64,000 nt of DNA from Sphingomonas metalli (GTDB taxonomy: Bacteria > Pseudomonadota > Alphaproteobacteria > Sphingomonadales > Sphingomonadaceae): NCBI RefSeq assembly GCF_014641735.1, contig NZ_BMIH01000005.1, positions 186,001 to 250,000 of the forward strand, given 5' to 3'. Numbering within the stretch: position 1 is the stretch's first letter; each line of letters starts with the position of its first letter. Under the pieces are notes generated by a model. The model saw only the letters and a list, made by a program, of their open reading frames with translations, did not search any database and was not told the origin of the DNA. The translations under genes were made by a program, and so were the position numbers. This document shows, in pieces, positions 1 to 64,000 of this stretch.

Positions 1-573
1 AATGCGATCACCATCGCGCTGACCGCAGCGCTGGTCGCGCGCGTCTATGGCTTCGGTGCGCATCTCTCGCCCCAGCATACCGGCTGGCAGCTGCTGCTGT
101 TCGTGGTGGCGCTGGGCGTGCTGTCGGTGCCGCTCGGCACCGGGTTGCGCCAGATCGCGTTCGAGGCGGTCGCGCAGCGCCAGGTCCGCGACACGATCCG
201 CGATCGGTTTCCCGACGCGTCGCGCCTGGGTCAGCTCGACATCGACTATGCGGCCTCGCCGATCCGGATCCGGGCGATGGTGCTGACCCCGCGCCTCGAT
301 CCGCAGGCCGACCGGGCGCTGGCGAGCGACCTGCAGCGCCAGCTGGACCGGCCGATCGACCTGCATGTCGACCAGTTGCAGGTGGATCCCGATGCCGGCG
401 GCGTCGAGGTCGCCCAGATCGCGCAGGCGGGGGCGAGCGCGCCCGATGCCGACCGGCAGCAGCAACGCGCCGCCGCCGATCTGGCGCTGATCGCAGGCGT
501 GGATGCCGACCAAGTGCGCATCGATCCGCAGGCCCGGACGATGACGGTGCAGGCGGCGCCGCTGCCCGGATAG
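1..573 (+). CDS. DUF389-like membrane protein, C-terminal part (5' truncated by window edge)
   Basis: Reading frame 1 is open from the first base to a TAG at 571-573, so the true start lies outside the window. The visible 190 residues begin with a membrane-compatible stretch, then a hydrophobic segment (LLLFVVALGVLSVPLG), followed by a soluble Asp/Gln-rich domain. This looks to me like the C-terminal half of DUF389/TIGR00341-type inner-membrane proteins; that assignment is from memory of the family and is tentative. The role of the family is unknown. The TAG is immediately followed, in the same frame, by more sequence with coding character (577-888), so the original protein probably continued and this copy is truncated. 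Confidence 0.5.
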   Translation, partial: NAITIALTAALVARVYGFGAHLSPQHTGWQLLLFVVALGVLSVPLGTGLRQIAFEAVAQRQVRDTIRDRFPDASRLGQLDIDYAASPIRIRAMVLTPRLDPQADRALASDLQRQLDRPIDLHVDQLQVDPDAGGVEVAQIAQAGASAPDADRQQQRAAADLALIAGVDADQVRIDPQARTMTVQAAPLPG

Positions 574-576
574 ACG

Positions 577-888
577 ATGGAGGGCTATCGTGCGCTGGAG
601 ACACGGGCACGGCAGGCCCTGCCCGCGTGGACGGCCACGCTGTCTCCGCCGGCCGCGACCGCGCCGCCCGCCGTTCCGATCGATGCCGGCGTGATCGGCA
701 GCGCGGCGCTCGATGCCGCGGCCTGGGGCTCGGCCCGGCTCGGCCGCGCGCTGCGGATCGAGGGGGGCAGCACGGCGCAGCGCCGCGCGGTGTCGGCCGG
801 GATCACGGAACGGGGCGGATCGGCCGAGGCCGGTCGACCCGGCGGAGCCTTGCGACTGACCTGGACGCCGCAAGGGGATGATGCATGA
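577..888 (+). pseudogene. In-frame continuation of the DUF389-like gene after a TAG stop
   Basis: This 103-codon open frame starts at an ATG two codons after the TAG that ends the upstream gene and keeps the same frame. Its codon use (GC-rich third positions) matches the upstream part. I see no convincing ribosome binding site at the ATG and no domain of its own. The simplest reading is the severed C-terminus of the upstream protein, created by a nonsense change (TGG, TTG or CAG to TAG). Independent translation by coupling is possible but less likely. Bases 889-963 hold only a short spacer before the next gene. Confidence 0.45.
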
Positions 889-963
889 CACTCCGGCGAG
901 ATTTGGCTGCGGAACACAGCGGGCCGGCGCGCGCTGTGTAGCGGCATCAACCGGGAGCGCTTC

Positions 964-1947
964 ATGCCTGACACCGATCGCCGTACATTGCTGACCGGCG
1001 CGGCGGCGCTCGCCGCGGCGTCGACCACCGCCGCGGCCGCGCAGGACGGGCAGGGGGCCGCCGCGGCGACCACGCCCGCCGCCTCGGCCTATCCCAAGCC
1101 GCCCTTTCCGGTGCAGCGCCAGCCATGGCCCGGCCTCGCCTCCAAGATGAATCCGCGCCCCGACCATGGCGAGCGCAGCTACAAGGGCTCGGGCAAGCTG
1201 GCGGGCAAGAAGGCGCTGATCACCGGCGGCGACAGCGGCATCGGCCGCGCCGCGGCCATCGCCTATGCGCGCGAGGGCGCCGATGTCGCGATCAACTATC
1301 TGCCCGCCGAGGAACCCGATGCGCGCGAGGTCGTCGCCCTGATCCGCGCCGAGGGACGCAAGGCGGTGGCCATCCCCGGCGACCTGCGCGACGAGCGCTT
1401 CTGCCGCAAGCTGGTGGCGCAGGCCGCCGACCAGCTGGGCGGTCTCGACATACTGGTGAACAATGCCGCCCGTCAGCAGACCCGGCCGACCATCGCCGAT
1501 ATCTCGAGCCAGGATTTCGACGATACGATGAAGACCAACGTCTACGCGCCCTTCTGGCTGACGCGTGCGGCGCTCGAGCGGATGGGTCCGGGCGCCGTGA
1601 TCGTCAACACCTCGTCCGAGCAGGCGGGCGACCCCTCGAAGGACATCATCGACTATGCCATGACCCGTGCCGCGGTGCTGAACTTCACCAAGGGCATGGC
1701 CAAGCAGCTCGCCCCACGCGGTATCCGGATGAACGCCGTCGCACCCGGCCCCTTCTGGACACCGCTGCAGGTCAGCGGCGGTGCGACGCCGGACAAGCAG
1801 CGCAGCTTCGGCGAGAGCGCGCCGCTCGGCCGGCCGGGGCAGCCGGCGGAGATCGCCGCGCTCTACGTCGCCGCCGCCGACCCGGCGCTGAGCTTCTCGA
1901 CCGGGCAGATCTTCGGGGCGACCGGCGGCAACGGCCAGCCCGCCTGA
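964..1947 (+). CDS. Exported SDR-family oxidoreductase (YghA-like) with YxxxR instead of YxxxK
   Basis: This is a short-chain dehydrogenase of 327 aa in the 'glucose/ribitol dehydrogenase' (YghA-like) group. An N-terminal segment of about 27 residues (DRRTLLTGAAALAAAS, then AAAAQ) resembles a Tat or Sec signal, suggesting export to the periplasm. The Rossmann glycine motif TGGDSGIG lies near residues 88-95 and NNAA follows in the middle. The active-site region reads NTSS, then Y231-A-M-T-R235, where the family normally has Y-x-x-x-K. Arginine at the catalytic lysine position could weaken or change catalysis. The family uses NAD(P); a periplasmic location would be odd for a free NAD(P) enzyme. 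The stop overlaps the next ORF (TGATG), so the two are probably co-translated. Confidence 0.85.
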   Translation: MPDTDRRTLLTGAAALAAASTTAAAAQDGQGAAAATTPAASAYPKPPFPVQRQPWPGLASKMNPRPDHGERSYKGSGKLAGKKALITGGDSGIGRAAAIAYAREGADVAINYLPAEEPDAREVVALIRAEGRKAVAIPGDLRDERFCRKLVAQAADQLGGLDILVNNAARQQTRPTIADISSQDFDDTMKTNVYAPFWLTRAALERMGPGAVIVNTSSEQAGDPSKDIIDYAMTRAAVLNFTKGMAKQLAPRGIRMNAVAPGPFWTPLQVSGGATPDKQRSFGESAPLGRPGQPAEIAALYVAAADPALSFSTGQIFGATGGNGQPA

Positions 1948-2135
1948 TGGTGGCGCCGATCGACGCGACGACGCTGGCGGAAGCGATCGCGCACCTGCAG
2001 GCGTTTCGCGCGACCCTCTACGACGGCGACGAGGTGGATGTCGCTAGCGGCCTGCGTGCGGAGGACCTCGACATCGTCCTGGCCGCCGCGGAGCGGCAAT
2101 GGGAGGCAGACCGCTCGGCCAGGGCGAGCGGCTGA
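1947..2135 (+). CDS. Small hypothetical protein coupled to the SDR gene
   Basis: A 62-residue ORF starts on the A of the SDR gene's TGA stop (TGATG overlap), a typical arrangement for translational coupling. The product is acidic to neutral and predicted helical (LAEAIAHLQAFRATL, LDIVLAAAERQW), with no signal peptide or membrane segment. I recognise no family. Codon use fits the neighbours. It ends about 55 bp before the TetR gene, whose own promoter begins at 2154. Confidence 0.5.
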   Translation: MVAPIDATTLAEAIAHLQAFRATLYDGDEVDVASGLRAEDLDIVLAAAERQWEADRSARASG

Positions 2136-2153
2136 CCGCCAGGTCCGTCGCCC

Positions 2154-2191
2154 TTGCATAAGTCGCGCAAGGCAATATGTACCGGTCGTTA
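2154..2191 (+). promoter_or_regulatory. Predicted tetR promoter with overlapping TetR operator; leaderless start
   Basis: TTGCAT (2154-2159) and TATGTA (2176-2181) are spaced by 16 bp and would start transcription at about 2188-2191, on the ATG at 2191. No Shine-Dalgarno precedes that ATG, so the mRNA is probably leaderless. The 12-mer TACCGGTCGTTA (2180-2191) overlaps the -10 and the start codon. It matches two similar sites downstream of the gene (consensus TACCGnnCnGTA), which suggests autorepression. Confidence 0.5.
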
Positions 2192-2802
2192 TGGAAACCG
2201 CAACTGCTCCCGCCGCACGGGGGCGCCCCAGAGAGTTCTGCACCGACCGCGCGCTGGCCGCGGCGCTCGGCGTGTTCTGGTCGAAAGGCTATGAGGGCAC
2301 GTCGATGGCCGATCTGACGGAGGCAATGGGGATCACCAAGCCGAGCCTCTATGCCGCTTTCGGCAACAAGGAGGCGCTGTTCCACAAGGCGCTCGACCTC
2401 TACGAGGCGGAAAAGCTGCAATATACCCGCGCGGCGCTGAAGCAGCCGACGGCCCGGGCGGTGGCCGAGCATTTCATGCGCGGCGCGATCGAGGCGCAGC
2501 TGAGCAGCTGCGATCCGCGCGGCTGCCTGGGCGTGATCAGCGCCACGGCCTGCGGCGCGGAAGCCGAATCGATCAAGGCGGACGTCATCCAGCGCCGCGC
2601 CTCTTCCCAGGCGGCGCTGGTCGAACGGTTCGAACAGGCCAAGCGCGACGGCGATCTGCCGTCGCATGTCGATGTCGCCGGGCTGACCAGCCTGCTCTAC
2701 GCCATCCTTCAGGGGATGGCGGTGCAGGCCGGGTCCGGTGCGAGCCGTGCCGATCTGGAGCGGGTGGTCGAGACGAGCCTGGCGCTCTGGCCGGGCCGCT
2801 AA
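2191..2802 (+). CDS. TetR/AcrR-family transcriptional repressor
   Basis: A 203-aa one-component regulator. The N-terminus has the RGRPREF lead-in and the TetR helix-turn-helix (AAALGVFWSKGYEGTSMADLTEA, ending in ITKPSLYAAFGNKEALF) at about residues 10-60. The C-terminal ligand-binding domain resembles the TetR_C group of sphingomonads and rhizobia; CDPRGCLG is characteristic of that group. The ligand cannot be read from sequence. The ATG at 2191 is chosen because the HTH begins right after it. Sites resembling its operator lie over its own start and in the intergenic region after it (2809-2820, 2856-2867), so it probably represses itself and a rightward transcript. Confidence 0.9.
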   Translation: METATAPAARGRPREFCTDRALAAALGVFWSKGYEGTSMADLTEAMGITKPSLYAAFGNKEALFHKALDLYEAEKLQYTRAALKQPTARAVAEHFMRGAIEAQLSSCDPRGCLGVISATACGAEAESIKADVIQRRASSQAALVERFEQAKRDGDLPSHVDVAGLTSLLYAILQGMAVQAGSGASRADLERVVETSLALWPGR

Positions 2803-2808
2803 AAAACG

Positions 2809-2869
2809 TACCGGGCGGTATAGAAAGCCATTGACGCTCCCGGCTTCCGCTTATATACCGACCAGTATA
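2809..2869 (+). promoter_or_regulatory. Two TetR-type operators overlapping a rightward promoter
   Basis: TACCGGGCGGTA (2809-2820) is a palindrome and TACCGACCAGTA (2856-2867) lies within the inverted repeat TATAC-N6-GTATA (2854-2869). A promoter with TTGACG (2831-2836), a 17-bp spacer and TATACC (2854-2859) runs rightward, and the second operator covers its -10. The likely regulator is the TetR protein encoded just upstream. The rest of the 2803-3121 gap is a leader with a G/C-rich palindromic stretch (about 2889-2912) and no convincing gene; a 23-codon frame at 2884-2955 is unsupported. Confidence 0.6.
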
Positions 2870-3121
2870 GAAAGTGGCGCCGGATGATCGGCCCCCGGCC
2901 TTCGACAGGGGGCCGCAGGCCGCCACCCGACGACGACGATGACAGCGTCCCGTAACCGGCGTCGTCATTGATCAGCGTAACGACTGCAAGACACCGATCG
3001 CTCGCCCCGTTCGCGGCGGGTAGGTGCGATGCCATGCCCGTCTGCCGCCGGCTCGTCCGGACGGCGAAGGATGGATCGCGCCTGCCTGCCCCGCGGCCGG
3101 GGCCATGAAGGGAGACAGATC

Positions 3122-3511
3122 ATGGCCTATATGGATTTCACGCGCGATCCGCTGCTCGCCCCCAGCCTCGACGCGCCCCGTCACGATCCGGTCGAGCCCG
3201 AGCAGACCGGCCTGAGTGCGCTGGAGTGGCAGGTGGTGGCGCTGGCGCAGCGCGACCGCATGTCGTCGCTGAACAAGCCCGGCCGGCTCGCCATCGCGCT
3301 TGGTACGGTCTTCGGTCCGCTCCAGCACAACCCCCGCCTGGCCGACCCGAAGCTCGAGGCGCTGCGCCGGATGGCGGTGCTCAGCTGGCATCGCGGCTTC
3401 TCGGTGCCGGTCAGCGAGATCAAGGCGTTCCACGGTGCGGGCTTCTCGCCCGCCCAGTATGAGACCCTGGTGAGCAGCATCCTCGCCGCCCGTCCGCGGG
3501 TGCGGGCCTGA
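3122..3511 (+). CDS. Hypothetical protein, 129 aa
   Basis: This is a soluble, mixed-charge protein without signal peptide or membrane segment. The start at 3122 is preceded by a good ribosome binding site (GGGAGA about 7 nt upstream). It contains EWQVVALAQRDR in the first half and HGAGFSPAQYETL near the C-terminus. I do not recognise the family. It is the first good ORF after the TetR-controlled promoter at 2831-2859, although the leader is about 250 nt long. Codon use is typical of the region. Confidence 0.65.
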   Translation: MAYMDFTRDPLLAPSLDAPRHDPVEPEQTGLSALEWQVVALAQRDRMSSLNKPGRLAIALGTVFGPLQHNPRLADPKLEALRRMAVLSWHRGFSVPVSEIKAFHGAGFSPAQYETLVSSILAARPRVRA

Positions 3512-3601
3512 TCCATGACAGCGAAATATCCTCGGCACGCTAACGTACCCGTCACGGTTTGACGCAAGTCTCGTTAACCATTGGTCCCTAGACGGGACCG
3601 T

Positions 3602-3967
3602 GTGAAAAACGCGTCGAATACGAGCAGTTTGGAGAGCAACGGTCGCCATCGGCGGGCGCTTGGCGTCCAGATCGGGCTGATCCTGATCGGTGCGCTCATG
3701 CTGATCGGCTGGCCGCGCGAGGATGGCGACGTGCTGCTCGTGCCACTGGCCGCCAGCCTGCCCTCGACGATCAACCTCGCCCTCGCCCATCATGGCCGCA
3801 TCGTCGCGGCCGCGCCCCGCGTCGGCGGCGTGATCGTGCGCAGTCCGAACGGCGGGGACGATGCGGCGACCCTGATCGCCGCGCAGGTCCGCCACGGAAC
3901 GCTGGCGATCGGCGTTCCCGCCGCGATGTGCGGCGCACTGGCCAGCCTGCCCGGGGCATCGGGCTGA
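3602..3967 (+). CDS. Small membrane-anchored hypothetical protein coupled to a chemotaxis receptor
   Basis: The likely start is GTG at 3602; the exact start is uncertain. After a charged N-terminus there is one hydrophobic segment ([16 protein letters not shown], about residues 22-37) followed by about 80 residues that would face the periplasm. The stop overlaps the ATG of the next gene (TGATG), implying co-translation with the methyl-accepting protein. No known family is recognised. Its position suggests an accessory or sensory partner of the receptor, but that is inference. A TTAACCAT motif (3574-3581), resembling a CtrA half-site, lies just upstream. Confidence 0.6.
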
Positions 3968-5574
3968 TGGCCCTCGCCATGCGACACCGCGCCCGCCGGC
4001 CGCTCGTCCACGCGCGGATCGGCTGGCTGCAATCCGCCAACAGCCTGGGCGAACTGCGCCAGCGCGGCATGGAGGCGATCGTCCTGCTCGCCTGGGCGGC
4101 GTTCGTCACGATCGCGATGACCAGCCTGGTCCTGCATGCGCCGGTGCTGCCCACCGTGGCGGCCGGACTGGCCGCGCTGTTCCTGCCGACCAAGCTGGCG
4201 CTGGAAGGGCGCCACGACGCGCCCGCGCGGCTGATCGTCGGCACGCTGGCCGCGGCGATCCCGGCGCTGCTCGTCTTCGCCCTGCGCGGGCACGACTGGC
4301 AGATGGACGCCCATATGTACTTCTTCGTGGCGCTCGCCACGCTGACCGTGCTGTGCGACTGGCGGCCGATCGCGGTCGCCGCCGTGCTGATCGCGGCGCA
4401 TCATCTGGCGCTGCAATGGGCGTCGCCCGACTGGGTATTCACCGGCGACAATCATTTCGGCCGCGTGGTCTTCCACGCCGTCGCGGTCATCCTGCAATTT
4501 GCGGTACTGGCGGCGCTGGCGAGCTGGCTGACCCGGATGTTCGAGGCGCAGGCCGCGGCGGTGCGCACCAGCGAAGCGCTGATCCAGGAGGCCGAGGCGG
4601 CACGCGAACGTGCGACGTCGGCGCTGGAGGAGGTGAGGCGCTCGACCGCGGCGCTGGACGATGCGCGTCGCCACAGCCATGCGGCCGAAGAACGCCACGC
4701 CCGCCAGCGGCAGACCGAACTCGCGCAGCTCGCCACCGAGTTCGACGGCCGGATCGCGGCGATCATCGTCACGCTCGAACAGGCGGCGGGAGGCCTGGAG
4801 GCGATGTCGTGCAAGCTCGAAGCGCTGGCGAACGACGTGCAGGGGCAGGCGCGCGACGTCAGCGCCAGCACCGCCGATGCGACGGCGGAGATCAGCCATG
4901 TCGCCAGTGCTCTGACGACGCTCGGCTCGTCGATCGGCTCGATCGCGGCGGGCGCGGATCAGCAACGGAGCCTGACCTCCGCCGGCCGCGTCCAGGGGCA
5001 GCGCAGCGTCGAGACGATCGCGCGTCTGGTCTGCGGGGTCGACGAGATCGAGGCATTCCTCGACCAGATCCGGGCGATCGCGGCGAAGACCAACCTGCTT
5101 GCGCTGAATGCGACGATCGAGGCGGCGCGGGCGGGGGATGCAGGCCGCGGCTTCGCCGTGGTCGCGACCGAAGTGAAGGGGCTGGCCGGTGAGACCAACC
5201 GCGCGAGCGGCCGGATCATCGATATTCTCGGTGACATCCGCCAGGCGGTAGAGGCGGCCTCGACCGACGTGAACGCGGTCGGCGACGCTGTCGAGGAGGT
5301 GGCGAGCGCGGCCAAGGTGATAGCAGAGGATGTCGAGAGCCAGCGCCTGATCGCGCAGAACGTTCGCGAAAGCGCGGCCTTTGCGGCCGAGCGGGGCACC
5401 GACATCCGCGCGCGCATGTCCGACCTGACCGCGCATATGGCGTCTGCCGTGCACCTGTCGTCGGAGGTACGGGCGAGCACCGGTGCACTCTTCGCCGGGG
5501 CCAAGGAGCTGCGCGCGTCCTCCGACCGGTTCGTCTCCGCGCTGCGGCTGATACCGGGTGGGCACGCGGCGTAG
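3967..5574 (+). CDS. Methyl-accepting chemotaxis protein with multi-pass membrane sensor
   Basis: A 535-aa receptor. Residues about 35-190 hold five or six hydrophobic segments with little periplasmic sequence (for example [20 protein letters not shown] and [19 protein letters not shown]), so it senses through a membrane-embedded domain rather than a classical periplasmic one. A coiled coil follows, then the cytoplasmic signalling domain with the conserved hairpin tip ([19 protein letters not shown], about residue 377 onwards). Such proteins control CheA or a CheA-like kinase. No other chemotaxis gene is in the window. The ATG overlaps the stop of the upstream small membrane protein. Confidence 0.9.
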
Positions 5575-5703
5575 CGGCGGGCAAGGCTCCGATCGCTCGG
5601 GGCGGACGCCGGCCGCGCCTTTGACAAAGCCGTCCCGGCCTCTACCGCTGGGTGAGTCGACGGCCCGGACGATGTCCGTCCGGCCCGTGCGGCGGAGGGC
5701 GCG

Positions 5704-7929
5704 ATGATCCATCGCCGGTCGATCCTGCTCCACGCGCTGGCGCTGCCCGCCTGGCCGGCGCTGGCCCGCGCGGCGCAGGAGCGGATCGAGGATCTGCTCG
5801 CGCGGATGACCCTGGCGGAGAAGGCGGGGCAGCTGTCCTGCTTCTCCGACACGGTGCGGCCGCTTGGCCGCGCGACCAATCCCGGCGAGGCGGCGCGCGA
5901 TGCGGATGCGATGCTCGCCGCCATCCGCGCGGGGCAGGTGGGAATGCTGTTCAACGGCCATGGCGTGGCGGGTGCGCGGCGGGCGCAGCGCGCGGCGTTG
6001 CAGAGCCGGCTGGGCATCCCGCTCGTCTTCGCGGCCGACGTGATCCACGGATACGAGACGATCTTTCCGATCCCGCTGGCCGAGGCCGCCGCCTTCGATC
6101 CCGCCCTGTCCGAACGGGTCGCACGCGCCGTCGCGCGGGAGGCGACGGCCGGCGGGCTCCACTGGACCTTCGCGCCGATGGTCGACGTGGCGCGCGATCA
6201 GCGCTGGGGCCGGGTCGCCGAAGGGGCGGGAGAGGACGTGCATCTCGGCGCCGTGCTCGCCGCGGCGCGGGTGCGCGGGTTCCAGGGCAACGACCTGTCG
6301 GCCGAGGATGCGCTCTGCGCCACGCCCAAGCATTTCGCCGGCTATGGCGCGGTGACGGGCGGGATGGAATATGGCGCTGTCGACATGGCTCCGACGACCT
6401 TGCAGGCCGTGCATCTGCCGCCCTTCGAAGCGGCGTTCGCGGCAGGGGCGGGAGCGGTGATGGCGAGCTTCACCGACGTCAACGGTGTACCCGCCACGGC
6501 CAACCGGCCGCTGCTGACCGGCATCCTGCGCGACCAGCTTCGTTTTGCGGGACCATGCGTGTCGGACTATGCCGCCGACCGCGAGCTGATCGCGCATGGC
6601 GCTGCGGCGGACGAGGCGGATGCCGCGCGCCGCGCGATCCTTGCCGGCACCGACATCAGCATGCAGAGCGGGCTCTACAATGCCCATCTCCCGGCGCTGG
6701 TCGCGGACGGGCGCGTGCCGATCGCGCGGGTGGACGAGGCGGTGCGGCGGGTGCTGGCGCTCAAGCTGCGGCTGGGCCTGTTCGACCGGCCCTATCGCTC
6801 GCTCGACCCCGATGCCGAGCGGACCCGGATCGCCACCCCCGCCACCCGGCAGCTGGCGCGCGAGGCGGCGGAGCGCGAAATCGTGCTGTTGCGCAACGAG
6901 GGCGCGGTACTGCCGCTCCGTGCCGATGTAAGCCGCATCGCGCTGATCGGCCCCTGCGCCGCCGGCGTCGACCAGCTGGACGGCCCGTGGAGCTTCGCGG
7001 GATACCGGCGGACAGGTGTCGACCTCGCCACCGCCTTGCGCGAGCGCCTGGGAGCTCGGCTGGTGGTCGAGCCAGGCTGCGCGATCGACGCGCCGGTCGC
7101 GGGCAGCCTCGCTCGCGCGGTGGCGGCCGCACGCGCGGCCGACGTGGTGCTGCTCGCGATCGGCGAGGGCGCCGATATGTCGGGCGAGGCGAACAGCCGC
7201 AGCGCCATCACCCTGCCTGCCGCGCAACAGGCGCTCGCCGAGGCGGTCGCCGCCACGGGCACGCCGATGGTCGTCGTGCTGCGCCATGGCCGGGCGCTGG
7301 CGCTCGAAGGCGCGGTGGCGGATGCGCCCGCGATCCTCGCGACCTGGTTCCTCGGCTGCGAGACCGGTCCGGCGATCGCCGCCATCCTGTTCGGGGACCG
7401 CGAGCCGACCGGACGGCTGCCGGTCAGCTTCCCCTTCGCCACCGGGCAGCAGCCATGGTCCTACGATCGACTGCCGACCGGCCGGCCGCCGCCGGATCCG
7501 CCTGCGCCGCAGGGCGGCACCGGGCGGTGGCGCGACGCGCCGGATGCGCCGCGTTACGCCTTCGGCCATGGGCTCGGCTATACCCGCTTCACGCTGGACG
7601 ACGTGACCGTGCCGCCGGTGCTGGGCAATGCCGGCGCGGTCCGGGTGACGGTGCGCAATCGCGGTGCGCGGCGCGGCAGCCATGTCGTGCAGCTCTATGT
7701 CCGCCAGCGGGTGGCGAGCCGGGCACGGCCGGTGCGCCAGCTCAAGGGCTTCGCGCGGGTGACGCTCGATCCGGGCGAGAGCCGGACGCTGGCGATCCCG
7801 CTTGGGCGGCAGGATCTGGCGATCGTCGACGAGGCGGGCGTGCGGCAGGTCGAGCCCGGTACGGTCGACCTATGGGTTGCGGCGAGCGCGAGCGATGCGG
7901 GGCTGCACGCGACCACGCAGCTCGCCTGA
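5704..7929 (+). CDS. GH3 beta-glucosidase, exported
   Basis: A 741-aa glycoside hydrolase family 3 enzyme that releases terminal beta-linked glucose (or xylose) from oligosaccharides. The N-terminus (HRRSILLHALALPAWPALARA) is a signal peptide, so it acts in the periplasm. The TIM-barrel domain contains the KHF(A)GYG segment, and the catalytic nucleophile is D288 in CVSDYAAD. The alpha/beta sandwich domain follows, and a fibronectin-III-like domain closes the protein (RVTVRNRGARRGSHVVQLY). A ribosome binding site (GGAGGG) lies 8 nt before the ATG. It stands alone, but its activity fits the other exo-glycosidases further right. Confidence 0.92.
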   Translation: MIHRRSILLHALALPAWPALARAAQERIEDLLARMTLAEKAGQLSCFSDTVRPLGRATNPGEAARDADAMLAAIRAGQVGMLFNGHGVAGARRAQRAALQSRLGIPLVFAADVIHGYETIFPIPLAEAAAFDPALSERVARAVAREATAGGLHWTFAPMVDVARDQRWGRVAEGAGEDVHLGAVLAAARVRGFQGNDLSAEDALCATPKHFAGYGAVTGGMEYGAVDMAPTTLQAVHLPPFEAAFAAGAGAVMASFTDVNGVPATANRPLLTGILRDQLRFAGPCVSDYAADRELIAHGAAADEADAARRAILAGTDISMQSGLYNAHLPALVADGRVPIARVDEAVRRVLALKLRLGLFDRPYRSLDPDAERTRIATPATRQLAREAAEREIVLLRNEGAVLPLRADVSRIALIGPCAAGVDQLDGPWSFAGYRRTGVDLATALRERLGARLVVEPGCAIDAPVAGSLARAVAAARAADVVLLAIGEGADMSGEANSRSAITLPAAQQALAEAVAATGTPMVVVLRHGRALALEGAVADAPAILATWFLGCETGPAIAAILFGDREPTGRLPVSFPFATGQQPWSYDRLPTGRPPPDPPAPQGGTGRWRDAPDAPRYAFGHGLGYTRFTLDDVTVPPVLGNAGAVRVTVRNRGARRGSHVVQLYVRQRVASRARPVRQLKGFARVTLDPGESRTLAIPLGRQDLAIVDEAGVRQVEPGTVDLWVAASASDAGLHATTQLA

Positions 7930-7936
7930 TCGATGG

Positions 7937-7955
7937 GGCCGGGCAGCACCCGGCC
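7937..7955. terminator. Hairpin after the GH3 gene
   Basis: GGCCGGG (7937-7943) and CCCGGCC (7949-7955) form a perfect 7-bp stem with a 5-nt loop, 8 bp after the GH3 stop. There is no T-tract, so it may only stabilise the 3' end or assist Rho. The rest of 7956-8133 shows no gene. Confidence 0.3.
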
Positions 7956-8133
7956 ACCGCGCACAGACCGTGCTTCCGGCGCAGGCTGGGGCCTGCTGCA
8001 GGCCTCGCGCCGACGCTATGACCGCTGGGTTCGCCTGGCTGGCATGAGGATTTTGTTACCCTCGACGGATCAAAGTCTTAGGTTCGGCCGGGCGACTGGC
8101 ATTCGCGCGCGCCTCGGCTAAGCTGGCCGGGCG

Positions 8134-9231
8134 ATGGATCTGGTCTTCGGCTGGCGCACCGCTGTCCTCTCCGTAGCCGCCGCCGTGCTGCTGCCGCTGG
8201 CGGCTGCGCTGTCGACGTCGCTGCGCAACCGGTTGGCGGCGCGGACCCTGGCGGCGCTGCTCGTGGTCATGACGGGCGTGTTCGTCCCCTGGCTGATCGG
8301 CTTTGCCGGTTTCTACGATCGCTGGTGGTGGCTGACCTTCGCGCCCTTTGCCAACGCGCTGTTCGTGCCGCCGCTGCTCTGGCTGCACGCACGCGCGCTG
8401 ACCGACAGGCGGTGGCCGCGCGGGGGATGGCGGCATCTGCTGCCCGGCGCGGTGCAGTTCACCTATCAGACGATCGCCTTCCTCCTGCCGCTGCCGCTCA
8501 AGCGGCGTTGGGCGGAGATGAGCTTCAGCGCCGGCGACATGCTCCTGGCGGTGCTGCTCGCGATCAGCTTCGCCGTCTATGGCACCTGGACGCTCAGGCG
8601 GCTGCGCCTTTATCGCCATGCGCTCGCGCAGGAGCGAAGCGACGATGCGCGGTTCGCCACCGCATGGCTGGCGCGGACCGCGACCGTGTTTCCACTGCTC
8701 GCCCTGGTCTGGGCGGGGCACCTGCTGGTCGATGCGGTGACGCCGCTCGGCTATGCGGGGCTGATGCCGCTCTATGTCGCGATCGCGGGCTTCGCGCTCT
8801 ATCTCGGCATTTCGGGCTGGCGCTATCTGGTGCTGCCCTTTCCGACGCTCGACCAGCTGCGCATCGCGGCCGCGCCGCCGCCGCCGACGCGCGACTGGCA
8901 CGCGCAGGGCCGGGTTTGGGCGGCGCGCACGCGGGAGGCGGGCTGGTATCGCGAGGAGGCATTGACGCTGCGCCAGCTCGCCGGGCGGCTCGGCAGTAAC
9001 GAGAGCTATGTGTCGCGCGCGCTGAACGAGGGGCTGGGCATCGGCTTTTCGGATTTCATCAACAGCCTGCGCTGCGAGGAGGTGGCGGCGCTGCTGGCGG
9101 CGGGGGACGGGCGCGGGCTGCTGGAGATCGCACTCGAAACGGGATTCGCGTCCAAGGCGAGCTTCAACCGGGCGTTCCAGCGGCGCTATGGCCAGTCACC
9201 GAGTGCCTATCGCGCGTCGCATCGCACGTAA
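8134..9231 (+). CDS. Membrane-anchored AraC-family transcriptional regulator
   Basis: A 365-aa protein with about seven hydrophobic helices in residues 1-235 (for example AVLSVAAAVLLPLAAALS, LLAVLLAISFAVYGTW, LYVAIAGFALYLGIS). A C-terminal AraC/XylS double helix-turn-helix occupies about residues 265-362 (ALTLRQLAGRLGSNESYVSRAL, then ALETGFASKASFNRAFQRRYG). Such regulators sense at the membrane and bind DNA from the inner face. The signal is unknown. The gene sits 84 bp upstream of an exported S41 protease in the same direction, which is a plausible target or partner. Confidence 0.88.
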   Translation: MDLVFGWRTAVLSVAAAVLLPLAAALSTSLRNRLAARTLAALLVVMTGVFVPWLIGFAGFYDRWWWLTFAPFANALFVPPLLWLHARALTDRRWPRGGWRHLLPGAVQFTYQTIAFLLPLPLKRRWAEMSFSAGDMLLAVLLAISFAVYGTWTLRRLRLYRHALAQERSDDARFATAWLARTATVFPLLALVWAGHLLVDAVTPLGYAGLMPLYVAIAGFALYLGISGWRYLVLPFPTLDQLRIAAAPPPPTRDWHAQGRVWAARTREAGWYREEALTLRQLAGRLGSNESYVSRALNEGLGIGFSDFINSLRCEEVAALLAAGDGRGLLEIALETGFASKASFNRAFQRRYGQSPSAYRASHRT

Positions 9232-9315
9232 AAGGCAGCGTTGGGGCGATGCTGAGACGATCGCCGGCGGAAAGCGTGCTGCTGTCGGGCACGTCCATCC
9301 ACCGTCGGAGCCGCC

Positions 9316-10773
9316 ATGATCCCGTCCACCCTCACCCGTCGCACCTTGGTCGGCGGCACCGGACTTGCCCTGACCGCCTTCGCGTTGCGAGCGCATGCCG
9401 CGGCCGGTCCGGACCGGCTTTCCCCCGCCGCGATGCAGGGCGATCTGGCAGTGTTGCGGCGGGCCTATGAAGCGCTGCATCCGGGCCTCTACCGCTACAA
9501 CACGCCCGCGCAGATCGCGTCCCTGTTCGCGGCGGCGGAGGCGGCGACCCGGTCTCCGCTGACTCTCCGCGCCTTCTACCTCCTCCTGTCGCGCTGCCTC
9601 GGTGCGATCCGGTGCGGGCACAGCTACGCCAATTTCTACAACCAGCGACCGAGCGTGGCGGCGGCGTTGTTCGAGGCGCCGGACCGGCTTCCCGTCGACT
9701 TTTTGTGGCTGGGAGAGGCGATGGTCGTCACCGCCGATCCCTACGCCACCGGCATCGTGCCGGGCAGCCGCATCCTGAGCATCGACGGACGCCCCGCCGC
9801 GGCGGTCCTCGCCGCGCTGATGCCGCTGGCGCGCGCCGACGGACACAATGATGCCAAGCGCCGCCGGCTGCTGTCGGTGCAGGGGGATGATCGCTACGAG
9901 AGCTTCGATATCTACTTCTCGCAGCTGTTCGGGCGCACCGCGTACCGGCTGACGGTCGAGGATCCGGCCGGCCGACGGCGCACCGCGCTGGTGCGCGCGG
10001 TCACGCTCGCGCAGCGTCAGGGCAGCGCGCATGCGGGGGTCGAAGCGACCGGCGCCGCGCCAATCTGGACGATCACGCGGCAAGGCGATGCCGCGATCCT
10101 GTCGATGCCCAATTGGGGCCTCTACGACAGCCAGTGGGACTGGCGCGGATGGCTCGATGCGGCGATCGACCGGCTGATCGCCGAGCGGGTGCCGCGGCTG
10201 ATCGTCGACCTGCGCGCCAATGAGGGCGGGCTCGATTGCGGCGACGTGCTGGCGCAGCGGCTGATCGCGCGCGAGACGCTGGCGGAGGATGTCGACCGGC
10301 TGGTCCGCTATCGCACCCTGCCTGCGGACCTGCGTCCCTATTGCGATACCTGGGACCGCAGCTTCGACCGGTTGGGGGAGGGCGCGGCGCAGGTCGGTGC
10401 GCGCTTCTTCCGGCTCGACCGGTCGGATGCACGGATCGCGCCGCGCGGGCAGCGCTATGCGGGCAACGTCCGCGTGCTGATCGGGCCGCAGAACAGTTCG
10501 GCGACCTTCCAGTTCGCGGACTTCGTCCGTCGCACCGGGATTGCGACGCTGGTCGGCGAGACGACGGGGGGCAACCGGCGTGGGATCAACGGCGGCTGCT
10601 TCTATTTCCTGCGCCTGCCTGGCACCGGACTGGAGGCCGACCTGCCGCTGGTCGGGCGGTTTCCAACGAGGCCACAGCCCGATCTCGGGGTGGAGCCCGA
10701 CATCGCGGTGCCGGTCACACCGGCGGACATCGCACGGGGGGTAGATCGCACGATGGAACGCGCGCTCGCCTGA
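9316..10773 (+). CDS. Exported S41-family (tail-specific protease-like) peptidase
   Basis: A 485-aa protein beginning with a signal peptide (TRRTLVGGTGLALTAFALRAHA). A PDZ-like region lies in the middle (IVPGSRILSIDGRPAAAVLAAL), and the C-terminal half is the S41 core. The motif PQNSSATF places the probable nucleophile at S395, and GETTGGNRRG and PDLGVEPD are typical S41 features. Members cleave peptides in the periplasm or act on unknown substrates; the substrate here is not predictable. A GGAG site lies about 7 nt before the ATG. It follows the membrane AraC regulator. Confidence 0.85.
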   Translation: MIPSTLTRRTLVGGTGLALTAFALRAHAAAGPDRLSPAAMQGDLAVLRRAYEALHPGLYRYNTPAQIASLFAAAEAATRSPLTLRAFYLLLSRCLGAIRCGHSYANFYNQRPSVAAALFEAPDRLPVDFLWLGEAMVVTADPYATGIVPGSRILSIDGRPAAAVLAALMPLARADGHNDAKRRRLLSVQGDDRYESFDIYFSQLFGRTAYRLTVEDPAGRRRTALVRAVTLAQRQGSAHAGVEATGAAPIWTITRQGDAAILSMPNWGLYDSQWDWRGWLDAAIDRLIAERVPRLIVDLRANEGGLDCGDVLAQRLIARETLAEDVDRLVRYRTLPADLRPYCDTWDRSFDRLGEGAAQVGARFFRLDRSDARIAPRGQRYAGNVRVLIGPQNSSATFQFADFVRRTGIATLVGETTGGNRRGINGGCFYFLRLPGTGLEADLPLVGRFPTRPQPDLGVEPDIAVPVTPADIARGVDRTMERALA

Positions 10774-10847
10774 GGGGCCGCGGCGCAGGTGGCCATGCCC
10801 GCCGGGGCACTCTAGGAAGCCCCGGAATCACAGGTCATTGGACGGGC

Positions 10848-12341
10848 ATGCGCTGGCGGCGACGCAATCTGGCTTCGATGAGTGCCGATGTCGGCGACGG
10901 TCTGGCGCCCGGCGTGGAGGCGATCATCGCCGGCGCAGGTCCCCGGTCGACGCCCGCCCGCGGCTATCGGGTGACCGCGCTCGTCGTCGCCTCGGCGCTG
11001 TTCATGCAGCAGCTCGACGGCACCGTGCTGACCGTCGCGCTGCCGACCATGGCGCGCGACCTTGGCGCGTCGGCGACCAGCCTCAGCCTGGCGCTGACCA
11101 GCTACCTGCTGGCGCTGGCGCTGTTCATCCCGGCCAGCGGCACGCTCGCCGACCGGTTCGGATCGCGGACGATCTTCTGCGGAGCGATCGGCGTTTTCCT
11201 GCTCGGCTCGGTCGCCTGCGCGCACGCGGAGACGCTGCCGCTGCTCGTCGGGGCGCGGTTCGTGCAGGGCATCGGCGGCGCGATGATGGTCCCGGTCGGC
11301 CGGCTCGTCCTGCTGCGCAGCGTCGCCAAGGAGGACATGGTACAGGCGCTGTCATGGCTGGTGATGCCGGCGCTGGCCGGGCCGATCCTGGGCCCGCCGC
11401 TGGGTGGCCTGATCGTGACGTGGCTCGACTGGCGCTGGATCTTCTACCTCAACCTGCCGATCGGCATCGTCGGGGCGCTCGGCGCCTGGCTGCTGGTGCC
11501 CGAGGTGCGCGGCGATGCGCGCGCCCGCTTCGATCTGGCCGGTTTCCTGCTGTCCGGCGCGGCGCTGGGCTGTCTGCTCTTCGGGTTCGAGCTGGCGAGC
11601 CAGCCGGGGACCGGGCGGCGCGCGCTGGGGCTGCTGGCCGCAGGCGTGCTGCTGGCGCTCGCCTATGTCCGCCATGCGCGGCGGGCCGCCGACCCGATCC
11701 TCGACCCCTCGCTGATGCGGGTGCCGACCTTCCGTCTGTCGGTCATCGCCGGATCGCTGACGCGGATCACCCAGGGCGCGCAGCCGTTCCTGCTGCCATT
11801 GATGTTCCAGCTGGGCTTCGGCCTGTCGGCGGCGACCACCGGTGCGATCACCATGGCAGGGGCGGTGGGCGCGCTGGCGATGAAGGCGCTGGCGCCGCGC
11901 GTGCTGCGCCGCTGGGGGTTCCGCCAGAGCCTGATCGTGTCGGGCGTCGCGAGCAGCCTGGGCTATGCGATCTGCGCGCTGTTCCGCCCGGACTGGCCGG
12001 TCGCCGCGATCGTCCTGGTGCTCGGCCTCTCGGGCTTCTTCACCTCGTTCCAGTTCACCGGCTACAATGCCATCGCCTATGCCGATATCGACAAGACGCG
12101 GATGAGCGCGGCGACGAGCTTCTACGCGACCTTCCAGCAACTGACCCTGTCGTTCGGCATCTGCACCGCGGCGACCGTGCTCGAGCTGGGAACGATGCTG
12201 GGCGGACGGGGGCAGCCGGCGCTGGCCGACTTCTCGATCGCCTTTCTGACGGTTGCCACGATTTCGCTGACGACGCTCATCTGGAACCGGCGCTTCGACC
12301 CCGAGGCGGGCAGCGACATGAGCGGCCATCGCACCGCCTGA
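10848..12341 (+). CDS. MFS drug/efflux transporter, DHA2 (EmrB/QacA) type
   Basis: A 497-aa major facilitator protein with about 14 hydrophobic segments, as in the 14-TMS DHA2 family. Characteristic sequence includes LDGTVLTVALPTMARDLG in helix 1, the loop motif GTLADRFGSR after helix 2 and PLGGLIVTWLDWRWIFYLNL around helices 5-6. It probably exports hydrophobic compounds with proton antiport across the inner membrane. The start may be 10848 or 10878; neither has a strong ribosome binding site. No periplasmic adaptor or outer-membrane partner is next to it. It converges with the GMC gene. Confidence 0.88.
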   Translation: MRWRRRNLASMSADVGDGLAPGVEAIIAGAGPRSTPARGYRVTALVVASALFMQQLDGTVLTVALPTMARDLGASATSLSLALTSYLLALALFIPASGTLADRFGSRTIFCGAIGVFLLGSVACAHAETLPLLVGARFVQGIGGAMMVPVGRLVLLRSVAKEDMVQALSWLVMPALAGPILGPPLGGLIVTWLDWRWIFYLNLPIGIVGALGAWLLVPEVRGDARARFDLAGFLLSGAALGCLLFGFELASQPGTGRRALGLLAAGVLLALAYVRHARRAADPILDPSLMRVPTFRLSVIAGSLTRITQGAQPFLLPLMFQLGFGLSAATTGAITMAGAVGALAMKALAPRVLRRWGFRQSLIVSGVASSLGYAICALFRPDWPVAAIVLVLGLSGFFTSFQFTGYNAIAYADIDKTRMSAATSFYATFQQLTLSFGICTAATVLELGTMLGGRGQPALADFSIAFLTVATISLTTLIWNRRFDPEAGSDMSGHRTA

Positions 12342-12383
12342 CCCGGGGCGTCGCAAACCCCGGTGTCAGGAAGCCCTGCGCGA

Positions 12384-14060
12384 TCAGGCCATGGCGCGGG
12401 TGCGCACCGCATGATCCGCGGCGCGGGCGGTGAGCGCCATGAAGGTCAGCGACGGGTTGACGCACGAGACGGACGCCATCTGCGCGCCGTCGGTGACGTA
12501 GAGGTTGCTGGCCTCATGCGCCTGGCCCCAGCCGTTGAGCACCGATCGCCGCGGATCGCGCCCCATGCGCGCGCCACCCATCTCGTGGATCGCGTCGCCG
12601 GGGACATGCTCGCCCTCGTAGCTGGTCACGTTCATGAGGCCGGCGCCCTTCAGCATCGCCTCGCCCTGCGCGCGCGCATCGGCCATCATCTTCAGTTCGT
12701 TGTCGCGGAAGGTGACGTCGAACTTCATCAGCGGCATGCCGAACCGGTCGACCTTGCTCGGGTGGAGCGACACGCGGTTGTCGGCATAGGGCAGGCATTC
12801 GCCGAACGCGGTCATGCCGAACTTCCACGGGCCGTAGCGGCGCATCCCCTCCTTCATCGACGCGCCGAACCCGACCGGGCCGGCGGCGTTGCGGAAGGCG
12901 CTGCCCTGATAGCCATAGCCGCGGCGGAAGCCGACGCCTTCGTCCCCGCCGATGTTGCGGAAACGCGGGATGTAGACGCCGCCCGGCCGCCGGCCATATT
13001 CGATCAGGTCCTGCATCCCCGGGATCTCGCCGTTGATGCTGACCCGGAAGATATGGTCCATGACGTAGCGGCCGAGCGTGCCGCTGGTGTCGAACCAGCT
13101 TCGCCCGCTGCCCGGCGCGCGCGAGTTGAGCAGGATCTGGTTCGACGCCATCGCCGAGGCGCAGAGGAAGACGAGGTCGGCGTTCACCACCTCGGCCTGA
13201 CCGGTCTTGGCATCGACCAGGCGGACGCCGGTGACGCGCTTGCGCTGCGGATCATATTCGAGGTTGGTGACCACCGCGTCCGACCGCAGCGTCAGCCGTC
13301 CGGTCGCGCGCGCGGCGGGCAGGGTGACCGCCTGGGTCGAGAAATAGGCCCCGAACGAGCAGCCATTGCCGCACTGGTTGCGGAACTGGCACTTGGTGCG
13401 GTTCTGATCCGGCTTGTCCTCGGTCATGTTGGACAGGCGGGTGTTGATCAGCTTGCGCCCCGGGAACTTGCTCTCCAGCCGCGCCTTCAGCCACTTCTCC
13501 GCGACATTCATCGGCATCGGCGGCTGGAATTCGCTGTCCGGCAGATAGGGCAGATTCTCGCGCGAGCCCGAGACACCGATATATTTCTCGACATAGCTGT
13601 ACCAGGGCGCGACGTCGTCATAGCCGATCGGCCATTCGCCATCGATCTTGTCGCGGGCGTTCGCCTGGAAGTCCTCCGGCGCCCAGCGGAACGACCAGCG
13701 GCCCCAGATCAGCGACTTGCCGCCGACCGCGGCGGGGCGGATCCAGTAGAATTTGCTGCCCTCGTCGAAGGCATAGGGGTTGAGCCGGTCGTCATTGTAG
13801 AAGCCCTGGTTGCTGGGCGAGACATAGCCGTAGCGCGCGATGAAATAATCGCTCTCGATCAGCGGCTTGGGCATCATGTTGCGCGCCGGCACCTCATAGG
13901 CGGGCTTGCCGTCATAGGGATAGCCCTCGCCATGCTCGACCATCTTGCCGCGATCGAGCATCAGGACGCGCAGGCCCTTTTCGGTCAGTTCTTTCGCAGC
14001 GAACCCGCCGCTGATGCCGGAGCCGATGACGATCGCATCGAACCTGTTGGTGGCAGCCAT
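12384..14060 (-). CDS. GMC-family FAD oxidoreductase, large subunit of a glycoside 3-dehydrogenase-type complex
   Basis: A 558-aa flavoprotein of the glucose-methanol-choline family, gluconate 2-dehydrogenase alpha-like. The FAD-binding Rossmann motif is GSGISGG (about residues 13-19), and the C-terminal NPSLTFMALTARAADH is the usual GMC end motif. Three cysteines, C224, C230 and C234 (KCQFRNQCGNGC), sit where related FAD-glucose dehydrogenases carry a [3Fe-4S] cluster. The protein has no signal peptide; in this family the small subunit, which has a Tat-like signal, carries the pair to the periplasm. It is last in an eight-gene operon with small subunit, cytochrome c and DUF1080 hydrolase, so oxidation of sugar C3 hydroxyls is the best prediction. 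A strong GGGGAGAGGA site precedes the ATG. Confidence 0.88.
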   Translation of the reverse strand: MAATNRFDAIVIGSGISGGFAAKELTEKGLRVLMLDRGKMVEHGEGYPYDGKPAYEVPARNMMPKPLIESDYFIARYGYVSPSNQGFYNDDRLNPYAFDEGSKFYWIRPAAVGGKSLIWGRWSFRWAPEDFQANARDKIDGEWPIGYDDVAPWYSYVEKYIGVSGSRENLPYLPDSEFQPPMPMNVAEKWLKARLESKFPGRKLINTRLSNMTEDKPDQNRTKCQFRNQCGNGCSFGAYFSTQAVTLPAARATGRLTLRSDAVVTNLEYDPQRKRVTGVRLVDAKTGQAEVVNADLVFLCASAMASNQILLNSRAPGSGRSWFDTSGTLGRYVMDHIFRVSINGEIPGMQDLIEYGRRPGGVYIPRFRNIGGDEGVGFRRGYGYQGSAFRNAAGPVGFGASMKEGMRRYGPWKFGMTAFGECLPYADNRVSLHPSKVDRFGMPLMKFDVTFRDNELKMMADARAQGEAMLKGAGLMNVTSYEGEHVPGDAIHEMGGARMGRDPRRSVLNGWGQAHEASNLYVTDGAQMASVSCVNPSLTFMALTARAADHAVRTRAMA

Positions 14061-14087
14061 GTTCTTATCCTCTCCCCGCCGCGACGG

Positions 14088-14921
14088 TTAGTATTGGAGC
14101 GCGCGCAGCGTCCGGAAGCTGGTGGTGATGTCGGGCAGATAGGGCGCCGGCGCCTGATCGTTCTCGACATAGAAGTGGCGCACGCCCGCGCTGCCCTTCA
14201 GCCGGAACAGCGCAGCGAAGTCGGTCTTGCCGCTGCCCACCGCGGCCATGCTGCCGTCGGCGCGCATGTCCTTGACGTGATAGGCATAGATGCGGCCGCC
14301 CAGCCGGTCGATCAGCGCCGCCGGGCTCTCGCCAGCCCGTGCGATCCAGTAGAGGTCGAGCTCCAGCTTCACCAGCGCCGGATCGGTCTCCTTCAGCAGC
14401 CGCTCGTAGAGGCTGACGCCGCCGGGCTTGTTGGTGAACTCGAAATCGTGGTTGTGATAGGCGAAGCCGAGGCCCGCCTTGCGCAGGTCGCGTGCGAACC
14501 GGTTGAAGTTGGGCAGCGCCGCCTGCCAGCCCTGCTCGGTGCGGTGCTGGTCGGTCATATAGGGAAGCACGACGGTGTCGGCGCCGAGCGTCTTGGCCAT
14601 CGCGACCTGCTTGTCGAAGTCGCCGAGCAGCGCATCATAGCCGATATGGACCGACGGCGAACGCAGCCCCGCGCCGTCCATCGCCTTGCGCAGCATGGCG
14701 GGATCCATCGCGTCGTAGCCGCCGCCGCCGAACTCGACCTCGCGATAGCCGATCTTCGCCACCGCGCGGAGCGTGCCGACCGGATCCTTCTGGAAGATCT
14801 CGCGGATCGTATAGAGCTGGAGGCCGATCGCCTGGAGGCGCGCGGCCGGGGCGATGCCGGCGAGGCCGAGCGCGGCGACGCCGCCCGCACCGGCGAGAAG
14901 CTGCCTGCGATGAAGGATCAT
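14088..14921 (-). CDS. Exported sugar isomerase/epimerase-like TIM-barrel protein
   Basis: A 277-aa AP-endonuclease-2/xylose-isomerase-like TIM barrel. The N-terminus (ILHRRQLLAGAGGVAALGLAG) looks like a Tat signal, so it probably works in the periplasm. Likely metal-binding residues appear in REVEFGG, FAYHNHDFEF, KLELDLYW and YHVKDM. Family members isomerise, epimerise or dehydrate sugars and keto-sugars. Its ATG overlaps the stop of the dehydrogenase small subunit, and the large subunit follows after 27 bp. In this operon a 3-keto-sugar is the probable substrate, but the exact reaction is inference. Confidence 0.85.
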   Translation of the reverse strand: MILHRRQLLAGAGGVAALGLAGIAPAARLQAIGLQLYTIREIFQKDPVGTLRAVAKIGYREVEFGGGGYDAMDPAMLRKAMDGAGLRSPSVHIGYDALLGDFDKQVAMAKTLGADTVVLPYMTDQHRTEQGWQAALPNFNRFARDLRKAGLGFAYHNHDFEFTNKPGGVSLYERLLKETDPALVKLELDLYWIARAGESPAALIDRLGGRIYAYHVKDMRADGSMAAVGSGKTDFAALFRLKGSAGVRHFYVENDQAPAPYLPDITTSFRTLRALQY

Positions 14922-15493
14922 GCGCTGTAGACCTTGTTGACCTGGGAATAGGGGAAGGCGCCGTTATACTCGCCCGGCACCGGCAGATATTCGCGCTCCT
15001 GCGTCATGCCGATCTCCGACGTGTAGTAGCCGGCGATGACGAGCTGGCGGAATGCCTCGAAAAAGGGAGCGCCGCCGGGGATCTGGCCGTTCATCGCCAG
15101 CGTCAGCAGCGCATCCTGCTGCGCCGGCGTCGCCTTGGCGGCCGAGACCTTATAGTCCTGCTGGCTGCGCGCCTCGATCGCGTCGAGCCCCGCGACGATC
15201 GGCACCCGGTCGCCGGGCAGCGCCCAGTCGGCGAGCAGCTTCTCGATATAGGCGGGCACGCCCGCGGCGATCGCGCCGGGCGTGTCGGTGGTGGGGATCA
15301 CCCGTTCGCTCAGCGCGGTCATCAGCGCGCGCTGGGTCGGGGTGAAGACGGCCACGCTGGGCAGCCCCTCGCTGATCACGGGCGGGGCGAGCGCCGCCGC
15401 GGGGGCGAGCCCGGCGGCGCGGGCGATGGGGGCGAACAGCGATGTGCCGAACATCGCCGTCACCCCGGCGAGCGCGGTCCTGCGGTCGATCAC
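14918..15493 (-). CDS. Gluconate 2-dehydrogenase subunit 3-like small subunit with Tat-type signal
   Basis: A 191-aa protein of the gluconate_2-dh3 family, the small subunit that partners GMC enzymes. The start is a GTG overlapping the TGA of the upstream DUF1080 gene (GTGA). The N-terminus IDRRTALAGVTAMFGTSLFAP is a Tat-like signal; the subunit is expected to co-export the signal-less GMC subunit. The body includes LSERVIPTTDTPGA and a C-terminal GEYNGAFPY. The stop overlaps the ATG of the TIM-barrel gene. Together with the cytochrome c this completes a three-part periplasmic dehydrogenase. Confidence 0.87.
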   Translation of the reverse strand: MIDRRTALAGVTAMFGTSLFAPIARAAGLAPAAALAPPVISEGLPSVAVFTPTQRALMTALSERVIPTTDTPGAIAAGVPAYIEKLLADWALPGDRVPIVAGLDAIEARSQQDYKVSAAKATPAQQDALLTLAMNGQIPGGAPFFEAFRQLVIAGYYTSEIGMTQEREYLPVPGEYNGAFPYSQVNKVYSA

Positions 15494-16323
15494 TTGGCGG
15501 GCTCCTTCAGATCCTGCGCGATGGCGGAGGCGGGCAGCGGACGTACCCAGATGTTGCGGAAGGCGACGGGCGAGCCGTGGTCCTGCAGCTTGATCGGCGC
15601 GGCATCGCCATGCGCCTGATAGCTGGCGACCTGCCGCCAGATGGTGGTGCCCAGCATCGCCTGGTGGTTCTGCACGACCACGCCGTTGAGGATGGCGGTG
15701 ACATAGGCGGGACGGACCAGCGAACCGTCGGCGGCGAAGCGGGGCCGCTCGAAGACGATATCGTAGCTCTGCCATTCGCCGGGCTTGCGCGACGCGTTGG
15801 CGAGCGGCGGCTTCCAGCCATAGACGGCGCCGACCGTGCCGTCGGAATAGGTCGGATTGTCGTAGCCATCCAGGATCTGGACCTCGTACCGCTCCATGAA
15901 CCAGATGCCGCTGTTGCCGCGATCCTGCGAGCTCCTGGTCGGCGGTGTGGGCGAGCGGAATTCGAGATGGAGCTGGACATCGCCGAAGCTCTGCTTCGAG
16001 AACAGGTTGTTCTCGCCGCCGCTGCTCGCGCGCGACGGAACGACGAGGGCGCCGTTCTGGACCGGCCAGGGCTTGCGCTCGGCGCGCCACGCATCGGTGG
16101 AGCGGCCGTCGAACAGGATCACCGCGTCCGACGGCGCACCGCCGGGCTGCGCGGCCGGGGTCACGACGGGCGGGGCGGGGCGGTCGGCATCGTGGACGCG
16201 CCACTGGCCGCCCGGCAGCATCGGCGTATCGCGGAAGCCCGGCTTGTCCTGTGCTGCACCCGGGGCCGCGAGCAGCGGTGCCAGCGCGACGATCAGGGCG
16301 GTGGCGGCGCGCGTCGTCATCAT
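15490..16323 (-). CDS. DUF1080 / 3-keto-disaccharide hydrolase family protein, exported
   Basis: A 277-aa protein with a signal peptide (about 24 residues, ending APGAAQ) and a concanavalin-like DUF1080 domain (DAVILFDGRSTDAWR at its start, GNSGIWFMERYEVQILDGY in the middle, SPVAFRNIWVRPL at the end). Characterised members cleave 3-keto-glycosides to 3-keto-glucose plus the aglycone. It is placed directly between the cytochrome c and dehydrogenase small-subunit genes, with ATGA and GTGA overlaps on the two sides. It should therefore act on the dehydrogenase product in the periplasm. Confidence 0.88.
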   Translation of the reverse strand: MMTTRAATALIVALAPLLAAPGAAQDKPGFRDTPMLPGGQWRVHDADRPAPPVVTPAAQPGGAPSDAVILFDGRSTDAWRAERKPWPVQNGALVVPSRASSGGENNLFSKQSFGDVQLHLEFRSPTPPTRSSQDRGNSGIWFMERYEVQILDGYDNPTYSDGTVGAVYGWKPPLANASRKPGEWQSYDIVFERPRFAADGSLVRPAYVTAILNGVVVQNHQAMLGTTIWRQVASYQAHGDAAPIKLQDHGSPVAFRNIWVRPLPASAIAQDLKEPAK

Positions 16324-16709
16324 CGGCTGCCCTCCGCCTTCAGATAGGCGATGATCGCGGCGCGCTTCGCGGGATCGGGCGTTGCGATCGGCATGCGCGT
16401 GCCGGGCACCTTCTTCTGCGGGGCGGCGAGATATTCGTCGAGCGTCTTGTCGTCCCAGCGCAGCTTGGAGGCCTTGAGCGCAGGCGAATAGTTGAAGCCC
16501 GCGACCGACGCGGCGGGCCGGCCGACGACCTTGTAGAGATTGGGGCCGATGCCGTTGCGCCCACCCTGATTGACCGTGTGGCAGGCGCGGCAGGCCGCAA
16601 ACGCGGGCGGCGCGGCGGCGGGGGCCGTCTGGGCCAGGCCGGGGCCGGACAGGGCGACGAACGCCGCGGCGCCGAGGCCGGTCGCGCCGAGGGCAAGGAA
16701 CAGCTTCAT
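16320..16709 (-). CDS. Periplasmic c-type cytochrome
   Basis: A 129-aa class I monohaem cytochrome. After a signal peptide of about 27 residues (ending GLAQ), the haem motif C40-R-A-C43-H44 is present and M106 in VPGTRMPI is the likely sixth ligand. It should accept electrons from the flavin (and Fe-S) dehydrogenase and pass them to the respiratory chain. Both ends overlap neighbouring genes by ATGA, so it is made in step with the oxidoreductase and hydrolase. Confidence 0.9.
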   Translation of the reverse strand: MKLFLALGATGLGAAAFVALSGPGLAQTAPAAAPPAFAACRACHTVNQGGRNGIGPNLYKVVGRPAASVAGFNYSPALKASKLRWDDKTLDEYLAAPQKKVPGTRMPIATPDPAKRAAIIAYLKAEGSR

Positions 16710-17854
16710 GCTAGGTCTCCGCTTTCGATCTCTGTCCATTTCGCATCGCCCTGCGCGTTGGCGATGACCGCCTCGATGAAGCCCATCGTGCGCAGCCCGT
16801 CGCCGACACCGGGGAACCAGCGCTCGCGTCCGCCGTCGATCGCGGCGGCGAAGGCACGGTAAAGATTGCCGAAGGCCTCGATATAGCCCTCCGGATGACC
16901 CGCGGGTGTACGGAGCAGCGCGACGGTGCGCGGGTCGAGGCCTGGACCTCCGGCGCGCACGACTTCCGCCGGACGGTCGAGCCAGCGCAGCGTCAGCGTA
17001 TTGGGCTCCATCTGCGACCATTCGAGGCCGCCGCGGGTGCCGTAGACGCGCAGGCGCAGGCCATTTTCCTCGCCCGCCGCGACCTGGCTCGCCTTCAGCG
17101 TGCCGGTGGCGCCGTTGGCGAAGCGCAGCAGCGCGCTGACATCGTCGTCGAGCCGCCGGCCCGGCACATGGATGGCGAGATCGGCCGAGACCGCGGCGAC
17201 GCGCTCGCCCGAGACATGTTCCGCAAGCTGGAAAGCATGGGTGCCGATATCGCCGAGGCAACCGCCCAGGCCCGCCTGCGCGGGATCGGTGCGCCACGCG
17301 GCCTGCTTGTTGCCGCCGGTGTCGATCGGCTGGCTGAGCCAGCCTTGCAGATATTCGACCTGGACGACGCGGATCGCGCCGAGATCGCCGCGGGCGACAC
17401 GCACGCGCGCCTCCTCCACCAACGGATAGCCGCTATAGGTGAAGGCGAGCGCGAAGAGCTTGCCGCTCGACCGCGCGGCGGCGGCGATCGCGCGCGCCTC
17501 GTCGCCGGTCATCGCCATCGGCTTCTCGCAGAAGACGTGGAAGCCCGCATCGAGGGCGGCGATCGCCATCGGCGCATGGACATGGTTCGGGGTGACGATC
17601 GCCAGCGCGTCGATCCGCTCGCCTTCGGGCAGCGCGCGCTCGCCCGCGATCAGCGCGTCGAACGAGGGATAGACGCGCTCGGGGGCGAGGCCCAGGGCCG
17701 CGCCGCTGCGGCGGCTACGCTCGGCATCGGTGCTGAATGCGCCGGCGACGAGCCGCCAGTCGCCGTCGAGCGCGGCGGCGTGGCGGTGGATCGCGCCGAT
17801 AAAGGCGCCTTCGCCGCCACCGGCCATGCCCAGTCGGAGTGGACGTGCCGTCAT
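16706..17854 (-). CDS. Gfo/Idh/MocA-family NAD(P)-dependent oxidoreductase
   Basis: A 382-aa cytoplasmic dehydrogenase. The N-terminal Rossmann fold starts LRLGMAGGGEGAFIG, VTPNHVH and FCEKPMAM are family signatures (the EKP lysine is catalytic in the family), and GGCLGDIGTHAF gives the second conserved motif. Members act on myo-inositol, glucose-6-phosphate, keto-sugars and similar substrates. In this operon reduction of imported 3-keto-glucose to glucose is the most economical role (inference). The start lies 4 bp after the stop of the upstream isomerase gene. Confidence 0.88.
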   Translation of the reverse strand: MTARPLRLGMAGGGEGAFIGAIHRHAAALDGDWRLVAGAFSTDAERSRRSGAALGLAPERVYPSFDALIAGERALPEGERIDALAIVTPNHVHAPMAIAALDAGFHVFCEKPMAMTGDEARAIAAAARSSGKLFALAFTYSGYPLVEEARVRVARGDLGAIRVVQVEYLQGWLSQPIDTGGNKQAAWRTDPAQAGLGGCLGDIGTHAFQLAEHVSGERVAAVSADLAIHVPGRRLDDDVSALLRFANGATGTLKASQVAAGEENGLRLRVYGTRGGLEWSQMEPNTLTLRWLDRPAEVVRAGGPGLDPRTVALLRTPAGHPEGYIEAFGNLYRAFAAAIDGGRERWFPGVGDGLRTMGFIEAVIANAQGDAKWTEIESGDLA

Positions 17855-17858
17855 CGCC

Positions 17859-18923
17859 TCAGGCCTCCCGCCCGTCGAGCCCGAGCACGCGGCGGATCGC
17901 CGCCCGGTCGACGCCGCTCGCGGCGAAGTCGTCGAAGGCATGGTCGGTGAGGTGGATGATGTGGTCGCGGATGAAGGGCGCACCCTCGCGGGCGCCGTCT
18001 TCCGCCCGCTTCAGCGCGCACTCCCATTCCAGCACCGCCCAACCCTCATAGCCATATTGGGCGAGCTTGCTGAAGATAGCCGAGAAATCGACCTGCCCGT
18101 CGCCGAGAGAACGGAAGCGGCCGGCACGGTCCACCCAGCTCTCATAGCCGCCATAGACACCCGAGCGGCCGGTCGGGTTGAACTCCGCATCCTTGACGTG
18201 GAAGCAGGAGATGCGGTCGTGATAGCGGTCGATGAAGTCGAGATAGTCGAGCTGCTGCAGCACATAATGCGACGGATCGAACAAGAGGCGGGCGCGCGGA
18301 TGATGGTCGACCGCGACCAGGAACCGCTCCCAGCTCGCGCCATCGTGCAGATCCTCGCCGGGATGGACCTCGAACGCGCAGTCGACCCCGCACTCCTCGA
18401 ACACGTCGAGGATCGGCAGCCAGCGCCGCGCCAGCTCGGCGAACGCCTCTTCCACCAGTCCTGCCGGGCGTTGCGGCCAGGGATAGACATAGGGCCAGGC
18501 GAGCGCGCCGGAGAAGGTGGCGTGCGCGTTGAGGCCGAGATTGGCGCTCGCTCTCGCGGCGAGCTTGACCTGCTCCACGGCCCAGGCCTGCCGTTCGGCA
18601 GGCTTGCCGTGCAGCTCGGCCGGAGCGAAACCGTCGAACAGCGTGTCATAGGCCGGGTGAACGGCGACGAGCTGGCCCTGGAGGTGCGTCGAGAGCTCGG
18701 TGACGGCGATGCCGTGCCGGTCGAGCCGGGCGCGCAGGTCGTCGCAATAGGCGCGACTTTCCGCCGCCTGTTTGAGGTCGATCAGCCGGTCGTTGCAGGG
18801 GATCTGAACGCCGACATAGCCCAGGCCCGCGGCCCATTCGGCCATGTTGTCCAGCGTGTCGAACGGCGCGGCGTCGCCCATGAACTGCGCGAGGAAGATC
18901 GCGGGACCCTTCATCGCGGTCAT
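17859..18923 (-). CDS. Cytoplasmic sugar phosphate isomerase/epimerase-family TIM-barrel protein
   Basis: A 354-aa xylose-isomerase-like TIM barrel without a signal peptide, so unlike the two related proteins at 14088 and 24998 it is cytoplasmic. Metal-site candidates are in CAFEVHPGE, LLFDPSHY and SCFHVKDAEF. The ATG at 18923 overlaps the stop of the MFS transporter gene. It probably isomerises or epimerises a keto-sugar brought in by that transporter, feeding or competing with the Gfo/Idh enzyme. The precise substrate is not readable from sequence. Confidence 0.87.
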   Translation of the reverse strand: MTAMKGPAIFLAQFMGDAAPFDTLDNMAEWAAGLGYVGVQIPCNDRLIDLKQAAESRAYCDDLRARLDRHGIAVTELSTHLQGQLVAVHPAYDTLFDGFAPAELHGKPAERQAWAVEQVKLAARASANLGLNAHATFSGALAWPYVYPWPQRPAGLVEEAFAELARRWLPILDVFEECGVDCAFEVHPGEDLHDGASWERFLVAVDHHPRARLLFDPSHYVLQQLDYLDFIDRYHDRISCFHVKDAEFNPTGRSGVYGGYESWVDRAGRFRSLGDGQVDFSAIFSKLAQYGYEGWAVLEWECALKRAEDGAREGAPFIRDHIIHLTDHAFDDFAASGVDRAAIRRVLGLDGREA

Positions 18924-20170
18924 GCGGCGGTCTCCATGCGGCGGTCGTCCCGGAAGGTGAGCTGGAAGAGGAGCGCGATCGCCGCGGCGGCGATGGCGGG
19001 ATACCACCACATCGCATGCCAGTCGGCGATGGTCGGGGTCGCGGGCAGCTGCGCGTAGAGGAGCGCGCCGATCTGCGAGCCGAGCAGCATGCCCACGCCA
19101 TAGGTGAACAGCGTCAGCATGCCCTGCGCCTGCGCGTTGACCCCCTTGGGCGTCGCGATCGTGCCGGTGTAGATCGCGCCGGCGACGAAGAAGAAGTCGT
19201 AGCAGACGCCGTGGAGCGCCACGCCGAGATAGATCGCCCACAGATTGCCGCCGCCGTCGCCGATCGCGAACAGCGCGTAGCGCAGCGCCCAGGCGACCAT
19301 GCCGACCAGCAGCAGCGGCTTCACCCCGAAGCGGCGATAAAGCCAGGGCATCGAGAACATGAAGGCGAGTTCCGACATCTGCCCGATCGCCAGCGTGCCG
19401 CCGACATTCTCGATCCCCGCCGCGCCGACATAGGGCGAGGCATAGGCATAATACATCGCGAGCGGGATCGAGATCAGCGTAGCGCAGAGGATGAAGATCA
19501 GGAACGAGCGCTGGCGCATCAGTCCGAATGCCTCGACACAGAAGACCTGCGCCACGATCCCCTCGTCACGCGGCGCATCGGAGGGCACGTCGGGCAAGGT
19601 GAGGCTGTAGAGGCCGAGCGCGACCGACACGACCGCGGCGACCCGGAAGATCTCCGGGCTGGCCGACAGCCCGGCCCAGCCGACGATCAGCCCAGCCGCG
19701 ATCCAGCCGAGCGTGCCGAAGGCGCGGACGAAGGGGAAATTGTCGGTGCGCTCGCCGAAGCTCTTGAGCGCGATGGTGTTCGCCAGGCCCACGGTCGGCA
19801 TGTAGAGGATCATGTAGCCGAGCAGGACCCAGACGAAGGTCGCGCCGTTCTCCGGCGTGACCAGCCCCGGCATCGCGAACAGGATCGCACCGCCGACGAG
19901 GTGCAGGATCACCATCAGCATCTTCGGACTGACATAGCGCGCCGCCGCCATGCCGAGGAGGAAGGAGCCGGCGATGGAGGCGATCGGCCCCATCGAGAAG
20001 GCATTGCCGATGAGGTTGCCGATGCCCACCGTCTGCATCGCCAGGCCGAGCGTGACGTTCCACGCACCCCAGACGAAGAATTGCATGAACATCAAGGCAC
20101 TAAGCCGAGCGGTCAGCCCGCTGCCGGCCGGGCGCACGGCAGCACCCATCGCTTCATTCGCCAAGGCCAT
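18920..20170 (-). CDS. MFS sugar/nucleoside:H+ symporter-like transporter (NupG-type)
   Basis: A 416-aa inner-membrane carrier with about 12 hydrophobic segments, of the nucleoside:proton symporter type within MFS (MFMQFFVWGAWNVTLGLAM at helix 1, FPFVRAFGTLGWIAAG, and VCYDFFFVAGAIYTG). It is the first gene of the eight-gene operon, behind the LacI-type operator, so it probably imports the keto-sugar or hexose produced in the periplasm. A strong GGGGAGAGGG ribosome binding site precedes the ATG. Confidence 0.85.
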   Translation of the reverse strand: MALANEAMGAAVRPAGSGLTARLSALMFMQFFVWGAWNVTLGLAMQTVGIGNLIGNAFSMGPIASIAGSFLLGMAAARYVSPKMLMVILHLVGGAILFAMPGLVTPENGATFVWVLLGYMILYMPTVGLANTIALKSFGERTDNFPFVRAFGTLGWIAAGLIVGWAGLSASPEIFRVAAVVSVALGLYSLTLPDVPSDAPRDEGIVAQVFCVEAFGLMRQRSFLIFILCATLISIPLAMYYAYASPYVGAAGIENVGGTLAIGQMSELAFMFSMPWLYRRFGVKPLLLVGMVAWALRYALFAIGDGGGNLWAIYLGVALHGVCYDFFFVAGAIYTGTIATPKGVNAQAQGMLTLFTYGVGMLLGSQIGALLYAQLPATPTIADWHAMWWYPAIAAAAIALLFQLTFRDDRRMETAA

Positions 20171-20212
20171 CGAACGCCCTCTCCCCGCGCAGTGTGCCTG
20201 CTGTCTGACAAA

Positions 20213-20252
20213 AGGCTAGGCAGATCGCGCGGCGATGTAAAGGTTTACATCG
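20213..20252 (-). promoter_or_regulatory. LacI-type operator and promoter of the 3-keto-glycoside operon
   Basis: CGATGTAAA-GG-TTTACATCG (20233-20252) is a 20-bp palindrome of the LacI/GalR operator kind. On the minus strand its TTTACA half (complement of 20236-20241) is a -35 hexamer. The -10 TAGCCT (complement of 20213-20218) follows after exactly 17 bp. A repressor on the palindrome would block leftward transcription. The same site lies 41 bp before the lacI-family start, so the regulator may also control itself. Confidence 0.7.
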
Positions 20253-20292
20253 TGACCATCGACTTCACTGCGTTTCGCCGCCATGACGGGGC

Positions 20293-21306
20293 ATGCCGAC
20301 GATCATCGACGTCGCCGCCCGGGCGGGCGTGTCCACCGCGACGGTGTCGCGCGTGCTCAGCCGGCCCGAGCGCGTCAGCGAGCCGACGCGGCGGCGCGTG
20401 CTGGAGGCGGTGCGCGCGCTGGACTATGTGCCGAACGTCGCCGCGCGAACGCTGCGCACCCTGCGCGCGGCCAAGATCCTGCTGACCGTGCCCGACATTT
20501 CCAACCCCTTCTTCGCCAGCGTGATTCGCGGCGCGGAGGAGGCGGCGCGCGATGCCGGCTATGCCGTCGTGGTCGGGGACACGCGCCACGATCCCGAGGT
20601 GGAGGATCAATATGCCGGCATGCTGTCCCGCCGCGAGGTCGACGGGCTCATCTTCCTGGGCCATCGGCTGCCCGCCAGCCTGGCGCCGCTGCTCGGGCAG
20701 CCGGGCGCGCCGCCGCCGATCGTCAACGGCTGCGAGTACAGCCCCGATCTCGGCGTCCCGAGCGTCCATATCGACAATGCCGCGGCCAGTTGCGACGCGA
20801 TGGAGCATCTGATCGCCCTGGGGCACCGCGACATCGGGGTGATCAGCGGCCCGGCGATCAGTCCGATCAGCCGGGACCGGCTCGCCGGCGCCCGCGCGGT
20901 GGCGCAGGCCCATGGGCTCGGCGAGCGGTTGCTGGTGCGCGTGGCCGACTATTCGGCGCCCTCCGCATGCGAGGCGACGCGGGAACTCCTGTCGCGTCGT
21001 GTCACCGCGATCTTCTGCTTCAGCGACGAGATGGCGCTTGGCGCGATCAGCGCGGTGGGGCGGGCGGGGCTGCACTGCCCGCGGGACGTGTCGGTGATCG
21101 GCTTCGACGACCTGCCGTTCGCCCGCTTCTTCGAGCCGCCGCTGACCACCATCGCCCAGCCCCAGGCGATGATCGGCCGGCGCACCGTCGCACTGCTGGT
21201 CGACCTGTTGCAGGGCATCCACTGTCCGGACCGTCAGGAGACGTTGCGCCACGACCTGATCGTCCGCGCCAGCACGGGACCGGCACGGAGCGGCGGAGCG
21301 GGTTGA
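20293..21306 (+). CDS. LacI/GalR-family transcriptional regulator
   Basis: A 337-aa repressor. The N-terminal helix-turn-helix and hinge helix are clear (TIIDVAARAGVSTATVSRVL, about residues 3-22, then LDYVPNVAARTLR). The sugar-binding periplasmic-protein-like domain follows (VPDISNPFFASVIRGAEEAA; FSDEMALGAISAVGRAGL; VIGFDDLPFARFFEPPLTTI). It is divergent from the eight-gene operon and a LacI-type palindrome lies in between, so it most likely represses that operon until a glycoside or keto-sugar inducer binds. Confidence 0.92.
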   Translation: MPTIIDVAARAGVSTATVSRVLSRPERVSEPTRRRVLEAVRALDYVPNVAARTLRTLRAAKILLTVPDISNPFFASVIRGAEEAARDAGYAVVVGDTRHDPEVEDQYAGMLSRREVDGLIFLGHRLPASLAPLLGQPGAPPPIVNGCEYSPDLGVPSVHIDNAAASCDAMEHLIALGHRDIGVISGPAISPISRDRLAGARAVAQAHGLGERLLVRVADYSAPSACEATRELLSRRVTAIFCFSDEMALGAISAVGRAGLHCPRDVSVIGFDDLPFARFFEPPLTTIAQPQAMIGRRTVALLVDLLQGIHCPDRQETLRHDLIVRASTGPARSGGAG

Positions 21307-21371
21307 ACGAACGCCATCAACGCCGGACAATACGATAATAACCGTTATGTTAAGTCGTAGGTCAGGCTGGT

Positions 21372-24300
21372 TTGCCAAAGCAGATTAGCGACCATGGCCG
21401 CCGCCAGCCCTATTCTTTTATGCCTCCGGGGGCGAGCAAGGTACTGATGTTGGACGGGAACTTCAGCGGAGCACAGCGCTGGCCCCACGCCGGAGGCGAA
21501 ATGGCGGAACGGATCCGGCGCCATCCATGGCGTTCCACGCCGCTCGGCGCGATCGATCGGTGGCCGCAAGCGTTGCGCACCGCGCTCGACATGATGCTTG
21601 CCATGCCCGGCCCGGCGACGATCCTGTGGGGTGCCGACCACCTGCAATTCTACAACGACGCCTATATTCCGATCGCGCGCGATCGGCATCCGGCGCTGCT
21701 CGGCTGTCCGGTGGAACAGGGCTGGCCCGACGCCTATCCGACGATCATCGCCGACCTGCTGGCCGCCGTGGAGCGTGGCGAGGCCTGCCGGCTCGTTGCG
21801 CATCCGGTCCGGCTGATCGGAGCGGACGGGCGGCCGGAGGACCGGATGTTCGACACCGACTGGTCCCCGATCCGCGACCGCGCCGGACGGATCGCAGGCG
21901 CCCTCCAGACCCTGACCGAAGCGACCGATCGGGTTTGCGCCGAGGCCGCGATGCGGGAGAGCGAGGCGCGCCATCGGCTGCTGGTCGGCAGCCAAGCACA
22001 GGCAATTTGGGAGACCGACCGCGACGGGGTCGTCGTGACCGACAGCGAGAGCTGGCGGCGCTATACCGGGCAAACGCTGGACGAGTGGCTGGGCTATGGC
22101 TGGCTCGACGCGATCCACCCCGACGACCGCGGCTATGCGGAGGCGCAATGGCGTGCGGCGGTCGCGGTGCGGGGCCTGGTAAACGCCGAGTTCCGGCTGC
22201 GCGCACCCGATGGCGGATGGCGCTGGACCAACGTGCGCGCCGCGCCTGTTATAAGCGACAATGGCGCGATCGAGAAATGGGCCGGCATCAATATCGATAT
22301 CGATGCCAGCAAGCGTGCCGAGGGGAACCTGCGCGAAAGCGAGGCCAAGTACCGCGCACTGTTCGAGTCGATGAACGAGGCCTTTGCCGTGGTCGAGATG
22401 TTGCGCGAGGCCGATGGCGGCTGGCGCGACCTCCGCTTCGTCGAAGCCAATGCCGCGTTCACGAGCCATAGCGGCCTGCCCTGGCCCGTCGGCAGGATCG
22501 CCACCGAATTGCTCGGGACGCCCGATCCGCGCTGGACCAGGCTGTGCGGCCGGGCGCTCGATACCGGCCGGTCGATCCGCAGCGAGGAGAGCGAGCCCGC
22601 CCTCGGGCGGATCTTCGACCTCAACGTGTTCGCGCTCGACCGGACACGCGACCGGGCCGCGATCCTGTTCACCGATGTCACCGCACGCCGCCGTGCCGAC
22701 GCGGCGCTGCGCGAGAGCGAGGAGATACGGCGGCTGGCGCTCGATAGCGGGCGCATGGGGGCGTGGACCTGGGACACCCGGGCCGGAACGGTGCGCGCGG
22801 ACGCCACCGTCCAGGCCCTGTGGGGCGTGTCCGCGACCGAGCAGCCGCATCCGGTCTCCCTCTATGCCGGCCTGATGTATGCGGACGGCGCCGCCTGGCT
22901 CGCTTCCCTTGCGGAGCAGGACATCGCGCCGGGTGCCGACGTCCAGATCGAGGTCCAGATAAAGAGCGGCCCGACCAGCGGCCATTGGGTCGAGATCCGC
23001 GGCCGGGCCGAACGCGACAAGCCCTGGATCATCAACGGCGTCAGCTTCGACATCACCGAGCAGCGGCTGGCCAGCCAGAGGCTGAAGAAGAGCGAGACGT
23101 TGTTCCGGACCATGGCCGAAGCGATCGAGGACGTATTCTACGTCACCGATCTCGATGCGGGGCGGCTCGACTATCTCAGCCCGGCCTACGAGAGTATCTG
23201 GGGCCGGTCGGCCGCAGCCTTGCAATCCGATCTGTCCGGCTTCGTCGACACCATCTTCCCCGACGATCGCGAAGGCATCGCAGCGGCCAAGGCCGCGCAG
23301 GCGCGTGGCGAGGCGGTCCATAGCGAATACCGGATCGTGCGGCCGGACGGCGAGATACGCTGGATCCTCGATCGCTGCTTCCCCGTTCCCCATGAAGGTC
23401 GTCGCCTTTCGGCCGGCATCGCGTCCGACATCACCCGGCGGCGCGCCGGGCAGGAACGCCTGCGCGCGAGCGAGGAGCGGCTGCGGCTGTTGATCGAGGG
23501 GATACCCCAACTGGTCTGGCGCTCCGCGGCCGGAGGTCATTGGACCTGGTCGAGCCCCCAGTGGCAGAGTTTTACCAGGCAGACGCTCGCGGAAAGCCTC
23601 GACCTGGGCTGGCTCGATGCCGCTCATCCCGAGGATCGTACGCTCGTCTTGCAGGCCTGGGAGCGGGCGCCGGCGCGCGGCCGCATCGATGTCGAGTTCC
23701 GCGTCCGCCGCGGCCGCGACGGAGCGTATCTCTGGCACCGCATGCGCTCGCTGCCGGTCCGCGCCGCGTCGGGGGAGGTACACGAATGGCTGGGCACCAC
23801 CACCGATGTGCAGCAGCTCAAGGAATTGCAGGAGCGGCAGGCCGTGCTGGTCGCAGAGCTTCAGCATCGCACCCGCAACCTTCTGGGCGTCGTCCACTAT
23901 CTTGCCGACATGACCGCACGGTCGAGCGCCGATCTGGAGGATTTCGGGGCGCGGTTCCGCGATCGGCTGGAGTCGCTCGCACGGGTCCAGGGGCTGTTGT
24001 CGCGACTGAGCGACGTCGATCGCGTCACCTTCGACGATCTGGTGCGCACCGAGTTGTCGGCGATGAGCGACGGGCTGGCGCGGGTGACCCTGGACGGACC
24101 GGCCGGCGTGCTTCTGCGGTCGTCCACGGTCCAGACGCTGGCGATGGTGCTGCACGAACTCGCCACCAATGCGGTGAAATATGGCGCGCTGGGGCAATCG
24201 GACGGCCGGCTGGCGGTGCGATGGCGGCTCGATTCGCCGCGCGACGGCGACCGGCCCTGGCTCCATGTCGAATGGCGCGAGAGCGGCGTTGCGATGCCCC

Positions 24301-24467
24301 CGTCGGGCAGCGCGGCGACCGGCGGCGGACAGGGGCGTGAATTGATCGAGCGGGCCCTTCCCTATCAACTCGGCGCGCGCACCTCGTATCGCATGGAGCG
24401 GGACGGCATCTGCTGCACGATCGCCATGCCGGTATCGATGCCGGTCGATGCCGCGCCGGCCGGATGA
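21372..24467 (+). CDS. Multi-PAS HWE-family sensor histidine kinase
   Basis: A 1031-aa cytoplasmic kinase without membrane segments. Five or six PAS/PAC modules fill residues about 30-815 (repeated patterns such as EARHRLLVGSQAQAIWETD, WTNVRAAPVISDNGAIEKWAG and WLDAAHPEDR). The kinase core is of the HWE type: H832 in LQHRTRNLLGVVH, the N-box HELATNAVKYGAL and the WRES(G) motif that names the family. Some relatives respond to light or redox through the PAS pocket, but no flavin-cysteine motif was recognised. No response regulator is adjacent. The start is uncertain (21372 or 21447). Confidence 0.88.
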   Translation: MPKQISDHGRRQPYSFMPPGASKVLMLDGNFSGAQRWPHAGGEMAERIRRHPWRSTPLGAIDRWPQALRTALDMMLAMPGPATILWGADHLQFYNDAYIPIARDRHPALLGCPVEQGWPDAYPTIIADLLAAVERGEACRLVAHPVRLIGADGRPEDRMFDTDWSPIRDRAGRIAGALQTLTEATDRVCAEAAMRESEARHRLLVGSQAQAIWETDRDGVVVTDSESWRRYTGQTLDEWLGYGWLDAIHPDDRGYAEAQWRAAVAVRGLVNAEFRLRAPDGGWRWTNVRAAPVISDNGAIEKWAGINIDIDASKRAEGNLRESEAKYRALFESMNEAFAVVEMLREADGGWRDLRFVEANAAFTSHSGLPWPVGRIATELLGTPDPRWTRLCGRALDTGRSIRSEESEPALGRIFDLNVFALDRTRDRAAILFTDVTARRRADAALRESEEIRRLALDSGRMGAWTWDTRAGTVRADATVQALWGVSATEQPHPVSLYAGLMYADGAAWLASLAEQDIAPGADVQIEVQIKSGPTSGHWVEIRGRAERDKPWIINGVSFDITEQRLASQRLKKSETLFRTMAEAIEDVFYVTDLDAGRLDYLSPAYESIWGRSAAALQSDLSGFVDTIFPDDREGIAAAKAAQARGEAVHSEYRIVRPDGEIRWILDRCFPVPHEGRRLSAGIASDITRRRAGQERLRASEERLRLLIEGIPQLVWRSAAGGHWTWSSPQWQSFTRQTLAESLDLGWLDAAHPEDRTLVLQAWERAPARGRIDVEFRVRRGRDGAYLWHRMRSLPVRAASGEVHEWLGTTTDVQQLKELQERQAVLVAELQHRTRNLLGVVHYLADMTARSSADLEDFGARFRDRLESLARVQGLLSRLSDVDRVTFDDLVRTELSAMSDGLARVTLDGPAGVLLRSSTVQTLAMVLHELATNAVKYGALGQSDGRLAVRWRLDSPRDGDRPWLHVEWRESGVAMPPSGSAATGGGQGRELIERALPYQLGARTSYRMERDGICCTIAMPVSMPVDAAPAG

Positions 24468-24518
24468 TTGCGCCACACCGCGCCGGGCGAGCCGACAGGA
24501 TGCGCGACAGCGATGCGG

Positions 24519-24890
24519 CTAGCGATCCTGCGCGCCGGTGCCCTGCCTCGCCCGGGGGATCCAGACGGTGCAGGAAAGGCCGCCGGTCGCCGCCGATCCG
24601 TCGGGCATGCGCGTCCGCCTGAAGCAGCCGCCCAGCGGGAACTCCCGGCCGAGCCACTTTCCCTGCGGCGTATCCTGTTCATAGGGGGCGATCCCCGCCC
24701 CTTCGAGAAAGGTCCAGAAGCGCAGCGCGACATCGCCGCCGCAGATATATTTGTGGCTGTCCTCGGTCTCGCTCACCTCGCCCGACGCGACGGCGGTGTC
24801 GAGACAGGCCGCGATCAGGCCGGGAACCTGTTCCGGAAAGGCGGGGGCGGCAGGTTCGGCGAGCAGCAGGGCGGCAGCGAGGATCGGCAT
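24519..24890 (-). CDS. Small exported hypothetical protein
   Basis: A 123-aa protein with a short signal-like N-terminus (PILAAALLLAEPAAPAF). The mature part contains three cysteines (ACLD, ICGG, GCFR) and an aromatic motif ALRFWTFLEGAG. I know no family. It converges with the HWE kinase (51-bp gap). An upstream in-frame ATG at 24929 exists, but the signal peptide fits the start at 24890. A periplasmic location is predicted. Confidence 0.6.
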   Translation of the reverse strand: MPILAAALLLAEPAAPAFPEQVPGLIAACLDTAVASGEVSETEDSHKYICGGDVALRFWTFLEGAGIAPYEQDTPQGKWLGREFPLGGCFRRTRMPDGSAATGGLSCTVWIPRARQGTGAQDR

Positions 24891-24997
24891 GGCGGCCGTG
24901 TTTCTGCGGCGTGCCGGGCCCGGCGGCAAGGCCGGTCTGCGGCGGCGACTGTCACGATCCGGCTTGCGCGAGGCGTCGTCTTCGTTAGCGTTTGGGC

Positions 24998-25837
24998 ATG
25001 ATCACGCGACGCCATGTCATCGGTTCCTCGCTCGCGCTCTGGGCGGCGGCGGGGGGATGTGCCGCTCCCGCCGTGAAGGGCCGGCTGAGACAGTCGGTCA
25101 GCCGCTGGTGCTACCAGGACATACCTCTGGACAAGCTTTGCGCCGCGGCGGCGAAGATGGGGCTGCAGGGGATCGACCTGCTCCAGCCCGCCGAATACGA
25201 GACGCCGCGCCGCCACGGGCTGCGCTGCACGATGGGCTATGCCGCCGAGCTGATGACCATCCCCAACGGCCTCAACCGACGGGAAAACCACGACGCGATC
25301 GAGCGCGCCTTCCGGGTCGGGATCCCGCAGGCCGCCAAGGCCGGCGTGCCCAACGTCATCGCCTTTTCGGGCAATCGTCGCGGCCTGTCGGACGCGGAAG
25401 GCGCGGCGAATACGGTCGCGGGGCTCAATCGCCTCAAGCCGATCGCCGAGGATCATGGCGTGACGATCTGCGTCGAGCTGCTCAACAGCAAGCGCGACCA
25501 TCCCGACTATATGGCCGACCACACCGAATGGGGTGCGAGCGTCGCCCGCGAGGTCGGCTCGCCGCGGGTTAAGCTGCTCTACGACGCCTATCACATGCAG
25601 ATCATGGAAGGCGACCTGATCGAGACGATCCGCAAGAACATCCAGTGGATCGGCCATGTCCATACCGGCGGGGTGCCCGGCCGACACAATCTCGACGGCA
25701 CGCAGGAGGTCGACTGGCGCGCGGTCGCGCGGGCGCTCGCCGATCTCAACTTTCAAGGTTATGTCGCCCATGAGTTCGTGCCGCAGGGCGATCCGCTGAC
25801 CGCATTGGAGCAGGCGGTCCGCATCTGCACCGTCTGA
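24998..25837 (+). CDS. Hydroxypyruvate isomerase-like TIM-barrel protein, exported
   Basis: A 279-aa xylose-isomerase-like TIM barrel similar to hydroxypyruvate isomerases (SVSRWCYQDIPLDKL, VELLNSKRDHPDYM, LLYDAYHMQIMEGDL, GHVHTGGVPGRHNLDG, VAHEFVP). The conserved Glu/Asp/His metal residues are visible in these motifs. The N-terminus (ITRRHVIGSSLALWAAAGGCA) is a twin-arginine-like signal and ends in a possible lipobox (AAGGC), so it may be a lipoprotein or a Tat-exported enzyme. The ATG at 24998 is preferred over an upstream TTG. It may process a sugar acid or keto-sugar. Confidence 0.85.
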   Translation: MITRRHVIGSSLALWAAAGGCAAPAVKGRLRQSVSRWCYQDIPLDKLCAAAAKMGLQGIDLLQPAEYETPRRHGLRCTMGYAAELMTIPNGLNRRENHDAIERAFRVGIPQAAKAGVPNVIAFSGNRRGLSDAEGAANTVAGLNRLKPIAEDHGVTICVELLNSKRDHPDYMADHTEWGASVAREVGSPRVKLLYDAYHMQIMEGDLIETIRKNIQWIGHVHTGGVPGRHNLDGTQEVDWRAVARALADLNFQGYVAHEFVPQGDPLTALEQAVRICTV

Positions 25838-26044
25838 TCAGACGATCCGGTATCGCACCGATTCGCCATCGGGCTCCCGCCATTCCGTATTGCGCATCCG
25901 TCAGACCGTTCCGGCGGCAGCCGAACGGAATTGATGTATGCGCTATCATGGCATCAGCCTGTTGCGCGGCTGCCACATAGCTTCGACGAAGCGCGTTCTG
26001 TCCCTTGGATATCGTTGTTCCCACATGGGTTAGGGTCTAGCCGG

Positions 26045-26052
26045 AACCGGTT
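26045..26052. promoter_or_regulatory. AACCGGTT palindrome upstream of a TonB receptor
   Basis: The site GGAACCGGTTACG (26043-26055) has a perfect 8-bp palindromic core and lies 44 bp before the receptor start. Similar cores are used by LacI-type regulators of TonB receptors in related bacteria; no cognate regulator is next to this gene. The preceding gap (25838-26040) holds no gene and no strong -35/-10 pair; TTGTTC-N17-TAGCCG just upstream is a weak candidate. Confidence 0.35.
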
Positions 26053-26095
26053 ACGCCGCAGGGCGGACCCGAGAAACGTGTTTGGGGTGGAGAGG

Positions 26096-28654
26096 ATGAT
26101 GACGAAGCTGGACCGATTTGGCGTGCGCGCCGTGCTGCTCGCGGGAGCCGCGCTGATGCCGGCGAACCTCTGGGCGCAGACGACCACGACCGCCGATAGC
26201 CAGACCGCGCCGGCGGCAGGCGATACCGCGACATCGGGCACGCAGAACGACGATCAGGACGTGATCGTCGTCACCGGCACCACCTCGCGCGATCGTCCGC
26301 TGATCACCGCTTCGGCCGACATCACCTATGCCAATCGCGAGGCGATCGACCGGCGCGCGCCGCGGTCCACCGCCGACATGCTCGAGCTGGTGCCGGGCAT
26401 CTTCGTCGAAGGCACGGCCGGCCAGGTTTCGAACAACTATTCGGTGCGCGGCCTGCAGGGCGGCGGCCAGCGCTTCGTCCAGCTCGAAGAGGACGGCATG
26501 CCGATCCTCTATGGCGGCGGCGGCGCCGACTTCTTCTTCGACCAGGACCTGACCATCGACCGGCTCGAGGCGGTCAAGGGCGGCTCGTCGGGCGTGCTGA
26601 CCGTCAACGGCGCGGGCGCGACGATCAACTTCATCTCCAAGCGCCCCAATTTCAGCCAGGCCGAGGGGCAGGCGCGGGTCACCGCCTATAATTACGGGAT
26701 GAAGCGCGGCGACTTCTACTATTCCGCGCCAATCACCGACAAACTGGCCTTCAACGTCGGCGGCTATATCCAGTCGAGCCCGGGCGTGCGCGACAATCCG
26801 TTCGACTATGCCGGCTGGCGGCTGAAGGGGATGCTGGAATACCGGCTCGACGGCGGCGGCTATATCCGCCTGTCGGCCAAGGGCGGCAATATCGAGAACG
26901 CCTATTATGCCGACCAGCCCTACAGCTTCACCAACAACAAGCCGGGCGGCATTCCGAGCCTCGACACGCAGTTCGGCAATGTCGGCGGCGACGCCTTCTC
27001 GAACATCGCGGTGCCGGTCTCGACCTTCGCGCATCCCAGCGGCTTCCGCGAGTTCCGCTATCGCGACGGCATCAAGTCGAAGACGGCGCAGGTGCGGCTC
27101 GACATCGAGAAGCCGGTGACGGACTCGATCGACCTGTTCGCCCATGCCCGCTACCTGAAATATTCCTACGACTTCAACGGCCTGTTCCCCGGCTCGGGTA
27201 CCGGCAATGCGGGCCTGACCAGCGCGGTCAACTATCTGACGCCGGGCGCGAACTCGCCGATCAACGACCTGCTCACCGCGGGTGCGGCCGCCTATCCGAA
27301 CGCTGTACGCTTCGGGATCAAGAACCTGCGCAACGGCGTGGTGCTGGGCGCCAACCAGACCGCGGCGCTCAACGCGCTGAACGGCAACGGCTTCCTCCAG
27401 CGCACCACGCTGAACCACGACTATATCGACGGTCGCGACTTCGGCGCGAACGTCGGCGGCCGCTGGGAGTTCGAGACCGGCGGCTTCAAGAATTCGCTGA
27501 CCGCGGGCGTCATGTACTATAACGTCAAGCGTTCGCAGGATCAGTCGGCGACCGCCAGCGTCGTCAACGACGTCCGGACCAACAGCGACATCTACGATGT
27601 GGTCGCACTCGACGCGAACAACCAGGTGGTCGGCGTCCTCTCCGACAACGGCCTCGTCTCCTATGGCGACTGGGGCGCCGGCATCCGCGAACGCAAGGAC
27701 TCGGCGGTCTCGCTCTACGCCAATGACGAGCTGGCGATCGGCGACCTGCGCATCGACGGCGGCATCCGCTGGGAGAGCGACGATGCGACCGCGCGTGACG
27801 GCAACGCGCTCACCACCAACCAGGCGGTGCAGCCGGGTGTCGTCGGCGTGATCCGCAACGTGGGGTCGAGCTTCGACGGCACCTATACCAGCCGCCAGCA
27901 GACCCGGCGCAAGGCGGCCTATACGGTCGGTGCGAACTACCTCATCACGCCGGACTTCGCGATCTATGCGCGCTATGCGAACGGCTTCCAGACGAACAAT
28001 GTCGACCCGATCACCACGATCGAGCTGTACGAGGCGGGCGTCCGCTATCAATATGGCCGCCTGTTCTCGGGTTCGGCGACGGTGTTCCGCACCAACTTCC
28101 GCAACCAGAACTACAATTTCGCAAACCCGGCCAACCCGACCCAGCAGCAGAACATCAATGCCGACCTGCGCACCAACGGCGTCGAGATCGACTTCGCGCT
28201 GCGCCCGATCGAGTGGTTCACGCTGAACTTCCAGGGCGTGTTCCAGGACCCCAAGCTCCTGAACCTCGAACTGGACGGCGTCAGCCAGGGCGCGCAATAT
28301 GAGGGCAATCGGCCGGAGCGGACCCCGGCGCGGCTGTTCACCATCACCCCGACCGCGCAGCTGCCCAACGGGCTGGGCGAGGTCTATGCCCGCTACAAGT
28401 ATATCGGTCGCATCTATGCCGATGCGGGCAACGGCATCGCCCTGCCCAGCTATGGCGTGACGGGAGTCGGCGTGAACCTCAACCTGTCCGACCGGATCCA
28501 GCTCAACCTCAATGCCGACAACATCTTCGACGTGGTCGGCCTGACCGAGGGCAATCCGCGCCAGGGCCAGACCCAGGCGGTGACCAACGGCTATTTCTAC
28601 GCCCGCGGCATCGTCGGCCCGACCTATGGCGGCTCGCTGACCTTCAAGTTCTAA
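26096..28654 (+). CDS. TonB-dependent outer-membrane receptor (first locus)
   Basis: An 852-aa receptor with a signal peptide (ending PANLWAQ). A TonB-box-like stretch (DQDVIVVTGT) leads into a plug domain (STADMLELVPGIFVEGTAG, NNYSVRGLQGGGQRFVQLEEDG, DRLEAVKGGSSGVLTVNGAGATINFISKRP). The long beta-barrel ends in the aromatic GGSLTFKF typical of outer-membrane proteins. It imports a substrate across the outer membrane using TonB energy. The neighbouring glycosidase-like and halogenase/DUF6445 genes point to a carbohydrate. GGGGTGGAGAGG precedes the ATG at 26096. Transcription probably ends in the hairpin at 28676. Confidence 0.92.
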   Translation: MMTKLDRFGVRAVLLAGAALMPANLWAQTTTTADSQTAPAAGDTATSGTQNDDQDVIVVTGTTSRDRPLITASADITYANREAIDRRAPRSTADMLELVPGIFVEGTAGQVSNNYSVRGLQGGGQRFVQLEEDGMPILYGGGGADFFFDQDLTIDRLEAVKGGSSGVLTVNGAGATINFISKRPNFSQAEGQARVTAYNYGMKRGDFYYSAPITDKLAFNVGGYIQSSPGVRDNPFDYAGWRLKGMLEYRLDGGGYIRLSAKGGNIENAYYADQPYSFTNNKPGGIPSLDTQFGNVGGDAFSNIAVPVSTFAHPSGFREFRYRDGIKSKTAQVRLDIEKPVTDSIDLFAHARYLKYSYDFNGLFPGSGTGNAGLTSAVNYLTPGANSPINDLLTAGAAAYPNAVRFGIKNLRNGVVLGANQTAALNALNGNGFLQRTTLNHDYIDGRDFGANVGGRWEFETGGFKNSLTAGVMYYNVKRSQDQSATASVVNDVRTNSDIYDVVALDANNQVVGVLSDNGLVSYGDWGAGIRERKDSAVSLYANDELAIGDLRIDGGIRWESDDATARDGNALTTNQAVQPGVVGVIRNVGSSFDGTYTSRQQTRRKAAYTVGANYLITPDFAIYARYANGFQTNNVDPITTIELYEAGVRYQYGRLFSGSATVFRTNFRNQNYNFANPANPTQQQNINADLRTNGVEIDFALRPIEWFTLNFQGVFQDPKLLNLELDGVSQGAQYEGNRPERTPARLFTITPTAQLPNGLGEVYARYKYIGRIYADAGNGIALPSYGVTGVGVNLNLSDRIQLNLNADNIFDVVGLTEGNPRQGQTQAVTNGYFYARGIVGPTYGGSLTFKF

Positions 28655-28675
28655 GGGCGTTCGGCTTGCACGTCC

Positions 28676-28710
28676 GGGCGCGGCGGCTCACCAGCTGCCG
28701 CGCCCTTTTT
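28676..28710 (+). terminator. Rho-independent terminator after the TonB receptor
   Basis: GGGCGCGGC (28676-28684) pairs with GCCGCGCCC (28697-28705). The stem extends through a G-U pair and GCT/AGC to about 13 bp, and TTTTT follows (28706-28710). It lies only 29 bp before the next ATG, leaving no room for a full promoter, so it may act as a partial terminator that sets less expression of the downstream gene. Confidence 0.8.
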
Positions 28711-28739
28711 ATCGTCCCAGCTTCGAGGGAAGATTGCAT

Positions 28740-30791
28740 ATGAAGCGGATCACCTATGCCCTGCTGGCCGGCGCGCTGGCGGCTAGCGCCGGGATCGCCA
28801 TGGCCGGACAGGCCGCGCCCGAACTCGCCTATCAGCTGACCGAGGGGCAGAACATCAACGCCTTCGTCCGCGAGGGACCGGTCGCCGCGCACCTGTTGCT
28901 GCGGAACGGCGTCGATCCTCGCATCCTTGTCGCGTTTCCCGCGGGAAACAGCGGCGTGGGCCTGTGGTTCAAGCCGCTCGCCGCGCCCGCCACATGGCGG
29001 CTGGAGCAGGCACCCCAGCCGCTGACGCTGCGCGATGCCAAGGGACGCGCGCTCCACGGCGTGCGCGCCGTCGCCACCATCGCCGCGCTTCGGCTGGAGG
29101 TGAAGCAGGCGGTGCTCTCCAACGTGCGCTTCCTGCGCGACTATCAGTCGGTCGGGCGCTTCCCGCCCGAGGTCGCCGTGCCGCTGCGCCGTGATGGGGC
29201 GCGGATGGTCTGGCAGCGCGATCGCCTCGACGGCGCGCCGGGCTATCAGCTAGTGCTTCGCGTCCTCGAAGGCCGGATCGTGGACGAGGCGATCGTCGCC
29301 GGGCGGGGCGGGCGCATCCGGCTCGAGATCGTCGCGGCGAGCGGCGAGCCGCCACTCGCCGGCATTCCCCTGCCCGAGCTGCTCAACGCCCGGGCCGCCG
29401 ACGATCCGGTCGCCCGCAACGCGCTGCGCTTTCTCAGCTATCGCGAGAAGTTCAACGCCGGATCCTGGCGCTTCAACACCTATTTCGGGCGCGACACGCT
29501 GATGTCGCTCCGCCTGCTGATGCCGGCGCTGCGCCCGCCCGCGATCGAGGCGGGACTCGGCGCCGTCCTCGCCCGGCTCGGCCCTGCGGGCGACGTCGCC
29601 CACGAGGAAGGGATCGGCGAGTTCGCGGTGCTCGAGCATCGCCGCGCCGGCGGCAGCGGCGATGCCGCGACGCTCGACTATGGCATGGTCGACGACGACT
29701 ATATGCTTGCGCCCGTCGCGTCCGCCTATCTGCTGGGCGATCCGGCGGCCGCGCGGCGCTTCCTGGCTCGCGCCATCCCCAGCGAGGCGCGGCAGGGAAC
29801 GAGCGAAACGGCGGGCAAGGCGCTCGTCCGCAATCTGCGCTTCGTCGCGGCGGCGGCTAAGCCCTTCGCCGCGGCTCCGGTTGCCGCCAATCTGGTCGGC
29901 CTGCACGACGGTCGATTGACCGGCCAGTGGCGGGACAGCGAAGAGGGTCTGGGGCGCGGCAAATATGCCTATGACGTCAACGCGGTCTTCGTACCTGCCG
30001 CGCTCGAGGCGGGGGCGAGGCTGGTCGCCGCGGGATTGCTCGACCCCTATCTCGCTCCAGAGGACCGCGCCGCCCTGGCCGAGGCGGGGGCAATGGCGGC
30101 GACATGGCGGGCGCGGGCACCGGAGCTCTTCCGCGTCAGCGTGCCGGCCGGCGAAGCCGCGCCCCGCATCCGGCGCTATGCGCAGACGCTCGGCATCCCT
30201 GCCGGGCCCGCGCTCACCGCGTTGGGCGACCGCCCGCTCGTCTATCACGCCATCGCACTCGATCAGGCGGGGCGGCCGGTGCCGATCCTCCATTCGGACG
30301 AGGGCTTCGCGCTGCTGTTCGGCAATCCCTCGCCGGCGGAACTCGACACGGCCGTGCGCGCGATCGCGCGGCCCTTTCCGGCCGGACTGATGACCGATAT
30401 CGGCCTGCTCGTCGCCAATCCCGTGCTGGCGAGCGGCGAGGTCCAAGCCCGCTTCACCCCGGCCGCCTATCACGGCGCGGTCGTCTGGTCGTGGCAGCAG
30501 GCGTTGCTCGCCGCAGGGCTGGAGCGCCAGCTTGCCCGCACCGACCTCCCGCCCTCCACACGCCAGCTGCTCGTCGAGACGCAGGCGCGGCTGTGGCGCG
30601 CAATCGAGGCGACGCGGGCGACGCAAAGCTCCGAACTCTGGTCCTGGGCCTATGAGGGCGGACGCTACAAGGTCGTCGCCTTCGGCGCGGGCAAGCAGGA
30701 CGTCGACGAGTCCAATGCCGCGCAGCTGTGGAGCACCGTCTATCTCGCGGTGCAGCCGCCCCGGGTCAGCGGGCGGACAGGAAAGCGGTGA
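28740..30791 (+). CDS. Exported six-hairpin glycosidase-like protein of unknown specificity
   Basis: A 683-aa protein with a signal peptide (KRITYALLAGALAASAGIAMA). After an N-terminal beta-rich domain of about 220 residues, the rest looks like an (alpha/alpha)6 barrel as in glucoamylases and glycogen-debranching enzymes. SWRFNTYFGRDTLMSLRLL resembles the FGRDT motif of those enzymes, and the acidic clusters VAHEEGIGEF and YGMVDDDYM could supply catalytic residues. I cannot assign a CAZy family. The ATG at 28740 has GAGGGAAGA upstream. It follows the TonB receptor, so it probably trims the imported oligosaccharide in the periplasm. Its 3' end overlaps the convergent DUF6445 gene by 26 bp. Confidence 0.75.
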   Translation: MKRITYALLAGALAASAGIAMAGQAAPELAYQLTEGQNINAFVREGPVAAHLLLRNGVDPRILVAFPAGNSGVGLWFKPLAAPATWRLEQAPQPLTLRDAKGRALHGVRAVATIAALRLEVKQAVLSNVRFLRDYQSVGRFPPEVAVPLRRDGARMVWQRDRLDGAPGYQLVLRVLEGRIVDEAIVAGRGGRIRLEIVAASGEPPLAGIPLPELLNARAADDPVARNALRFLSYREKFNAGSWRFNTYFGRDTLMSLRLLMPALRPPAIEAGLGAVLARLGPAGDVAHEEGIGEFAVLEHRRAGGSGDAATLDYGMVDDDYMLAPVASAYLLGDPAAARRFLARAIPSEARQGTSETAGKALVRNLRFVAAAAKPFAAAPVAANLVGLHDGRLTGQWRDSEEGLGRGKYAYDVNAVFVPAALEAGARLVAAGLLDPYLAPEDRAALAEAGAMAATWRARAPELFRVSVPAGEAAPRIRRYAQTLGIPAGPALTALGDRPLVYHAIALDQAGRPVPILHSDEGFALLFGNPSPAELDTAVRAIARPFPAGLMTDIGLLVANPVLASGEVQARFTPAAYHGAVVWSWQQALLAAGLERQLARTDLPPSTRQLLVETQARLWRAIEATRATQSSELWSWAYEGGRYKVVAFGAGKQDVDESNAAQLWSTVYLAVQPPRVSGRTGKR

Positions 30792-31434
30792 TCGTCAGCC
30801 GCCCCTGCGCCGGATCGTCGCTCAGGGCGGCGTCCGGCGCGATCGCGCCGCTGTGGAGTAGCCGGCTGCGGTAGAGGACCGCGCGGTTGTACCGCGCCTC
30901 GACCAGTGCGATCCGCTCGAACAGCGGCGTGCTGTCGGCGATATAGGCGGGCGGCGGCGGGGCGGCGGCGAGTTCGTCCCGCAGCGTCTGCCGGTAGCCG
31001 GAGCCGCGTGCCGCATCGACCGTCTCGAACCCGGTCGAACGATGCCGGTAGAAGGCGGTGCCGTCGCCGGGGCCGAGATAATGGACCAGCGCGATCCGGT
31101 CGATGTCCACCGCATCGACATGCGGAATGCGCTGGGCGATCGCCAGACTGTCCGGCGGCTGCGTCACCATCGCGAAGCTGGCATCGAGTAGTGCGAGCTG
31201 CGTACCCTGCGCGAACACCTCGCGTAGCGTCGTGAGAAGCGGCGCGCGCACCGCCGCGAAATAGTCCTGCGGCAAGGCGGCGCGGATGCCGGGATAATGA
31301 TGGCGACCCGGCTCGAAGATCGCGACGCATGCGGCGGTGCGCAGGGCATCGGGATCGGGATGGAATTGGTCTATGATCGCGATCGGCTGGCGCTCGGTGC
31401 CGATGCGGCGCGCGGCGATCGCAGGCGATGTCAT
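30766..31434 (-). CDS. DUF6445-family protein (halogenase-associated)
   Basis: A 222-aa protein without signal peptide. The layout resembles the DUF6445 family, whose members are repeatedly found beside tryptophan-halogenase-like genes in sphingomonads and Caulobacter. Features include AIIDQFHPDPDALR near the N-terminus, LVHYLGPGDGTAFYRHRSTGF in the middle and LYRSRLLHSG near the end. The H..H pattern and overall shape recall 2-oxoglutarate/Fe(II) oxygenase or prolyl-hydroxylase folds, but a complete HxD...H triad is not certain. Its ATG overlaps the halogenase stop (ATGA), so the two are co-translated and probably act together. Confidence 0.7.
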   Translation of the reverse strand: MTSPAIAARRIGTERQPIAIIDQFHPDPDALRTAACVAIFEPGRHHYPGIRAALPQDYFAAVRAPLLTTLREVFAQGTQLALLDASFAMVTQPPDSLAIAQRIPHVDAVDIDRIALVHYLGPGDGTAFYRHRSTGFETVDAARGSGYRQTLRDELAAAPPPPAYIADSTPLFERIALVEARYNRAVLYRSRLLHSGAIAPDAALSDDPAQGRLTITAFLSAR

Positions 31435-32936
31435 GCGGAAGGCCGAAGGATCTGCGCCAGCGCGGCATCGTGAAGCGGCAGGGTCGGCGCGGCGCGCGCA
31501 ATCACGTCGGCGACCTGTTGCACCTGGGCGCGGTTGGTCGCGGGATCGAGCGTGTCGGCGAGCGGGTTATAGCCGCCGGCGAAGACGCCCTGCCCGTTGA
31601 GCACGGCGAGCCAGCTCGCCTCGCGAAACAGCTCGTCCGCGTCGAGGATCAGCCGCCCGGACCGGCGATATTGCGCCTCGCGCGCCGACAGCGTCTCGGG
31701 CAGCGCCATGGTGCGGCACTGCTGCCACAGGGGCTCCGGCCGGCTCTGCGCATGATAATGGAGGATTAGGAAATCCTTGATCCCGTCCATGTCGCGTCCG
31801 AACACGTCGTTGAAGCGATCGGCCAGCGCCGGGTCGCAGTCGGTGTCCGGAAACAGGGTCAGCAGCTTGGTGATGCCGCTCTGGATCAGGTGGATGCTGG
31901 TCGATTCCAGCGGTTCGAGGAAGCCCGAGGACAGGCCGATCGCGACGACGTTGCCCCGCCACGGTCGTCGCCGCGTGCCGGCGGTGAAACGGAGGAAGCG
32001 GGGGTCGGCCAGCGCCTCCCCGTCGAGATGGCCGAGGAGCGTCGCCGCCGCCTCGTCGTCCGAAAGGTGCCGGCTGGCATAGACATAGCCGTTGCCGGTG
32101 CGGTGCTGGAGCGGGATGCGCCACTGCCAGCCCGCCGCCCGGGCCGTCGACCGGGTATAGGGGGTGGTCGTGGCCGCCCGGGCGCAGGGCACGGCGACGG
32201 CGCGGTCACAGGGCAGCCAGTGCGACCAGTCCTCATAGGGTTCACCCATCGCCCCCGCGATCAGGAGGGCGCGAAAGCCCGAGCAGTCGATGAACAGGTC
32301 ACCCGCCAGCCGCTCGCCGCCTTCGGTAGTGAGCGCGGTGACGAAGCCGCGCTCCCCCTCGCGTTCGACATCGCGCAGCCGGCCCTCGACCCGGCGAACG
32401 CCGGCGGCCTCGCTCAGCCCGCGCAGATAGGCGGCGTAGAGGCCGGCATCGAAATGATAGGCGTAGCCGAGCGTCGACAGGATGGACCGTCCCTCGCCTG
32501 CCGGCTTGGCGAAGCGCCCTTCCGCCGCCAGCCGCGTCGCCAGGGACAAAGCGGACAGCGGCAGGTCGAGGCCGTCGGCCCGCGCCTTGAGCCAGCGATG
32601 GTGGAAGGCGACGCCAGGCAGCGTCACGCCATATTGGCCGAAGGGATGGAAGTAGCGATGCCCGGGCGCCGTCCAGTCGACGAACTCGATGCCGAGCTTG
32701 AAGGTTGCCTTGGTCGCCTGCAGGAACGCCGCCTCGTCGAGGCCGATCAGCTCGTTGAACCAGTGGATGGTCGGGATCGTCGCCTCGCCGACGCCGACCG
32801 TGCCGATCTCCTCGGACTCGAGCAGCGTCACCTCTACCGTGCGGCCCAGGCTGCGCGACAGGGCAGCAGCCGTCATCCACCCGGCGGTGCCCCCGCCCAG
32901 AATCACGACCCGCTTGACCCGCTCCGGCGCGCTCAT
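31431..32936 (-). CDS. Flavin-dependent tryptophan-halogenase-family protein (first copy)
   Basis: A 501-aa FADH2-dependent halogenase homologue. The GGGTAGW FAD motif (residues 14-20), the VGEATIP motif, the conserved lysine K80 in TFKLGIEF (equivalent to catalytic Lys79 of PrnA), WQWRIP (the WxWxIP halogenase signature) and PLESTSIHLIQ (catalytic Glu) are all present. In known enzymes reduced flavin and chloride give HOCl that is directed by the lysine. The substrate here is unknown; association with TonB receptors and glycosidases argues against free tryptophan. No flavin reductase is adjacent. AGGGA lies 8 nt before the ATG. Confidence 0.88.
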   Translation of the reverse strand: MSAPERVKRVVILGGGTAGWMTAAALSRSLGRTVEVTLLESEEIGTVGVGEATIPTIHWFNELIGLDEAAFLQATKATFKLGIEFVDWTAPGHRYFHPFGQYGVTLPGVAFHHRWLKARADGLDLPLSALSLATRLAAEGRFAKPAGEGRSILSTLGYAYHFDAGLYAAYLRGLSEAAGVRRVEGRLRDVEREGERGFVTALTTEGGERLAGDLFIDCSGFRALLIAGAMGEPYEDWSHWLPCDRAVAVPCARAATTTPYTRSTARAAGWQWRIPLQHRTGNGYVYASRHLSDDEAAATLLGHLDGEALADPRFLRFTAGTRRRPWRGNVVAIGLSSGFLEPLESTSIHLIQSGITKLLTLFPDTDCDPALADRFNDVFGRDMDGIKDFLILHYHAQSRPEPLWQQCRTMALPETLSAREAQYRRSGRLILDADELFREASWLAVLNGQGVFAGGYNPLADTLDPATNRAQVQQVADVIARAAPTLPLHDAALAQILRPSA

Positions 32937-32978
32937 CCGATCGTCCCTAACCGTTCGGCGGCACCGCGCAACCGTGCC

Positions 32979-35087
32979 TCATTCCAGCTCCAGGATCACC
33001 TGGTCCACCGCCAGGCTGTCGCCCGTCCGCGCCTCCACCGCCTTGACCGTCCCCGCCTTGCCGGCGCGCAGGATATTCTCCATCTTCATCGCCTCGACCA
33101 CTGCGAGCGGCTGACCGAGCTCAACCCGGTCGCCGGGCGCGACGTCGAGTCGGACGAGCAGGCCCGGCATCGGCGCGATCAGGAAGCGGGAGAGATCGGG
33201 CGGCACCTTCTCGACCAGATGCTGCGCATATGGCGCGATATGCGCCGGCAGGACGCGCGCGACATGCGCCGCCCCGCGGGTGGTCAGGCGGAAGCCGGTG
33301 CGGGTCGGCGCCAGCCTCACGATCAGCGGCGCGCCGCCGACTTCCGCCTCCACCACCCGGTCGCCGGGCGTATATTCGGCCGACAGATCGAGCGGCGTGC
33401 CGTCGATCGCGATCGCGTCCGGCGACACCGAGACGGCGTGGTCGATGCCGCCGATCCGCACCATCCAGTCGGCAGGGGGGCGCAGCCGGCGGCCGAGCTG
33501 GCCATCGATCCGGCGCGCCCGATCGGCCTGCGCGGTGGCGGCGAAGGCGGCGATGCCGGCGAGGTTGCGCAGCAGGTCGGGGCTGGCCGGTGCGCCGTGA
33601 AAGCCGTCCGGATATTCCTCGGCGATGAAGCCGGTGGTCAGCCGCCCTTCGCGGAAGCGCGGATGCTGCATCAGCGCCGACAGGAAGTCGAGGTTGGTGC
33701 CGGGCCCGTCGATCTCGAACGCATCGAGCGCCGCGATCTGCGCATCGATCGCCGCTTCGCGCGTCGGCGCCCAGGTGACGAGCTTGGCGATCATCGGGTC
33801 GTAGAACATGCTGACCTCGCCGCCCTCGGCGACGCCGTCGTCGATGCGAACGATGGACAGGTCCTCCCCGCTCGCGGGGAGGGGGACCGCCGACCGCAGG
33901 TCGGTGGTGGAGGGGGATGGCCGGAAGCGATCCGCCTGTGGCGTCCCCCCTCCACCACCGGCTTCGCCGGCGGTCCCCCTCCCCACGCTGTGGGGAGGAG
34001 CGTATCTGACCAGCCGCCCGATGCTCGGCAGGAAGCCGCGATACGGATCCTCCGCATAGACGCGATTCTCGATCGCCCAGCCATCGATCCGTACATCGTC
34101 CTGGGTGAAGCTCAACGGCTCTCCGGCCGCGACGCGGATCATCTGCTCGACCAGATCGAGCCCGGTGATCTCCTCGGTCACCGGATGCTCCACCTGAAGG
34201 CGGGTGTTCATCTCGAGGAAGTAGAAGCTCTCGCCCGTCGGGTCCGCGCCGGACACGATCAGCTCGACCGTTCCCGCGCTGTAATAGCCGACCGCCCGCG
34301 CCAGCGCGACCGCCTGCTCGCCCATCGCGCGGCGCATCGCCGGGCTGACGAAGGGCGACGGCGCCTCCTCCACCACCTTCTGGTGCCGGCGCTGGATCGA
34401 GCATTCGCGCTCGTTGAGATAGACGATGTTGCCGTGCCGGTCGCCGAGCAGCTGGATCTCGATATGGCGCGGGCTCTCGATGAACTTCTCGATGAAGACG
34501 CGGTCGTCGCCGAAGCTCGCCAGCCCCTCGCGCTTGGTCGCCTCGAAGCCTTCGCGTACGTCGCCCTCGTTCCAGGCGAGCCGCATGCCCTTGCCGCCGC
34601 CGCCGGCGGAGGCCTTCATCATCACCGGAAAGCCGATGTCGGACGCGATCCGCACCGCCTCGTCGGTATCGGCGATCTCGCCCAGATAGCCGGGCACGAC
34701 ATTGACGCCGGCCTGTTTGGCGAGCTTCTTCGATTCGATCTTGTCGCCCATCGCCGCGATCGCCTCCGGCGGCGGGCCGATAAAGGCGATTCCCGCGTCG
34801 GCGCAGGCGCGCGCGAAGCTCTCTCGCTCCGACAGGAAGCCGTAGCCGGGATGGATCGCATCCGCCCCCGTCTCCTTCGCGGCGAGCAGGATCAGCTCGG
34901 CCTTGAGATAGCTGTCCGCCGCCGGCGCCGGTCCCAGCCGCACCGCCTCGTCCGCCATCAGGACATGGGGGCTGCGCGCATCGGCATCCGAATAGACCGC
35001 GACGGTCTTGATGCCCATCCGCTTGGCGGTGCGGAACACCCGGCACGCAATCTCGCCGCGATTGGCGACCAGGATCTTCTTGAACAT
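32979..35087 (-). CDS. pccA: Propionyl-CoA carboxylase alpha subunit (biotin carboxylase + BCCP) with a REP-encoded insert
   Basis: A 702-aa biotin-dependent carboxylase subunit that carboxylates biotin and carries it to the beta subunit, turning propionyl-CoA into methylmalonyl-CoA. The ATP-grasp biotin carboxylase domain fills about residues 1-450 (KILVANRGEIACRV; KASAGGGGKGMR; EMNTRLQVEHPVTE). A middle domain follows, and the C-terminal biotinyl domain has VEAMKMEN with biotinyl K668. Residues about 363-409, rich in Gly, Pro and Ser, are encoded by a 138-bp REP doublet (33862-33999) and interrupt the segment between RLVRYAPP and SIVRIDDGV. Length is otherwise normal. The start at 35087 follows GAGAGG. 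Distal gene of the methylmalonyl operon. Confidence 0.92.
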   Translation of the reverse strand: MFKKILVANRGEIACRVFRTAKRMGIKTVAVYSDADARSPHVLMADEAVRLGPAPAADSYLKAELILLAAKETGADAIHPGYGFLSERESFARACADAGIAFIGPPPEAIAAMGDKIESKKLAKQAGVNVVPGYLGEIADTDEAVRIASDIGFPVMMKASAGGGGKGMRLAWNEGDVREGFEATKREGLASFGDDRVFIEKFIESPRHIEIQLLGDRHGNIVYLNERECSIQRRHQKVVEEAPSPFVSPAMRRAMGEQAVALARAVGYYSAGTVELIVSGADPTGESFYFLEMNTRLQVEHPVTEEITGLDLVEQMIRVAAGEPLSFTQDDVRIDGWAIENRVYAEDPYRGFLPSIGRLVRYAPPHSVGRGTAGEAGGGGGTPQADRFRPSPSTTDLRSAVPLPASGEDLSIVRIDDGVAEGGEVSMFYDPMIAKLVTWAPTREAAIDAQIAALDAFEIDGPGTNLDFLSALMQHPRFREGRLTTGFIAEEYPDGFHGAPASPDLLRNLAGIAAFAATAQADRARRIDGQLGRRLRPPADWMVRIGGIDHAVSVSPDAIAIDGTPLDLSAEYTPGDRVVEAEVGGAPLIVRLAPTRTGFRLTTRGAAHVARVLPAHIAPYAQHLVEKVPPDLSRFLIAPMPGLLVRLDVAPGDRVELGQPLAVVEAMKMENILRAGKAGTVKAVEARTGDSLAVDQVILELE
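33862..33999. repeat. REP doublet inserted in frame inside pccA
   Basis: Two copies of a roughly 55-bp palindromic unit face each other (33862-33916 and 33946-33999) around a 29-bp centre. Each unit has two hairpins: a CTCCCC...GGGGAG stem and a CCG...CGG stem. The stems are identical in the two copies while the loops differ (GCTCGC against ACAGCGT; ACCGCAGGT against GCGAAGC). The doublet is 138 bp, exactly 46 codons, and contains no stop in the pccA frame. This is an intergenic sphingomonad REP type found here within a gene. Confidence 0.85.
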
Positions 35088-35110
35088 CAGGCCTCTCTCA
35101 TTCTTTCTGC

Positions 35111-35132
35111 GATCCCGCCGGCTGCCGGGATC
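35111..35132. repeat. Single REP-like hairpin between pccA and the DUF2442 gene
   Basis: GATCCCG (35111-35117) and CGGGATC (35126-35132) make a perfect 7-bp stem, and another GCGGGATCCTG follows at 35154-35164. It lies in the 77-bp gap upstream of pccA. It may be a remnant of a REP unit; there is no T-tract typical of a terminator. Confidence 0.35.
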
Positions 35133-35164
35133 CAGTCGTTCTCGATCCTCTTGCGGGATCCTGT

Positions 35165-35428
35165 TCAGGCAGCGCCCTGCGTCGCCGGAAGACCCTGCAA
35201 GAGTCCGTCGACGCTCAGGTCCTCGTCTATGTCGGGCCAATGGATGCCATAGCCCGCGCCGGCCCGCTGCCAGTTGTGCCGCTGCTCCGGCGAGGCGCGC
35301 AGCAGCCTTGGATACCAGGCAAGCGGCGCGGCGATCGTTCGCCCGTCCATCAGGTCGACGATCAGCCGGGCGTCGTCGAATCCAACGTCGAGAATGCGCT
35401 CGTCGGTGACCCTAGCCGAGATATTCAT
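35165..35428 (-). CDS. DUF2442-family protein
   Basis: An 87-aa protein of the DUF2442 type (RILDVGFDDARLIVDLMDGRTIAAPLAWYPRLL, shown here in parts: LDVGFDDARLIV, DGRTIAAPLAWYPRL). These are usually encoded next to DUF4160 genes in a two-gene unit that resembles toxin-antitoxin modules, though function is not established. Here the start overlaps the end of a DUF4160 pseudogene by 17 bp, while the DUF2442 frame itself is intact. The C-terminus ends GLLQGLPATQGAA. Confidence 0.8.
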   Translation of the reverse strand: MNISARVTDERILDVGFDDARLIVDLMDGRTIAAPLAWYPRLLRASPEQRHNWQRAGAGYGIHWPDIDEDLSVDGLLQGLPATQGAA

Positions 35429-35644
35429 GCCACGCCTCCAACAGCCCGGTGCGATGTTCCTCGACCATGGCAAGGATGTCATCGATCTCATGCGCGCGGA
35501 ACCCCCGGCTGCGCGCCACTTCCACCGCTTCGAGTCAGACCTTGATCGTCGCCTCGCCCCGATCGACATGACCATGCGGTGGCTCGTTCGGCTCATGGCT
35601 GTAGAAGTAGAAGCGAATGCACCGATCCGCAGGACCGTCGGCAC
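35412..35644 (-). pseudogene. DUF4160-family pseudogene (frameshift plus stop)
   Basis: Reading from a GTG at 35644, PTVLRIGA is the normal DUF4160 start. A missing base then shifts the frame, and the next frame continues RFYFYSHEPNEPPHGHV and GEATIKV, meets a TGA where the family has TGG (Trp), and goes on LEAVEVARSRGFRAHEI to LLEAWHEYLG and a TAG at 35412-35414. Two independent lesions therefore inactivate the gene. It overlaps the bioB stop by one base and precedes its DUF2442 partner. Confidence 0.8.
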
Positions 35645-36645
35645 TATTCCGCCGCCTCGCATACCCTCGCCCGCATCGGCTCCTCGGCCGCCATCGCCTT
35701 CAACCCCAGCTTCGCAAACAGCGCCGCGTCCGCGCTGTCGCCGCGGTTGCCCGTGGTCAGCAGCTTGTCGCCGGTGAAGATCGAGTTCGCGCCGGCCATG
35801 AAACACAGCGCCTGCGTCGCCTCCGACATCGACTCGCGGCCGGCGGACAGGCGGACCATGCTGAGCGGCATCGCGATCCGTGCGACGGCGACGGTGCGGA
35901 CGAATTCGATATCGTCGATCTTGGCGAGCGGCGTATCGGCCAGCATGTCGCCCAGCACCGTGCCCTTCACCGGTACCAGCGCGTTGACCGGCACGCTTTC
36001 AGGGTGGCGCGGCAGCGTCGCGAGCGCGTGGACGAAGCCGACCCGGTCCTCGCGCGTCTCGCCCATCCCGACGATCCCACCGCAGCACACGTTGATCCCG
36101 GCCGCCCGCACCTGCTCCAGCGTGTCGAGCCGCTCGGCAAAGCTGCGCGTGGTGATGACGTCGCCATAACGCTCCGGGGAGGTGTCGATATTGTGGTTGT
36201 AATAGTCGAGGCCCGCCGCCCCTAGCCGCCGTGCCTGATCGGGGGTCAGCATCCCCAGCGTCATGCAGGTTTCCATCCCCATGCCGCGTACGCCCTCGAT
36301 CATCGCGACGATCGCGTCCATGTCGCGATCCTTCGGATTGCGCCACGCCGCGCCCATGCAGAAGCGCTGCGAGCCTGCATCCTTCGCCTCGGCCGCTCGC
36401 TGGAGCACCGCCTGCACGTCCATCAGCTTGGTCGCCTTCACCCCGCTATCGGCATGGACCGACTGCGAGCAATAGCCGCAATCCTCCGGGCAGCCGCCGG
36501 TCTTGATCGACAGTAGCGTGCACAGCTGCACCTCGCCGACCGCATGATGGGCGCGATGCACGGTCTGCGCCTGATACATCAGTTCGTCGAAGGGCAAGTC
36601 GAACAATACGGCGATCTCGTCGCGGGTCCAGTCGGTACGGATCAT
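35644..36645 (-). CDS. bioB: Biotin synthase BioB
   Basis: A 333-aa radical SAM enzyme that inserts sulfur into dethiobiotin. The radical SAM cluster motif C52-P-E-D-C56-G-Y-C59 is intact, [10 protein letters not shown] and the [2Fe-2S] region ([17 protein letters not shown]) match BioB, and the length is normal. Its ATG overlaps the mutase stop (ATGA), so it is co-translated with methylmalonyl-CoA mutase. Placing the last biotin step in this operon supplies cofactor for the carboxylase made from the same transcript. No other bio genes are in the window. Confidence 0.95.
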
Positions 36646-38882
36646 TCGGCGGCGTCCTGTGTCTCTTCGGCCTCGGAGGGCATGTTGTGGCCGAGCAGCC
36701 GTAGAACGTCTTCGGCCGCGGCGATCAAGTTGGTTCCCGGCCCGAAGATCGCCTGCACGCCCGCGTCGCGCAGCGCCTGATAGTCCTGCGCGGGGATCAC
36801 GCCGCCGGCGATCACCTTGATATCGGCGCGGCCGGCGTCGCGCAGATGACCGATCAGTTCGGGAATCAGCGTCTTGTGTCCGGCCGCGAGGCTCGACGCG
36901 CCGACCACGTCGACGTCCCGTGCCAGCGCCAGTTCGGCGGCCTCTGCGGGCGTCTGGAACAGCGGCCCCGGCACCACCTCGAAACCCAGATCGCCGAACA
37001 TACTGCTGACGAGGTTCGCGCCGCGGTCATGCCCGTCCTGCCCCATCTTGGCGACGAGCATGCGCGGACGGCGGCCGAGCCGGCGTTGGGTCGCCTCGAC
37101 CCCACGGCGCAGCCGGTCCCAGCGCGCATCGTCGCGATAGGCACCGCCATAGACGCCGCTGACCGGCGTCGGCTGTGTGCCGTAGCGCCCGAAGGCGACC
37201 TCCATCGCGGCCGAAATCTCGCCCAGCGAGGCGCGGGCCCGCGCGCAGTCGACCGCGAGAGCGAGGAGGTTGCTGTCCATGTCACCGCCTGACGGGCGAC
37301 CCGCCGCCTCGCGCAGCCGCGCCAGCGCCTTCTGGCACGCCGCCTCGTCGCGGGTCTCGCGCATCCGCTTCAGCCGCGCGACCTGCGCCTCGCGCACCGC
37401 ATGGTTGTCGACAGCGAGGATGTCGATCGGATCCTCGTCCTTCAGCCGGTATTTGTTGACGCCGACGATCACGTCCTCGCCACGGTCGACCCGCGCCTGC
37501 CGCGCCGCGGCGGCTTCCTCGATCATCGCCTTGGGCCAGCCCTGGGCGACCGCCGCCGCCATGCCGCCCTCCGCCTCGACGCGTTCGATGATCGCCCACG
37601 CCTCGTCCACGAGCTGTTTGGTCAGCGCCTCCACATAGTAGCTGCCGCCGAGCGGATCGACGACCTTCGTCATCCCCGTCTCTTCCTGCAACACGATCTG
37701 CGTGTTGCGGGCGATCCGCGCGGAGAAGTCGGTCGGGAGCGCGATCGCCTCGTCCAGGGCGTTGGTATGGAGCGACTGGGTGCCCCCCAGCATTGCCGCC
37801 ATCGCCTCGATCGTGGTGCGGATGACGTTGTTGTACGGGTCCTGCTCCTGCAGCGACACGCCGGACGTCTGGCAATGGGTGCGCAGCATCTTCGACCGCT
37901 CGTCCCTGGCGCCGAGATCGGTCATCACCCGGTGCCACAGCACGCGCGCCGCGCGCAGCTTGGCGACCTCCATGAAGAAGTTCATGCCGATCGCGAAGAA
38001 GAAGGACAGGCGGCCCGCGAACCGGTCGATATCCAGCCCCGCCGCCATCGCCGCGCGCGCATATTCGCGCCCGTCGGCGATGGTGAAGGCCAGTTCCTGC
38101 ACCTGCGTCGCCCCGGCTTCCTGCATGTGATAGCCGCTGATCGAGATGCTGTTGAACTTCGGCATCTCGGCCGAGGTATAGGCGATGATGTCCGCGATGA
38201 TCCGCATCGAGGGTTCGGGCGGATAGATGTACGTGTTGCGGACCATGAACTCCTTGAGGATGTCGTTCTGGATGGTCCCGTCGAGCTGATGCCGTGCGAC
38301 GCCCTGCTCCTCGCCCGCGACGATGAAGAAGGCGAGGATCGGGATCACCGCGCCGTTCATCGTCATGCTGACGCTCATCTCGCCGAGCGGGATGCCGTCG
38401 AACAGGATCTTCATGTCCTCGACACTGTCGATCGCCACGCCCGCCTTGCCGACATCGCCGACCACGCGCGGGTGGTCGCTGTCATAGCCGCGATGGGTGG
38501 CGAGATCGAAGGCGACGCTCAAACCCTTCTGCCCTGCGGCGAGGTTGCGGCGGTAGAAGGCGTTCGACTCCTCGGCGGTCGAGAAGCCCGCATATTGGCG
38601 GATCGTCCAGGGCCGGCCCGCGTACATCGACGCGCGCACGCCGCGGGTGAAAGGTGCGAAGCCCGGCAGGCCGGGGTCCCAATCGGCGACATCCTCGGCG
38701 GTGTAGAGAGGCTTGACCGTGATCCCCTCGGGCGTCTGCCAGTCGAGGTCGCGGCCCTTCACCTCCTTCGTGGCGGCGGCCTGCCAGTCGGCGAGCGTCG
38801 GGCGGGATGTCGGCTCCGGCTGGGGCGGCGCGGACGGCACAGCGCCGGCATCCTCGCCGAGGTTGCGTTCGATCTCGGCCAT
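36642..38882 (-). CDS. scpA: Methylmalonyl-CoA mutase
   Basis: A 746-aa adenosylcobalamin-dependent mutase converting (R)-methylmalonyl-CoA to succinyl-CoA. The large catalytic barrel has [34 protein letters not shown] and [12 protein letters not shown], and the C-terminal B12-binding domain has MGQDGHDRG (cobalt-ligand His near residue 617). The single-chain form of about 710-750 residues is normal for alphaproteobacteria. It follows the epimerase gene after a REP doublet and overlaps bioB at its end. Confidence 0.96.
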
Positions 38883-38893
38883 CTACGCGATGC

Positions 38894-38999
38894 TCCACCC
38901 CGGCGAAGGCCGGGGTCCAGGTGGAAAGGTGGCCGTAACGGAGCGGGGCGTCAGCAAACCCACGTCCCCCACCTGGACCCCGGCCTTCGCCGGGGTGGA
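38894..38999. repeat. REP doublet with perfect 31-bp inverted arms
   Basis: The arms at 38894-38924 and 38969-38999 are exact reverse complements over 31 bp, separated by 44 bp. Each arm also folds on itself (CCCCGGC-GAAG-GCCGGGG, then TCCAGGTGG). It occupies nearly the entire gap between the epimerase stop (39007) and the mutase start (38882). This is the 'TPAFAG'-type sphingomonad REP; strong mRNA hairpins here could affect polarity or stability within the operon. Confidence 0.85.
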
Positions 39000-39006
39000 T
39001 GTCGGC

Positions 39007-39417
39007 TCAATGGCCATCCGGCGTCTCCATCAACTCGACCAGCACCCCGCCCATGTCACGCGGGTGGACGAACACGATCGGCGTGCCATGCGCCCCGATC
39101 CGCGGCTCGCCCAGGATGGTAGCGCCCTTCGCCTTCAGGTCCGCGACGGCGGCCTGGATATCCGGCACCTCGAAACAGACATGATGCTGCCCGCCGGCCG
39201 GATTCTTTCTGAGGAAGCCGGCGATCGGCGAGCTGTCGTCATAAGGTTCGATCAGCTCGATCTGCGTGTTGGGCGCGTCGATGAAGCATACTCTCACCCC
39301 CTGCGCCGGCAGGTCGAACGGCTCCCCGATCGCCGCCGCGCCGAGGAGTGTGCGATAGGTCTCGACCGACCGGGCGATGGAGGGCGTAGCGATGCCGATA
39401 TGGTTGAGGCGTCCCAA
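39007..39417 (-). CDS. mce: Methylmalonyl-CoA epimerase
   Basis: A 136-aa glyoxalase/VOC-fold epimerase interconverting (S)- and (R)-methylmalonyl-CoA between carboxylase and mutase. Metal ligands are likely H in RLNHIGIA, H in GGQHHVCFEV and E in GVLVELMET. No ATG or GTG is in frame near the domain start; TTG at 39417 (before GRLNHIG) is used here, with CTG at 39426 as an alternative. The upstream small membrane gene ends at 39423, so coupling is likely. Confidence 0.9.
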   Translation of the reverse strand: MGRLNHIGIATPSIARSVETYRTLLGAAAIGEPFDLPAQGVRVCFIDAPNTQIELIEPYDDSSPIAGFLRKNPAGGQHHVCFEVPDIQAAVADLKAKGATILGEPRIGAHGTPIVFVHPRDMGGVLVELMETPDGH

Positions 39418-39422
39418 GGTCG

Positions 39423-39674
39423 TCAGGTCAGCGTTCCCGGGTAAAGCAGCGCCCGCACGCCGAGCAGCATGAATACGGCGCCCAGCACCCCCGCAGCGAC
39501 GGTGCCGAAGATGACGCTCCAAAAGCGATAGGGCATCGTCGCGCGTGCATAGTCACCGCGCCGGCCCTTCGCCACGCCCGACCGCATTTCGCGCAGCGCC
39601 GCCCGCGGACAGTGCGCGACGAGCGCCAGCCCGAACGCCACGATCAACAGCGCGGTGACCGTTTCCCGGCTCAT
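39423..39674 (-). CDS. Small two-helix membrane protein in the propionate operon
   Basis: An 83-aa protein with two hydrophobic segments ([17 protein letters not shown] and [27 protein letters not shown]) joined by a positively charged loop. No family is recognised. The ATG overlaps the pccB stop (ATGA). Similar small membrane ORFs may be present in related propionate operons, but I cannot confirm that here. It may be a membrane anchor or a passenger gene. Confidence 0.65.
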
Positions 39675-41197
39675 AGCGGGATATTGTCATGCTTCTTCCA
39701 CGGGTTCTCGAGGCTCTTCCCCCGCAGCTTCCGCAGCCCCAGCGCGATCCGCCGCCGCGTCGAGTGGGGCTGGATCACCTCGTCGATGAAACCCTTGCTC
39801 GCCGCGACGAAGGGATTGGCGAAGCGCGCCTCATATTCGGCGGTGCGCTCGGCGATCTCCTCGGGCGTGCGGCCGCGGAAGATGATCTCGACGGCTCCCT
39901 TCGCGCCCATCACCGCGATCTCGGCGGTGGGCCAGGCATAGTTGAGGTCGCCGCGCAGATGCTTCGACGCCATCACGTCGTACGCGCCGCCATAGGCCTT
40001 GCGCGTGATGACGGTGATCTTCGGCACCGTCGCCTCGGCATAGGCGAATAGCAGTTTCGCGCCATGCTTGATGATGCCGTTATGCTCCTGCGCGGTGCCC
40101 GGCAGGAAGCCCGGCACGTCGACGAAGGTCACGATCGGGATCTCGAACGCATCGCAGAAGCGCACGAAGCGCGCCGCCTTCTTCGAGCTGGCGATGTCGA
40201 GCACGCCCGCCAGCACCATCGGCTGGTTGGCGACGATGCCGACCGTCCGTCCCTCGATCCGGCCGAAGCCGCACAGGATGTTGGCGGCATGCGCCGGCTG
40301 GATCTCGAAGAAATCGCCCTCGTCGACCACCTTGGCGATCAATTCGTGCATGTCGTAGGGCTGGTTGGCGCTGGCGGGGATCAGCGTATCGAGGCTCTCC
40401 TCGACCCGGTCCCAGGCGTCCGCCGTCGGCCGCTCCGGCACGGGTTCGCGGTTCGACAGCGGCAGGAAGTCGATGAAGTCGCGCGCCGCCAGCAGCGCCT
40501 CGATATCGTCTTCGAACGCGACGTCGGCGACGCTCGTCTTGGTGGTGTGCGTCACCGCGCCGCCCAGCGCCTCCTGGGTCACCACCTCGTTGGTCACCGT
40601 CTTCACCACGTCGGGGCCGGTGACGAACATATAGCTCGAATCCTTCACCATGAAGATGAAGTCGGTCATCGCCGGCGAATAGACTGCGCCGCCCGCGCAC
40701 GGCCCCATGATGAGCGACAGCTGCGGCACCACGCCCGATGCCAGCACGTTGCGCTGGAACACCTCGGCATAGCCGCCCAGCGACGCGACGCCCTCCTGGA
40801 TGCGCGCGCCGCCGCTGTCGTTCAGCCCGATCACCGGCGCGCCAACCTTCATCGCCATGTCCATGACCTTGCAGATCTTCGCCGCGTGGCGTTCGGACAG
40901 CGAGCCGCCGAACACGGTGAAGTCCTGACTGAAGACGAAGACCAGCCGGCCGTTGATCGTCCCCGAACCCGTCACCACGCCGTCGCCCGGGATCACCTGG
41001 TCCGCCATGCCGAAATCGACGCAATTATGCTCGACGAACATGTCGAGCTCCTCGAAGCTGCCCTGATCGAGCAGCACGTCGAGCCGCTCGCGCGCGGTCA
41101 GCTTGCCCTTGGCGTGCTGGGCGGCGATCCGCTTCTCGCCACCGCCCGCCCGCGCGGCGGCGCGCTTGGCTTCCAGCATCGCGATCGTCGACGACAT
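39671..41197 (-). CDS. pccB: Propionyl-CoA carboxylase beta subunit
   Basis: A 508-aa carboxyltransferase subunit that transfers CO2 from biotin to propionyl-CoA. The crotonase-like halves show [40 protein letters not shown] and, in the second half, [23 protein letters not shown] and the C-terminal KKHDNIPL. Length and C-terminus are standard for PccB. It is the first gene of the operon, next to the divergent ScfR-type regulator. A GGAGGAAAT site precedes the ATG. Confidence 0.95.
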
Positions 41198-41270
41198 GCC
41201 ATTTCCTCCTGCGACCCGGCCGTCGCCCGTCCCTGCCTGCCCGCGACGGCGCGGCGGCGCAAATGTGAAC

Positions 41271-41300
41271 TTGCGAATTTGCGAAGCGGCGGCTTGCGAA
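41271..41300. promoter_or_regulatory. Three TTGCGAA boxes between pccB and its regulator gene
   Basis: TTGCGAA occurs at 41271-41277, 41279-41285 and 41294-41300, in the 117-bp divergent intergenic region. PccR/RamB/ScfR-type regulators bind TTTGCAAA-like or TTGCGAA-like repeats. The boxes lie 15-44 bp before the regulator start and 74-103 bp before pccB, so they could control both. Confidence 0.65.
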
Positions 41301-41314
41301 CTATCCTCGCGGCT

Positions 41315-42685
41315 ATGCCTCCGCCCCGTCTCTATGCCGGCGACTCGCTGCGCGCGCTGCGCCGGGCCGCTGGCCTCAACCAGCGGGCGATGGCGGCGCG
41401 GCTCGGCCTGTCGGTCAGCTACCTCTCGCAACTCGAGGGCGGCGAGCGACCGTTGACCGCAGCAGTGATCGCCGCGATCGGTCGCCACTTCCCGCAGGCG
41501 CTGGCCGGCATTGCCGATGGCGATACGGCGCGGCGGCTGGTGGCGCTGGGCGAGGCCTTGGCGGATCCGTCGCTGCCGCCGTTGCCGGCGGAGACCACGG
41601 CCAGGCTGGCCGAGGATCGTCCCGACATTGCAGACCGGCTGATCGCGCTCCACGCCGCCAAACGGCTGGCGGAGGAGCGGCTCGCGCTGGCGGAGGAAAC
41701 GCTGGTGGCGGGGGGTGCAGCGCGACTGCCCTGGGAGGCGGTGCGCGACTGGTTTCATGCGGCCGGCAATTACCTCGACCCGCTCGATCGGGCGGCCGAG
41801 GCCCTGGCCGCGGCGGCAACAGCGCCGCTCGACCTGACAGACGCGCTTGCACGCCATGGAATCAACGTCGCGACCGATCCCGATGCCGATGCCCCGATCG
41901 CCCGCCTCGACGGCGCGACGCTGATCGTCAACGGCGCGCTGCCGCCCGAGAGCCGCCGTTTCCAAATGGCGCACCGGCTCGCCACCCGCGCCTTTTCCCA
42001 GGCGATCGCGGCGGTGGTCGACAGCTCCGGACTGGATGCGACCGAGGCGCGGCGACTGCTGGCGATCGGCCTGGCCAATTATGCGGCCGGGGCGATGCTG
42101 ATGCCCTATGCGGCGTTCCGCACGACGGCGCGGCGACTGCGCCACGATATCGATCAATTGTCGCGGTACTTCGGCGTCAGTTTCGAACAGGCCTGCCACC
42201 GGCTGTCGACCTTGCAGAGACCGGGGGCGGAGGGCGTGCCCTTCTTCTTCTGCCGGGTCGACATGGCGGGCAACATCACCAAGCGCCACTCCGCCACGCG
42301 GCTCCAGTTCGCCCGCTTCGGCGGTGCCTGTCCGCTCTGGCACGTTCATGAGGCAGCGGCGATTCCGGATCGCATCCTCGTCCAGCATGCCGAGACTCCG
42401 GACGGCGTGCGCTACGTGTCCATGGCCAAGGGACTGGTGAAGCCGTCGGGCCGCTTCGCCCGCGCGCCGCGCCGCTATGCCGTGGTGCTGGGGTGCGAGG
42501 CGGTCCACGCCGCCGACTTCGTCTATGCGGACGCGGTCGACCGCACGGGTCCCGCGACGCCGATCGGCATCTCCTGCCGCCTCTGTCCCCGGCCCGATTG
42601 CGATCAACGGGCCTTTCCGCCGACCGATCGGCGCATCGCGGTGGAGCCCGACACCCGGCGGATCGTGCCCTATCGGCTCGCATGA
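41315..42685 (+). CDS. Short-chain fatty acyl transcriptional regulator (ScfR/PccR/RamB-type)
   Basis: A 456-aa XRE-type regulator. The N-terminal helix-turn-helix is [29 protein letters not shown] (in parts: [22 protein letters not shown]), followed by an ImmA/IrrE-like middle domain ([14 protein letters not shown]; here the zinc HExxH is degenerate, as in regulators). A C-terminal domain holds conserved cysteines ([12 protein letters not shown]). Family members sense acyl-CoA and control propionyl-CoA or acetyl-CoA pathways, as does PccR in Rhodobacter. It is divergent from pccB, so it should control the methylmalonyl pathway. Confidence 0.88.
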
Positions 42686-42709
42686 CCGCTAATTAGCCCC
42701 TTACCCGTA

Positions 42710-42721
42710 AAAACATGTTTT
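42710..42721. promoter_or_regulatory. AAAACATGTTTT palindrome upstream of the GH29 gene
   Basis: A perfect 12-bp palindrome lies in the AT-rich gap between the ScfR-type gene and the GH29 gene, about 70 bp before the GTG start. It could be an operator for the IclR regulator encoded at 46448 or another factor; this is a guess from symmetry and position only. Confidence 0.3.
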
Positions 42722-42791
42722 CAAATATGTGTGGATGCCGCACAACGCTCCGATGCCGTCCGATCAGTTGACGGCCGCGGAGGAGGGGTGC

Positions 42792-44327
42792 GTGATCGAG
42801 TTGAGCAAGCGCGATGTGCTGGGCGGTTCGCTTGCCGCCTTATGGGCCGGCTCCCGCGGTGCCGCGGCGGCGGCCGCCACCGCGCCGGTGGCGATCCGGC
42901 CGGGCCGGTTCGATGCCAGCGTCGCCTCGCTCCAGGCCTATCGCGCGCCCGAATGGTTCCGCAACGCCAAGTTCGGGATCTGGGCGCATTGGGGTCCGCA
43001 GGCGGTGCCGGCGCAGGGCGACTGGTATGCGCGCTGGATGTATGTCCCCGGCCATCCCTGTTACGACCATCACGTCAAGACCTACGGTCATCCGTCGGAA
43101 AAGGGCTATAAGGACATCATCCCGCTCTGGACGGCGGCGCGCTGGGATCCCGATGCGCTGGCCGCCCGCTACGCCGCTGCGGGCGCGCGCTACCTCGTGT
43201 CGATGGGCGTCCACCACGACAATTTCGACCTGTGGCGATCGCGGCATCAGCGCTGGAACGCGACGCGGATGGGGCCGAAGCGCGACGTGGTCGGCGAATG
43301 GCAGGCGGCGGCGAAGCGGCACGGGATGCGGTTCGGCGTGTCCGAGCATCTCGGCGCCAGCTATACCTGGTGGTATCCCAACCACCTCTACGACCAGTTC
43401 TGGCCGCGGCTCGGGGTGGAGTATGACGGCGCCGATCCGCGCTACGCCGACCTCTACCACGACAACCGGACCGAACCCTTCACCAACAAGCCCGGCACCT
43501 GGTACACCAAAAACCCGGCCTATCATCGCCACTGGTTCGACCGGATCAGCGACCTGCTCGACAGCTACCAGCCCGACTTCCTCTATACCGACGGCGGCAT
43601 CCCGTTCGGCGAGGTCGGGCGCGCCCTGATGGCGCACTTCTACAACAGCCGCACCGGCCCGTCCGGGCAGGTGGAGGCGGTCTATGCCTGCAAGAACCAG
43701 GGTTCGGGCGACTTCTTCGAGGGCACCGCGGTGCAGGACGTCGAGCGCGGCGTGCTCAAGGGGATCAATCCCCTGCCCTGGCAGACCGACAGTTCGAACG
43801 GCGACTGGTTCCACAAGACCGACGACAGCTGGAAGTCCAGCGCGGAGGTGCTCGCCATCCTGACCGACGTGGTCAGCAAGAACGGCAACCTGCTGCTCAA
43901 CATCGTCCTGCGCGCCGATGGCAGCCTGCCGCCGGAGTCGGACCGGCTGCTGGCCGATCTCGAGGGCTGGTTCCAGGTCAATGCCGAGGCGATCCACGAC
44001 ACCCGGCCCTGGAAGATCTTCGGCGAAGGACCGACCGAGGCGGCGGGCGGCGCGTTCGGCGAGAATGGCCGCTACACCGCGCGCGACATCCGCTTCACGA
44101 CGAAGGGCGAGCGACTGTTCGCGCTGACCCTGGCCCCGCCGGCAGGGCCGGTGGCGATCACCACGCTGCGGCGCGGCAGCCGGGTGGAGCCGCGGCGGGT
44201 CGGGTCGGTCCATCTGCTGGGGCGCGGTCCGGTTGCGTTCCGCCAGACCGCGAGCGCGCTGGTGGTCGACCTGCCCGCTTCGCTGCCGACGCCGCAGGGC
44301 GTCGCGCTTGACATCCGTTTCGCCTGA
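42792..44327 (+). CDS. GH29 alpha-L-fucosidase, exported
   Basis: A 511-aa glycoside hydrolase family 29 enzyme releasing terminal alpha-L-fucose. The GTG at 42792 is chosen because AGGAGGGG lies 4-7 nt upstream. The N-terminus (SKRDVLGGSLAALWAGSRGA) is a Tat-like signal. WFRNAKFGIWAHWGPQ is the family's substrate-site motif and D267 in FLYTDGG is the expected nucleophile. A C-terminal beta-sandwich follows (from about residue 420). It starts a glycan locus with GH42 directly downstream. Confidence 0.9.
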   Translation: MIELSKRDVLGGSLAALWAGSRGAAAAAATAPVAIRPGRFDASVASLQAYRAPEWFRNAKFGIWAHWGPQAVPAQGDWYARWMYVPGHPCYDHHVKTYGHPSEKGYKDIIPLWTAARWDPDALAARYAAAGARYLVSMGVHHDNFDLWRSRHQRWNATRMGPKRDVVGEWQAAAKRHGMRFGVSEHLGASYTWWYPNHLYDQFWPRLGVEYDGADPRYADLYHDNRTEPFTNKPGTWYTKNPAYHRHWFDRISDLLDSYQPDFLYTDGGIPFGEVGRALMAHFYNSRTGPSGQVEAVYACKNQGSGDFFEGTAVQDVERGVLKGINPLPWQTDSSNGDWFHKTDDSWKSSAEVLAILTDVVSKNGNLLLNIVLRADGSLPPESDRLLADLEGWFQVNAEAIHDTRPWKIFGEGPTEAAGGAFGENGRYTARDIRFTTKGERLFALTLAPPAGPVAITTLRRGSRVEPRRVGSVHLLGRGPVAFRQTASALVVDLPASLPTPQGVALDIRFA

Positions 44328-44365
44328 CCGTTCCCGCCACGCCGCGCCTGTTCCGGAGCTTCTCG

Positions 44366-46441
44366 ATGGTTCGTCGCCCCTCCCCCGCCCGCATGACCTT
44401 CGTTGCCGCGCTCGCGTTGGCCGCATCGACCGAATCCCTATCGACCGTCGCGGCCGCGCAGAGCATTGTCGGTCACCCCGAATGGCCGGGCGGGGGCCAG
44501 CTGTTCGTCGGCACCTGCTATCAGCCGATCGACCGCACGCCCGAGCAGATCCGGCAGGATATCGCGATCATGAAGGCCGCGGGCTTCACCATGGTGCGGA
44601 TGGGCGACCTGTCCTGGGACTCGTTCGAGCCGCAGGAGGGGCGTTTCACCTTCGAATGGTTCGACAGGGTGCTGGACCAGATGCACGCGGCCGGCATCCG
44701 CGTGATCGTGGACATTCCGGGCCAGCCCGCCCCGATCTGGCTGCACAAACATTATCCCGGCGTCGACATCGTCAATCAGAACGGCATGCGCATGAACGCC
44801 GCCTCGCGCTACTGGGACAATATCGCCGACCCCGACTATCGTCGCCTCGCCAAGCGCCTCGCGACGCAGATGCTGCAGCGCTACGCCAAGCATCCGGCGG
44901 TGATCGCGGTCGGCTACGACAACGAGATCGGCAACGGCCGCATGTCCTATTCGGACGCCGACAGACAGCGCTTCGTCGGCTGGCTGAAGGCGAAATACGG
45001 CACCGTCGCGGCGCTCAACACGGCCTGGGCGACGCAGCGCTGGTCGCGCCGGATCAACGACTGGAGCGAGGTCGATCTGCCCTATGGCGAGGGACCGGGA
45101 CCGAACGAGCGCAACCTCGATCTGCGCCGCTTCTGGTCCGACGACACGATCGGCGCGCTCAAGGATCTGGAGGCGGTGCGCCAGCAATATGCCCCCAATC
45201 TCCCGACCCTTTCCAACTTCTGGCCCTATGCCGGGACCAAGGGCTTCGACTTCCTGCGCTCCTATGACCAGCTTTCCACCTACGGCGCGCAGGGCTTCTA
45301 TCCGGGCGATCCGCTGGGCGCGGCGTTCGACGTGATGATGAACCGCGGCGGGCTCGACACGCCGATCTGGTTCAACGAATTCACCGCTGGCGGCGGCGGC
45401 TATTACGGCACTCCGGGCCGCTCGCGCATGTGGGCCTATTTCGGGCTGCTCAACGCCGCGCAGACCTTCCTGGCCTGGACCTTCAATTCGCATCTGGGTG
45501 GCGAGGAACAGGCGATCTTCGGCCTGATCGATCACGACAGCCGGCCCTCCTGGAAGGTGAAGGAGTTCGGACAGATGGCGCGCGAGTTCGCGCGCCTGCA
45601 GACTTTGGGCTTTCCCCGCTTTCCCAAGCCGGAGGTGGCGATCGGCTACTCCTATCAGACCAACTGGCTGACGAGCCCCCCGCCCGGGCCGAACACGATG
45701 CAGGAATATTTCAAGGCCAGCTATCCGGATCAGGCGAAGGCCGCCTTCGCGCCCTTCTTCCGCGACAATATCGACGCGGCGCTGATCGACATCGGCTATA
45801 CGGCGATCGACCGGTACAAGCTCGTGGTGCTGCCGAGCGCCTATATGATGGACAAGGAAAGCGCCGCCGCCGTGCGCCGCTATGTCGAGAATGGCGGCAC
45901 GGTGGTGATGACCGGCTATTCGGCCAAGGTCGACGAGACGGGCAAGTGGTTCGACACGCCGCTGCCCGGCCGGCTGAGCGACGTGTTCGGCCTGCGCACC
46001 AACGAATTCTACCGTGCCGACCAGCCGTTGCGCATCGAATGGAACGGCCGGACCCTGACCGGTACCGATCCCTATTACGAGGTGCTGGAACCGAGCACCG
46101 CGCAGGTGCTGGCGCGCTTCTCGGCCGCGACCGGCGGCACGCCCGCGATCACCGTCAACCGCTTCGGCAAGGGCCGCGCCATTTATCTGGCGACCGCGGC
46201 ACAGGGTGCATTCCTCGACCCGCTGCTGCGCTCGCTCTACGCCGAACTCCGCATCGCACGTGGCCCGGAGACGCCGGAGGGCGTCTCGGCCCGGACGGTC
46301 GAGGGACGCACGCTGTACGTCAATACCGGCACCGGCCCCGCCACCGTATCGCTGACCGGCACGCACCGCGACGTGCTGACCGGCACCCGCCACGACGGCG
46401 CGCTGGTGCTGCCCGGCTTCGGCGTGGCGCTGATGGAGTGA
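44366..46441 (+). CDS. GH42 beta-galactosidase, exported
   Basis: A 691-aa beta-galactosidase of family 42. A signal peptide of about 31 residues (ending TVAAAQ) places it in the periplasm. The barrel starts FVGTCYQPIDRTPEQIRQD; the acid/base is E187 in VGYDNEIGNG and the nucleophile is E338 in IWFNEFTAG. The trimerisation and C-terminal beta domains follow (VVLPSAYMMDKESAAAVRRYV). GGAG lies 8 nt before the ATG. It is 38 bp after the fucosidase gene, likely the same transcript. Confidence 0.92.
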   Translation: MVRRPSPARMTFVAALALAASTESLSTVAAAQSIVGHPEWPGGGQLFVGTCYQPIDRTPEQIRQDIAIMKAAGFTMVRMGDLSWDSFEPQEGRFTFEWFDRVLDQMHAAGIRVIVDIPGQPAPIWLHKHYPGVDIVNQNGMRMNAASRYWDNIADPDYRRLAKRLATQMLQRYAKHPAVIAVGYDNEIGNGRMSYSDADRQRFVGWLKAKYGTVAALNTAWATQRWSRRINDWSEVDLPYGEGPGPNERNLDLRRFWSDDTIGALKDLEAVRQQYAPNLPTLSNFWPYAGTKGFDFLRSYDQLSTYGAQGFYPGDPLGAAFDVMMNRGGLDTPIWFNEFTAGGGGYYGTPGRSRMWAYFGLLNAAQTFLAWTFNSHLGGEEQAIFGLIDHDSRPSWKVKEFGQMAREFARLQTLGFPRFPKPEVAIGYSYQTNWLTSPPPGPNTMQEYFKASYPDQAKAAFAPFFRDNIDAALIDIGYTAIDRYKLVVLPSAYMMDKESAAAVRRYVENGGTVVMTGYSAKVDETGKWFDTPLPGRLSDVFGLRTNEFYRADQPLRIEWNGRTLTGTDPYYEVLEPSTAQVLARFSAATGGTPAITVNRFGKGRAIYLATAAQGAFLDPLLRSLYAELRIARGPETPEGVSARTVEGRTLYVNTGTGPATVSLTGTHRDVLTGTRHDGALVLPGFGVALME

Positions 46442-46447
46442 CCGGAT

Positions 46448-47266
46448 TCAGGCGGGACGATAGCCCAGTCGATCCGACACGCGCGCCGCGGTGCGCGCCA
46501 GCAGATCGCGCGCCGCCTCCAGGTCCACCTTCTGCGAGCCGTCGATCAGCTCGAGAAAGGGGATGGTCAGTGCGGCCACCACGTTCCGGTCGAAGCCGAA
46601 GATCGGAAAGCTGATATCGGTCACGCCATAGGTGATCGGGCTCTTGCGCATTTCGAAGCCGTTGCGCCGCACCGCCGCCATGCGCTTGGCGAGCGCGTCC
46701 CGGTCGACCGGCGCGGCATCGCCATCCTCCTCGATGTCGCGAACGATCTGCTCGACCCGCTGGAGCGTCGAGAAGGCGAGGATCACCTGTCCCGAGCAGC
46801 TGCGGACCATGTCGATCCGCGCCCCGACCTTCAGCGAGAAGCCGCGGGTTCCGGGCTGTTCCTCGCGCGCGATCACCAGGCCGTGACCGCTGCCGGCGAC
46901 CACGAGGTGGCAGGACTGGCCCGCCTCCAGCGCCAGCACCTGCATCTCGGGCAGGGCGGCACCGACCAGATCGTGCGACGGCGTGGCCCGATAGGCGACC
47001 TCAAGCAGCTTGTAGGCGACCGTGTAGCGGTCGGTGATCTCCGACTTCTGAAGATAGCCCAGCTGTTCCAGCACCACGACGATCCGGAACAGCTCGCCCA
47101 CCGAGCGGCCGAGGCTGGCCGCCATATCGCTGATGATCGCCCCCTCCGGTCGCGCCGCGAGAAGCTCGATCACCTCGAACGCCTTCTGGATGGCGGGCGC
47201 CGCATAGGTTCCCTTAAGTGCCGCTCGTCCCATCCCCGCCGTCGCCCCAACGATTGATCTGTCCAT
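46448..47266 (-). CDS. IclR-family transcriptional regulator
   Basis: A 272-aa regulator. The N-terminal winged helix (AIQKAFEVIELLAARPEGAIIS, then RSVGELFRIVVVLEQLGYL; both partly shown) is followed by the IclR effector domain (GQSCHLVVAGSGHGLVI; RSCSGQVILAF; GVTDISFPIFGFDRNVVAALTIPF). The effector is unknown. It ends 6 bp from the GH42 stop, convergent, and lies beside the second halogenase and TonB receptor, so it is the probable local regulator of this glycan locus. Confidence 0.9.
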   Translation of the reverse strand: MDRSIVGATAGMGRAALKGTYAAPAIQKAFEVIELLAARPEGAIISDMAASLGRSVGELFRIVVVLEQLGYLQKSEITDRYTVAYKLLEVAYRATPSHDLVGAALPEMQVLALEAGQSCHLVVAGSGHGLVIAREEQPGTRGFSLKVGARIDMVRSCSGQVILAFSTLQRVEQIVRDIEEDGDAAPVDRDALAKRMAAVRRNGFEMRKSPITYGVTDISFPIFGFDRNVVAALTIPFLELIDGSQKVDLEAARDLLARTAARVSDRLGYRPA

Positions 47267-47310
47267 GCTGTCGCGCGTTGGATCGGAGGACGCAAGCGCC
47301 CGCAGCGCCC

Positions 47311-48807
47311 TCAGCCGGTCGCGCGGCGCGGCCCCTGCAGGACGTCGGCATGGCGCGGCATCCGTTCCACACCACGGCGGATCATCTCGCCCATCCGCCG
47401 CAGCTGCTCGCGCATCGTCGCTTCGGGAAAGCCGTCCGCCTGGCCGTCATAGCCGCGCGGGACGAGCCCCTGGCCCAGCATCACCGCGGCCCAGCTCGTA
47501 TCGGTGAACAGCTCGCCCGGCTCCGGCATGATCCGGCCGTTGGCGGCGAACAGCGCCATGCGCTGCGCCAGCGTGTCCGGCACGGGCATTGCCGCCGCCA
47601 TCCGCCAGAAGGCCGTGTCGCGCCGCAACGTCTGCTTGTAGTGAAGGATCACGAAGTCGCGCACCTGCTCGAAATCGCGCTGCATCAGCCGGTTGTACTC
47701 GGCCACCTCCGCCGGCACGATCGCGTCGCCGGGAAACAGCGCCATCAGAGTCTGCACGCCCTGCTGCACCAGATGGATCGACGTCGATTCGAGCGGCTCG
47801 ATGAAGCCGGCGGCAAGGCCCAACGCCACGACATTGTGGTTCCAGGCGCGCCGCCGCCGCCCGGTAGTGAAGCGCAGCCGGCGCGATGCCGCCAGCGCGG
47901 GCGCGTCGAGACCGGCGAGAAGCTGCGCCTCGGCGGCATCGTCGTCGAGGAAACGGCTGCAATAGACATGCCCGTTGCCGGTGCGGTGCTGGAGCGGGAT
48001 GCGCCAGCGCCACCCCGCCTCTCCCGCAGTCGAGCGGGTATAGGGGGTCGGCGGTCCGGCCGGGGCACTGGGTACCGCGATCGCGCGGTCCATCGGCAGC
48101 CAGTGCGACCAGTCCTCATAGCCCGTGCCCAGCGCCTCCTCGATCAGCAGCCCGCGAAAACCCGAACAGTCGAGGAACAGATCACCCGCAAGGCTGCGCC
48201 CGTCGGAGAGCCGGACACGGGCGACGTCGCCGCTCTCCCCGTCGCGCTCGACCGCGACGATCCGCCCCTCGATCCGGACAGCGCCCTCAGCCTGCGCGCG
48301 CTCCGCAAGGAAGGCAGCGTAGAGGCTGGCGTCGAAATGGAGGGCATAGGCCATCTTCGACAGGAGGTTGCGTGGATCCTCGGCCGGGCGCGCGAAGCGG
48401 CCGGCATAGGCGGCAGCCGTCGGCAGCGAATAGTCGGCCAGCTCGCCCTCGCGCAGGCGCAGCCAGTGATGGTGGAAGGCCAGGCCGCCGATATCGGCGC
48501 CATAGCGACCGAACGGGTGGAAATAGCGCGTCCCGATCTCGCCCCAGTCGCGGAACTCGATGCCCAGCTTGTACGTGCCCTGGGTACGGTGGATCAGCTC
48601 GTCCTCGTCGATGCCGAGCAGGCGATTGAAGTCCAGGATCGGTGGAATCGTCGCCTCCCCCACTCCGACCGTGCCGATCTCCGCGGATTCGATCAGCGTG
48701 ACGTGGAGGCGCTCAGGTGGAAACCGGCTGGCCAGCATCGCTGCCGCCATCCAGCCCGCGGTGCCGCCACCGACCACGACCACGTCCCGGATGGACTTGT
48801 CTGTCAC
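47311..48807 (-). CDS. Flavin-dependent tryptophan-halogenase-family protein (second copy)
   Basis: A 498-aa FADH2-dependent halogenase homologue, clearly related to the copy at 31431. GGGTAGW (residues 13-19), VGEATIP, K80 in TYKLGIEF, WRWRIP and PLESTSIHLVQ are all conserved, so the active site looks complete. The GTG start at 48807 is supported by AAGGGAGAC upstream. There is no DUF6445 partner here. It follows the second TonB receptor in the same direction, separated by a terminator and a REP doublet. Confidence 0.88.
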   Translation of the reverse strand: MTDKSIRDVVVVGGGTAGWMAAAMLASRFPPERLHVTLIESAEIGTVGVGEATIPPILDFNRLLGIDEDELIHRTQGTYKLGIEFRDWGEIGTRYFHPFGRYGADIGGLAFHHHWLRLREGELADYSLPTAAAYAGRFARPAEDPRNLLSKMAYALHFDASLYAAFLAERAQAEGAVRIEGRIVAVERDGESGDVARVRLSDGRSLAGDLFLDCSGFRGLLIEEALGTGYEDWSHWLPMDRAIAVPSAPAGPPTPYTRSTAGEAGWRWRIPLQHRTGNGHVYCSRFLDDDAAEAQLLAGLDAPALAASRRLRFTTGRRRRAWNHNVVALGLAAGFIEPLESTSIHLVQQGVQTLMALFPGDAIVPAEVAEYNRLMQRDFEQVRDFVILHYKQTLRRDTAFWRMAAAMPVPDTLAQRMALFAANGRIMPEPGELFTDTSWAAVMLGQGLVPRGYDGQADGFPEATMREQLRRMGEMIRRGVERMPRHADVLQGPRRATG

Positions 48808-48847
48808 CAGTTCGTCTCCCTTGCCGGGCCCAGGCGCCGGTTCTCCG

Positions 48848-48948
48848 TCCGTCCGTGCCGGGCTTGTCGAAGCACCGCCGTTCCTTGAGCCCTATGCGAA
48901 GCGGTTGGAAGGGACGAACAGGGCTTCGACAAGCTCGGCGCGAACGGG
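48848..48948. repeat. REP doublet (CTTCGACAAGC type) before the second halogenase
   Basis: GTGCCGGGCTTGTCGAAGCAC (48855-48874, shown shortened as GCTTGTCGAAGC) and GCTTCGACAAGC (48923-48934) form the core of an imperfect inverted repeat spanning 48848-48874 and 48922-48948. The GGGCTTCGACAAGCTC core is a common sphingomonad intergenic REP. It lies in the gap between halogenase and terminator. Confidence 0.7.
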
Positions 48949-48982
48949 TTAAAGGCCGTCTCCAATCCATTGGTTGCTAACA

Positions 48983-49016
48983 AAAAGGTGGCCGCCCTTC
49001 CTGACAAGGCGGCCAC
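48983..49016 (-). terminator. Rho-independent terminator after the second TonB receptor
   Basis: On the minus strand GTGGCCGCC (complement of 49008-49016) pairs with GGCGGCCAC (complement of 48988-48996), followed by CTTTTTG (48982-48988 complement). It lies 45 bp after the receptor stop (49061). Both TonB loci in the window therefore end the receptor transcript separately from the enzymes that follow. Confidence 0.8.
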
Positions 49017-49060
49017 AGAGGAGCTCGTGGTGGGGCGGGACGCCGGATGCGTCCTTCCCC

Positions 49061-52000
49061 TCAGAACCGGACCCGGACCCGCGCCGACAAACGACGATCG
49101 TTGACCTGGAAGTCGCGCGGGGTCGCCGGCGTCGCCAGATAGCTGTGATATTCGGCGTTGTTCAGATTGGCCGCGTCCAGCGTCAGCGACAGATTGGGCG
49201 AGAAGTCGTAGCTGATCGAGGCGTCGAGCACGCCATAGGGCTTCACGAACTCCGGCAGAGTCTGCGTGCCGACGCCGGTCGTCGTCAGCAGGTAGCGGCT
49301 GCGCCAATTATAGGCGATGCGCGCGTTGAAGCCGTATTTGTCGTACAGCGCGATCAGATTGTAGCTGTATTTGGACAGGCCGATCAGCGGCACGTTGACC
49401 AGGTTGGTGCTGCCGGCATTGCCCTGCGCCACCACGCCGGCATCGCTGTCCGCCAGCGTGAAGTTCGCCTGTATGCCAAGGCCGGAGAGCGGCCCCGGCA
49501 GGAAGTCGAAGAAGCGCTGGCCGCCGACCTCGAAGCCCTTCACGCCTCCCTTGGAGACGTTGACGACCGACGTCACGTTGAACTGGACCGTACCCACACC
49601 CGGGATCACCTGGGTCACCGGGAAGGTTCGGTTGTCGAGCAGATCGACCAGGTTCTTCTTGAACACCGTCGCGAAGACATAGCCGGTCGGCGCGAAATAC
49701 CATTCCAGCGCGCCGTCGAACGACGTCACCTGCTGCGGTCGCAGGTCCGGGTTGCCCGAAACGCTGCCGGTCCCCGCATAGGGATTGGTCGTGGCGTCGT
49801 AAGGCAGGTTGGGATTGACCGTCTGTGGCGTGTTGGCCGACCCGTTGTAGATCGGGCTGAGATTGAAGCTGGGATTGAGCTGGTTGAAGTCCGGCCGGTA
49901 GATGTTCCTCGAGAAGGCGAACCGCGCCTGCAGCTTGTCCGTGACGTGCAGCCTGAGGTTCACGCTCGGCAGCCATTTGGTGTAGTTGCGGCCGCCCGTG
50001 AACGGCTCGCGCACCGTGATGTTGGGCGGGGCGGTAACGGTACCGTCGGGATTGGTCACCGGCCCGGTGGCCGGGTCGCGGTAGGTCAGCCCGCGCGAAC
50101 CGATGCCGGTTTCCTCGGTGCGCACGTAGCGGAGGCCGGCATTGCCGTCGAACTCCATCCCCGCGATCCTCCCGCCGAAGGCCGCGCGGAGGTAGGCGGA
50201 GATATCCTTTTCCTCGACGGTGCCGTTGAAGGCGCTGGGATCGTCGAACGGGGTGAAGCCGATCGTCTGCCCGGAGATCGCCTTCACATCGGCAAAGCCC
50301 TGCTCGGGATTGGCCGCGGAGCTCAGCCGCCATTGCAGCACCGGCCCGAAGTACAGGTCCGCCGCGCGGCCGCGCAGCAGCGTGCTCTGCAACGGATTGA
50401 GTTCGATGAACTGCGGAAAGCTGCTCGGCTGATAGCAGCCGGCCGGCGACGACCAGTTGGCGCAGGTCGAGCCGATCGTCGACCAGGTGCTCGAATTGCG
50501 GTTCACCGCCTCCTTCACCGAGTAGCGGCCGCCGGCGCTGACCTTGCGCAGGAAGGAGCTGTCATCGAAGTCCCAGTCCAGATCGGCGCGGACCGCGTCG
50601 GCATTGGCCCGGTTCTTTTCCTGGAATGGCTGGATCGCGGTAAATTCGAAGTTGCGCGGGTCGGTCAGATAACCTGGCCGGTCGATGACCATCGACGGGA
50701 TATCGCCGCGCGTGTCGAACAGAAGGTTAAAGTTGGAGCCCAGCCCCGGCAGCGAGGTCGACGGGTTCACGACGTTCATCGTCAGGTTCAGGCTACGGTT
50801 GTCCGCCGTCGAATGGATATGCTGGTAGTCGACCGACGCATGCAGCCGATCGGTCACCGTCCATTTCGCGCCCGCGGCATAGTCGCTCGTCATGGTCTTG
50901 CGGTTGCCCTGATAGACCACGTTGCTGCTCGACGGATTGCTCAGCGAGCCGGACGTCGCGACCCCGTCTTCCACGGTGAAGGTCGACCCCGGCGTCGGCG
51001 TCATCGGCGTGCCCGCCGCGAAGAAGGAGAGGCCGTAGTCATGGTAGCGATAGTGGGCGGTCAGATATTGCGCGTAGATCTCCAGATTGTCCGCCGGCTT
51101 CCATTGCAGCGCCGCTGCCGCGCTGAACCGCTTGCGATTGCCGACCGCATCGTTGAACCCGCCGCCATGCGGGACCAGGATGTCCTGCGTTTCGTATCCG
51201 GGCACGAGCGTGTTCTCGACGGTCGCACCCTCGATCGGGGTGGGGCCGTGATAGTGATAGGGCTCGATCTGGACCTTGTCCTCGCGGAACGCGGTCTGCT
51301 GCCATGAGGCGTTGGCGAGGATGCCGATCTCGCCCAGCCCGGTGCTCCAGCGATCGCTGTAGAGGCCGGACGCGCCGAAGCGGTTCTTGTCGGCGAAGTC
51401 GTAGCGCGTCGCCGACCCGGTCAGCGACACGACCCGGCCCGGTGAGTCGAACGGCATGCGGGTACGCAGGTTGACGGTGCCGCCCAGCGAGCCCTCGATC
51501 AGCTCCGCCGAGGGATTCTTGTAGACGTCGACGCCGGCGAGCAGGTCGGGTCCGATCTCCTCGAAGGACAGGCCCCGGCCGCCATTGGCGGAGAAGATGT
51601 CGCGGCCGTTGAGTTCGGTGCGGACCTGGGTGAGTCCGCGGATGGCGATGGAGCTGCCCTCGCCGCGATTGCGCGTGATCTGGATGCCGGAGATGCGCTG
51701 GAGCGCCTCGGCGACCGTGGTGTCGGGCAGGCGACCGATATCGGTCGCGGTGATCGAGTCGACGATCTGCTCGGAGTTGCGCTTGATCGCCTGGGCCGAT
51801 GCGAGCGACTGCCGAAGACCGGTGACGACGATATCGGCGTCGTTCGCGCCGGCGCTGACATCGCCGCCCTCGCTCGTTCCGGACGCCGCCCCCGGCGTCA
51901 CCGGCCGACCCGATGCGGTTGCCGGATCGCCGGCGGGTACGCCGGGCTGGGGCGGCGCGTCGGCCGTGCTGGAGCTGTTCGCCCCTGCCGGGTCGCCGGT

Positions 52001-52090
52001 CGCTACCTGCGCCGCGGCCGGTATCGCAACCATCGCGGCCACCACCGCCAGCGACGACACGCCTGTCTTGCCGAACTGCCCCTTTGCCAT
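49061..52090 (-). CDS. TonB-dependent outer-membrane receptor (second locus)
   Basis: A 1009-aa receptor of the large sphingomonad/Caulobacter TonB type. The signal peptide is KTGVSSLAVVAAMVAIPAAAQ, DADIVVTGLRQSLASAQAIK is the TonB-box region typical of this subgroup, and the plug follows (DTTVAEALQRISGIQITR; SSIAIRGLTQVRTELNGRD; AELIEGSLGGTVNLRTRMPFD). The barrel ends in RLSARVRVRF. ATG 52090 is preferred because GAGGGGTGAGGG precedes it, although the frame is open further upstream. Substrate is probably an oligosaccharide for the adjacent glycosidases. Confidence 0.92.
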   Translation of the reverse strand: MAKGQFGKTGVSSLAVVAAMVAIPAAAQVATGDPAGANSSSTADAPPQPGVPAGDPATASGRPVTPGAASGTSEGGDVSAGANDADIVVTGLRQSLASAQAIKRNSEQIVDSITATDIGRLPDTTVAEALQRISGIQITRNRGEGSSIAIRGLTQVRTELNGRDIFSANGGRGLSFEEIGPDLLAGVDVYKNPSAELIEGSLGGTVNLRTRMPFDSPGRVVSLTGSATRYDFADKNRFGASGLYSDRWSTGLGEIGILANASWQQTAFREDKVQIEPYHYHGPTPIEGATVENTLVPGYETQDILVPHGGGFNDAVGNRKRFSAAAALQWKPADNLEIYAQYLTAHYRYHDYGLSFFAAGTPMTPTPGSTFTVEDGVATSGSLSNPSSSNVVYQGNRKTMTSDYAAGAKWTVTDRLHASVDYQHIHSTADNRSLNLTMNVVNPSTSLPGLGSNFNLLFDTRGDIPSMVIDRPGYLTDPRNFEFTAIQPFQEKNRANADAVRADLDWDFDDSSFLRKVSAGGRYSVKEAVNRNSSTWSTIGSTCANWSSPAGCYQPSSFPQFIELNPLQSTLLRGRAADLYFGPVLQWRLSSAANPEQGFADVKAISGQTIGFTPFDDPSAFNGTVEEKDISAYLRAAFGGRIAGMEFDGNAGLRYVRTEETGIGSRGLTYRDPATGPVTNPDGTVTAPPNITVREPFTGGRNYTKWLPSVNLRLHVTDKLQARFAFSRNIYRPDFNQLNPSFNLSPIYNGSANTPQTVNPNLPYDATTNPYAGTGSVSGNPDLRPQQVTSFDGALEWYFAPTGYVFATVFKKNLVDLLDNRTFPVTQVIPGVGTVQFNVTSVVNVSKGGVKGFEVGGQRFFDFLPGPLSGLGIQANFTLADSDAGVVAQGNAGSTNLVNVPLIGLSKYSYNLIALYDKYGFNARIAYNWRSRYLLTTTGVGTQTLPEFVKPYGVLDASISYDFSPNLSLTLDAANLNNAEYHSYLATPATPRDFQVNDRRLSARVRVRF

Positions 52091-52173
52091 GCCCTCACCC
52101 CTCCGTTGCGCCGCTCTCGGACGGCCTCGTTGGTGATGCGCTAACATTCTTCCATGAAAATGAAAATGCATAT

Positions 52174-52214
52174 TCACTAGTAGAATAGTATTTTTATAGT
52201 GACGCAGCCGTCAT
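52174..52214 (-). promoter_or_regulatory. AT-rich promoter region of the second TonB receptor
   Basis: In an AT-rich island (about 52140-52205), the inverted repeat TCACTA-N17-TAGTGA (52174-52202) surrounds TACTAT on the minus strand (complement of 52185-52190). ATGACG (complement of 52209-52214) lies 18 bp upstream as a possible -35. The repeat would overlap the promoter, so it may be an operator. Confidence 0.4.
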
Positions 52215-52294
52215 GTAGTACGGGCGCATACGACAAAGCGCGACGGTGGGCCTCACCATCGCGCTTTGCATCCTTGGAAGCGATCTTGCGGTGA

Positions 52295-52318
52295 AAGCGG
52301 GTCGGTACGAACCCGCTT
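52295..52318 (-). terminator. Hairpin after the GH31 gene
   Basis: AAGCGGGT (52295-52302) and ACCCGCTT (52311-52318) form a perfect 8-bp stem with an 8-nt loop 11 bp beyond the GH31 stop. On the minus strand it is followed by TCACC only, so it is a weak terminator candidate. Confidence 0.45.
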
Positions 52319-52328
52319 CCGTCGACGG

Positions 52329-54659
52329 TCAGCGGCCGACGACCTCCACCAGCCCGTCCAGGCTCTGACCGGTCGGCAGCTTGCCCGAGGCCGTGAGCCG
52401 GCCGCTTGCCTCGTCCCAGCGAAGGACCGTGCTGCGGCCCTTGCCCGTCTTATAATCGTTGGTAACGCCATCATCGTCATAGAGGGTGAAGCTGGCGTCG
52501 CGGCCGGGATAGACGCGGATCTTCTCCAGCCGCTGCGCGGTCGCGGTATTGGGCACTTGCGCGCCCAGCGGCACGATCGAGCCCGCCTTGACGAACACCG
52601 GGATGCGATCGATCGGCGCCGCCGCGTCGATCGTGCGACCGCCGGCCTGCTTCTCGCCCGTCCACCAGTCGTACCAGTCGCTGCCCGCGGGGAGATAGAC
52701 GGAGCGGCGGATCGCGCCCTGCTCCGTCACCGGTGCGACCAGCATGGCGGAGCCGAGCATATATTCGTCGCCGATGGTCCGCACGCGCGCATCGTCCGGG
52801 AAGTCCATCCACAGCGCGCGCATGAAGGGCGCGCCGGTCATATAGGTCGTCCGGCCGAGCGCGTAGAGATAGGGGATCAGCGCGTAGCGCAGCCGCAGCC
52901 AGGTCGCCAGGATCGGCTCGGCCGCCTTGCCATATTCCCAGATCGCCGTGCCCGGACGCTGGCCATGGATGCGCAGCGTCGGCGACAGGGTGTTGTACTG
53001 GAACCAGCGCACGAAGAGTTCGGGATAGTCCGCATAGCCCGGGTTCATCGCCGTCGCGCCTGCCGGGTCGACCAGCGGTGCGTGCAGCGCCTTGGGCCCG
53101 TTGGGATATTGCCAGCCGCCGGTGTCGCTGCCGGTATAGGCGATGCCGCTTGCCGCCATGTTGAGATTGGCCGGGATCTGGCGCTGCAACGCCTCCCAGG
53201 TCGCCTGCACGTCCGAGGTCCAGAAGATCGCGCCCGACCGCTGCGCGCCCAGATAGGCGGCGCGCGCCAGGATCAGGTTGCGCACCCCCGGCCGGTCGCG
53301 CGCCGCGCCGTCCGCCACGCCCATGGTATGCACCAGCGGAAACAGGTTGTGGTAGCGATCGCCCGAGCCGATCGAATATTGGAATCCGTCGGGCACCAGA
53401 TCGGGCTCGGTCTCGTCCAGCCACAGATAGTCGAAGCCCTGGCTCAGGATGTTGTCGCGCACGGTGTTCCAGAACCAGGTGCGCGCCGCCGGGTTGGTCG
53501 AGTCGATCAGCGCTCCGGCCCGGTCGGCCCGGAAGGGCAGGCCGTCGACCGGCTTGCCGTCGCTGTCGTGCAGCAGCAGCCCCTTGGCCGCCAATTCGTT
53601 GTAATAGCGCGACTCGCGCTCGAACCGCGGCCAGACGCTGATGATCGAGTGCATGCCCTGCCCGTGCAGTTGGTCGTTCATCGCCTTGGGATCGGGGAAA
53701 TAGGTCCGGTCGATGTCGATCTGCCCCATCCGCGTCCAGTAGAACCAGTCGAGCACCATGATGTCGAGCGGGTAGCCGCGCGTGCGATAGCCGTCGGCGA
53801 TGCCGAGCAGTTCCTGCTGCGATTCGTAGCGCGCCTTGGACTGGATGAGCCCGAACGCCGCCTTGGGCGGCAGCGGGGTCTCGCCCGTCAGCCGGCGATA
53901 GCCGGCATAGAGGTCGTCGGCGCTGCGGCCGGCGATCAGGAAGAAGGAGACGCGCTCGCCCACCTCGCTGGCGATGCGGGTCGCGTTGTGGATGCCCGCC
54001 GATACCGTGGTGGCGGAGGGATTGTCCCACACGATGCCATAGCCCTGGTCGGTGACGAGAAAGGGCACGCACACCTGCTCGCCCGCGGGCGCATCGTACC
54101 AGTGACGGCAGTCGACCGTCCGGCCGCGCAGGTCGAGCTGCCCCTCCTGATTCTGGCCCAGCCCGTAATAATGGGTATCGCGTGTGTCGGCGAAGCTCGT
54201 GCCCGCCTCGAACGTCTTCTCGCCGTTCACGCTATGCGGCGCCATGCTCCACCCGGTCATCCGGGTCAGCGCGCGCCCCCCCGGCCCGGCGAAGCTGATC
54301 GAGACCGGCGGCAGCGAGGGCGCGAAATAGCGCTCCATCTGCGACGGCGCCTTGGGCCAGGGCTGCGCCGCCACGGTCACGGTGAGGTCGGACGAGGCGA
54401 AGGTGTCGCCATTCGCATCGGCGGTGTGCCGCCAGCCCTGTGGCTGCGGCGTGCCGATCACGCCATAGCCGGGCGCGGCGGTCGCCTGCGCCTTGTCGAG
54501 CGCGATCGAGACATGGACGATGTTGGGACCGTAGGGCGTCACCGTCACCACGCTGCCGTTGCGATCGAGAATAGCCAGCGGGTCGGCGGCTGCCGCGCCC
54601 GCAATGCCGCTGCCGATCGTGGCCAGCAGCCCGGCCAGCATCCTGGTGGAACGCCTCAT
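52329..54659 (-). CDS. GH31 alpha-glycosidase (alpha-xylosidase/alpha-glucosidase), exported
   Basis: A 776-aa family 31 enzyme. The signal peptide (about 25 residues, ending GAAAADP) indicates the periplasm. An N-terminal galactose-mutarotase-like beta domain precedes the barrel (YPLDIMVLDWFYW), and the expected nucleophile is D415 in LWLDETEPD. FVRWFQYNTLSPTLRIHG, PLPPKAAFGLIQSKARYESQQE (partly shown) and the C-terminal DUF5110-like region (IRVYPGRDASFTLYDDDG) match the family. The -WLDE- form and length resemble bacterial alpha-xylosidases active on xyloglucan fragments, but specificity is inference. Confidence 0.9.
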   Translation of the reverse strand: MRRSTRMLAGLLATIGSGIAGAAAADPLAILDRNGSVVTVTPYGPNIVHVSIALDKAQATAAPGYGVIGTPQPQGWRHTADANGDTFASSDLTVTVAAQPWPKAPSQMERYFAPSLPPVSISFAGPGGRALTRMTGWSMAPHSVNGEKTFEAGTSFADTRDTHYYGLGQNQEGQLDLRGRTVDCRHWYDAPAGEQVCVPFLVTDQGYGIVWDNPSATTVSAGIHNATRIASEVGERVSFFLIAGRSADDLYAGYRRLTGETPLPPKAAFGLIQSKARYESQQELLGIADGYRTRGYPLDIMVLDWFYWTRMGQIDIDRTYFPDPKAMNDQLHGQGMHSIISVWPRFERESRYYNELAAKGLLLHDSDGKPVDGLPFRADRAGALIDSTNPAARTWFWNTVRDNILSQGFDYLWLDETEPDLVPDGFQYSIGSGDRYHNLFPLVHTMGVADGAARDRPGVRNLILARAAYLGAQRSGAIFWTSDVQATWEALQRQIPANLNMAASGIAYTGSDTGGWQYPNGPKALHAPLVDPAGATAMNPGYADYPELFVRWFQYNTLSPTLRIHGQRPGTAIWEYGKAAEPILATWLRLRYALIPYLYALGRTTYMTGAPFMRALWMDFPDDARVRTIGDEYMLGSAMLVAPVTEQGAIRRSVYLPAGSDWYDWWTGEKQAGGRTIDAAAPIDRIPVFVKAGSIVPLGAQVPNTATAQRLEKIRVYPGRDASFTLYDDDGVTNDYKTGKGRSTVLRWDEASGRLTASGKLPTGQSLDGLVEVVGR

Positions 54660-54855
54660 CAACACTCTCCCTGTTCGATTTGCCTTCAGCCGCAAGATCA
54701 TGCCGGCCGTACATGCTGACGACGCCGAGGTCAGCCCTTCTCGAGGTCGTAGTTGAAATCTTAGATATAAGAACGCTGTTGCATATTTGAGGATGTTGCC
54801 GCTATCAACCCGTCAATGGCCGGGATCGACGGCCTCGTGCAGCGGGAGGGGTGGG

Positions 54856-55866
54856 TTGAGGGCCGTCATCTGCCAGGAACCCCATGCGCTCGCGCTGATC
54901 GACCGGCCCGAACCCGAGCCCGCGCCAGGCGAGGTGGTGGTGCGCATCCGCCGGGTGGGATTGTGCGGGACGGACTATCATATCTTCGAGGGCCGGCACC
55001 CTTTCCTCTCCTACCCCCGCATCATGGGGCATGAACTGGGCGCGGTGATCGAGACGGCGCCGCCCGGCTCCGTCTTCGCGGAGGGGCAGGTCGTCGCGAT
55101 CAACCCCTATCTGGCCTGCGGCACCTGCATCGCCTGCCGCAACGGCAAGCCCAATGCCTGCACCCGGATCCGCGTGCTCGGCGTCCATATCGATGGCGGC
55201 ATGTGCGAACGCCTGGCGCTGCCCGAAAGCGCGCTGGTCGCAGCGACCGGCCTGACGATCGACGAGGCGGCGATGGTCGAATTCCTGGCCATCGGCGCGC
55301 ACGCCGTGGCCCGGGCGCAGCCGCGTGCCGGTCAGCGCATGCTGGTGGTCGGGGCGGGACCCATCGGTATCGCCACCGCGCTCTTCGCGCGGCTGGACGG
55401 CGTGGCGGTCACGCTGGTCGATACCCGTGCCGCGCGGCTCGACTATGCGGCCCGCGCGCTGGGCTTCACCGATACCGAAGTCGCCGATGATGGCCTGACG
55501 GTACGGCTGCAGGCCGCGACCGCCGGCGAGATGTACGAGCTGGTGTGCGACGCGACCGGGTCCCTGCCGGCGATGGCCGCGAGCCTCGGCTTCGTCGCCC
55601 ATGGCGGCGCCCTGGTGCTGGTCGGCGTCGCGCCCGGCGACCTCGTCCTGCCGGATCCGATGCTCCACGCCCGCGAGACGACCTTGCTGTGCAGCCGCAA
55701 CGCGCTAGCCGCCGATTTCACGCGCGTGATCGGAGCCATCCGCCAGCGCACCATCCCGGTGGAGGCGCTCCATACCCACAGCCTCGACGCGGCCGAACTG
55801 CCGGCGCAGCTGCCGCGGCTGATCGAGCAGGCCGACCATGTGCTGAAGGCGATCGCCCGCTTCTGA
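54856..55866 (+). CDS. Zinc-dependent alcohol/polyol dehydrogenase (MDR family)
   Basis: A 336-aa medium-chain dehydrogenase. Catalytic zinc ligands are C37 (GLCGTDYH) and H59-E60 (GHE); structural zinc cysteines are C88, C91, C94 and C102 (CGTCIACRNGKPNAC). The NAD Rossmann motif is VVGAGPIGIA. There is no methionine start close to the domain: TTG at 54856 is used because GGGAGGGGTGGG lies directly upstream. It probably oxidises a sugar or sugar alcohol (for example fucose, galactose or xylitol) released by the nearby hydrolases. Confidence 0.85.
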   Translation: MRAVICQEPHALALIDRPEPEPAPGEVVVRIRRVGLCGTDYHIFEGRHPFLSYPRIMGHELGAVIETAPPGSVFAEGQVVAINPYLACGTCIACRNGKPNACTRIRVLGVHIDGGMCERLALPESALVAATGLTIDEAAMVEFLAIGAHAVARAQPRAGQRMLVVGAGPIGIATALFARLDGVAVTLVDTRAARLDYAARALGFTDTEVADDGLTVRLQAATAGEMYELVCDATGSLPAMAASLGFVAHGGALVLVGVAPGDLVLPDPMLHARETTLLCSRNALAADFTRVIGAIRQRTIPVEALHTHSLDAAELPAQLPRLIEQADHVLKAIARF

Positions 55867-55888
55867 AGGACCATGCCGACGATGTCGG

Positions 55889-55911
55889 GCCGGGCATGGA
55901 TGCGGCCCGGC
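55889..55911. terminator. Hairpin between convergent dehydrogenase and GH35 genes
   Basis: GCCGGGC (55889-55895) and GCCCGGC (55905-55911) give a 7-bp stem in the 77-bp convergent gap. There is no T-tract on either side, so only weak bidirectional termination is suggested. Confidence 0.35.
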
Positions 55912-55943
55912 ACCGATCCGATCCGGCAAGGCTGGACCGGGTC

Positions 55944-57587
55944 CTAGCGATACCGCCCCATCGTCACCTTCAGCACCTGCGGCCGGTCGGTCAGATTGAG
56001 CCCATAATCGGTCTGGTCGCCGTTCCAGACGCGCGAGGCGACCCAGCGACCATCCCGGAACCCGCCTTCCTCGACCCTGAGGATGATCCCGTTGTCGGTC
56101 CCCGGCGCACCGCTGAACTGGACGCGGACATGATCGCCCACCACCAGGAACTCGTCATCGGAGAGCTGCGCGACCGCGACTCCGCCGACCTTGTCGCTGG
56201 CCCAGGAGGGCGGATCGGACTTCAGCCAGGTCCAGCTCCGCAGGCCGAACTGCCATTCGCCATAGCTCGCCTCGATCGTCCAGCCGCCCATCCGGGTCGA
56301 TTGCGCGCTGCCGTCGTCCGGCCGCGAAACCCCCCATGTCGGCCGCTCGAAGGCGATCCGCGCCCAGTCGCGCATGATCGAGCCGAAGCTCGCATAGGCG
56401 AGCGCCAGCGGCGCCAGCGTCGCCTCGCTCAGGTCGCGCGCGCCGAGCGGAAAATTGTAATAGCCGCTGTCGTCGAGGCCGAACGGTGCATAGCCGATCG
56501 CGCCCCGACCCAGTGCCGCATAGACGAAGCGGTGGAACTCGCGCGCGTTGCCGATCTCCGGCACCATCAGCGCGTTGTCCGGACGGGCATATTTGTCGAG
56601 ATACTGGACCACGTTCTCGCTCGCCCGATCGTAGATGTCGGGCGCAGCCAGATTGATATGGGGCGCGGCGACCTTCCAGATGTCGAGCACGTCCTGTTGC
56701 GGGCCGCCGCTCGCCACGCCATCGGGATCCGGAACGTTGGAGGGGCCGGCGAGCGCCGCGTTGACGTACATCGGCAGCGCCTTTGCGGCCTTGCCGCCCG
56801 CCGCGACCGCATCGACATAGGTGGCGACGTACCAGGTGTTGAACATCCGGTCGGCCTGCGCGCCGAACACCTGCGGCCAGGTTCCGCGCTTGCCGATCCG
56901 CTTGGCGAGCGCGGCGGGGATCGGCTGGTTGAACAGCGCCGTCGCCGCTGCCGAATAGTCGCGCGGATTGCGGTAGCTGCCCGTCTCGTTCTCCGGCTGG
57001 ACCATGATCACCGTATTCTGCGGATCGTGATCGCGCAGATATTCGAGCACCCTGGTGAAGGCGCGCCGGTCGGCCTCCATCGTCGCCCGGCCATGCGCGC
57101 TCAGCACGCCATGATCCTTGCCGTCACGGGTCTTCATCCGCGGGAAGCGACGATTGTCGAGCTTCACCCAGTCGGGCGTGTAGCTGTACGAGGTATTCTT
57201 CCACGTGCCGAACCAGAGCAGCACGACGCGCTTGTCGTGCGCGCGCGCCTGATCGAGCAGCGTCTGGAGGAAGGACAGGTCGAACTGCCCCTCCCGCGGC
57301 TCGACCTGCTGCCAGGCGATCGGCACCTCGACGGTATTGGCATGGACGCGGTCGAGCACCGCCCAGGCCGTTTCCAGCGCCGCGGGATAGTTGCTGCTGT
57401 TGTTCACCTGCCCGCCCAGCATCGTGAAGGGCGCACCGTCGACGATCAGGGCGTGGCGCCCGCCGCGCGTTTCGATCCGCGGCAAGGGCGTCGTCGCTGC
57501 AGGGGTCGGGGAGGAGGCGCTCTGAGCCAGCCCGGTCGCAGGAGCGGCAAGGGCGACGGTCGCGAGCAGGGGCAGGATCAGCTTCAT
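55944..57587 (-). CDS. GH35-type beta-galactosidase with DUF5597 domain, exported
   Basis: A 547-aa protein. The signal peptide is KLILPLLATVALAAPATGLAQ. The GH35/GH42-like barrel starts ALIVDGAPFTMLGGQVNNS; VQPENETGSY provides the acid/base Glu and LMVPEIGN the probable nucleophile Glu. The C-terminal DUF5597 region runs to KVTMGRYR. It likely removes beta-galactose from oligosaccharides. It starts 10 bp after the GH39 gene, same transcript, so both probably act on one substrate. Confidence 0.88.
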   Translation of the reverse strand: MKLILPLLATVALAAPATGLAQSASSPTPAATTPLPRIETRGGRHALIVDGAPFTMLGGQVNNSSNYPAALETAWAVLDRVHANTVEVPIAWQQVEPREGQFDLSFLQTLLDQARAHDKRVVLLWFGTWKNTSYSYTPDWVKLDNRRFPRMKTRDGKDHGVLSAHGRATMEADRRAFTRVLEYLRDHDPQNTVIMVQPENETGSYRNPRDYSAAATALFNQPIPAALAKRIGKRGTWPQVFGAQADRMFNTWYVATYVDAVAAGGKAAKALPMYVNAALAGPSNVPDPDGVASGGPQQDVLDIWKVAAPHINLAAPDIYDRASENVVQYLDKYARPDNALMVPEIGNAREFHRFVYAALGRGAIGYAPFGLDDSGYYNFPLGARDLSEATLAPLALAYASFGSIMRDWARIAFERPTWGVSRPDDGSAQSTRMGGWTIEASYGEWQFGLRSWTWLKSDPPSWASDKVGGVAVAQLSDDEFLVVGDHVRVQFSGAPGTDNGIILRVEEGGFRDGRWVASRVWNGDQTDYGLNLTDRPQVLKVTMGRYR

Positions 57588-57597
57588 CAAGGGTCCT

Positions 57598-59196
57598 TCA
57601 ATTTCGAACATGCGCGGCGGCAGGTTCCAGCACCGCCAGCACCACGTCGTTGGTGCGCATCGGCACGCGAACGCTATAGCCGCCATCGGCGCCGATGCGC
57701 AGCGTCGCGGTGCGTTCGGGGCGGTCGGCGGTGAGGGCCTGCAACTCGCTCAATTGCGTCGGCGACAGGGCGGAGGGCGAGCCCATTTCCAGATAGCGGC
57801 TGTGCGCATCGTTCGCGCGATAGCCGACGCGCCGCACCGTCAGGCGATAGGTGCCCGCCCGCAGATGCGCGAAGCGCAGCACCAGGTCGGGCACCGGGAC
57901 GGCCGGCTGGAGCCGGGTATAGAATGGCCGGTTGCTGAGCTGCTGCACCGGCTGGGTCCAGTTCCAGGCGAGCACCGCGGTGCGCCCGCTCTCGGTCGCG
58001 GCCAGGGCCTGCGCATCGCCGGTCGGGATCGTGCGCCCGGTGACGGCATGCAGATATTTGTACGCGAACCAGGCCGGCTTGCGGATCCCCTCGCGGTTCA
58101 TCAGCCCGAACCCGCCGTGAAAGGGCGTGGGCGGCGGCCCCGCCTCCTCGAACAGGTCGCTATAGGTCCAGTAGCTCATGCCCTGCGCCAGCCCGCGCGT
58201 CGCGGCGAGCTTGGTCAGGATGAAGGGCGCGCTGACATAGGAGTCGTGCACCGGATCGCGCGGATTGTAGCTGGCGGACCACTCGGTGAAATAGAGGGGA
58301 ATGCGCGGAATGGCGGAGGCGGCGATCTGCGCGCGCACCCGCCGCACGTCGCCGACGATCGAGTCCGGATTGGGCGACAGCTTGTTGTCGTCCTGCCCCT
58401 TCTCGTCGAGAAAGCCGCCGTCGACGCCGTAGGTGTGGGTCGCCACGAAATCGACCGGCACGCGCTGCCCGGCGGCATGGGCGAGGAACTCGGGCACCCA
58501 GGCGGCACCCGCCGTCGCCGGTCCGCCGACCCTGAGCAACGGATCGATCGCCTTGATCGTGCGCGCGGTAGAGACATAGAGGTCGAAATAGGCCCGCTGG
58601 TCCGCCTTCTCCCAGAAGCCGTCGAGATTGGGCTCGTTCCACACCTCGAAATACCAGCGCCGCACCTCCGCGGCGCCGTAGCGGGCGCGCAGGTGCCGGA
58701 CGAACGCGTCGATCAGCGCGGCCCAGGCTTTGGGCTCGGGATGCGACGTATTGCCTTTCCAGTAGAACAGCGTCTGTCGCGACGTCGCCATCGCCTCGGG
58801 CGTGAAACCCAGTTCGACAAAGGGCCTGATCCCGCGCGCGAGCAGCGCATCGTACAATCGGTCGATCTGCGTCCAGTCGTAGCGGATCCGTCCGTCCTGC
58901 CGTTTGACCGTCCCGAGCGCATCGTGGAAGATCGCGTGGAAGCGGACATAGCGGAAGCCGAGTTCGCGCGCGGCCAGACCGAGCTGGGCCAGGCTCTCGG
59001 GCCGGCCCAGCGTACCCGGAAAATCGGCGCCGACGGACAGGTCGAACGCACGATCGACCGGCGCACCGGCCTTGGCCAGATCGATGGTGAGCGCGCGATC
59101 CGGTGCGGCCGGCTCCGCGGCAGAGGGCGACGTGGCCGCGCCCAGCAACGCGCACAGCGAAGCCAATGCCAGACGGCGCTTTCCGACAAGCCTCAC
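57598..59196 (-). CDS. GH39 beta-xylosidase-like glycosidase, exported
   Basis: A 532-aa family 39 enzyme. The GTG at 59196 fits the GGGGGAGAG site 7 nt upstream; a TTG two codons earlier is possible. The signal peptide ends about residue 28 (SPSAAEP). The acid/base is E188 in EVWNEPNLDGFW and the nucleophile E305 in LYFTEWSAS, both in classical GH39 context. GVDGGFLDEKG and a C-terminal beta domain follow. Family members are beta-xylosidases or alpha-L-iduronidases; xylosidase is favoured by the setting. Confidence 0.9.
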   Translation of the reverse strand: MRLVGKRRLALASLCALLGAATSPSAAEPAAPDRALTIDLAKAGAPVDRAFDLSVGADFPGTLGRPESLAQLGLAARELGFRYVRFHAIFHDALGTVKRQDGRIRYDWTQIDRLYDALLARGIRPFVELGFTPEAMATSRQTLFYWKGNTSHPEPKAWAALIDAFVRHLRARYGAAEVRRWYFEVWNEPNLDGFWEKADQRAYFDLYVSTARTIKAIDPLLRVGGPATAGAAWVPEFLAHAAGQRVPVDFVATHTYGVDGGFLDEKGQDDNKLSPNPDSIVGDVRRVRAQIAASAIPRIPLYFTEWSASYNPRDPVHDSYVSAPFILTKLAATRGLAQGMSYWTYSDLFEEAGPPPTPFHGGFGLMNREGIRKPAWFAYKYLHAVTGRTIPTGDAQALAATESGRTAVLAWNWTQPVQQLSNRPFYTRLQPAVPVPDLVLRFAHLRAGTYRLTVRRVGYRANDAHSRYLEMGSPSALSPTQLSELQALTADRPERTATLRIGADGGYSVRVPMRTNDVVLAVLEPAAAHVRN

Positions 59197-59352
59197 CGGC
59201 AACTCTCCCCCGCCCCTTACATTGTCGACGATCGCATCGATCCGACATGATTTTCAACAGCCTACTCGCACCAAACCGATCCTGCAACCAGACTTTCATA
59301 AGTGAAATACAGCTGTTATGGCACCTGTCGGTCAAGCGGGGAGAGGACGAGG

Positions 59353-60732
59353 ATGAGACTGAGCGCGACGACGCTGCCATCGATCCCCGCCGCTGTGACG
59401 CGCCCGGCCTATGACCGGGAGGCGCAGGCGATCGGCATCGTCCATTTTGGCATCGGCGCCTTCCACCGCGCGCACCAGGCGATGTTCACCGACGACGCGA
59501 TGGCGGGCGGCGAGCGCGACTGGGCGATCGCCGGCGTGTCGCTCCGCTCTCCCGCGGTCCACGCGATGCTGGCGCCGCAGGACGGGCTCTACAGCGTCGC
59601 GATCCGCGGCCGCGCCACGGCGGAAACGCGCATCGTCGGCGCGGTTCGGGAGGTGATCGTCGCCACGCACGCGCCGGATCGACTCGCGCGCCTGCTCGCG
59701 GCGCGCGAAACCCGGATCGTCTCGCTGACCATCACCGAGAAGGGCTATCTCCGCCAGCCCGACGGCACGCTCGACCTTTCGGCCGCGGCTGGAGGCGCGA
59801 CCGTCTACGCCGTCCTCGTCGCCGCCTTCCGGGCCCGCCGTGCGGCCGGTCTGCCGGGCCTGACGATCATCTGCTGCGACAATCTCGCCGACAATGGCGG
59901 GGTGCTGGACGGACTGATCCGCGCCTATCTCGATCGATACGCGCCCGACCTCCTGCCGTGGTTTGCGCGCGAGTGCGCCTGCCCCGCGACGATGGTCGAC
60001 CGCATCGTGCCCGCGACGCGGGAGGCTGACCGCGAGGCGGCCGGCATCTCGCTCGGCCTGCGCGACGAGGCCGCCGTGGTGACGGAGCCGTTCCGCCAAT
60101 GGGTGATCGAGGACCGGTTCGCCACCCCCCGCCCCGGCTGGGAGCGGGTGGGGGCGCAGCTGGTCGGCGACGTTCGCCCCTATGAGACGGCGAAGCTGCG
60201 CATGCTCAACGGTGCGCATTCGGCGCTCGCCTATTGCGGCCTCGCCGCCGGCCACCGCTACGTTCATGAGGCGGTCGCCGATCCACGGATCCGCGCGCTG
60301 GTCGAGCGGCTGATGCGGGACGAGGCCGCCTGCACCGTCAACCCGGCCCCCGGCCAGGACCTCGCTGCCTATGCCGACACGCTGTTCGTCCGTTTCGCCA
60401 ACCCCGCCCTGCCCCATGGCCTGGCCCAGATCGCGATGGACGGGTCGCAGAAGATCGGCCAGCGCTGGCTGGAGCCGCTCGCGATCAACCATGGGCGCGG
60501 CCTGTCCTGCCCGGCCACCCTCGCCGCGCTCGCCGCCTGGATACGGCATGCGCGCGGCGACGACGGTCATCTGGACGATCCGATGGCGGATCGCCTGCGC
60601 GCGCTATGGGCGGAGGCCGGTAGGGACGGTATCGCGGCCGCGCTGTTCGGGCGGGACGGCCTGTTCGCGGCTGCGTGGCAGGCCGATGACGCCGCGATCG
60701 AGGCGCTGCGCGCGCTGCTCGCCGAGGCTTAG
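59353..60732 (+). CDS. Mannitol dehydrogenase-family oxidoreductase (fructuronate reductase/polyol dehydrogenase-like)
   Basis: A 459-aa NAD(P)-dependent long-chain dehydrogenase. The N-terminal Rossmann motif is VHFGIGAFHRAHQA, and the catalytic signature KLRMLNGAHSALAY has K281, N286 and H289. ITEKGY and DNLADNGGVL are further family marks. Members act on mannitol, fructuronate, arabinitol or mannonate; which one cannot be fixed here. GAGGACGAGG precedes the ATG. It is divergent from GH39 and probably handles a released sugar, so a role after the glycosidases is inferred. Confidence 0.88.
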   Translation: MRLSATTLPSIPAAVTRPAYDREAQAIGIVHFGIGAFHRAHQAMFTDDAMAGGERDWAIAGVSLRSPAVHAMLAPQDGLYSVAIRGRATAETRIVGAVREVIVATHAPDRLARLLAARETRIVSLTITEKGYLRQPDGTLDLSAAAGGATVYAVLVAAFRARRAAGLPGLTIICCDNLADNGGVLDGLIRAYLDRYAPDLLPWFARECACPATMVDRIVPATREADREAAGISLGLRDEAAVVTEPFRQWVIEDRFATPRPGWERVGAQLVGDVRPYETAKLRMLNGAHSALAYCGLAAGHRYVHEAVADPRIRALVERLMRDEAACTVNPAPGQDLAAYADTLFVRFANPALPHGLAQIAMDGSQKIGQRWLEPLAINHGRGLSCPATLAALAAWIRHARGDDGHLDDPMADRLRALWAEAGRDGIAAALFGRDGLFAAAWQADDAAIEALRALLAEA

Positions 60733-60857
60733 CGGCGAATACGTAAACATCGGCCCGCCTGGCCGGCGAACGCCTTGCAAGATGTCGCCAAAGGTCTAGC
60801 TCCGGGGTTGGACAGCCGAGCCGCGACAGCGCCGGCGCCATCTTCCCGGAGACTGTC

Positions 60858-62057
60858 ATGCATGACGCCCATGGCCCCAGCGCGCGGCCGGCCCTTGTCT
60901 TTTTCGCGCTTGCCATGGGCGGTTTCGCGATCGGGACGACCGAATTCGCGACGATGAGCCTGCTGCCCTATTTCTCGCGCGGCCTGGGGATCGACGCGCC
61001 GACCGCCGGGCATGTCATCAGCGCCTACGCGCTGGGGGTGGTGGTAGGCGCGCCGTTGCTCGCAGTGGCCGGAGCAAAGCTGGCGCGCCGCACGCTGCTG
61101 ATCGGATTGATGACGCTGTTCGCCGCCGGCAACGCCCTCAGCGCGCTGGCTCCCTCCTACGAGGCGATGCTCGCCTTCCGCTTTCTCAGCGGGCTGCCGC
61201 ACGGCGCCTATTTCGGCGTCGCGGCTCTCGTCGCCGCCTCGCTGGTCCCGCCGGAGCGGCGGACGCTGGCCGTCTCGCGCGTGATGCTGGGGCTGACGAT
61301 CGCGACGGTCGTCGGCGTGCCGCTTGCCAATATGATGGGCCAGCTGCTGGGCTGGCGCTGGGGCTTCGCCATCGTCGCAGCCCTCGGCCTGACCACCGCC
61401 TTGTTGGTCGCCCGCTTCGCGCCGCATACCACCGAAGGGCCCGTGGCGAGCGCGCGCGGCGAACTCGCCGCGCTGCGTCTGCCGCAGGTCTGGCTGACAC
61501 TTGGGATCGGCGCGATCGGCTTTGGCGGCCTCTTCGCCGTCTATACCTATCTCGCCTCCACGCTGGTCGCGGTCACGGGCGTGTCGGCGGGCTGGGTGCC
61601 GGTGGTCCTGTGCATCTTCGGCCTCGGCATGACCGCGGGCAATCTCGTCATCCCGCGCTTCGCCGACCGCGCACTGATGCCGACCGCGGGCGCGTTGCTG
61701 CTCTGGAGCGCCGCGGCGCTGGCGCTCTTCCCGCTGGTCGCGGACAATATCTGGCTGGTCGCGATCGACGTGTTCGTCATCGGCACCGGCGGCGCGCTGG
61801 GCACGGTGCTCCAGACCCGGCTGATGGACGTGGCGCACGGCGCACAGGGCCTGGCCGCGGCGCTCAACCACTCGGCGTTCAACACCGCCAACGCCCTCGG
61901 CCCGTGGCTCGCCGGCCTGGCGATCGCCGGCGGCTATGGCTGGACCTCGACCGGCTGGGTGGGCTGCGCGCTGGCGCTGGCCGGGCTTGCGGTGTGGGCG
62001 GCATCAATGTTCGTCGAGCGTGCGCCGGCGCAGCCGGTCGCGTGTCCGGCAGAGTGA
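60858..62057 (+). CDS. MFS transporter, DHA1/AraJ-type
   Basis: A 399-aa carrier with 12 hydrophobic segments. FALAMGGFAIGTTEFATMSLLPYFS (partly shown) at helix 1 and GLPHGAYFGVAALVAASLVPP at helices 4-5 are signatures of the AraJ/YdhP sugar-efflux group. It may export arabinose-like sugars or drugs, or act as a sugar exporter to relieve overload. It follows the mannitol-dehydrogenase gene by 125 bp. The gap shows no clear terminator. Confidence 0.87.
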   Translation: MHDAHGPSARPALVFFALAMGGFAIGTTEFATMSLLPYFSRGLGIDAPTAGHVISAYALGVVVGAPLLAVAGAKLARRTLLIGLMTLFAAGNALSALAPSYEAMLAFRFLSGLPHGAYFGVAALVAASLVPPERRTLAVSRVMLGLTIATVVGVPLANMMGQLLGWRWGFAIVAALGLTTALLVARFAPHTTEGPVASARGELAALRLPQVWLTLGIGAIGFGGLFAVYTYLASTLVAVTGVSAGWVPVVLCIFGLGMTAGNLVIPRFADRALMPTAGALLLWSAAALALFPLVADNIWLVAIDVFVIGTGGALGTVLQTRLMDVAHGAQGLAAALNHSAFNTANALGPWLAGLAIAGGYGWTSTGWVGCALALAGLAVWAASMFVERAPAQPVACPAE

Positions 62058-62098
62058 TGCGGCAGGGCCGCTGCGCGCCCCTGCCGGTCTGACCCGAT

Positions 62099-63280
62099 TC
62101 AGCCTCGGTAGCTCCCTGCGGCGTCGTCGCGAATGTAACGCTGTCGCAGCAGCATGCCGAGCATCAGGAAGCCGATGCAGAGTTCGAGCCAGCAGCTCGG
62201 CTCGGGCAGGGCCGCGACATAGGCTGCATAGATCTGCCCGGTATCCATGCGATAGGCGGCAGACGCGGCCCCGGGCGCAACGTTCCAGCCGATGGCATCC
62301 AGTGCGGTAATATCGAGCCCGGTGACCACCCCTTGTCTGCCCGGACAGAGAAAGGGGTTCATGATGCCGATGAGGTCCGCGCAATTCCTCCCCTTCTTCC
62401 AATGACCGGTGCCATAGCCGTCGCCACGGGTCTCTCCAGTCGCGAAATGGGCGCCGCCATAGGCGGTCTTGCCGCCGTCGAGCGAGAAATAGGCATCCGT
62501 TCCGAAGGTCCAGTCGAGCCTGTCCTCTCCGCTGTAACGGAACAGGTCCAACGCCGAACCGACGACATAGTTGTCGGCCGGGAAGTCCGGCGAACCCGCA
62601 TTCTGATCGAAGCTCTCGACCCCACTATAAAATCCTAGAGCATGACCGATTTCATGTATTGCTGTACCGATGAAATCGGCGGAGCCGATTGCGATGCCGT
62701 CCTCAGGATTGAAGTCAAACGTCACTGAGTTGGAGAATAAGATCTCTGCATCGGTCTTTGCAGCATCAAAATTCGGATCGTCGAACAAAGCTTTGTAGTT
62801 CGCCGTCGTCATTCCGATACCTCGCGACAGGAAAGTATTCGTAGGCGCCAGCCTACTGTCATATCCAGCGGTGACGCCGCTGGCGCTGACAGCATCGGCA
62901 TAGTTCGGCACGATCACCTTGATGCTTCCATTGCTGTCCAAGACGGGCAATGCCGCTGCCGCCAACTGGTCCACCGCGCTTCCACTGCGCGTCTTCGCAA
63001 GTTGCGTATAATAATCGGCGATAGTCAGCCCGGTGTAGCTACTGGATGCGACACCCAAGCCGTTCGGGCCGAAGTCATCCAGCCCGATCGCGATGTTGAG
63101 CGTGACGTTGTTGGTCAGGACCGATTCCCAGTAGCGAGCCGCTACGGTGAACCCGGTTCGCGCCTCGGCCGTCATGCCAGGCGCGCTGTCCGTCAGGACG
63201 ATGGTCAGCGCCGAAGCCCGGCCGGCACCCAGAACGAGCGCCGCTCCCAGCGCCATCGCCTTCAACATCTTTGACAACAT
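62099..63280 (-). CDS. PEP-CTERM-anchored metalloprotease-like protein (NF038122-like)
   Basis: A 393-aa exported protein. The signal peptide is about 24 residues (MALGAALVLGAGRASA). A zinc-protease motif H209-E-I-G-H213-A-L-G-F is present, but the third metzincin ligand (HExxHxxGxxH) is absent at position 219, which is Ser. The C-terminus carries a PEP-CTERM-like sorting signal: PEPSCW, a hydrophobic stretch LELCIGFLMLGMLL and a basic RQRYIRDD tail. The usual PEPxxW-A pattern is altered by Cys residues. The gene is less GC-rich than its neighbours. GAGGGGGG precedes the ATG. Confidence 0.8.
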   Translation of the reverse strand: MLSKMLKAMALGAALVLGAGRASALTIVLTDSAPGMTAEARTGFTVAARYWESVLTNNVTLNIAIGLDDFGPNGLGVASSSYTGLTIADYYTQLAKTRSGSAVDQLAAAALPVLDSNGSIKVIVPNYADAVSASGVTAGYDSRLAPTNTFLSRGIGMTTANYKALFDDPNFDAAKTDAEILFSNSVTFDFNPEDGIAIGSADFIGTAIHEIGHALGFYSGVESFDQNAGSPDFPADNYVVGSALDLFRYSGEDRLDWTFGTDAYFSLDGGKTAYGGAHFATGETRGDGYGTGHWKKGRNCADLIGIMNPFLCPGRQGVVTGLDITALDAIGWNVAPGAASAAYRMDTGQIYAAYVAALPEPSCWLELCIGFLMLGMLLRQRYIRDDAAGSYRG

Positions 63281-63633
63281 CCAACCCCCCTCTTTGATTT
63301 CGACAGATGACCCGGCGCGAACGACGTACGTCGCCGCGCATCACCAGCGTGGAGGACAAGGCGGGAATGCCTCAAGGCGTCTCTTGACCGGCCTTTGTGT
63401 CAAATAGACATCAGAACGCAATTTATAGGAACCAGCTTAAGCACCAATTTTCTACAAGACAGCTAATCCGGTGAATGCCGGTACTTCTTCACCAGAATGC
63501 AATACTTTAATCTGTTCGGCCTTGGTCCGGCCGCGCCGGGGAGGGAGCGGTCGGACACGTCGCTGCGGCGACCATCCCCGCCGCAGCGCTTCGGCCGGGT
63601 CGTGCGTTGACGGTCGTCAATAAGGAGAGCGAC
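63281..63633. other. AT-richer intergenic region, no gene found
   Basis: This 353-bp stretch between the divergent metalloprotease and small acidic protein genes is clearly richer in A/T around 63380-63480. On the minus strand TTGACA occurs (complement of 63398-63403) and TATAAA nearby, but not at promoter spacing. No open frame with coding character was found. It presumably holds the promoters of both genes. Confidence 0.5.
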
Positions 63634-63879
63634 ATGTCCGATCCAACCGACCCGCACCGCGAGCCCGAGAGCTTCGCCGACCTGCCGATCCAGCCGACCG
63701 GGTCGGGCGTCGCCGATCTGGAAATCGCCTATGAGCAGATGAAGCTGGCGGAGGGCGCCGACGACGCTGCCGGGGCGTCGATTGAGGCGGGCATCGCCGA
63801 CGAGACCGCCGCCTATGACGCTGCCATGCCCACCGAAACGGGACGCGACGCGGCCGAAAGTGCCGCCCATCCCAGCTGA
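63634..63879 (+). CDS. Small acidic hypothetical protein
   Basis: An 81-aa, strongly acidic, Ala/Glu/Asp-rich protein without signal peptide or membrane segment (SGVADLEIAYEQMKLAEG is the most ordered part). It resembles small stress- or DUF-type acidic proteins but no family is recognised. AAGGAGAG lies 6 nt before the ATG. It is followed after 32 bp by an SDR gene. Confidence 0.6.
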   Translation: MSDPTDPHREPESFADLPIQPTGSGVADLEIAYEQMKLAEGADDAAGASIEAGIADETAAYDAAMPTETGRDAAESAAHPS

Positions 63880-63911
63880 CGGGGGCTCAGCGTGCCGCTA
63901 CAAGGCCGGGC

Positions 63912-64000
63912 ATGAAGCCCCTTCAAGACCGTATTGCGATCGTCACCGGCGCCGGCGCCGGACTGGGTCGCGCGCACGCCCTGTTCCTCGCCGGACAGGG
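63912..64000 (+). CDS. SDR-family oxidoreductase, N-terminal end (cut by window edge)
   Basis: The first 29 residues are visible: KPLQDRIAIVTGAGAGLGRAH contains the TGxxxGxG cofactor motif of classical short-chain dehydrogenases (TGAGAGLG), starting at an ATG at 63912. The rest lies outside the window, so substrate and catalytic residues are unknown. Confidence 0.75.
   Translation, partial: MKPLQDRIAIVTGAGAGLGRAHALFLAGQ

Follow-up and report, generated by a model that had tools for sequence, protein, structure and literature searches.

A surface loop of the propionyl-CoA carboxylase alpha subunit (PccA) in Sphingomonas has probably been colonised repeatedly by palindromic repeats of different families that are resident in the host genomes. 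The case from which this reading is drawn lies in a 64,000-nucleotide stretch of Sphingomonas metalli DNA (the window), part of contig 5 of a genome of 3.86 Mb in 21 contigs, where an interspersed palindromic repeat, here called family A, lies within pccA. Within the biotin-carboxylase domain of PccA, a hairpin loop of the C-terminal portion would accept long inserts, and palindromic repeats of different families resident in sphingomonads would insert there over and over. Inserts that keep the frame would survive as a disordered loop, which we infer to be translated and nearly neutral. They would then be inherited and diverge, be replaced, or collapse through an in-frame deletion between their terminal hairpins.

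The pccA gene of S. metalli is complete and encodes the domains Biotin_carb_N, CPSase_L_D2, Biotin_carb_C, PCC_BT, and Biotin_lipoyl; among solved chains the nearest to it is 3n6r_A, also a propionyl-CoA carboxylase alpha subunit. The Biotin_carb_C match is split into two stretches, the best of which begins at residue 411, just past the insert. The original prediction of an exact 138-bp palindromic repeat in frame in an intact pccA is confirmed, as the palindrome occupies nucleotides 3-140 of the loop, from codon 363 to codon 409, and reaches a self-reverse-complement score of 54. A maximum of 26 among 100 codon shuffles rules out a chance palindrome. The RNA fold of the insert has an energy of -118.1 kcal/mol (z -10.6), equalled by none of 200 shuffles. 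The family A unit ends in TCCTCC and has terminal inverted repeats, and its second terminal hairpin is self-complementary, so that it is both an inverted and a direct repeat of the first (Table 1). In the AlphaFold2 model (mean pLDDT 86.6, 45 sequences) PccA is ordered nearly everywhere except in this loop, residues 371-407 being the sole stretch of at least three residues with pLDDT below 50, and the insert is thus predicted to be disordered. Misassembly, which had been named as a possible refutation, is unlikely as far as copy divergence tells, because no other full-length copy is near-identical and the pccA copy lies inside a 281-kb contig.

Table 1. Features of pccA and its palindromic insert, in window coordinates
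Feature	Position	Strand	Description and basis
pccA (propionyl-CoA carboxylase alpha subunit)	32982..35087	-	702 codons; stop at 32979-32981
Family A palindromic repeat	33862..33999	-	138 bp, in frame, encodes residues 363-409
Terminal hairpin 1	33862..33882		TCCTCCCC-n-GGGGAGG; sequence and alignment of 19 copies
Codons 371-407 (pLDDT <50)	33867..33977	-	AlphaFold2 model; flanked by strands 361-363 and 412-417
Inner arm GGTGGTGGAGGGGG	33903..33916		Sequence, RNA fold, copy alignment
Inner-arm partner	33945..33959		Sequence, RNA fold, copy alignment
Terminal hairpin 2	33978..33999		Sequence and alignment of 19 copies

Beside pccA lie two ORFs (35644-36645 and 36642-38882) that look biotin synthase- and methylmalonyl-CoA mutase-like, and together with pccA they plausibly form a propionate gene cluster. 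Elsewhere in the window, stretches at 31431-32936 and about 47700-48700 are 69-73% identical to each other; the first ORF of this pair is presumably a tryptophan-halogenase-type flavoprotein.

Family A gave 66 matches on both strands of the S. metalli genome, corresponding to at least 34 distinct places with pccA included, a lower bound since 40 of 88 first-look candidates were scored. The pccA copy is at best 86% identical to another copy over the full length, with a 41-nt piece reaching 95%. Among 19 full-length copies (that of pccA and 18 others) sequence conservation is seen in the outer arms, while the inner hairpin varies, occurring in 12 distinct forms and being fully paired in 16 of the 18 copies where it was found; one of the two non-pairing cases is probably a parsing slip. 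The expectation that stems are conserved while loops vary is therefore only partly right. The insert is indeed free of stops, as had been pointed out, but this is unremarkable, for each of the 19 copies, that of pccA among them, has 5 or 6 open frames out of six. Open frames being the default for family A, they were rejected as evidence of selection. One copy each of nine other families is open in 2 to 5 frames. The copy length is divisible by 3 in eight of the 19.

The contexts of the 33 other family A places were taken as 32 loci, with intragenic status judged by codon-position G+C. The proposed search for the family in coding genes yielded two places inside conserved genes with coding sequence on both sides. 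One is in truB (tRNA pseudouridine synthase B), immediately behind the TruB_N domain, and the other is a partial element in ligD (L222:799-3066), in the linker between the phosphoesterase and ligase domains. The remaining 31 lie between genes or reach the end of one, with some ambiguity for a few close to ORF ends (e.g., L227). REPINs, or REP doublets, consist of two inverted hairpins and a spacer, are mostly intergenic, occur in tens of copies, and are mobilised by RAYTs. Family A resembles them as a set of interspersed inverted hairpin doublets, mostly intergenic, but the S. metalli genome has no match to a RAYT-type Y1 transposase (Y1_Tnp), and such a match was seen in one of 11 genomes tested. 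The idea that a Y1 transposase of its own genome mobilises family A was accordingly rejected. MITEs are marked by terminal inverted repeats together with a target-site duplication; terminal inverted repeats were seen in family A, and no unambiguous empty site that could reveal a duplication was obtained.

All 151 Sphingomonas genomes searched have a PccA match at E 1e-100 or better, a search in which biotin-carboxylase paralogues match too. The loop was parsed in 146 genomes, one locus each even in G025 and G111, which have two long PccA matches; five genomes with weaker matches (G007, G035, G051, G084, and G107) were left out. The proposed comparison of relatives for presence or absence shows a long loop (30-79 aa; cut-off 28) in 62 of the 146 and a shorter one in 84. 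Counted as short are nine remnant-like loops below 28 aa (L064, L068, L239, L240, L249, and L256; less surely L232, L250, and L254), six of which bear a family label in the PccA tree. Self-complementarity exceeds that of all 200 codon shuffles in 49 of the 62 long loops versus two of the 84 short ones, both remnant-like. Four of the 13 long loops that fail to beat all shuffles (L017, L051, L055, and L056) belong to no family.

The other 58 long loops fall into ten palindromic families, recognised by eye through motifs in peptide and DNA (A, 7 loops; B, 7; C, 11; D, 4; E, 6; F, 7; G, 5; H, 7; I, 2; J, 2), with weak assignments for L007, L013, L014, L032, L035, L043, L048, and L049. Families F, G, and H are similar and may be one superfamily, which would give eight families. 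Single-linkage clustering of loop DNA was tried and left unused for defining families because it lumped 53 loops together, in part on account of the flanks they share. Each of the families A-J is interspersed in its host genome, as seen when one representative per family was used as a query against the genome it came from. CGTC lies near the outer ends of families B, D, and E, which come from other species. Judged from these motifs, the long loops do not descend from a single element but belong to several families. On a PccA tree built without the loop (144 rows, omitting L061 and L286), no fewer than 47 changes are required to account for the family labels. As both the gene tree and the labels are imperfect, and a family A junction that recurs in separate parts of the tree may stem from a single old insertion, eight events, the number of families, can safely be taken as the minimum.

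The unassigned loop of L055 and L056 is rich in His, Cys, Gly, and Pro and is not significantly palindromic. Its protein sequence is identical in the two genomes despite 8 synonymous differences, and the loop is possibly functional, even metal-binding.

Occupancy of the pccA loop follows the repeats resident in the genome. Family C matches occur in 66 of 151 genomes overall and in 10 of the 11 with C in pccA (Fisher p 0.001, kinship ignored); each of these ten hosts has at least 3 matches, so the signal does not come from the pccA copy alone. The exception, G003, whose loop L043 is labelled C, has zero family C matches at E 1e-5, which makes the label or the origin of that loop doubtful. Family D matches occur in 41 of 151 genomes and in all four with D in pccA, at 11-12 each (p 0.005, kinship again ignored). 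Among 46 strong cases the palindrome starts in codon phase 0, 1, and 2 in 17, 15, and 14 cases, with a 5' flank of 0-73 nt. Such use of all phases and spread of start positions point to a tolerant loop rather than to one target nucleotide. Well-preserved family A loops in separate parts of the tree have nearly the same 5' junction, which reflects either one old insertion followed by many losses or a preference for native Pro-Pro codons. The collapse route is suggested by L002, whose 147-nt loop contains two identical 19-nt hairpins (exact direct repeats) 111 bp apart. Deleting the stretch between them would shorten the loop to 36 nt, as long as that of the relative L068. The two loops, differing by 111 nt, are compatible in length with collapse, the order of states aside.

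Similar loops occur beyond the genus, where 232 of 249 genomes in a wider family search have a match. The sample of 26 loci from other genera (30 loci less four of the own genus) was picked by similarity to the loop-bearing protein, and 13 of its loops beat all 200 shuffles, e.g., L173, L176, L180, L186, L196, and L198. Unrelated DNA in the loop of other genera had been named as grounds for refuting the prediction; it is literally present, yet in 13 of the 26 loci the loop is again significantly palindromic, a result that overturns the idea of one domestication event and favours repeated insertion. Loop length also varies without elements, as is seen in ten loci of Rhodobacterales type whose loops measure 28-36 aa and are never palindromic. 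TruB is present in 146 of 151 Sphingomonas genomes. In 80 it aligns through the loop with the element-bearing query; the 66 that do not include some gene fragments at contig ends. Of 38 TruB loops taken from the 80 (30 best and 8 chosen), 33 beat all 200 shuffles; by eye they are mostly of family A type, with F-like (L309), C-like (L318), and other forms. The paralogue MCC-alpha served as a control. Of its 41 parsed loci, 38 have a homologous interval of 46-51 aa, and the other three (68-75 aa), included on account of alignments breaking there, are non-palindromic; the 42 loci tried (30 best matches and 12 chosen) do not sample the 151 genomes at random. In PccA the same interval ranges from 49 aa up to 119 aa across 139 of the 146 rows. 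The native MCC-alpha loop is shorter and may for that reason tolerate less. A C-like insert was seen by eye in the C-terminal half of one MCC-alpha (L365 of G098), away from the homologous loop.

The original prediction spoke of domestication, a word that proves too strong, because nearly every frame of the repeat is open anyway and any benefit would be hypothetical. The loop is predicted to be disordered, and a few relatives have remnant-like loops. A one-time domestication was rejected, since relatives lack the insert or carry unrelated elements. Another explanation, that selection keeps the loop peptide for binding, assembly, or regulation, is very improbable. In its favour, 14 of the 15 compared pairs of relatives with a shared element have a pN lower than pS (pairs overlap; the exception is L022/L029, and L040/L042 and L004/L006 were left out for unequal length), and some constraint, on peptide or palindrome, may thus exist. 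However, all 15 pairs show a higher pN/pS for the loop than for the 300-codon flank, other species carry unrelated sequence at this position, and the loop is missing or reduced in the close relatives L064 and L068, all of which, like the predicted disorder, speaks against a peptide function. Selection could instead act on a stable mid-gene mRNA hairpin that tunes pccA translation or mRNA stability; families would then turn over because any palindrome would serve. The palindromicity of most long loops across differing families and the strong RNA fold agree with this, but the majority of parsed genomes have no long loop, four long loops are not palindromic, remnant-like loops exist, and occupancy tracks resident repeats, so we consider a selected hairpin distinctly unlikely.

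Tolerance alone fails to explain why so many PccA carry a long loop and so many TruB an alignable one. These frequencies, the common family A junction, and the location of nearly all other S. metalli copies outside conserved genes would fit an insertion machinery that prefers the locus by sequence or structure, making pccA and truB true hot spots beyond mere tolerance. Such targeting has, in our estimate, a small chance of being correct, as the insertions use all codon phases and spread positions, ten unrelated families would all need the same target preference, and S. metalli lacks a Y1 transposase match. A broader proposal, unlikely but worth some weight, is that pccA and truB both contain a genuine hot spot for integration within the gene, at which a shared property (a DNA or mRNA hairpin, or locus structure) attracts or retains unrelated palindromes, providing an exchangeable source of new protein segments genus-wide. 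Repeated colonisation of a tolerant loop is the explanation we prefer.

The parallel drawn with Rickettsia palindromic elements (RPEs) is supported by the many places of family A and by precedents in the literature. RPEs are presented in PMC10969869 as elements of about 150 bp in several families, many of them in frame inside ORFs. Like them, the pccA insert is palindromic, within roughly 100-150 bp, and in frame inside a conserved ORF, but it belongs to another organism group, and one PccA loop holds ten families across species. By analogy it may be said to act like an RPE; the likeness is one of behaviour, and the element is not classed as an RPE. The section of PMC3733652 on intragenic REPs (section 15) describes GTAG/CGTC REPs within TruB of S. 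alaskensis, E. litoralis, and S. maltophilia, and, in two Xanthomonas species, distinct REPs that occupy approximately one site of recB; PccA is not named in that section. These REPs resemble the present case in lying inside genes, TruB among them, but neither tag is found at the ends of family A, and the PccA case spans many species and families. REPs in frame, including those in TruB, and Rickettsia RPEs are therefore already known. Neither palindromic repeats in PccA nor the repeated occupation of one enzyme loop by unrelated families, ten in the case of PccA, appeared in the literature searched (titles and abstract openings, with few subscription journals covered).

Selfish repeats thus seem to keep reshaping the same spot of one core metabolic enzyme. 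The PccA loop offers a natural replicate experiment, in which one site meets many unrelated repeat families and appears unfilled, filled, or apparently collapsed among relatives. Such replicates make it possible to test how palindromes affect proteins, how much an enzyme tolerates, and how REPs move without a RAYT.
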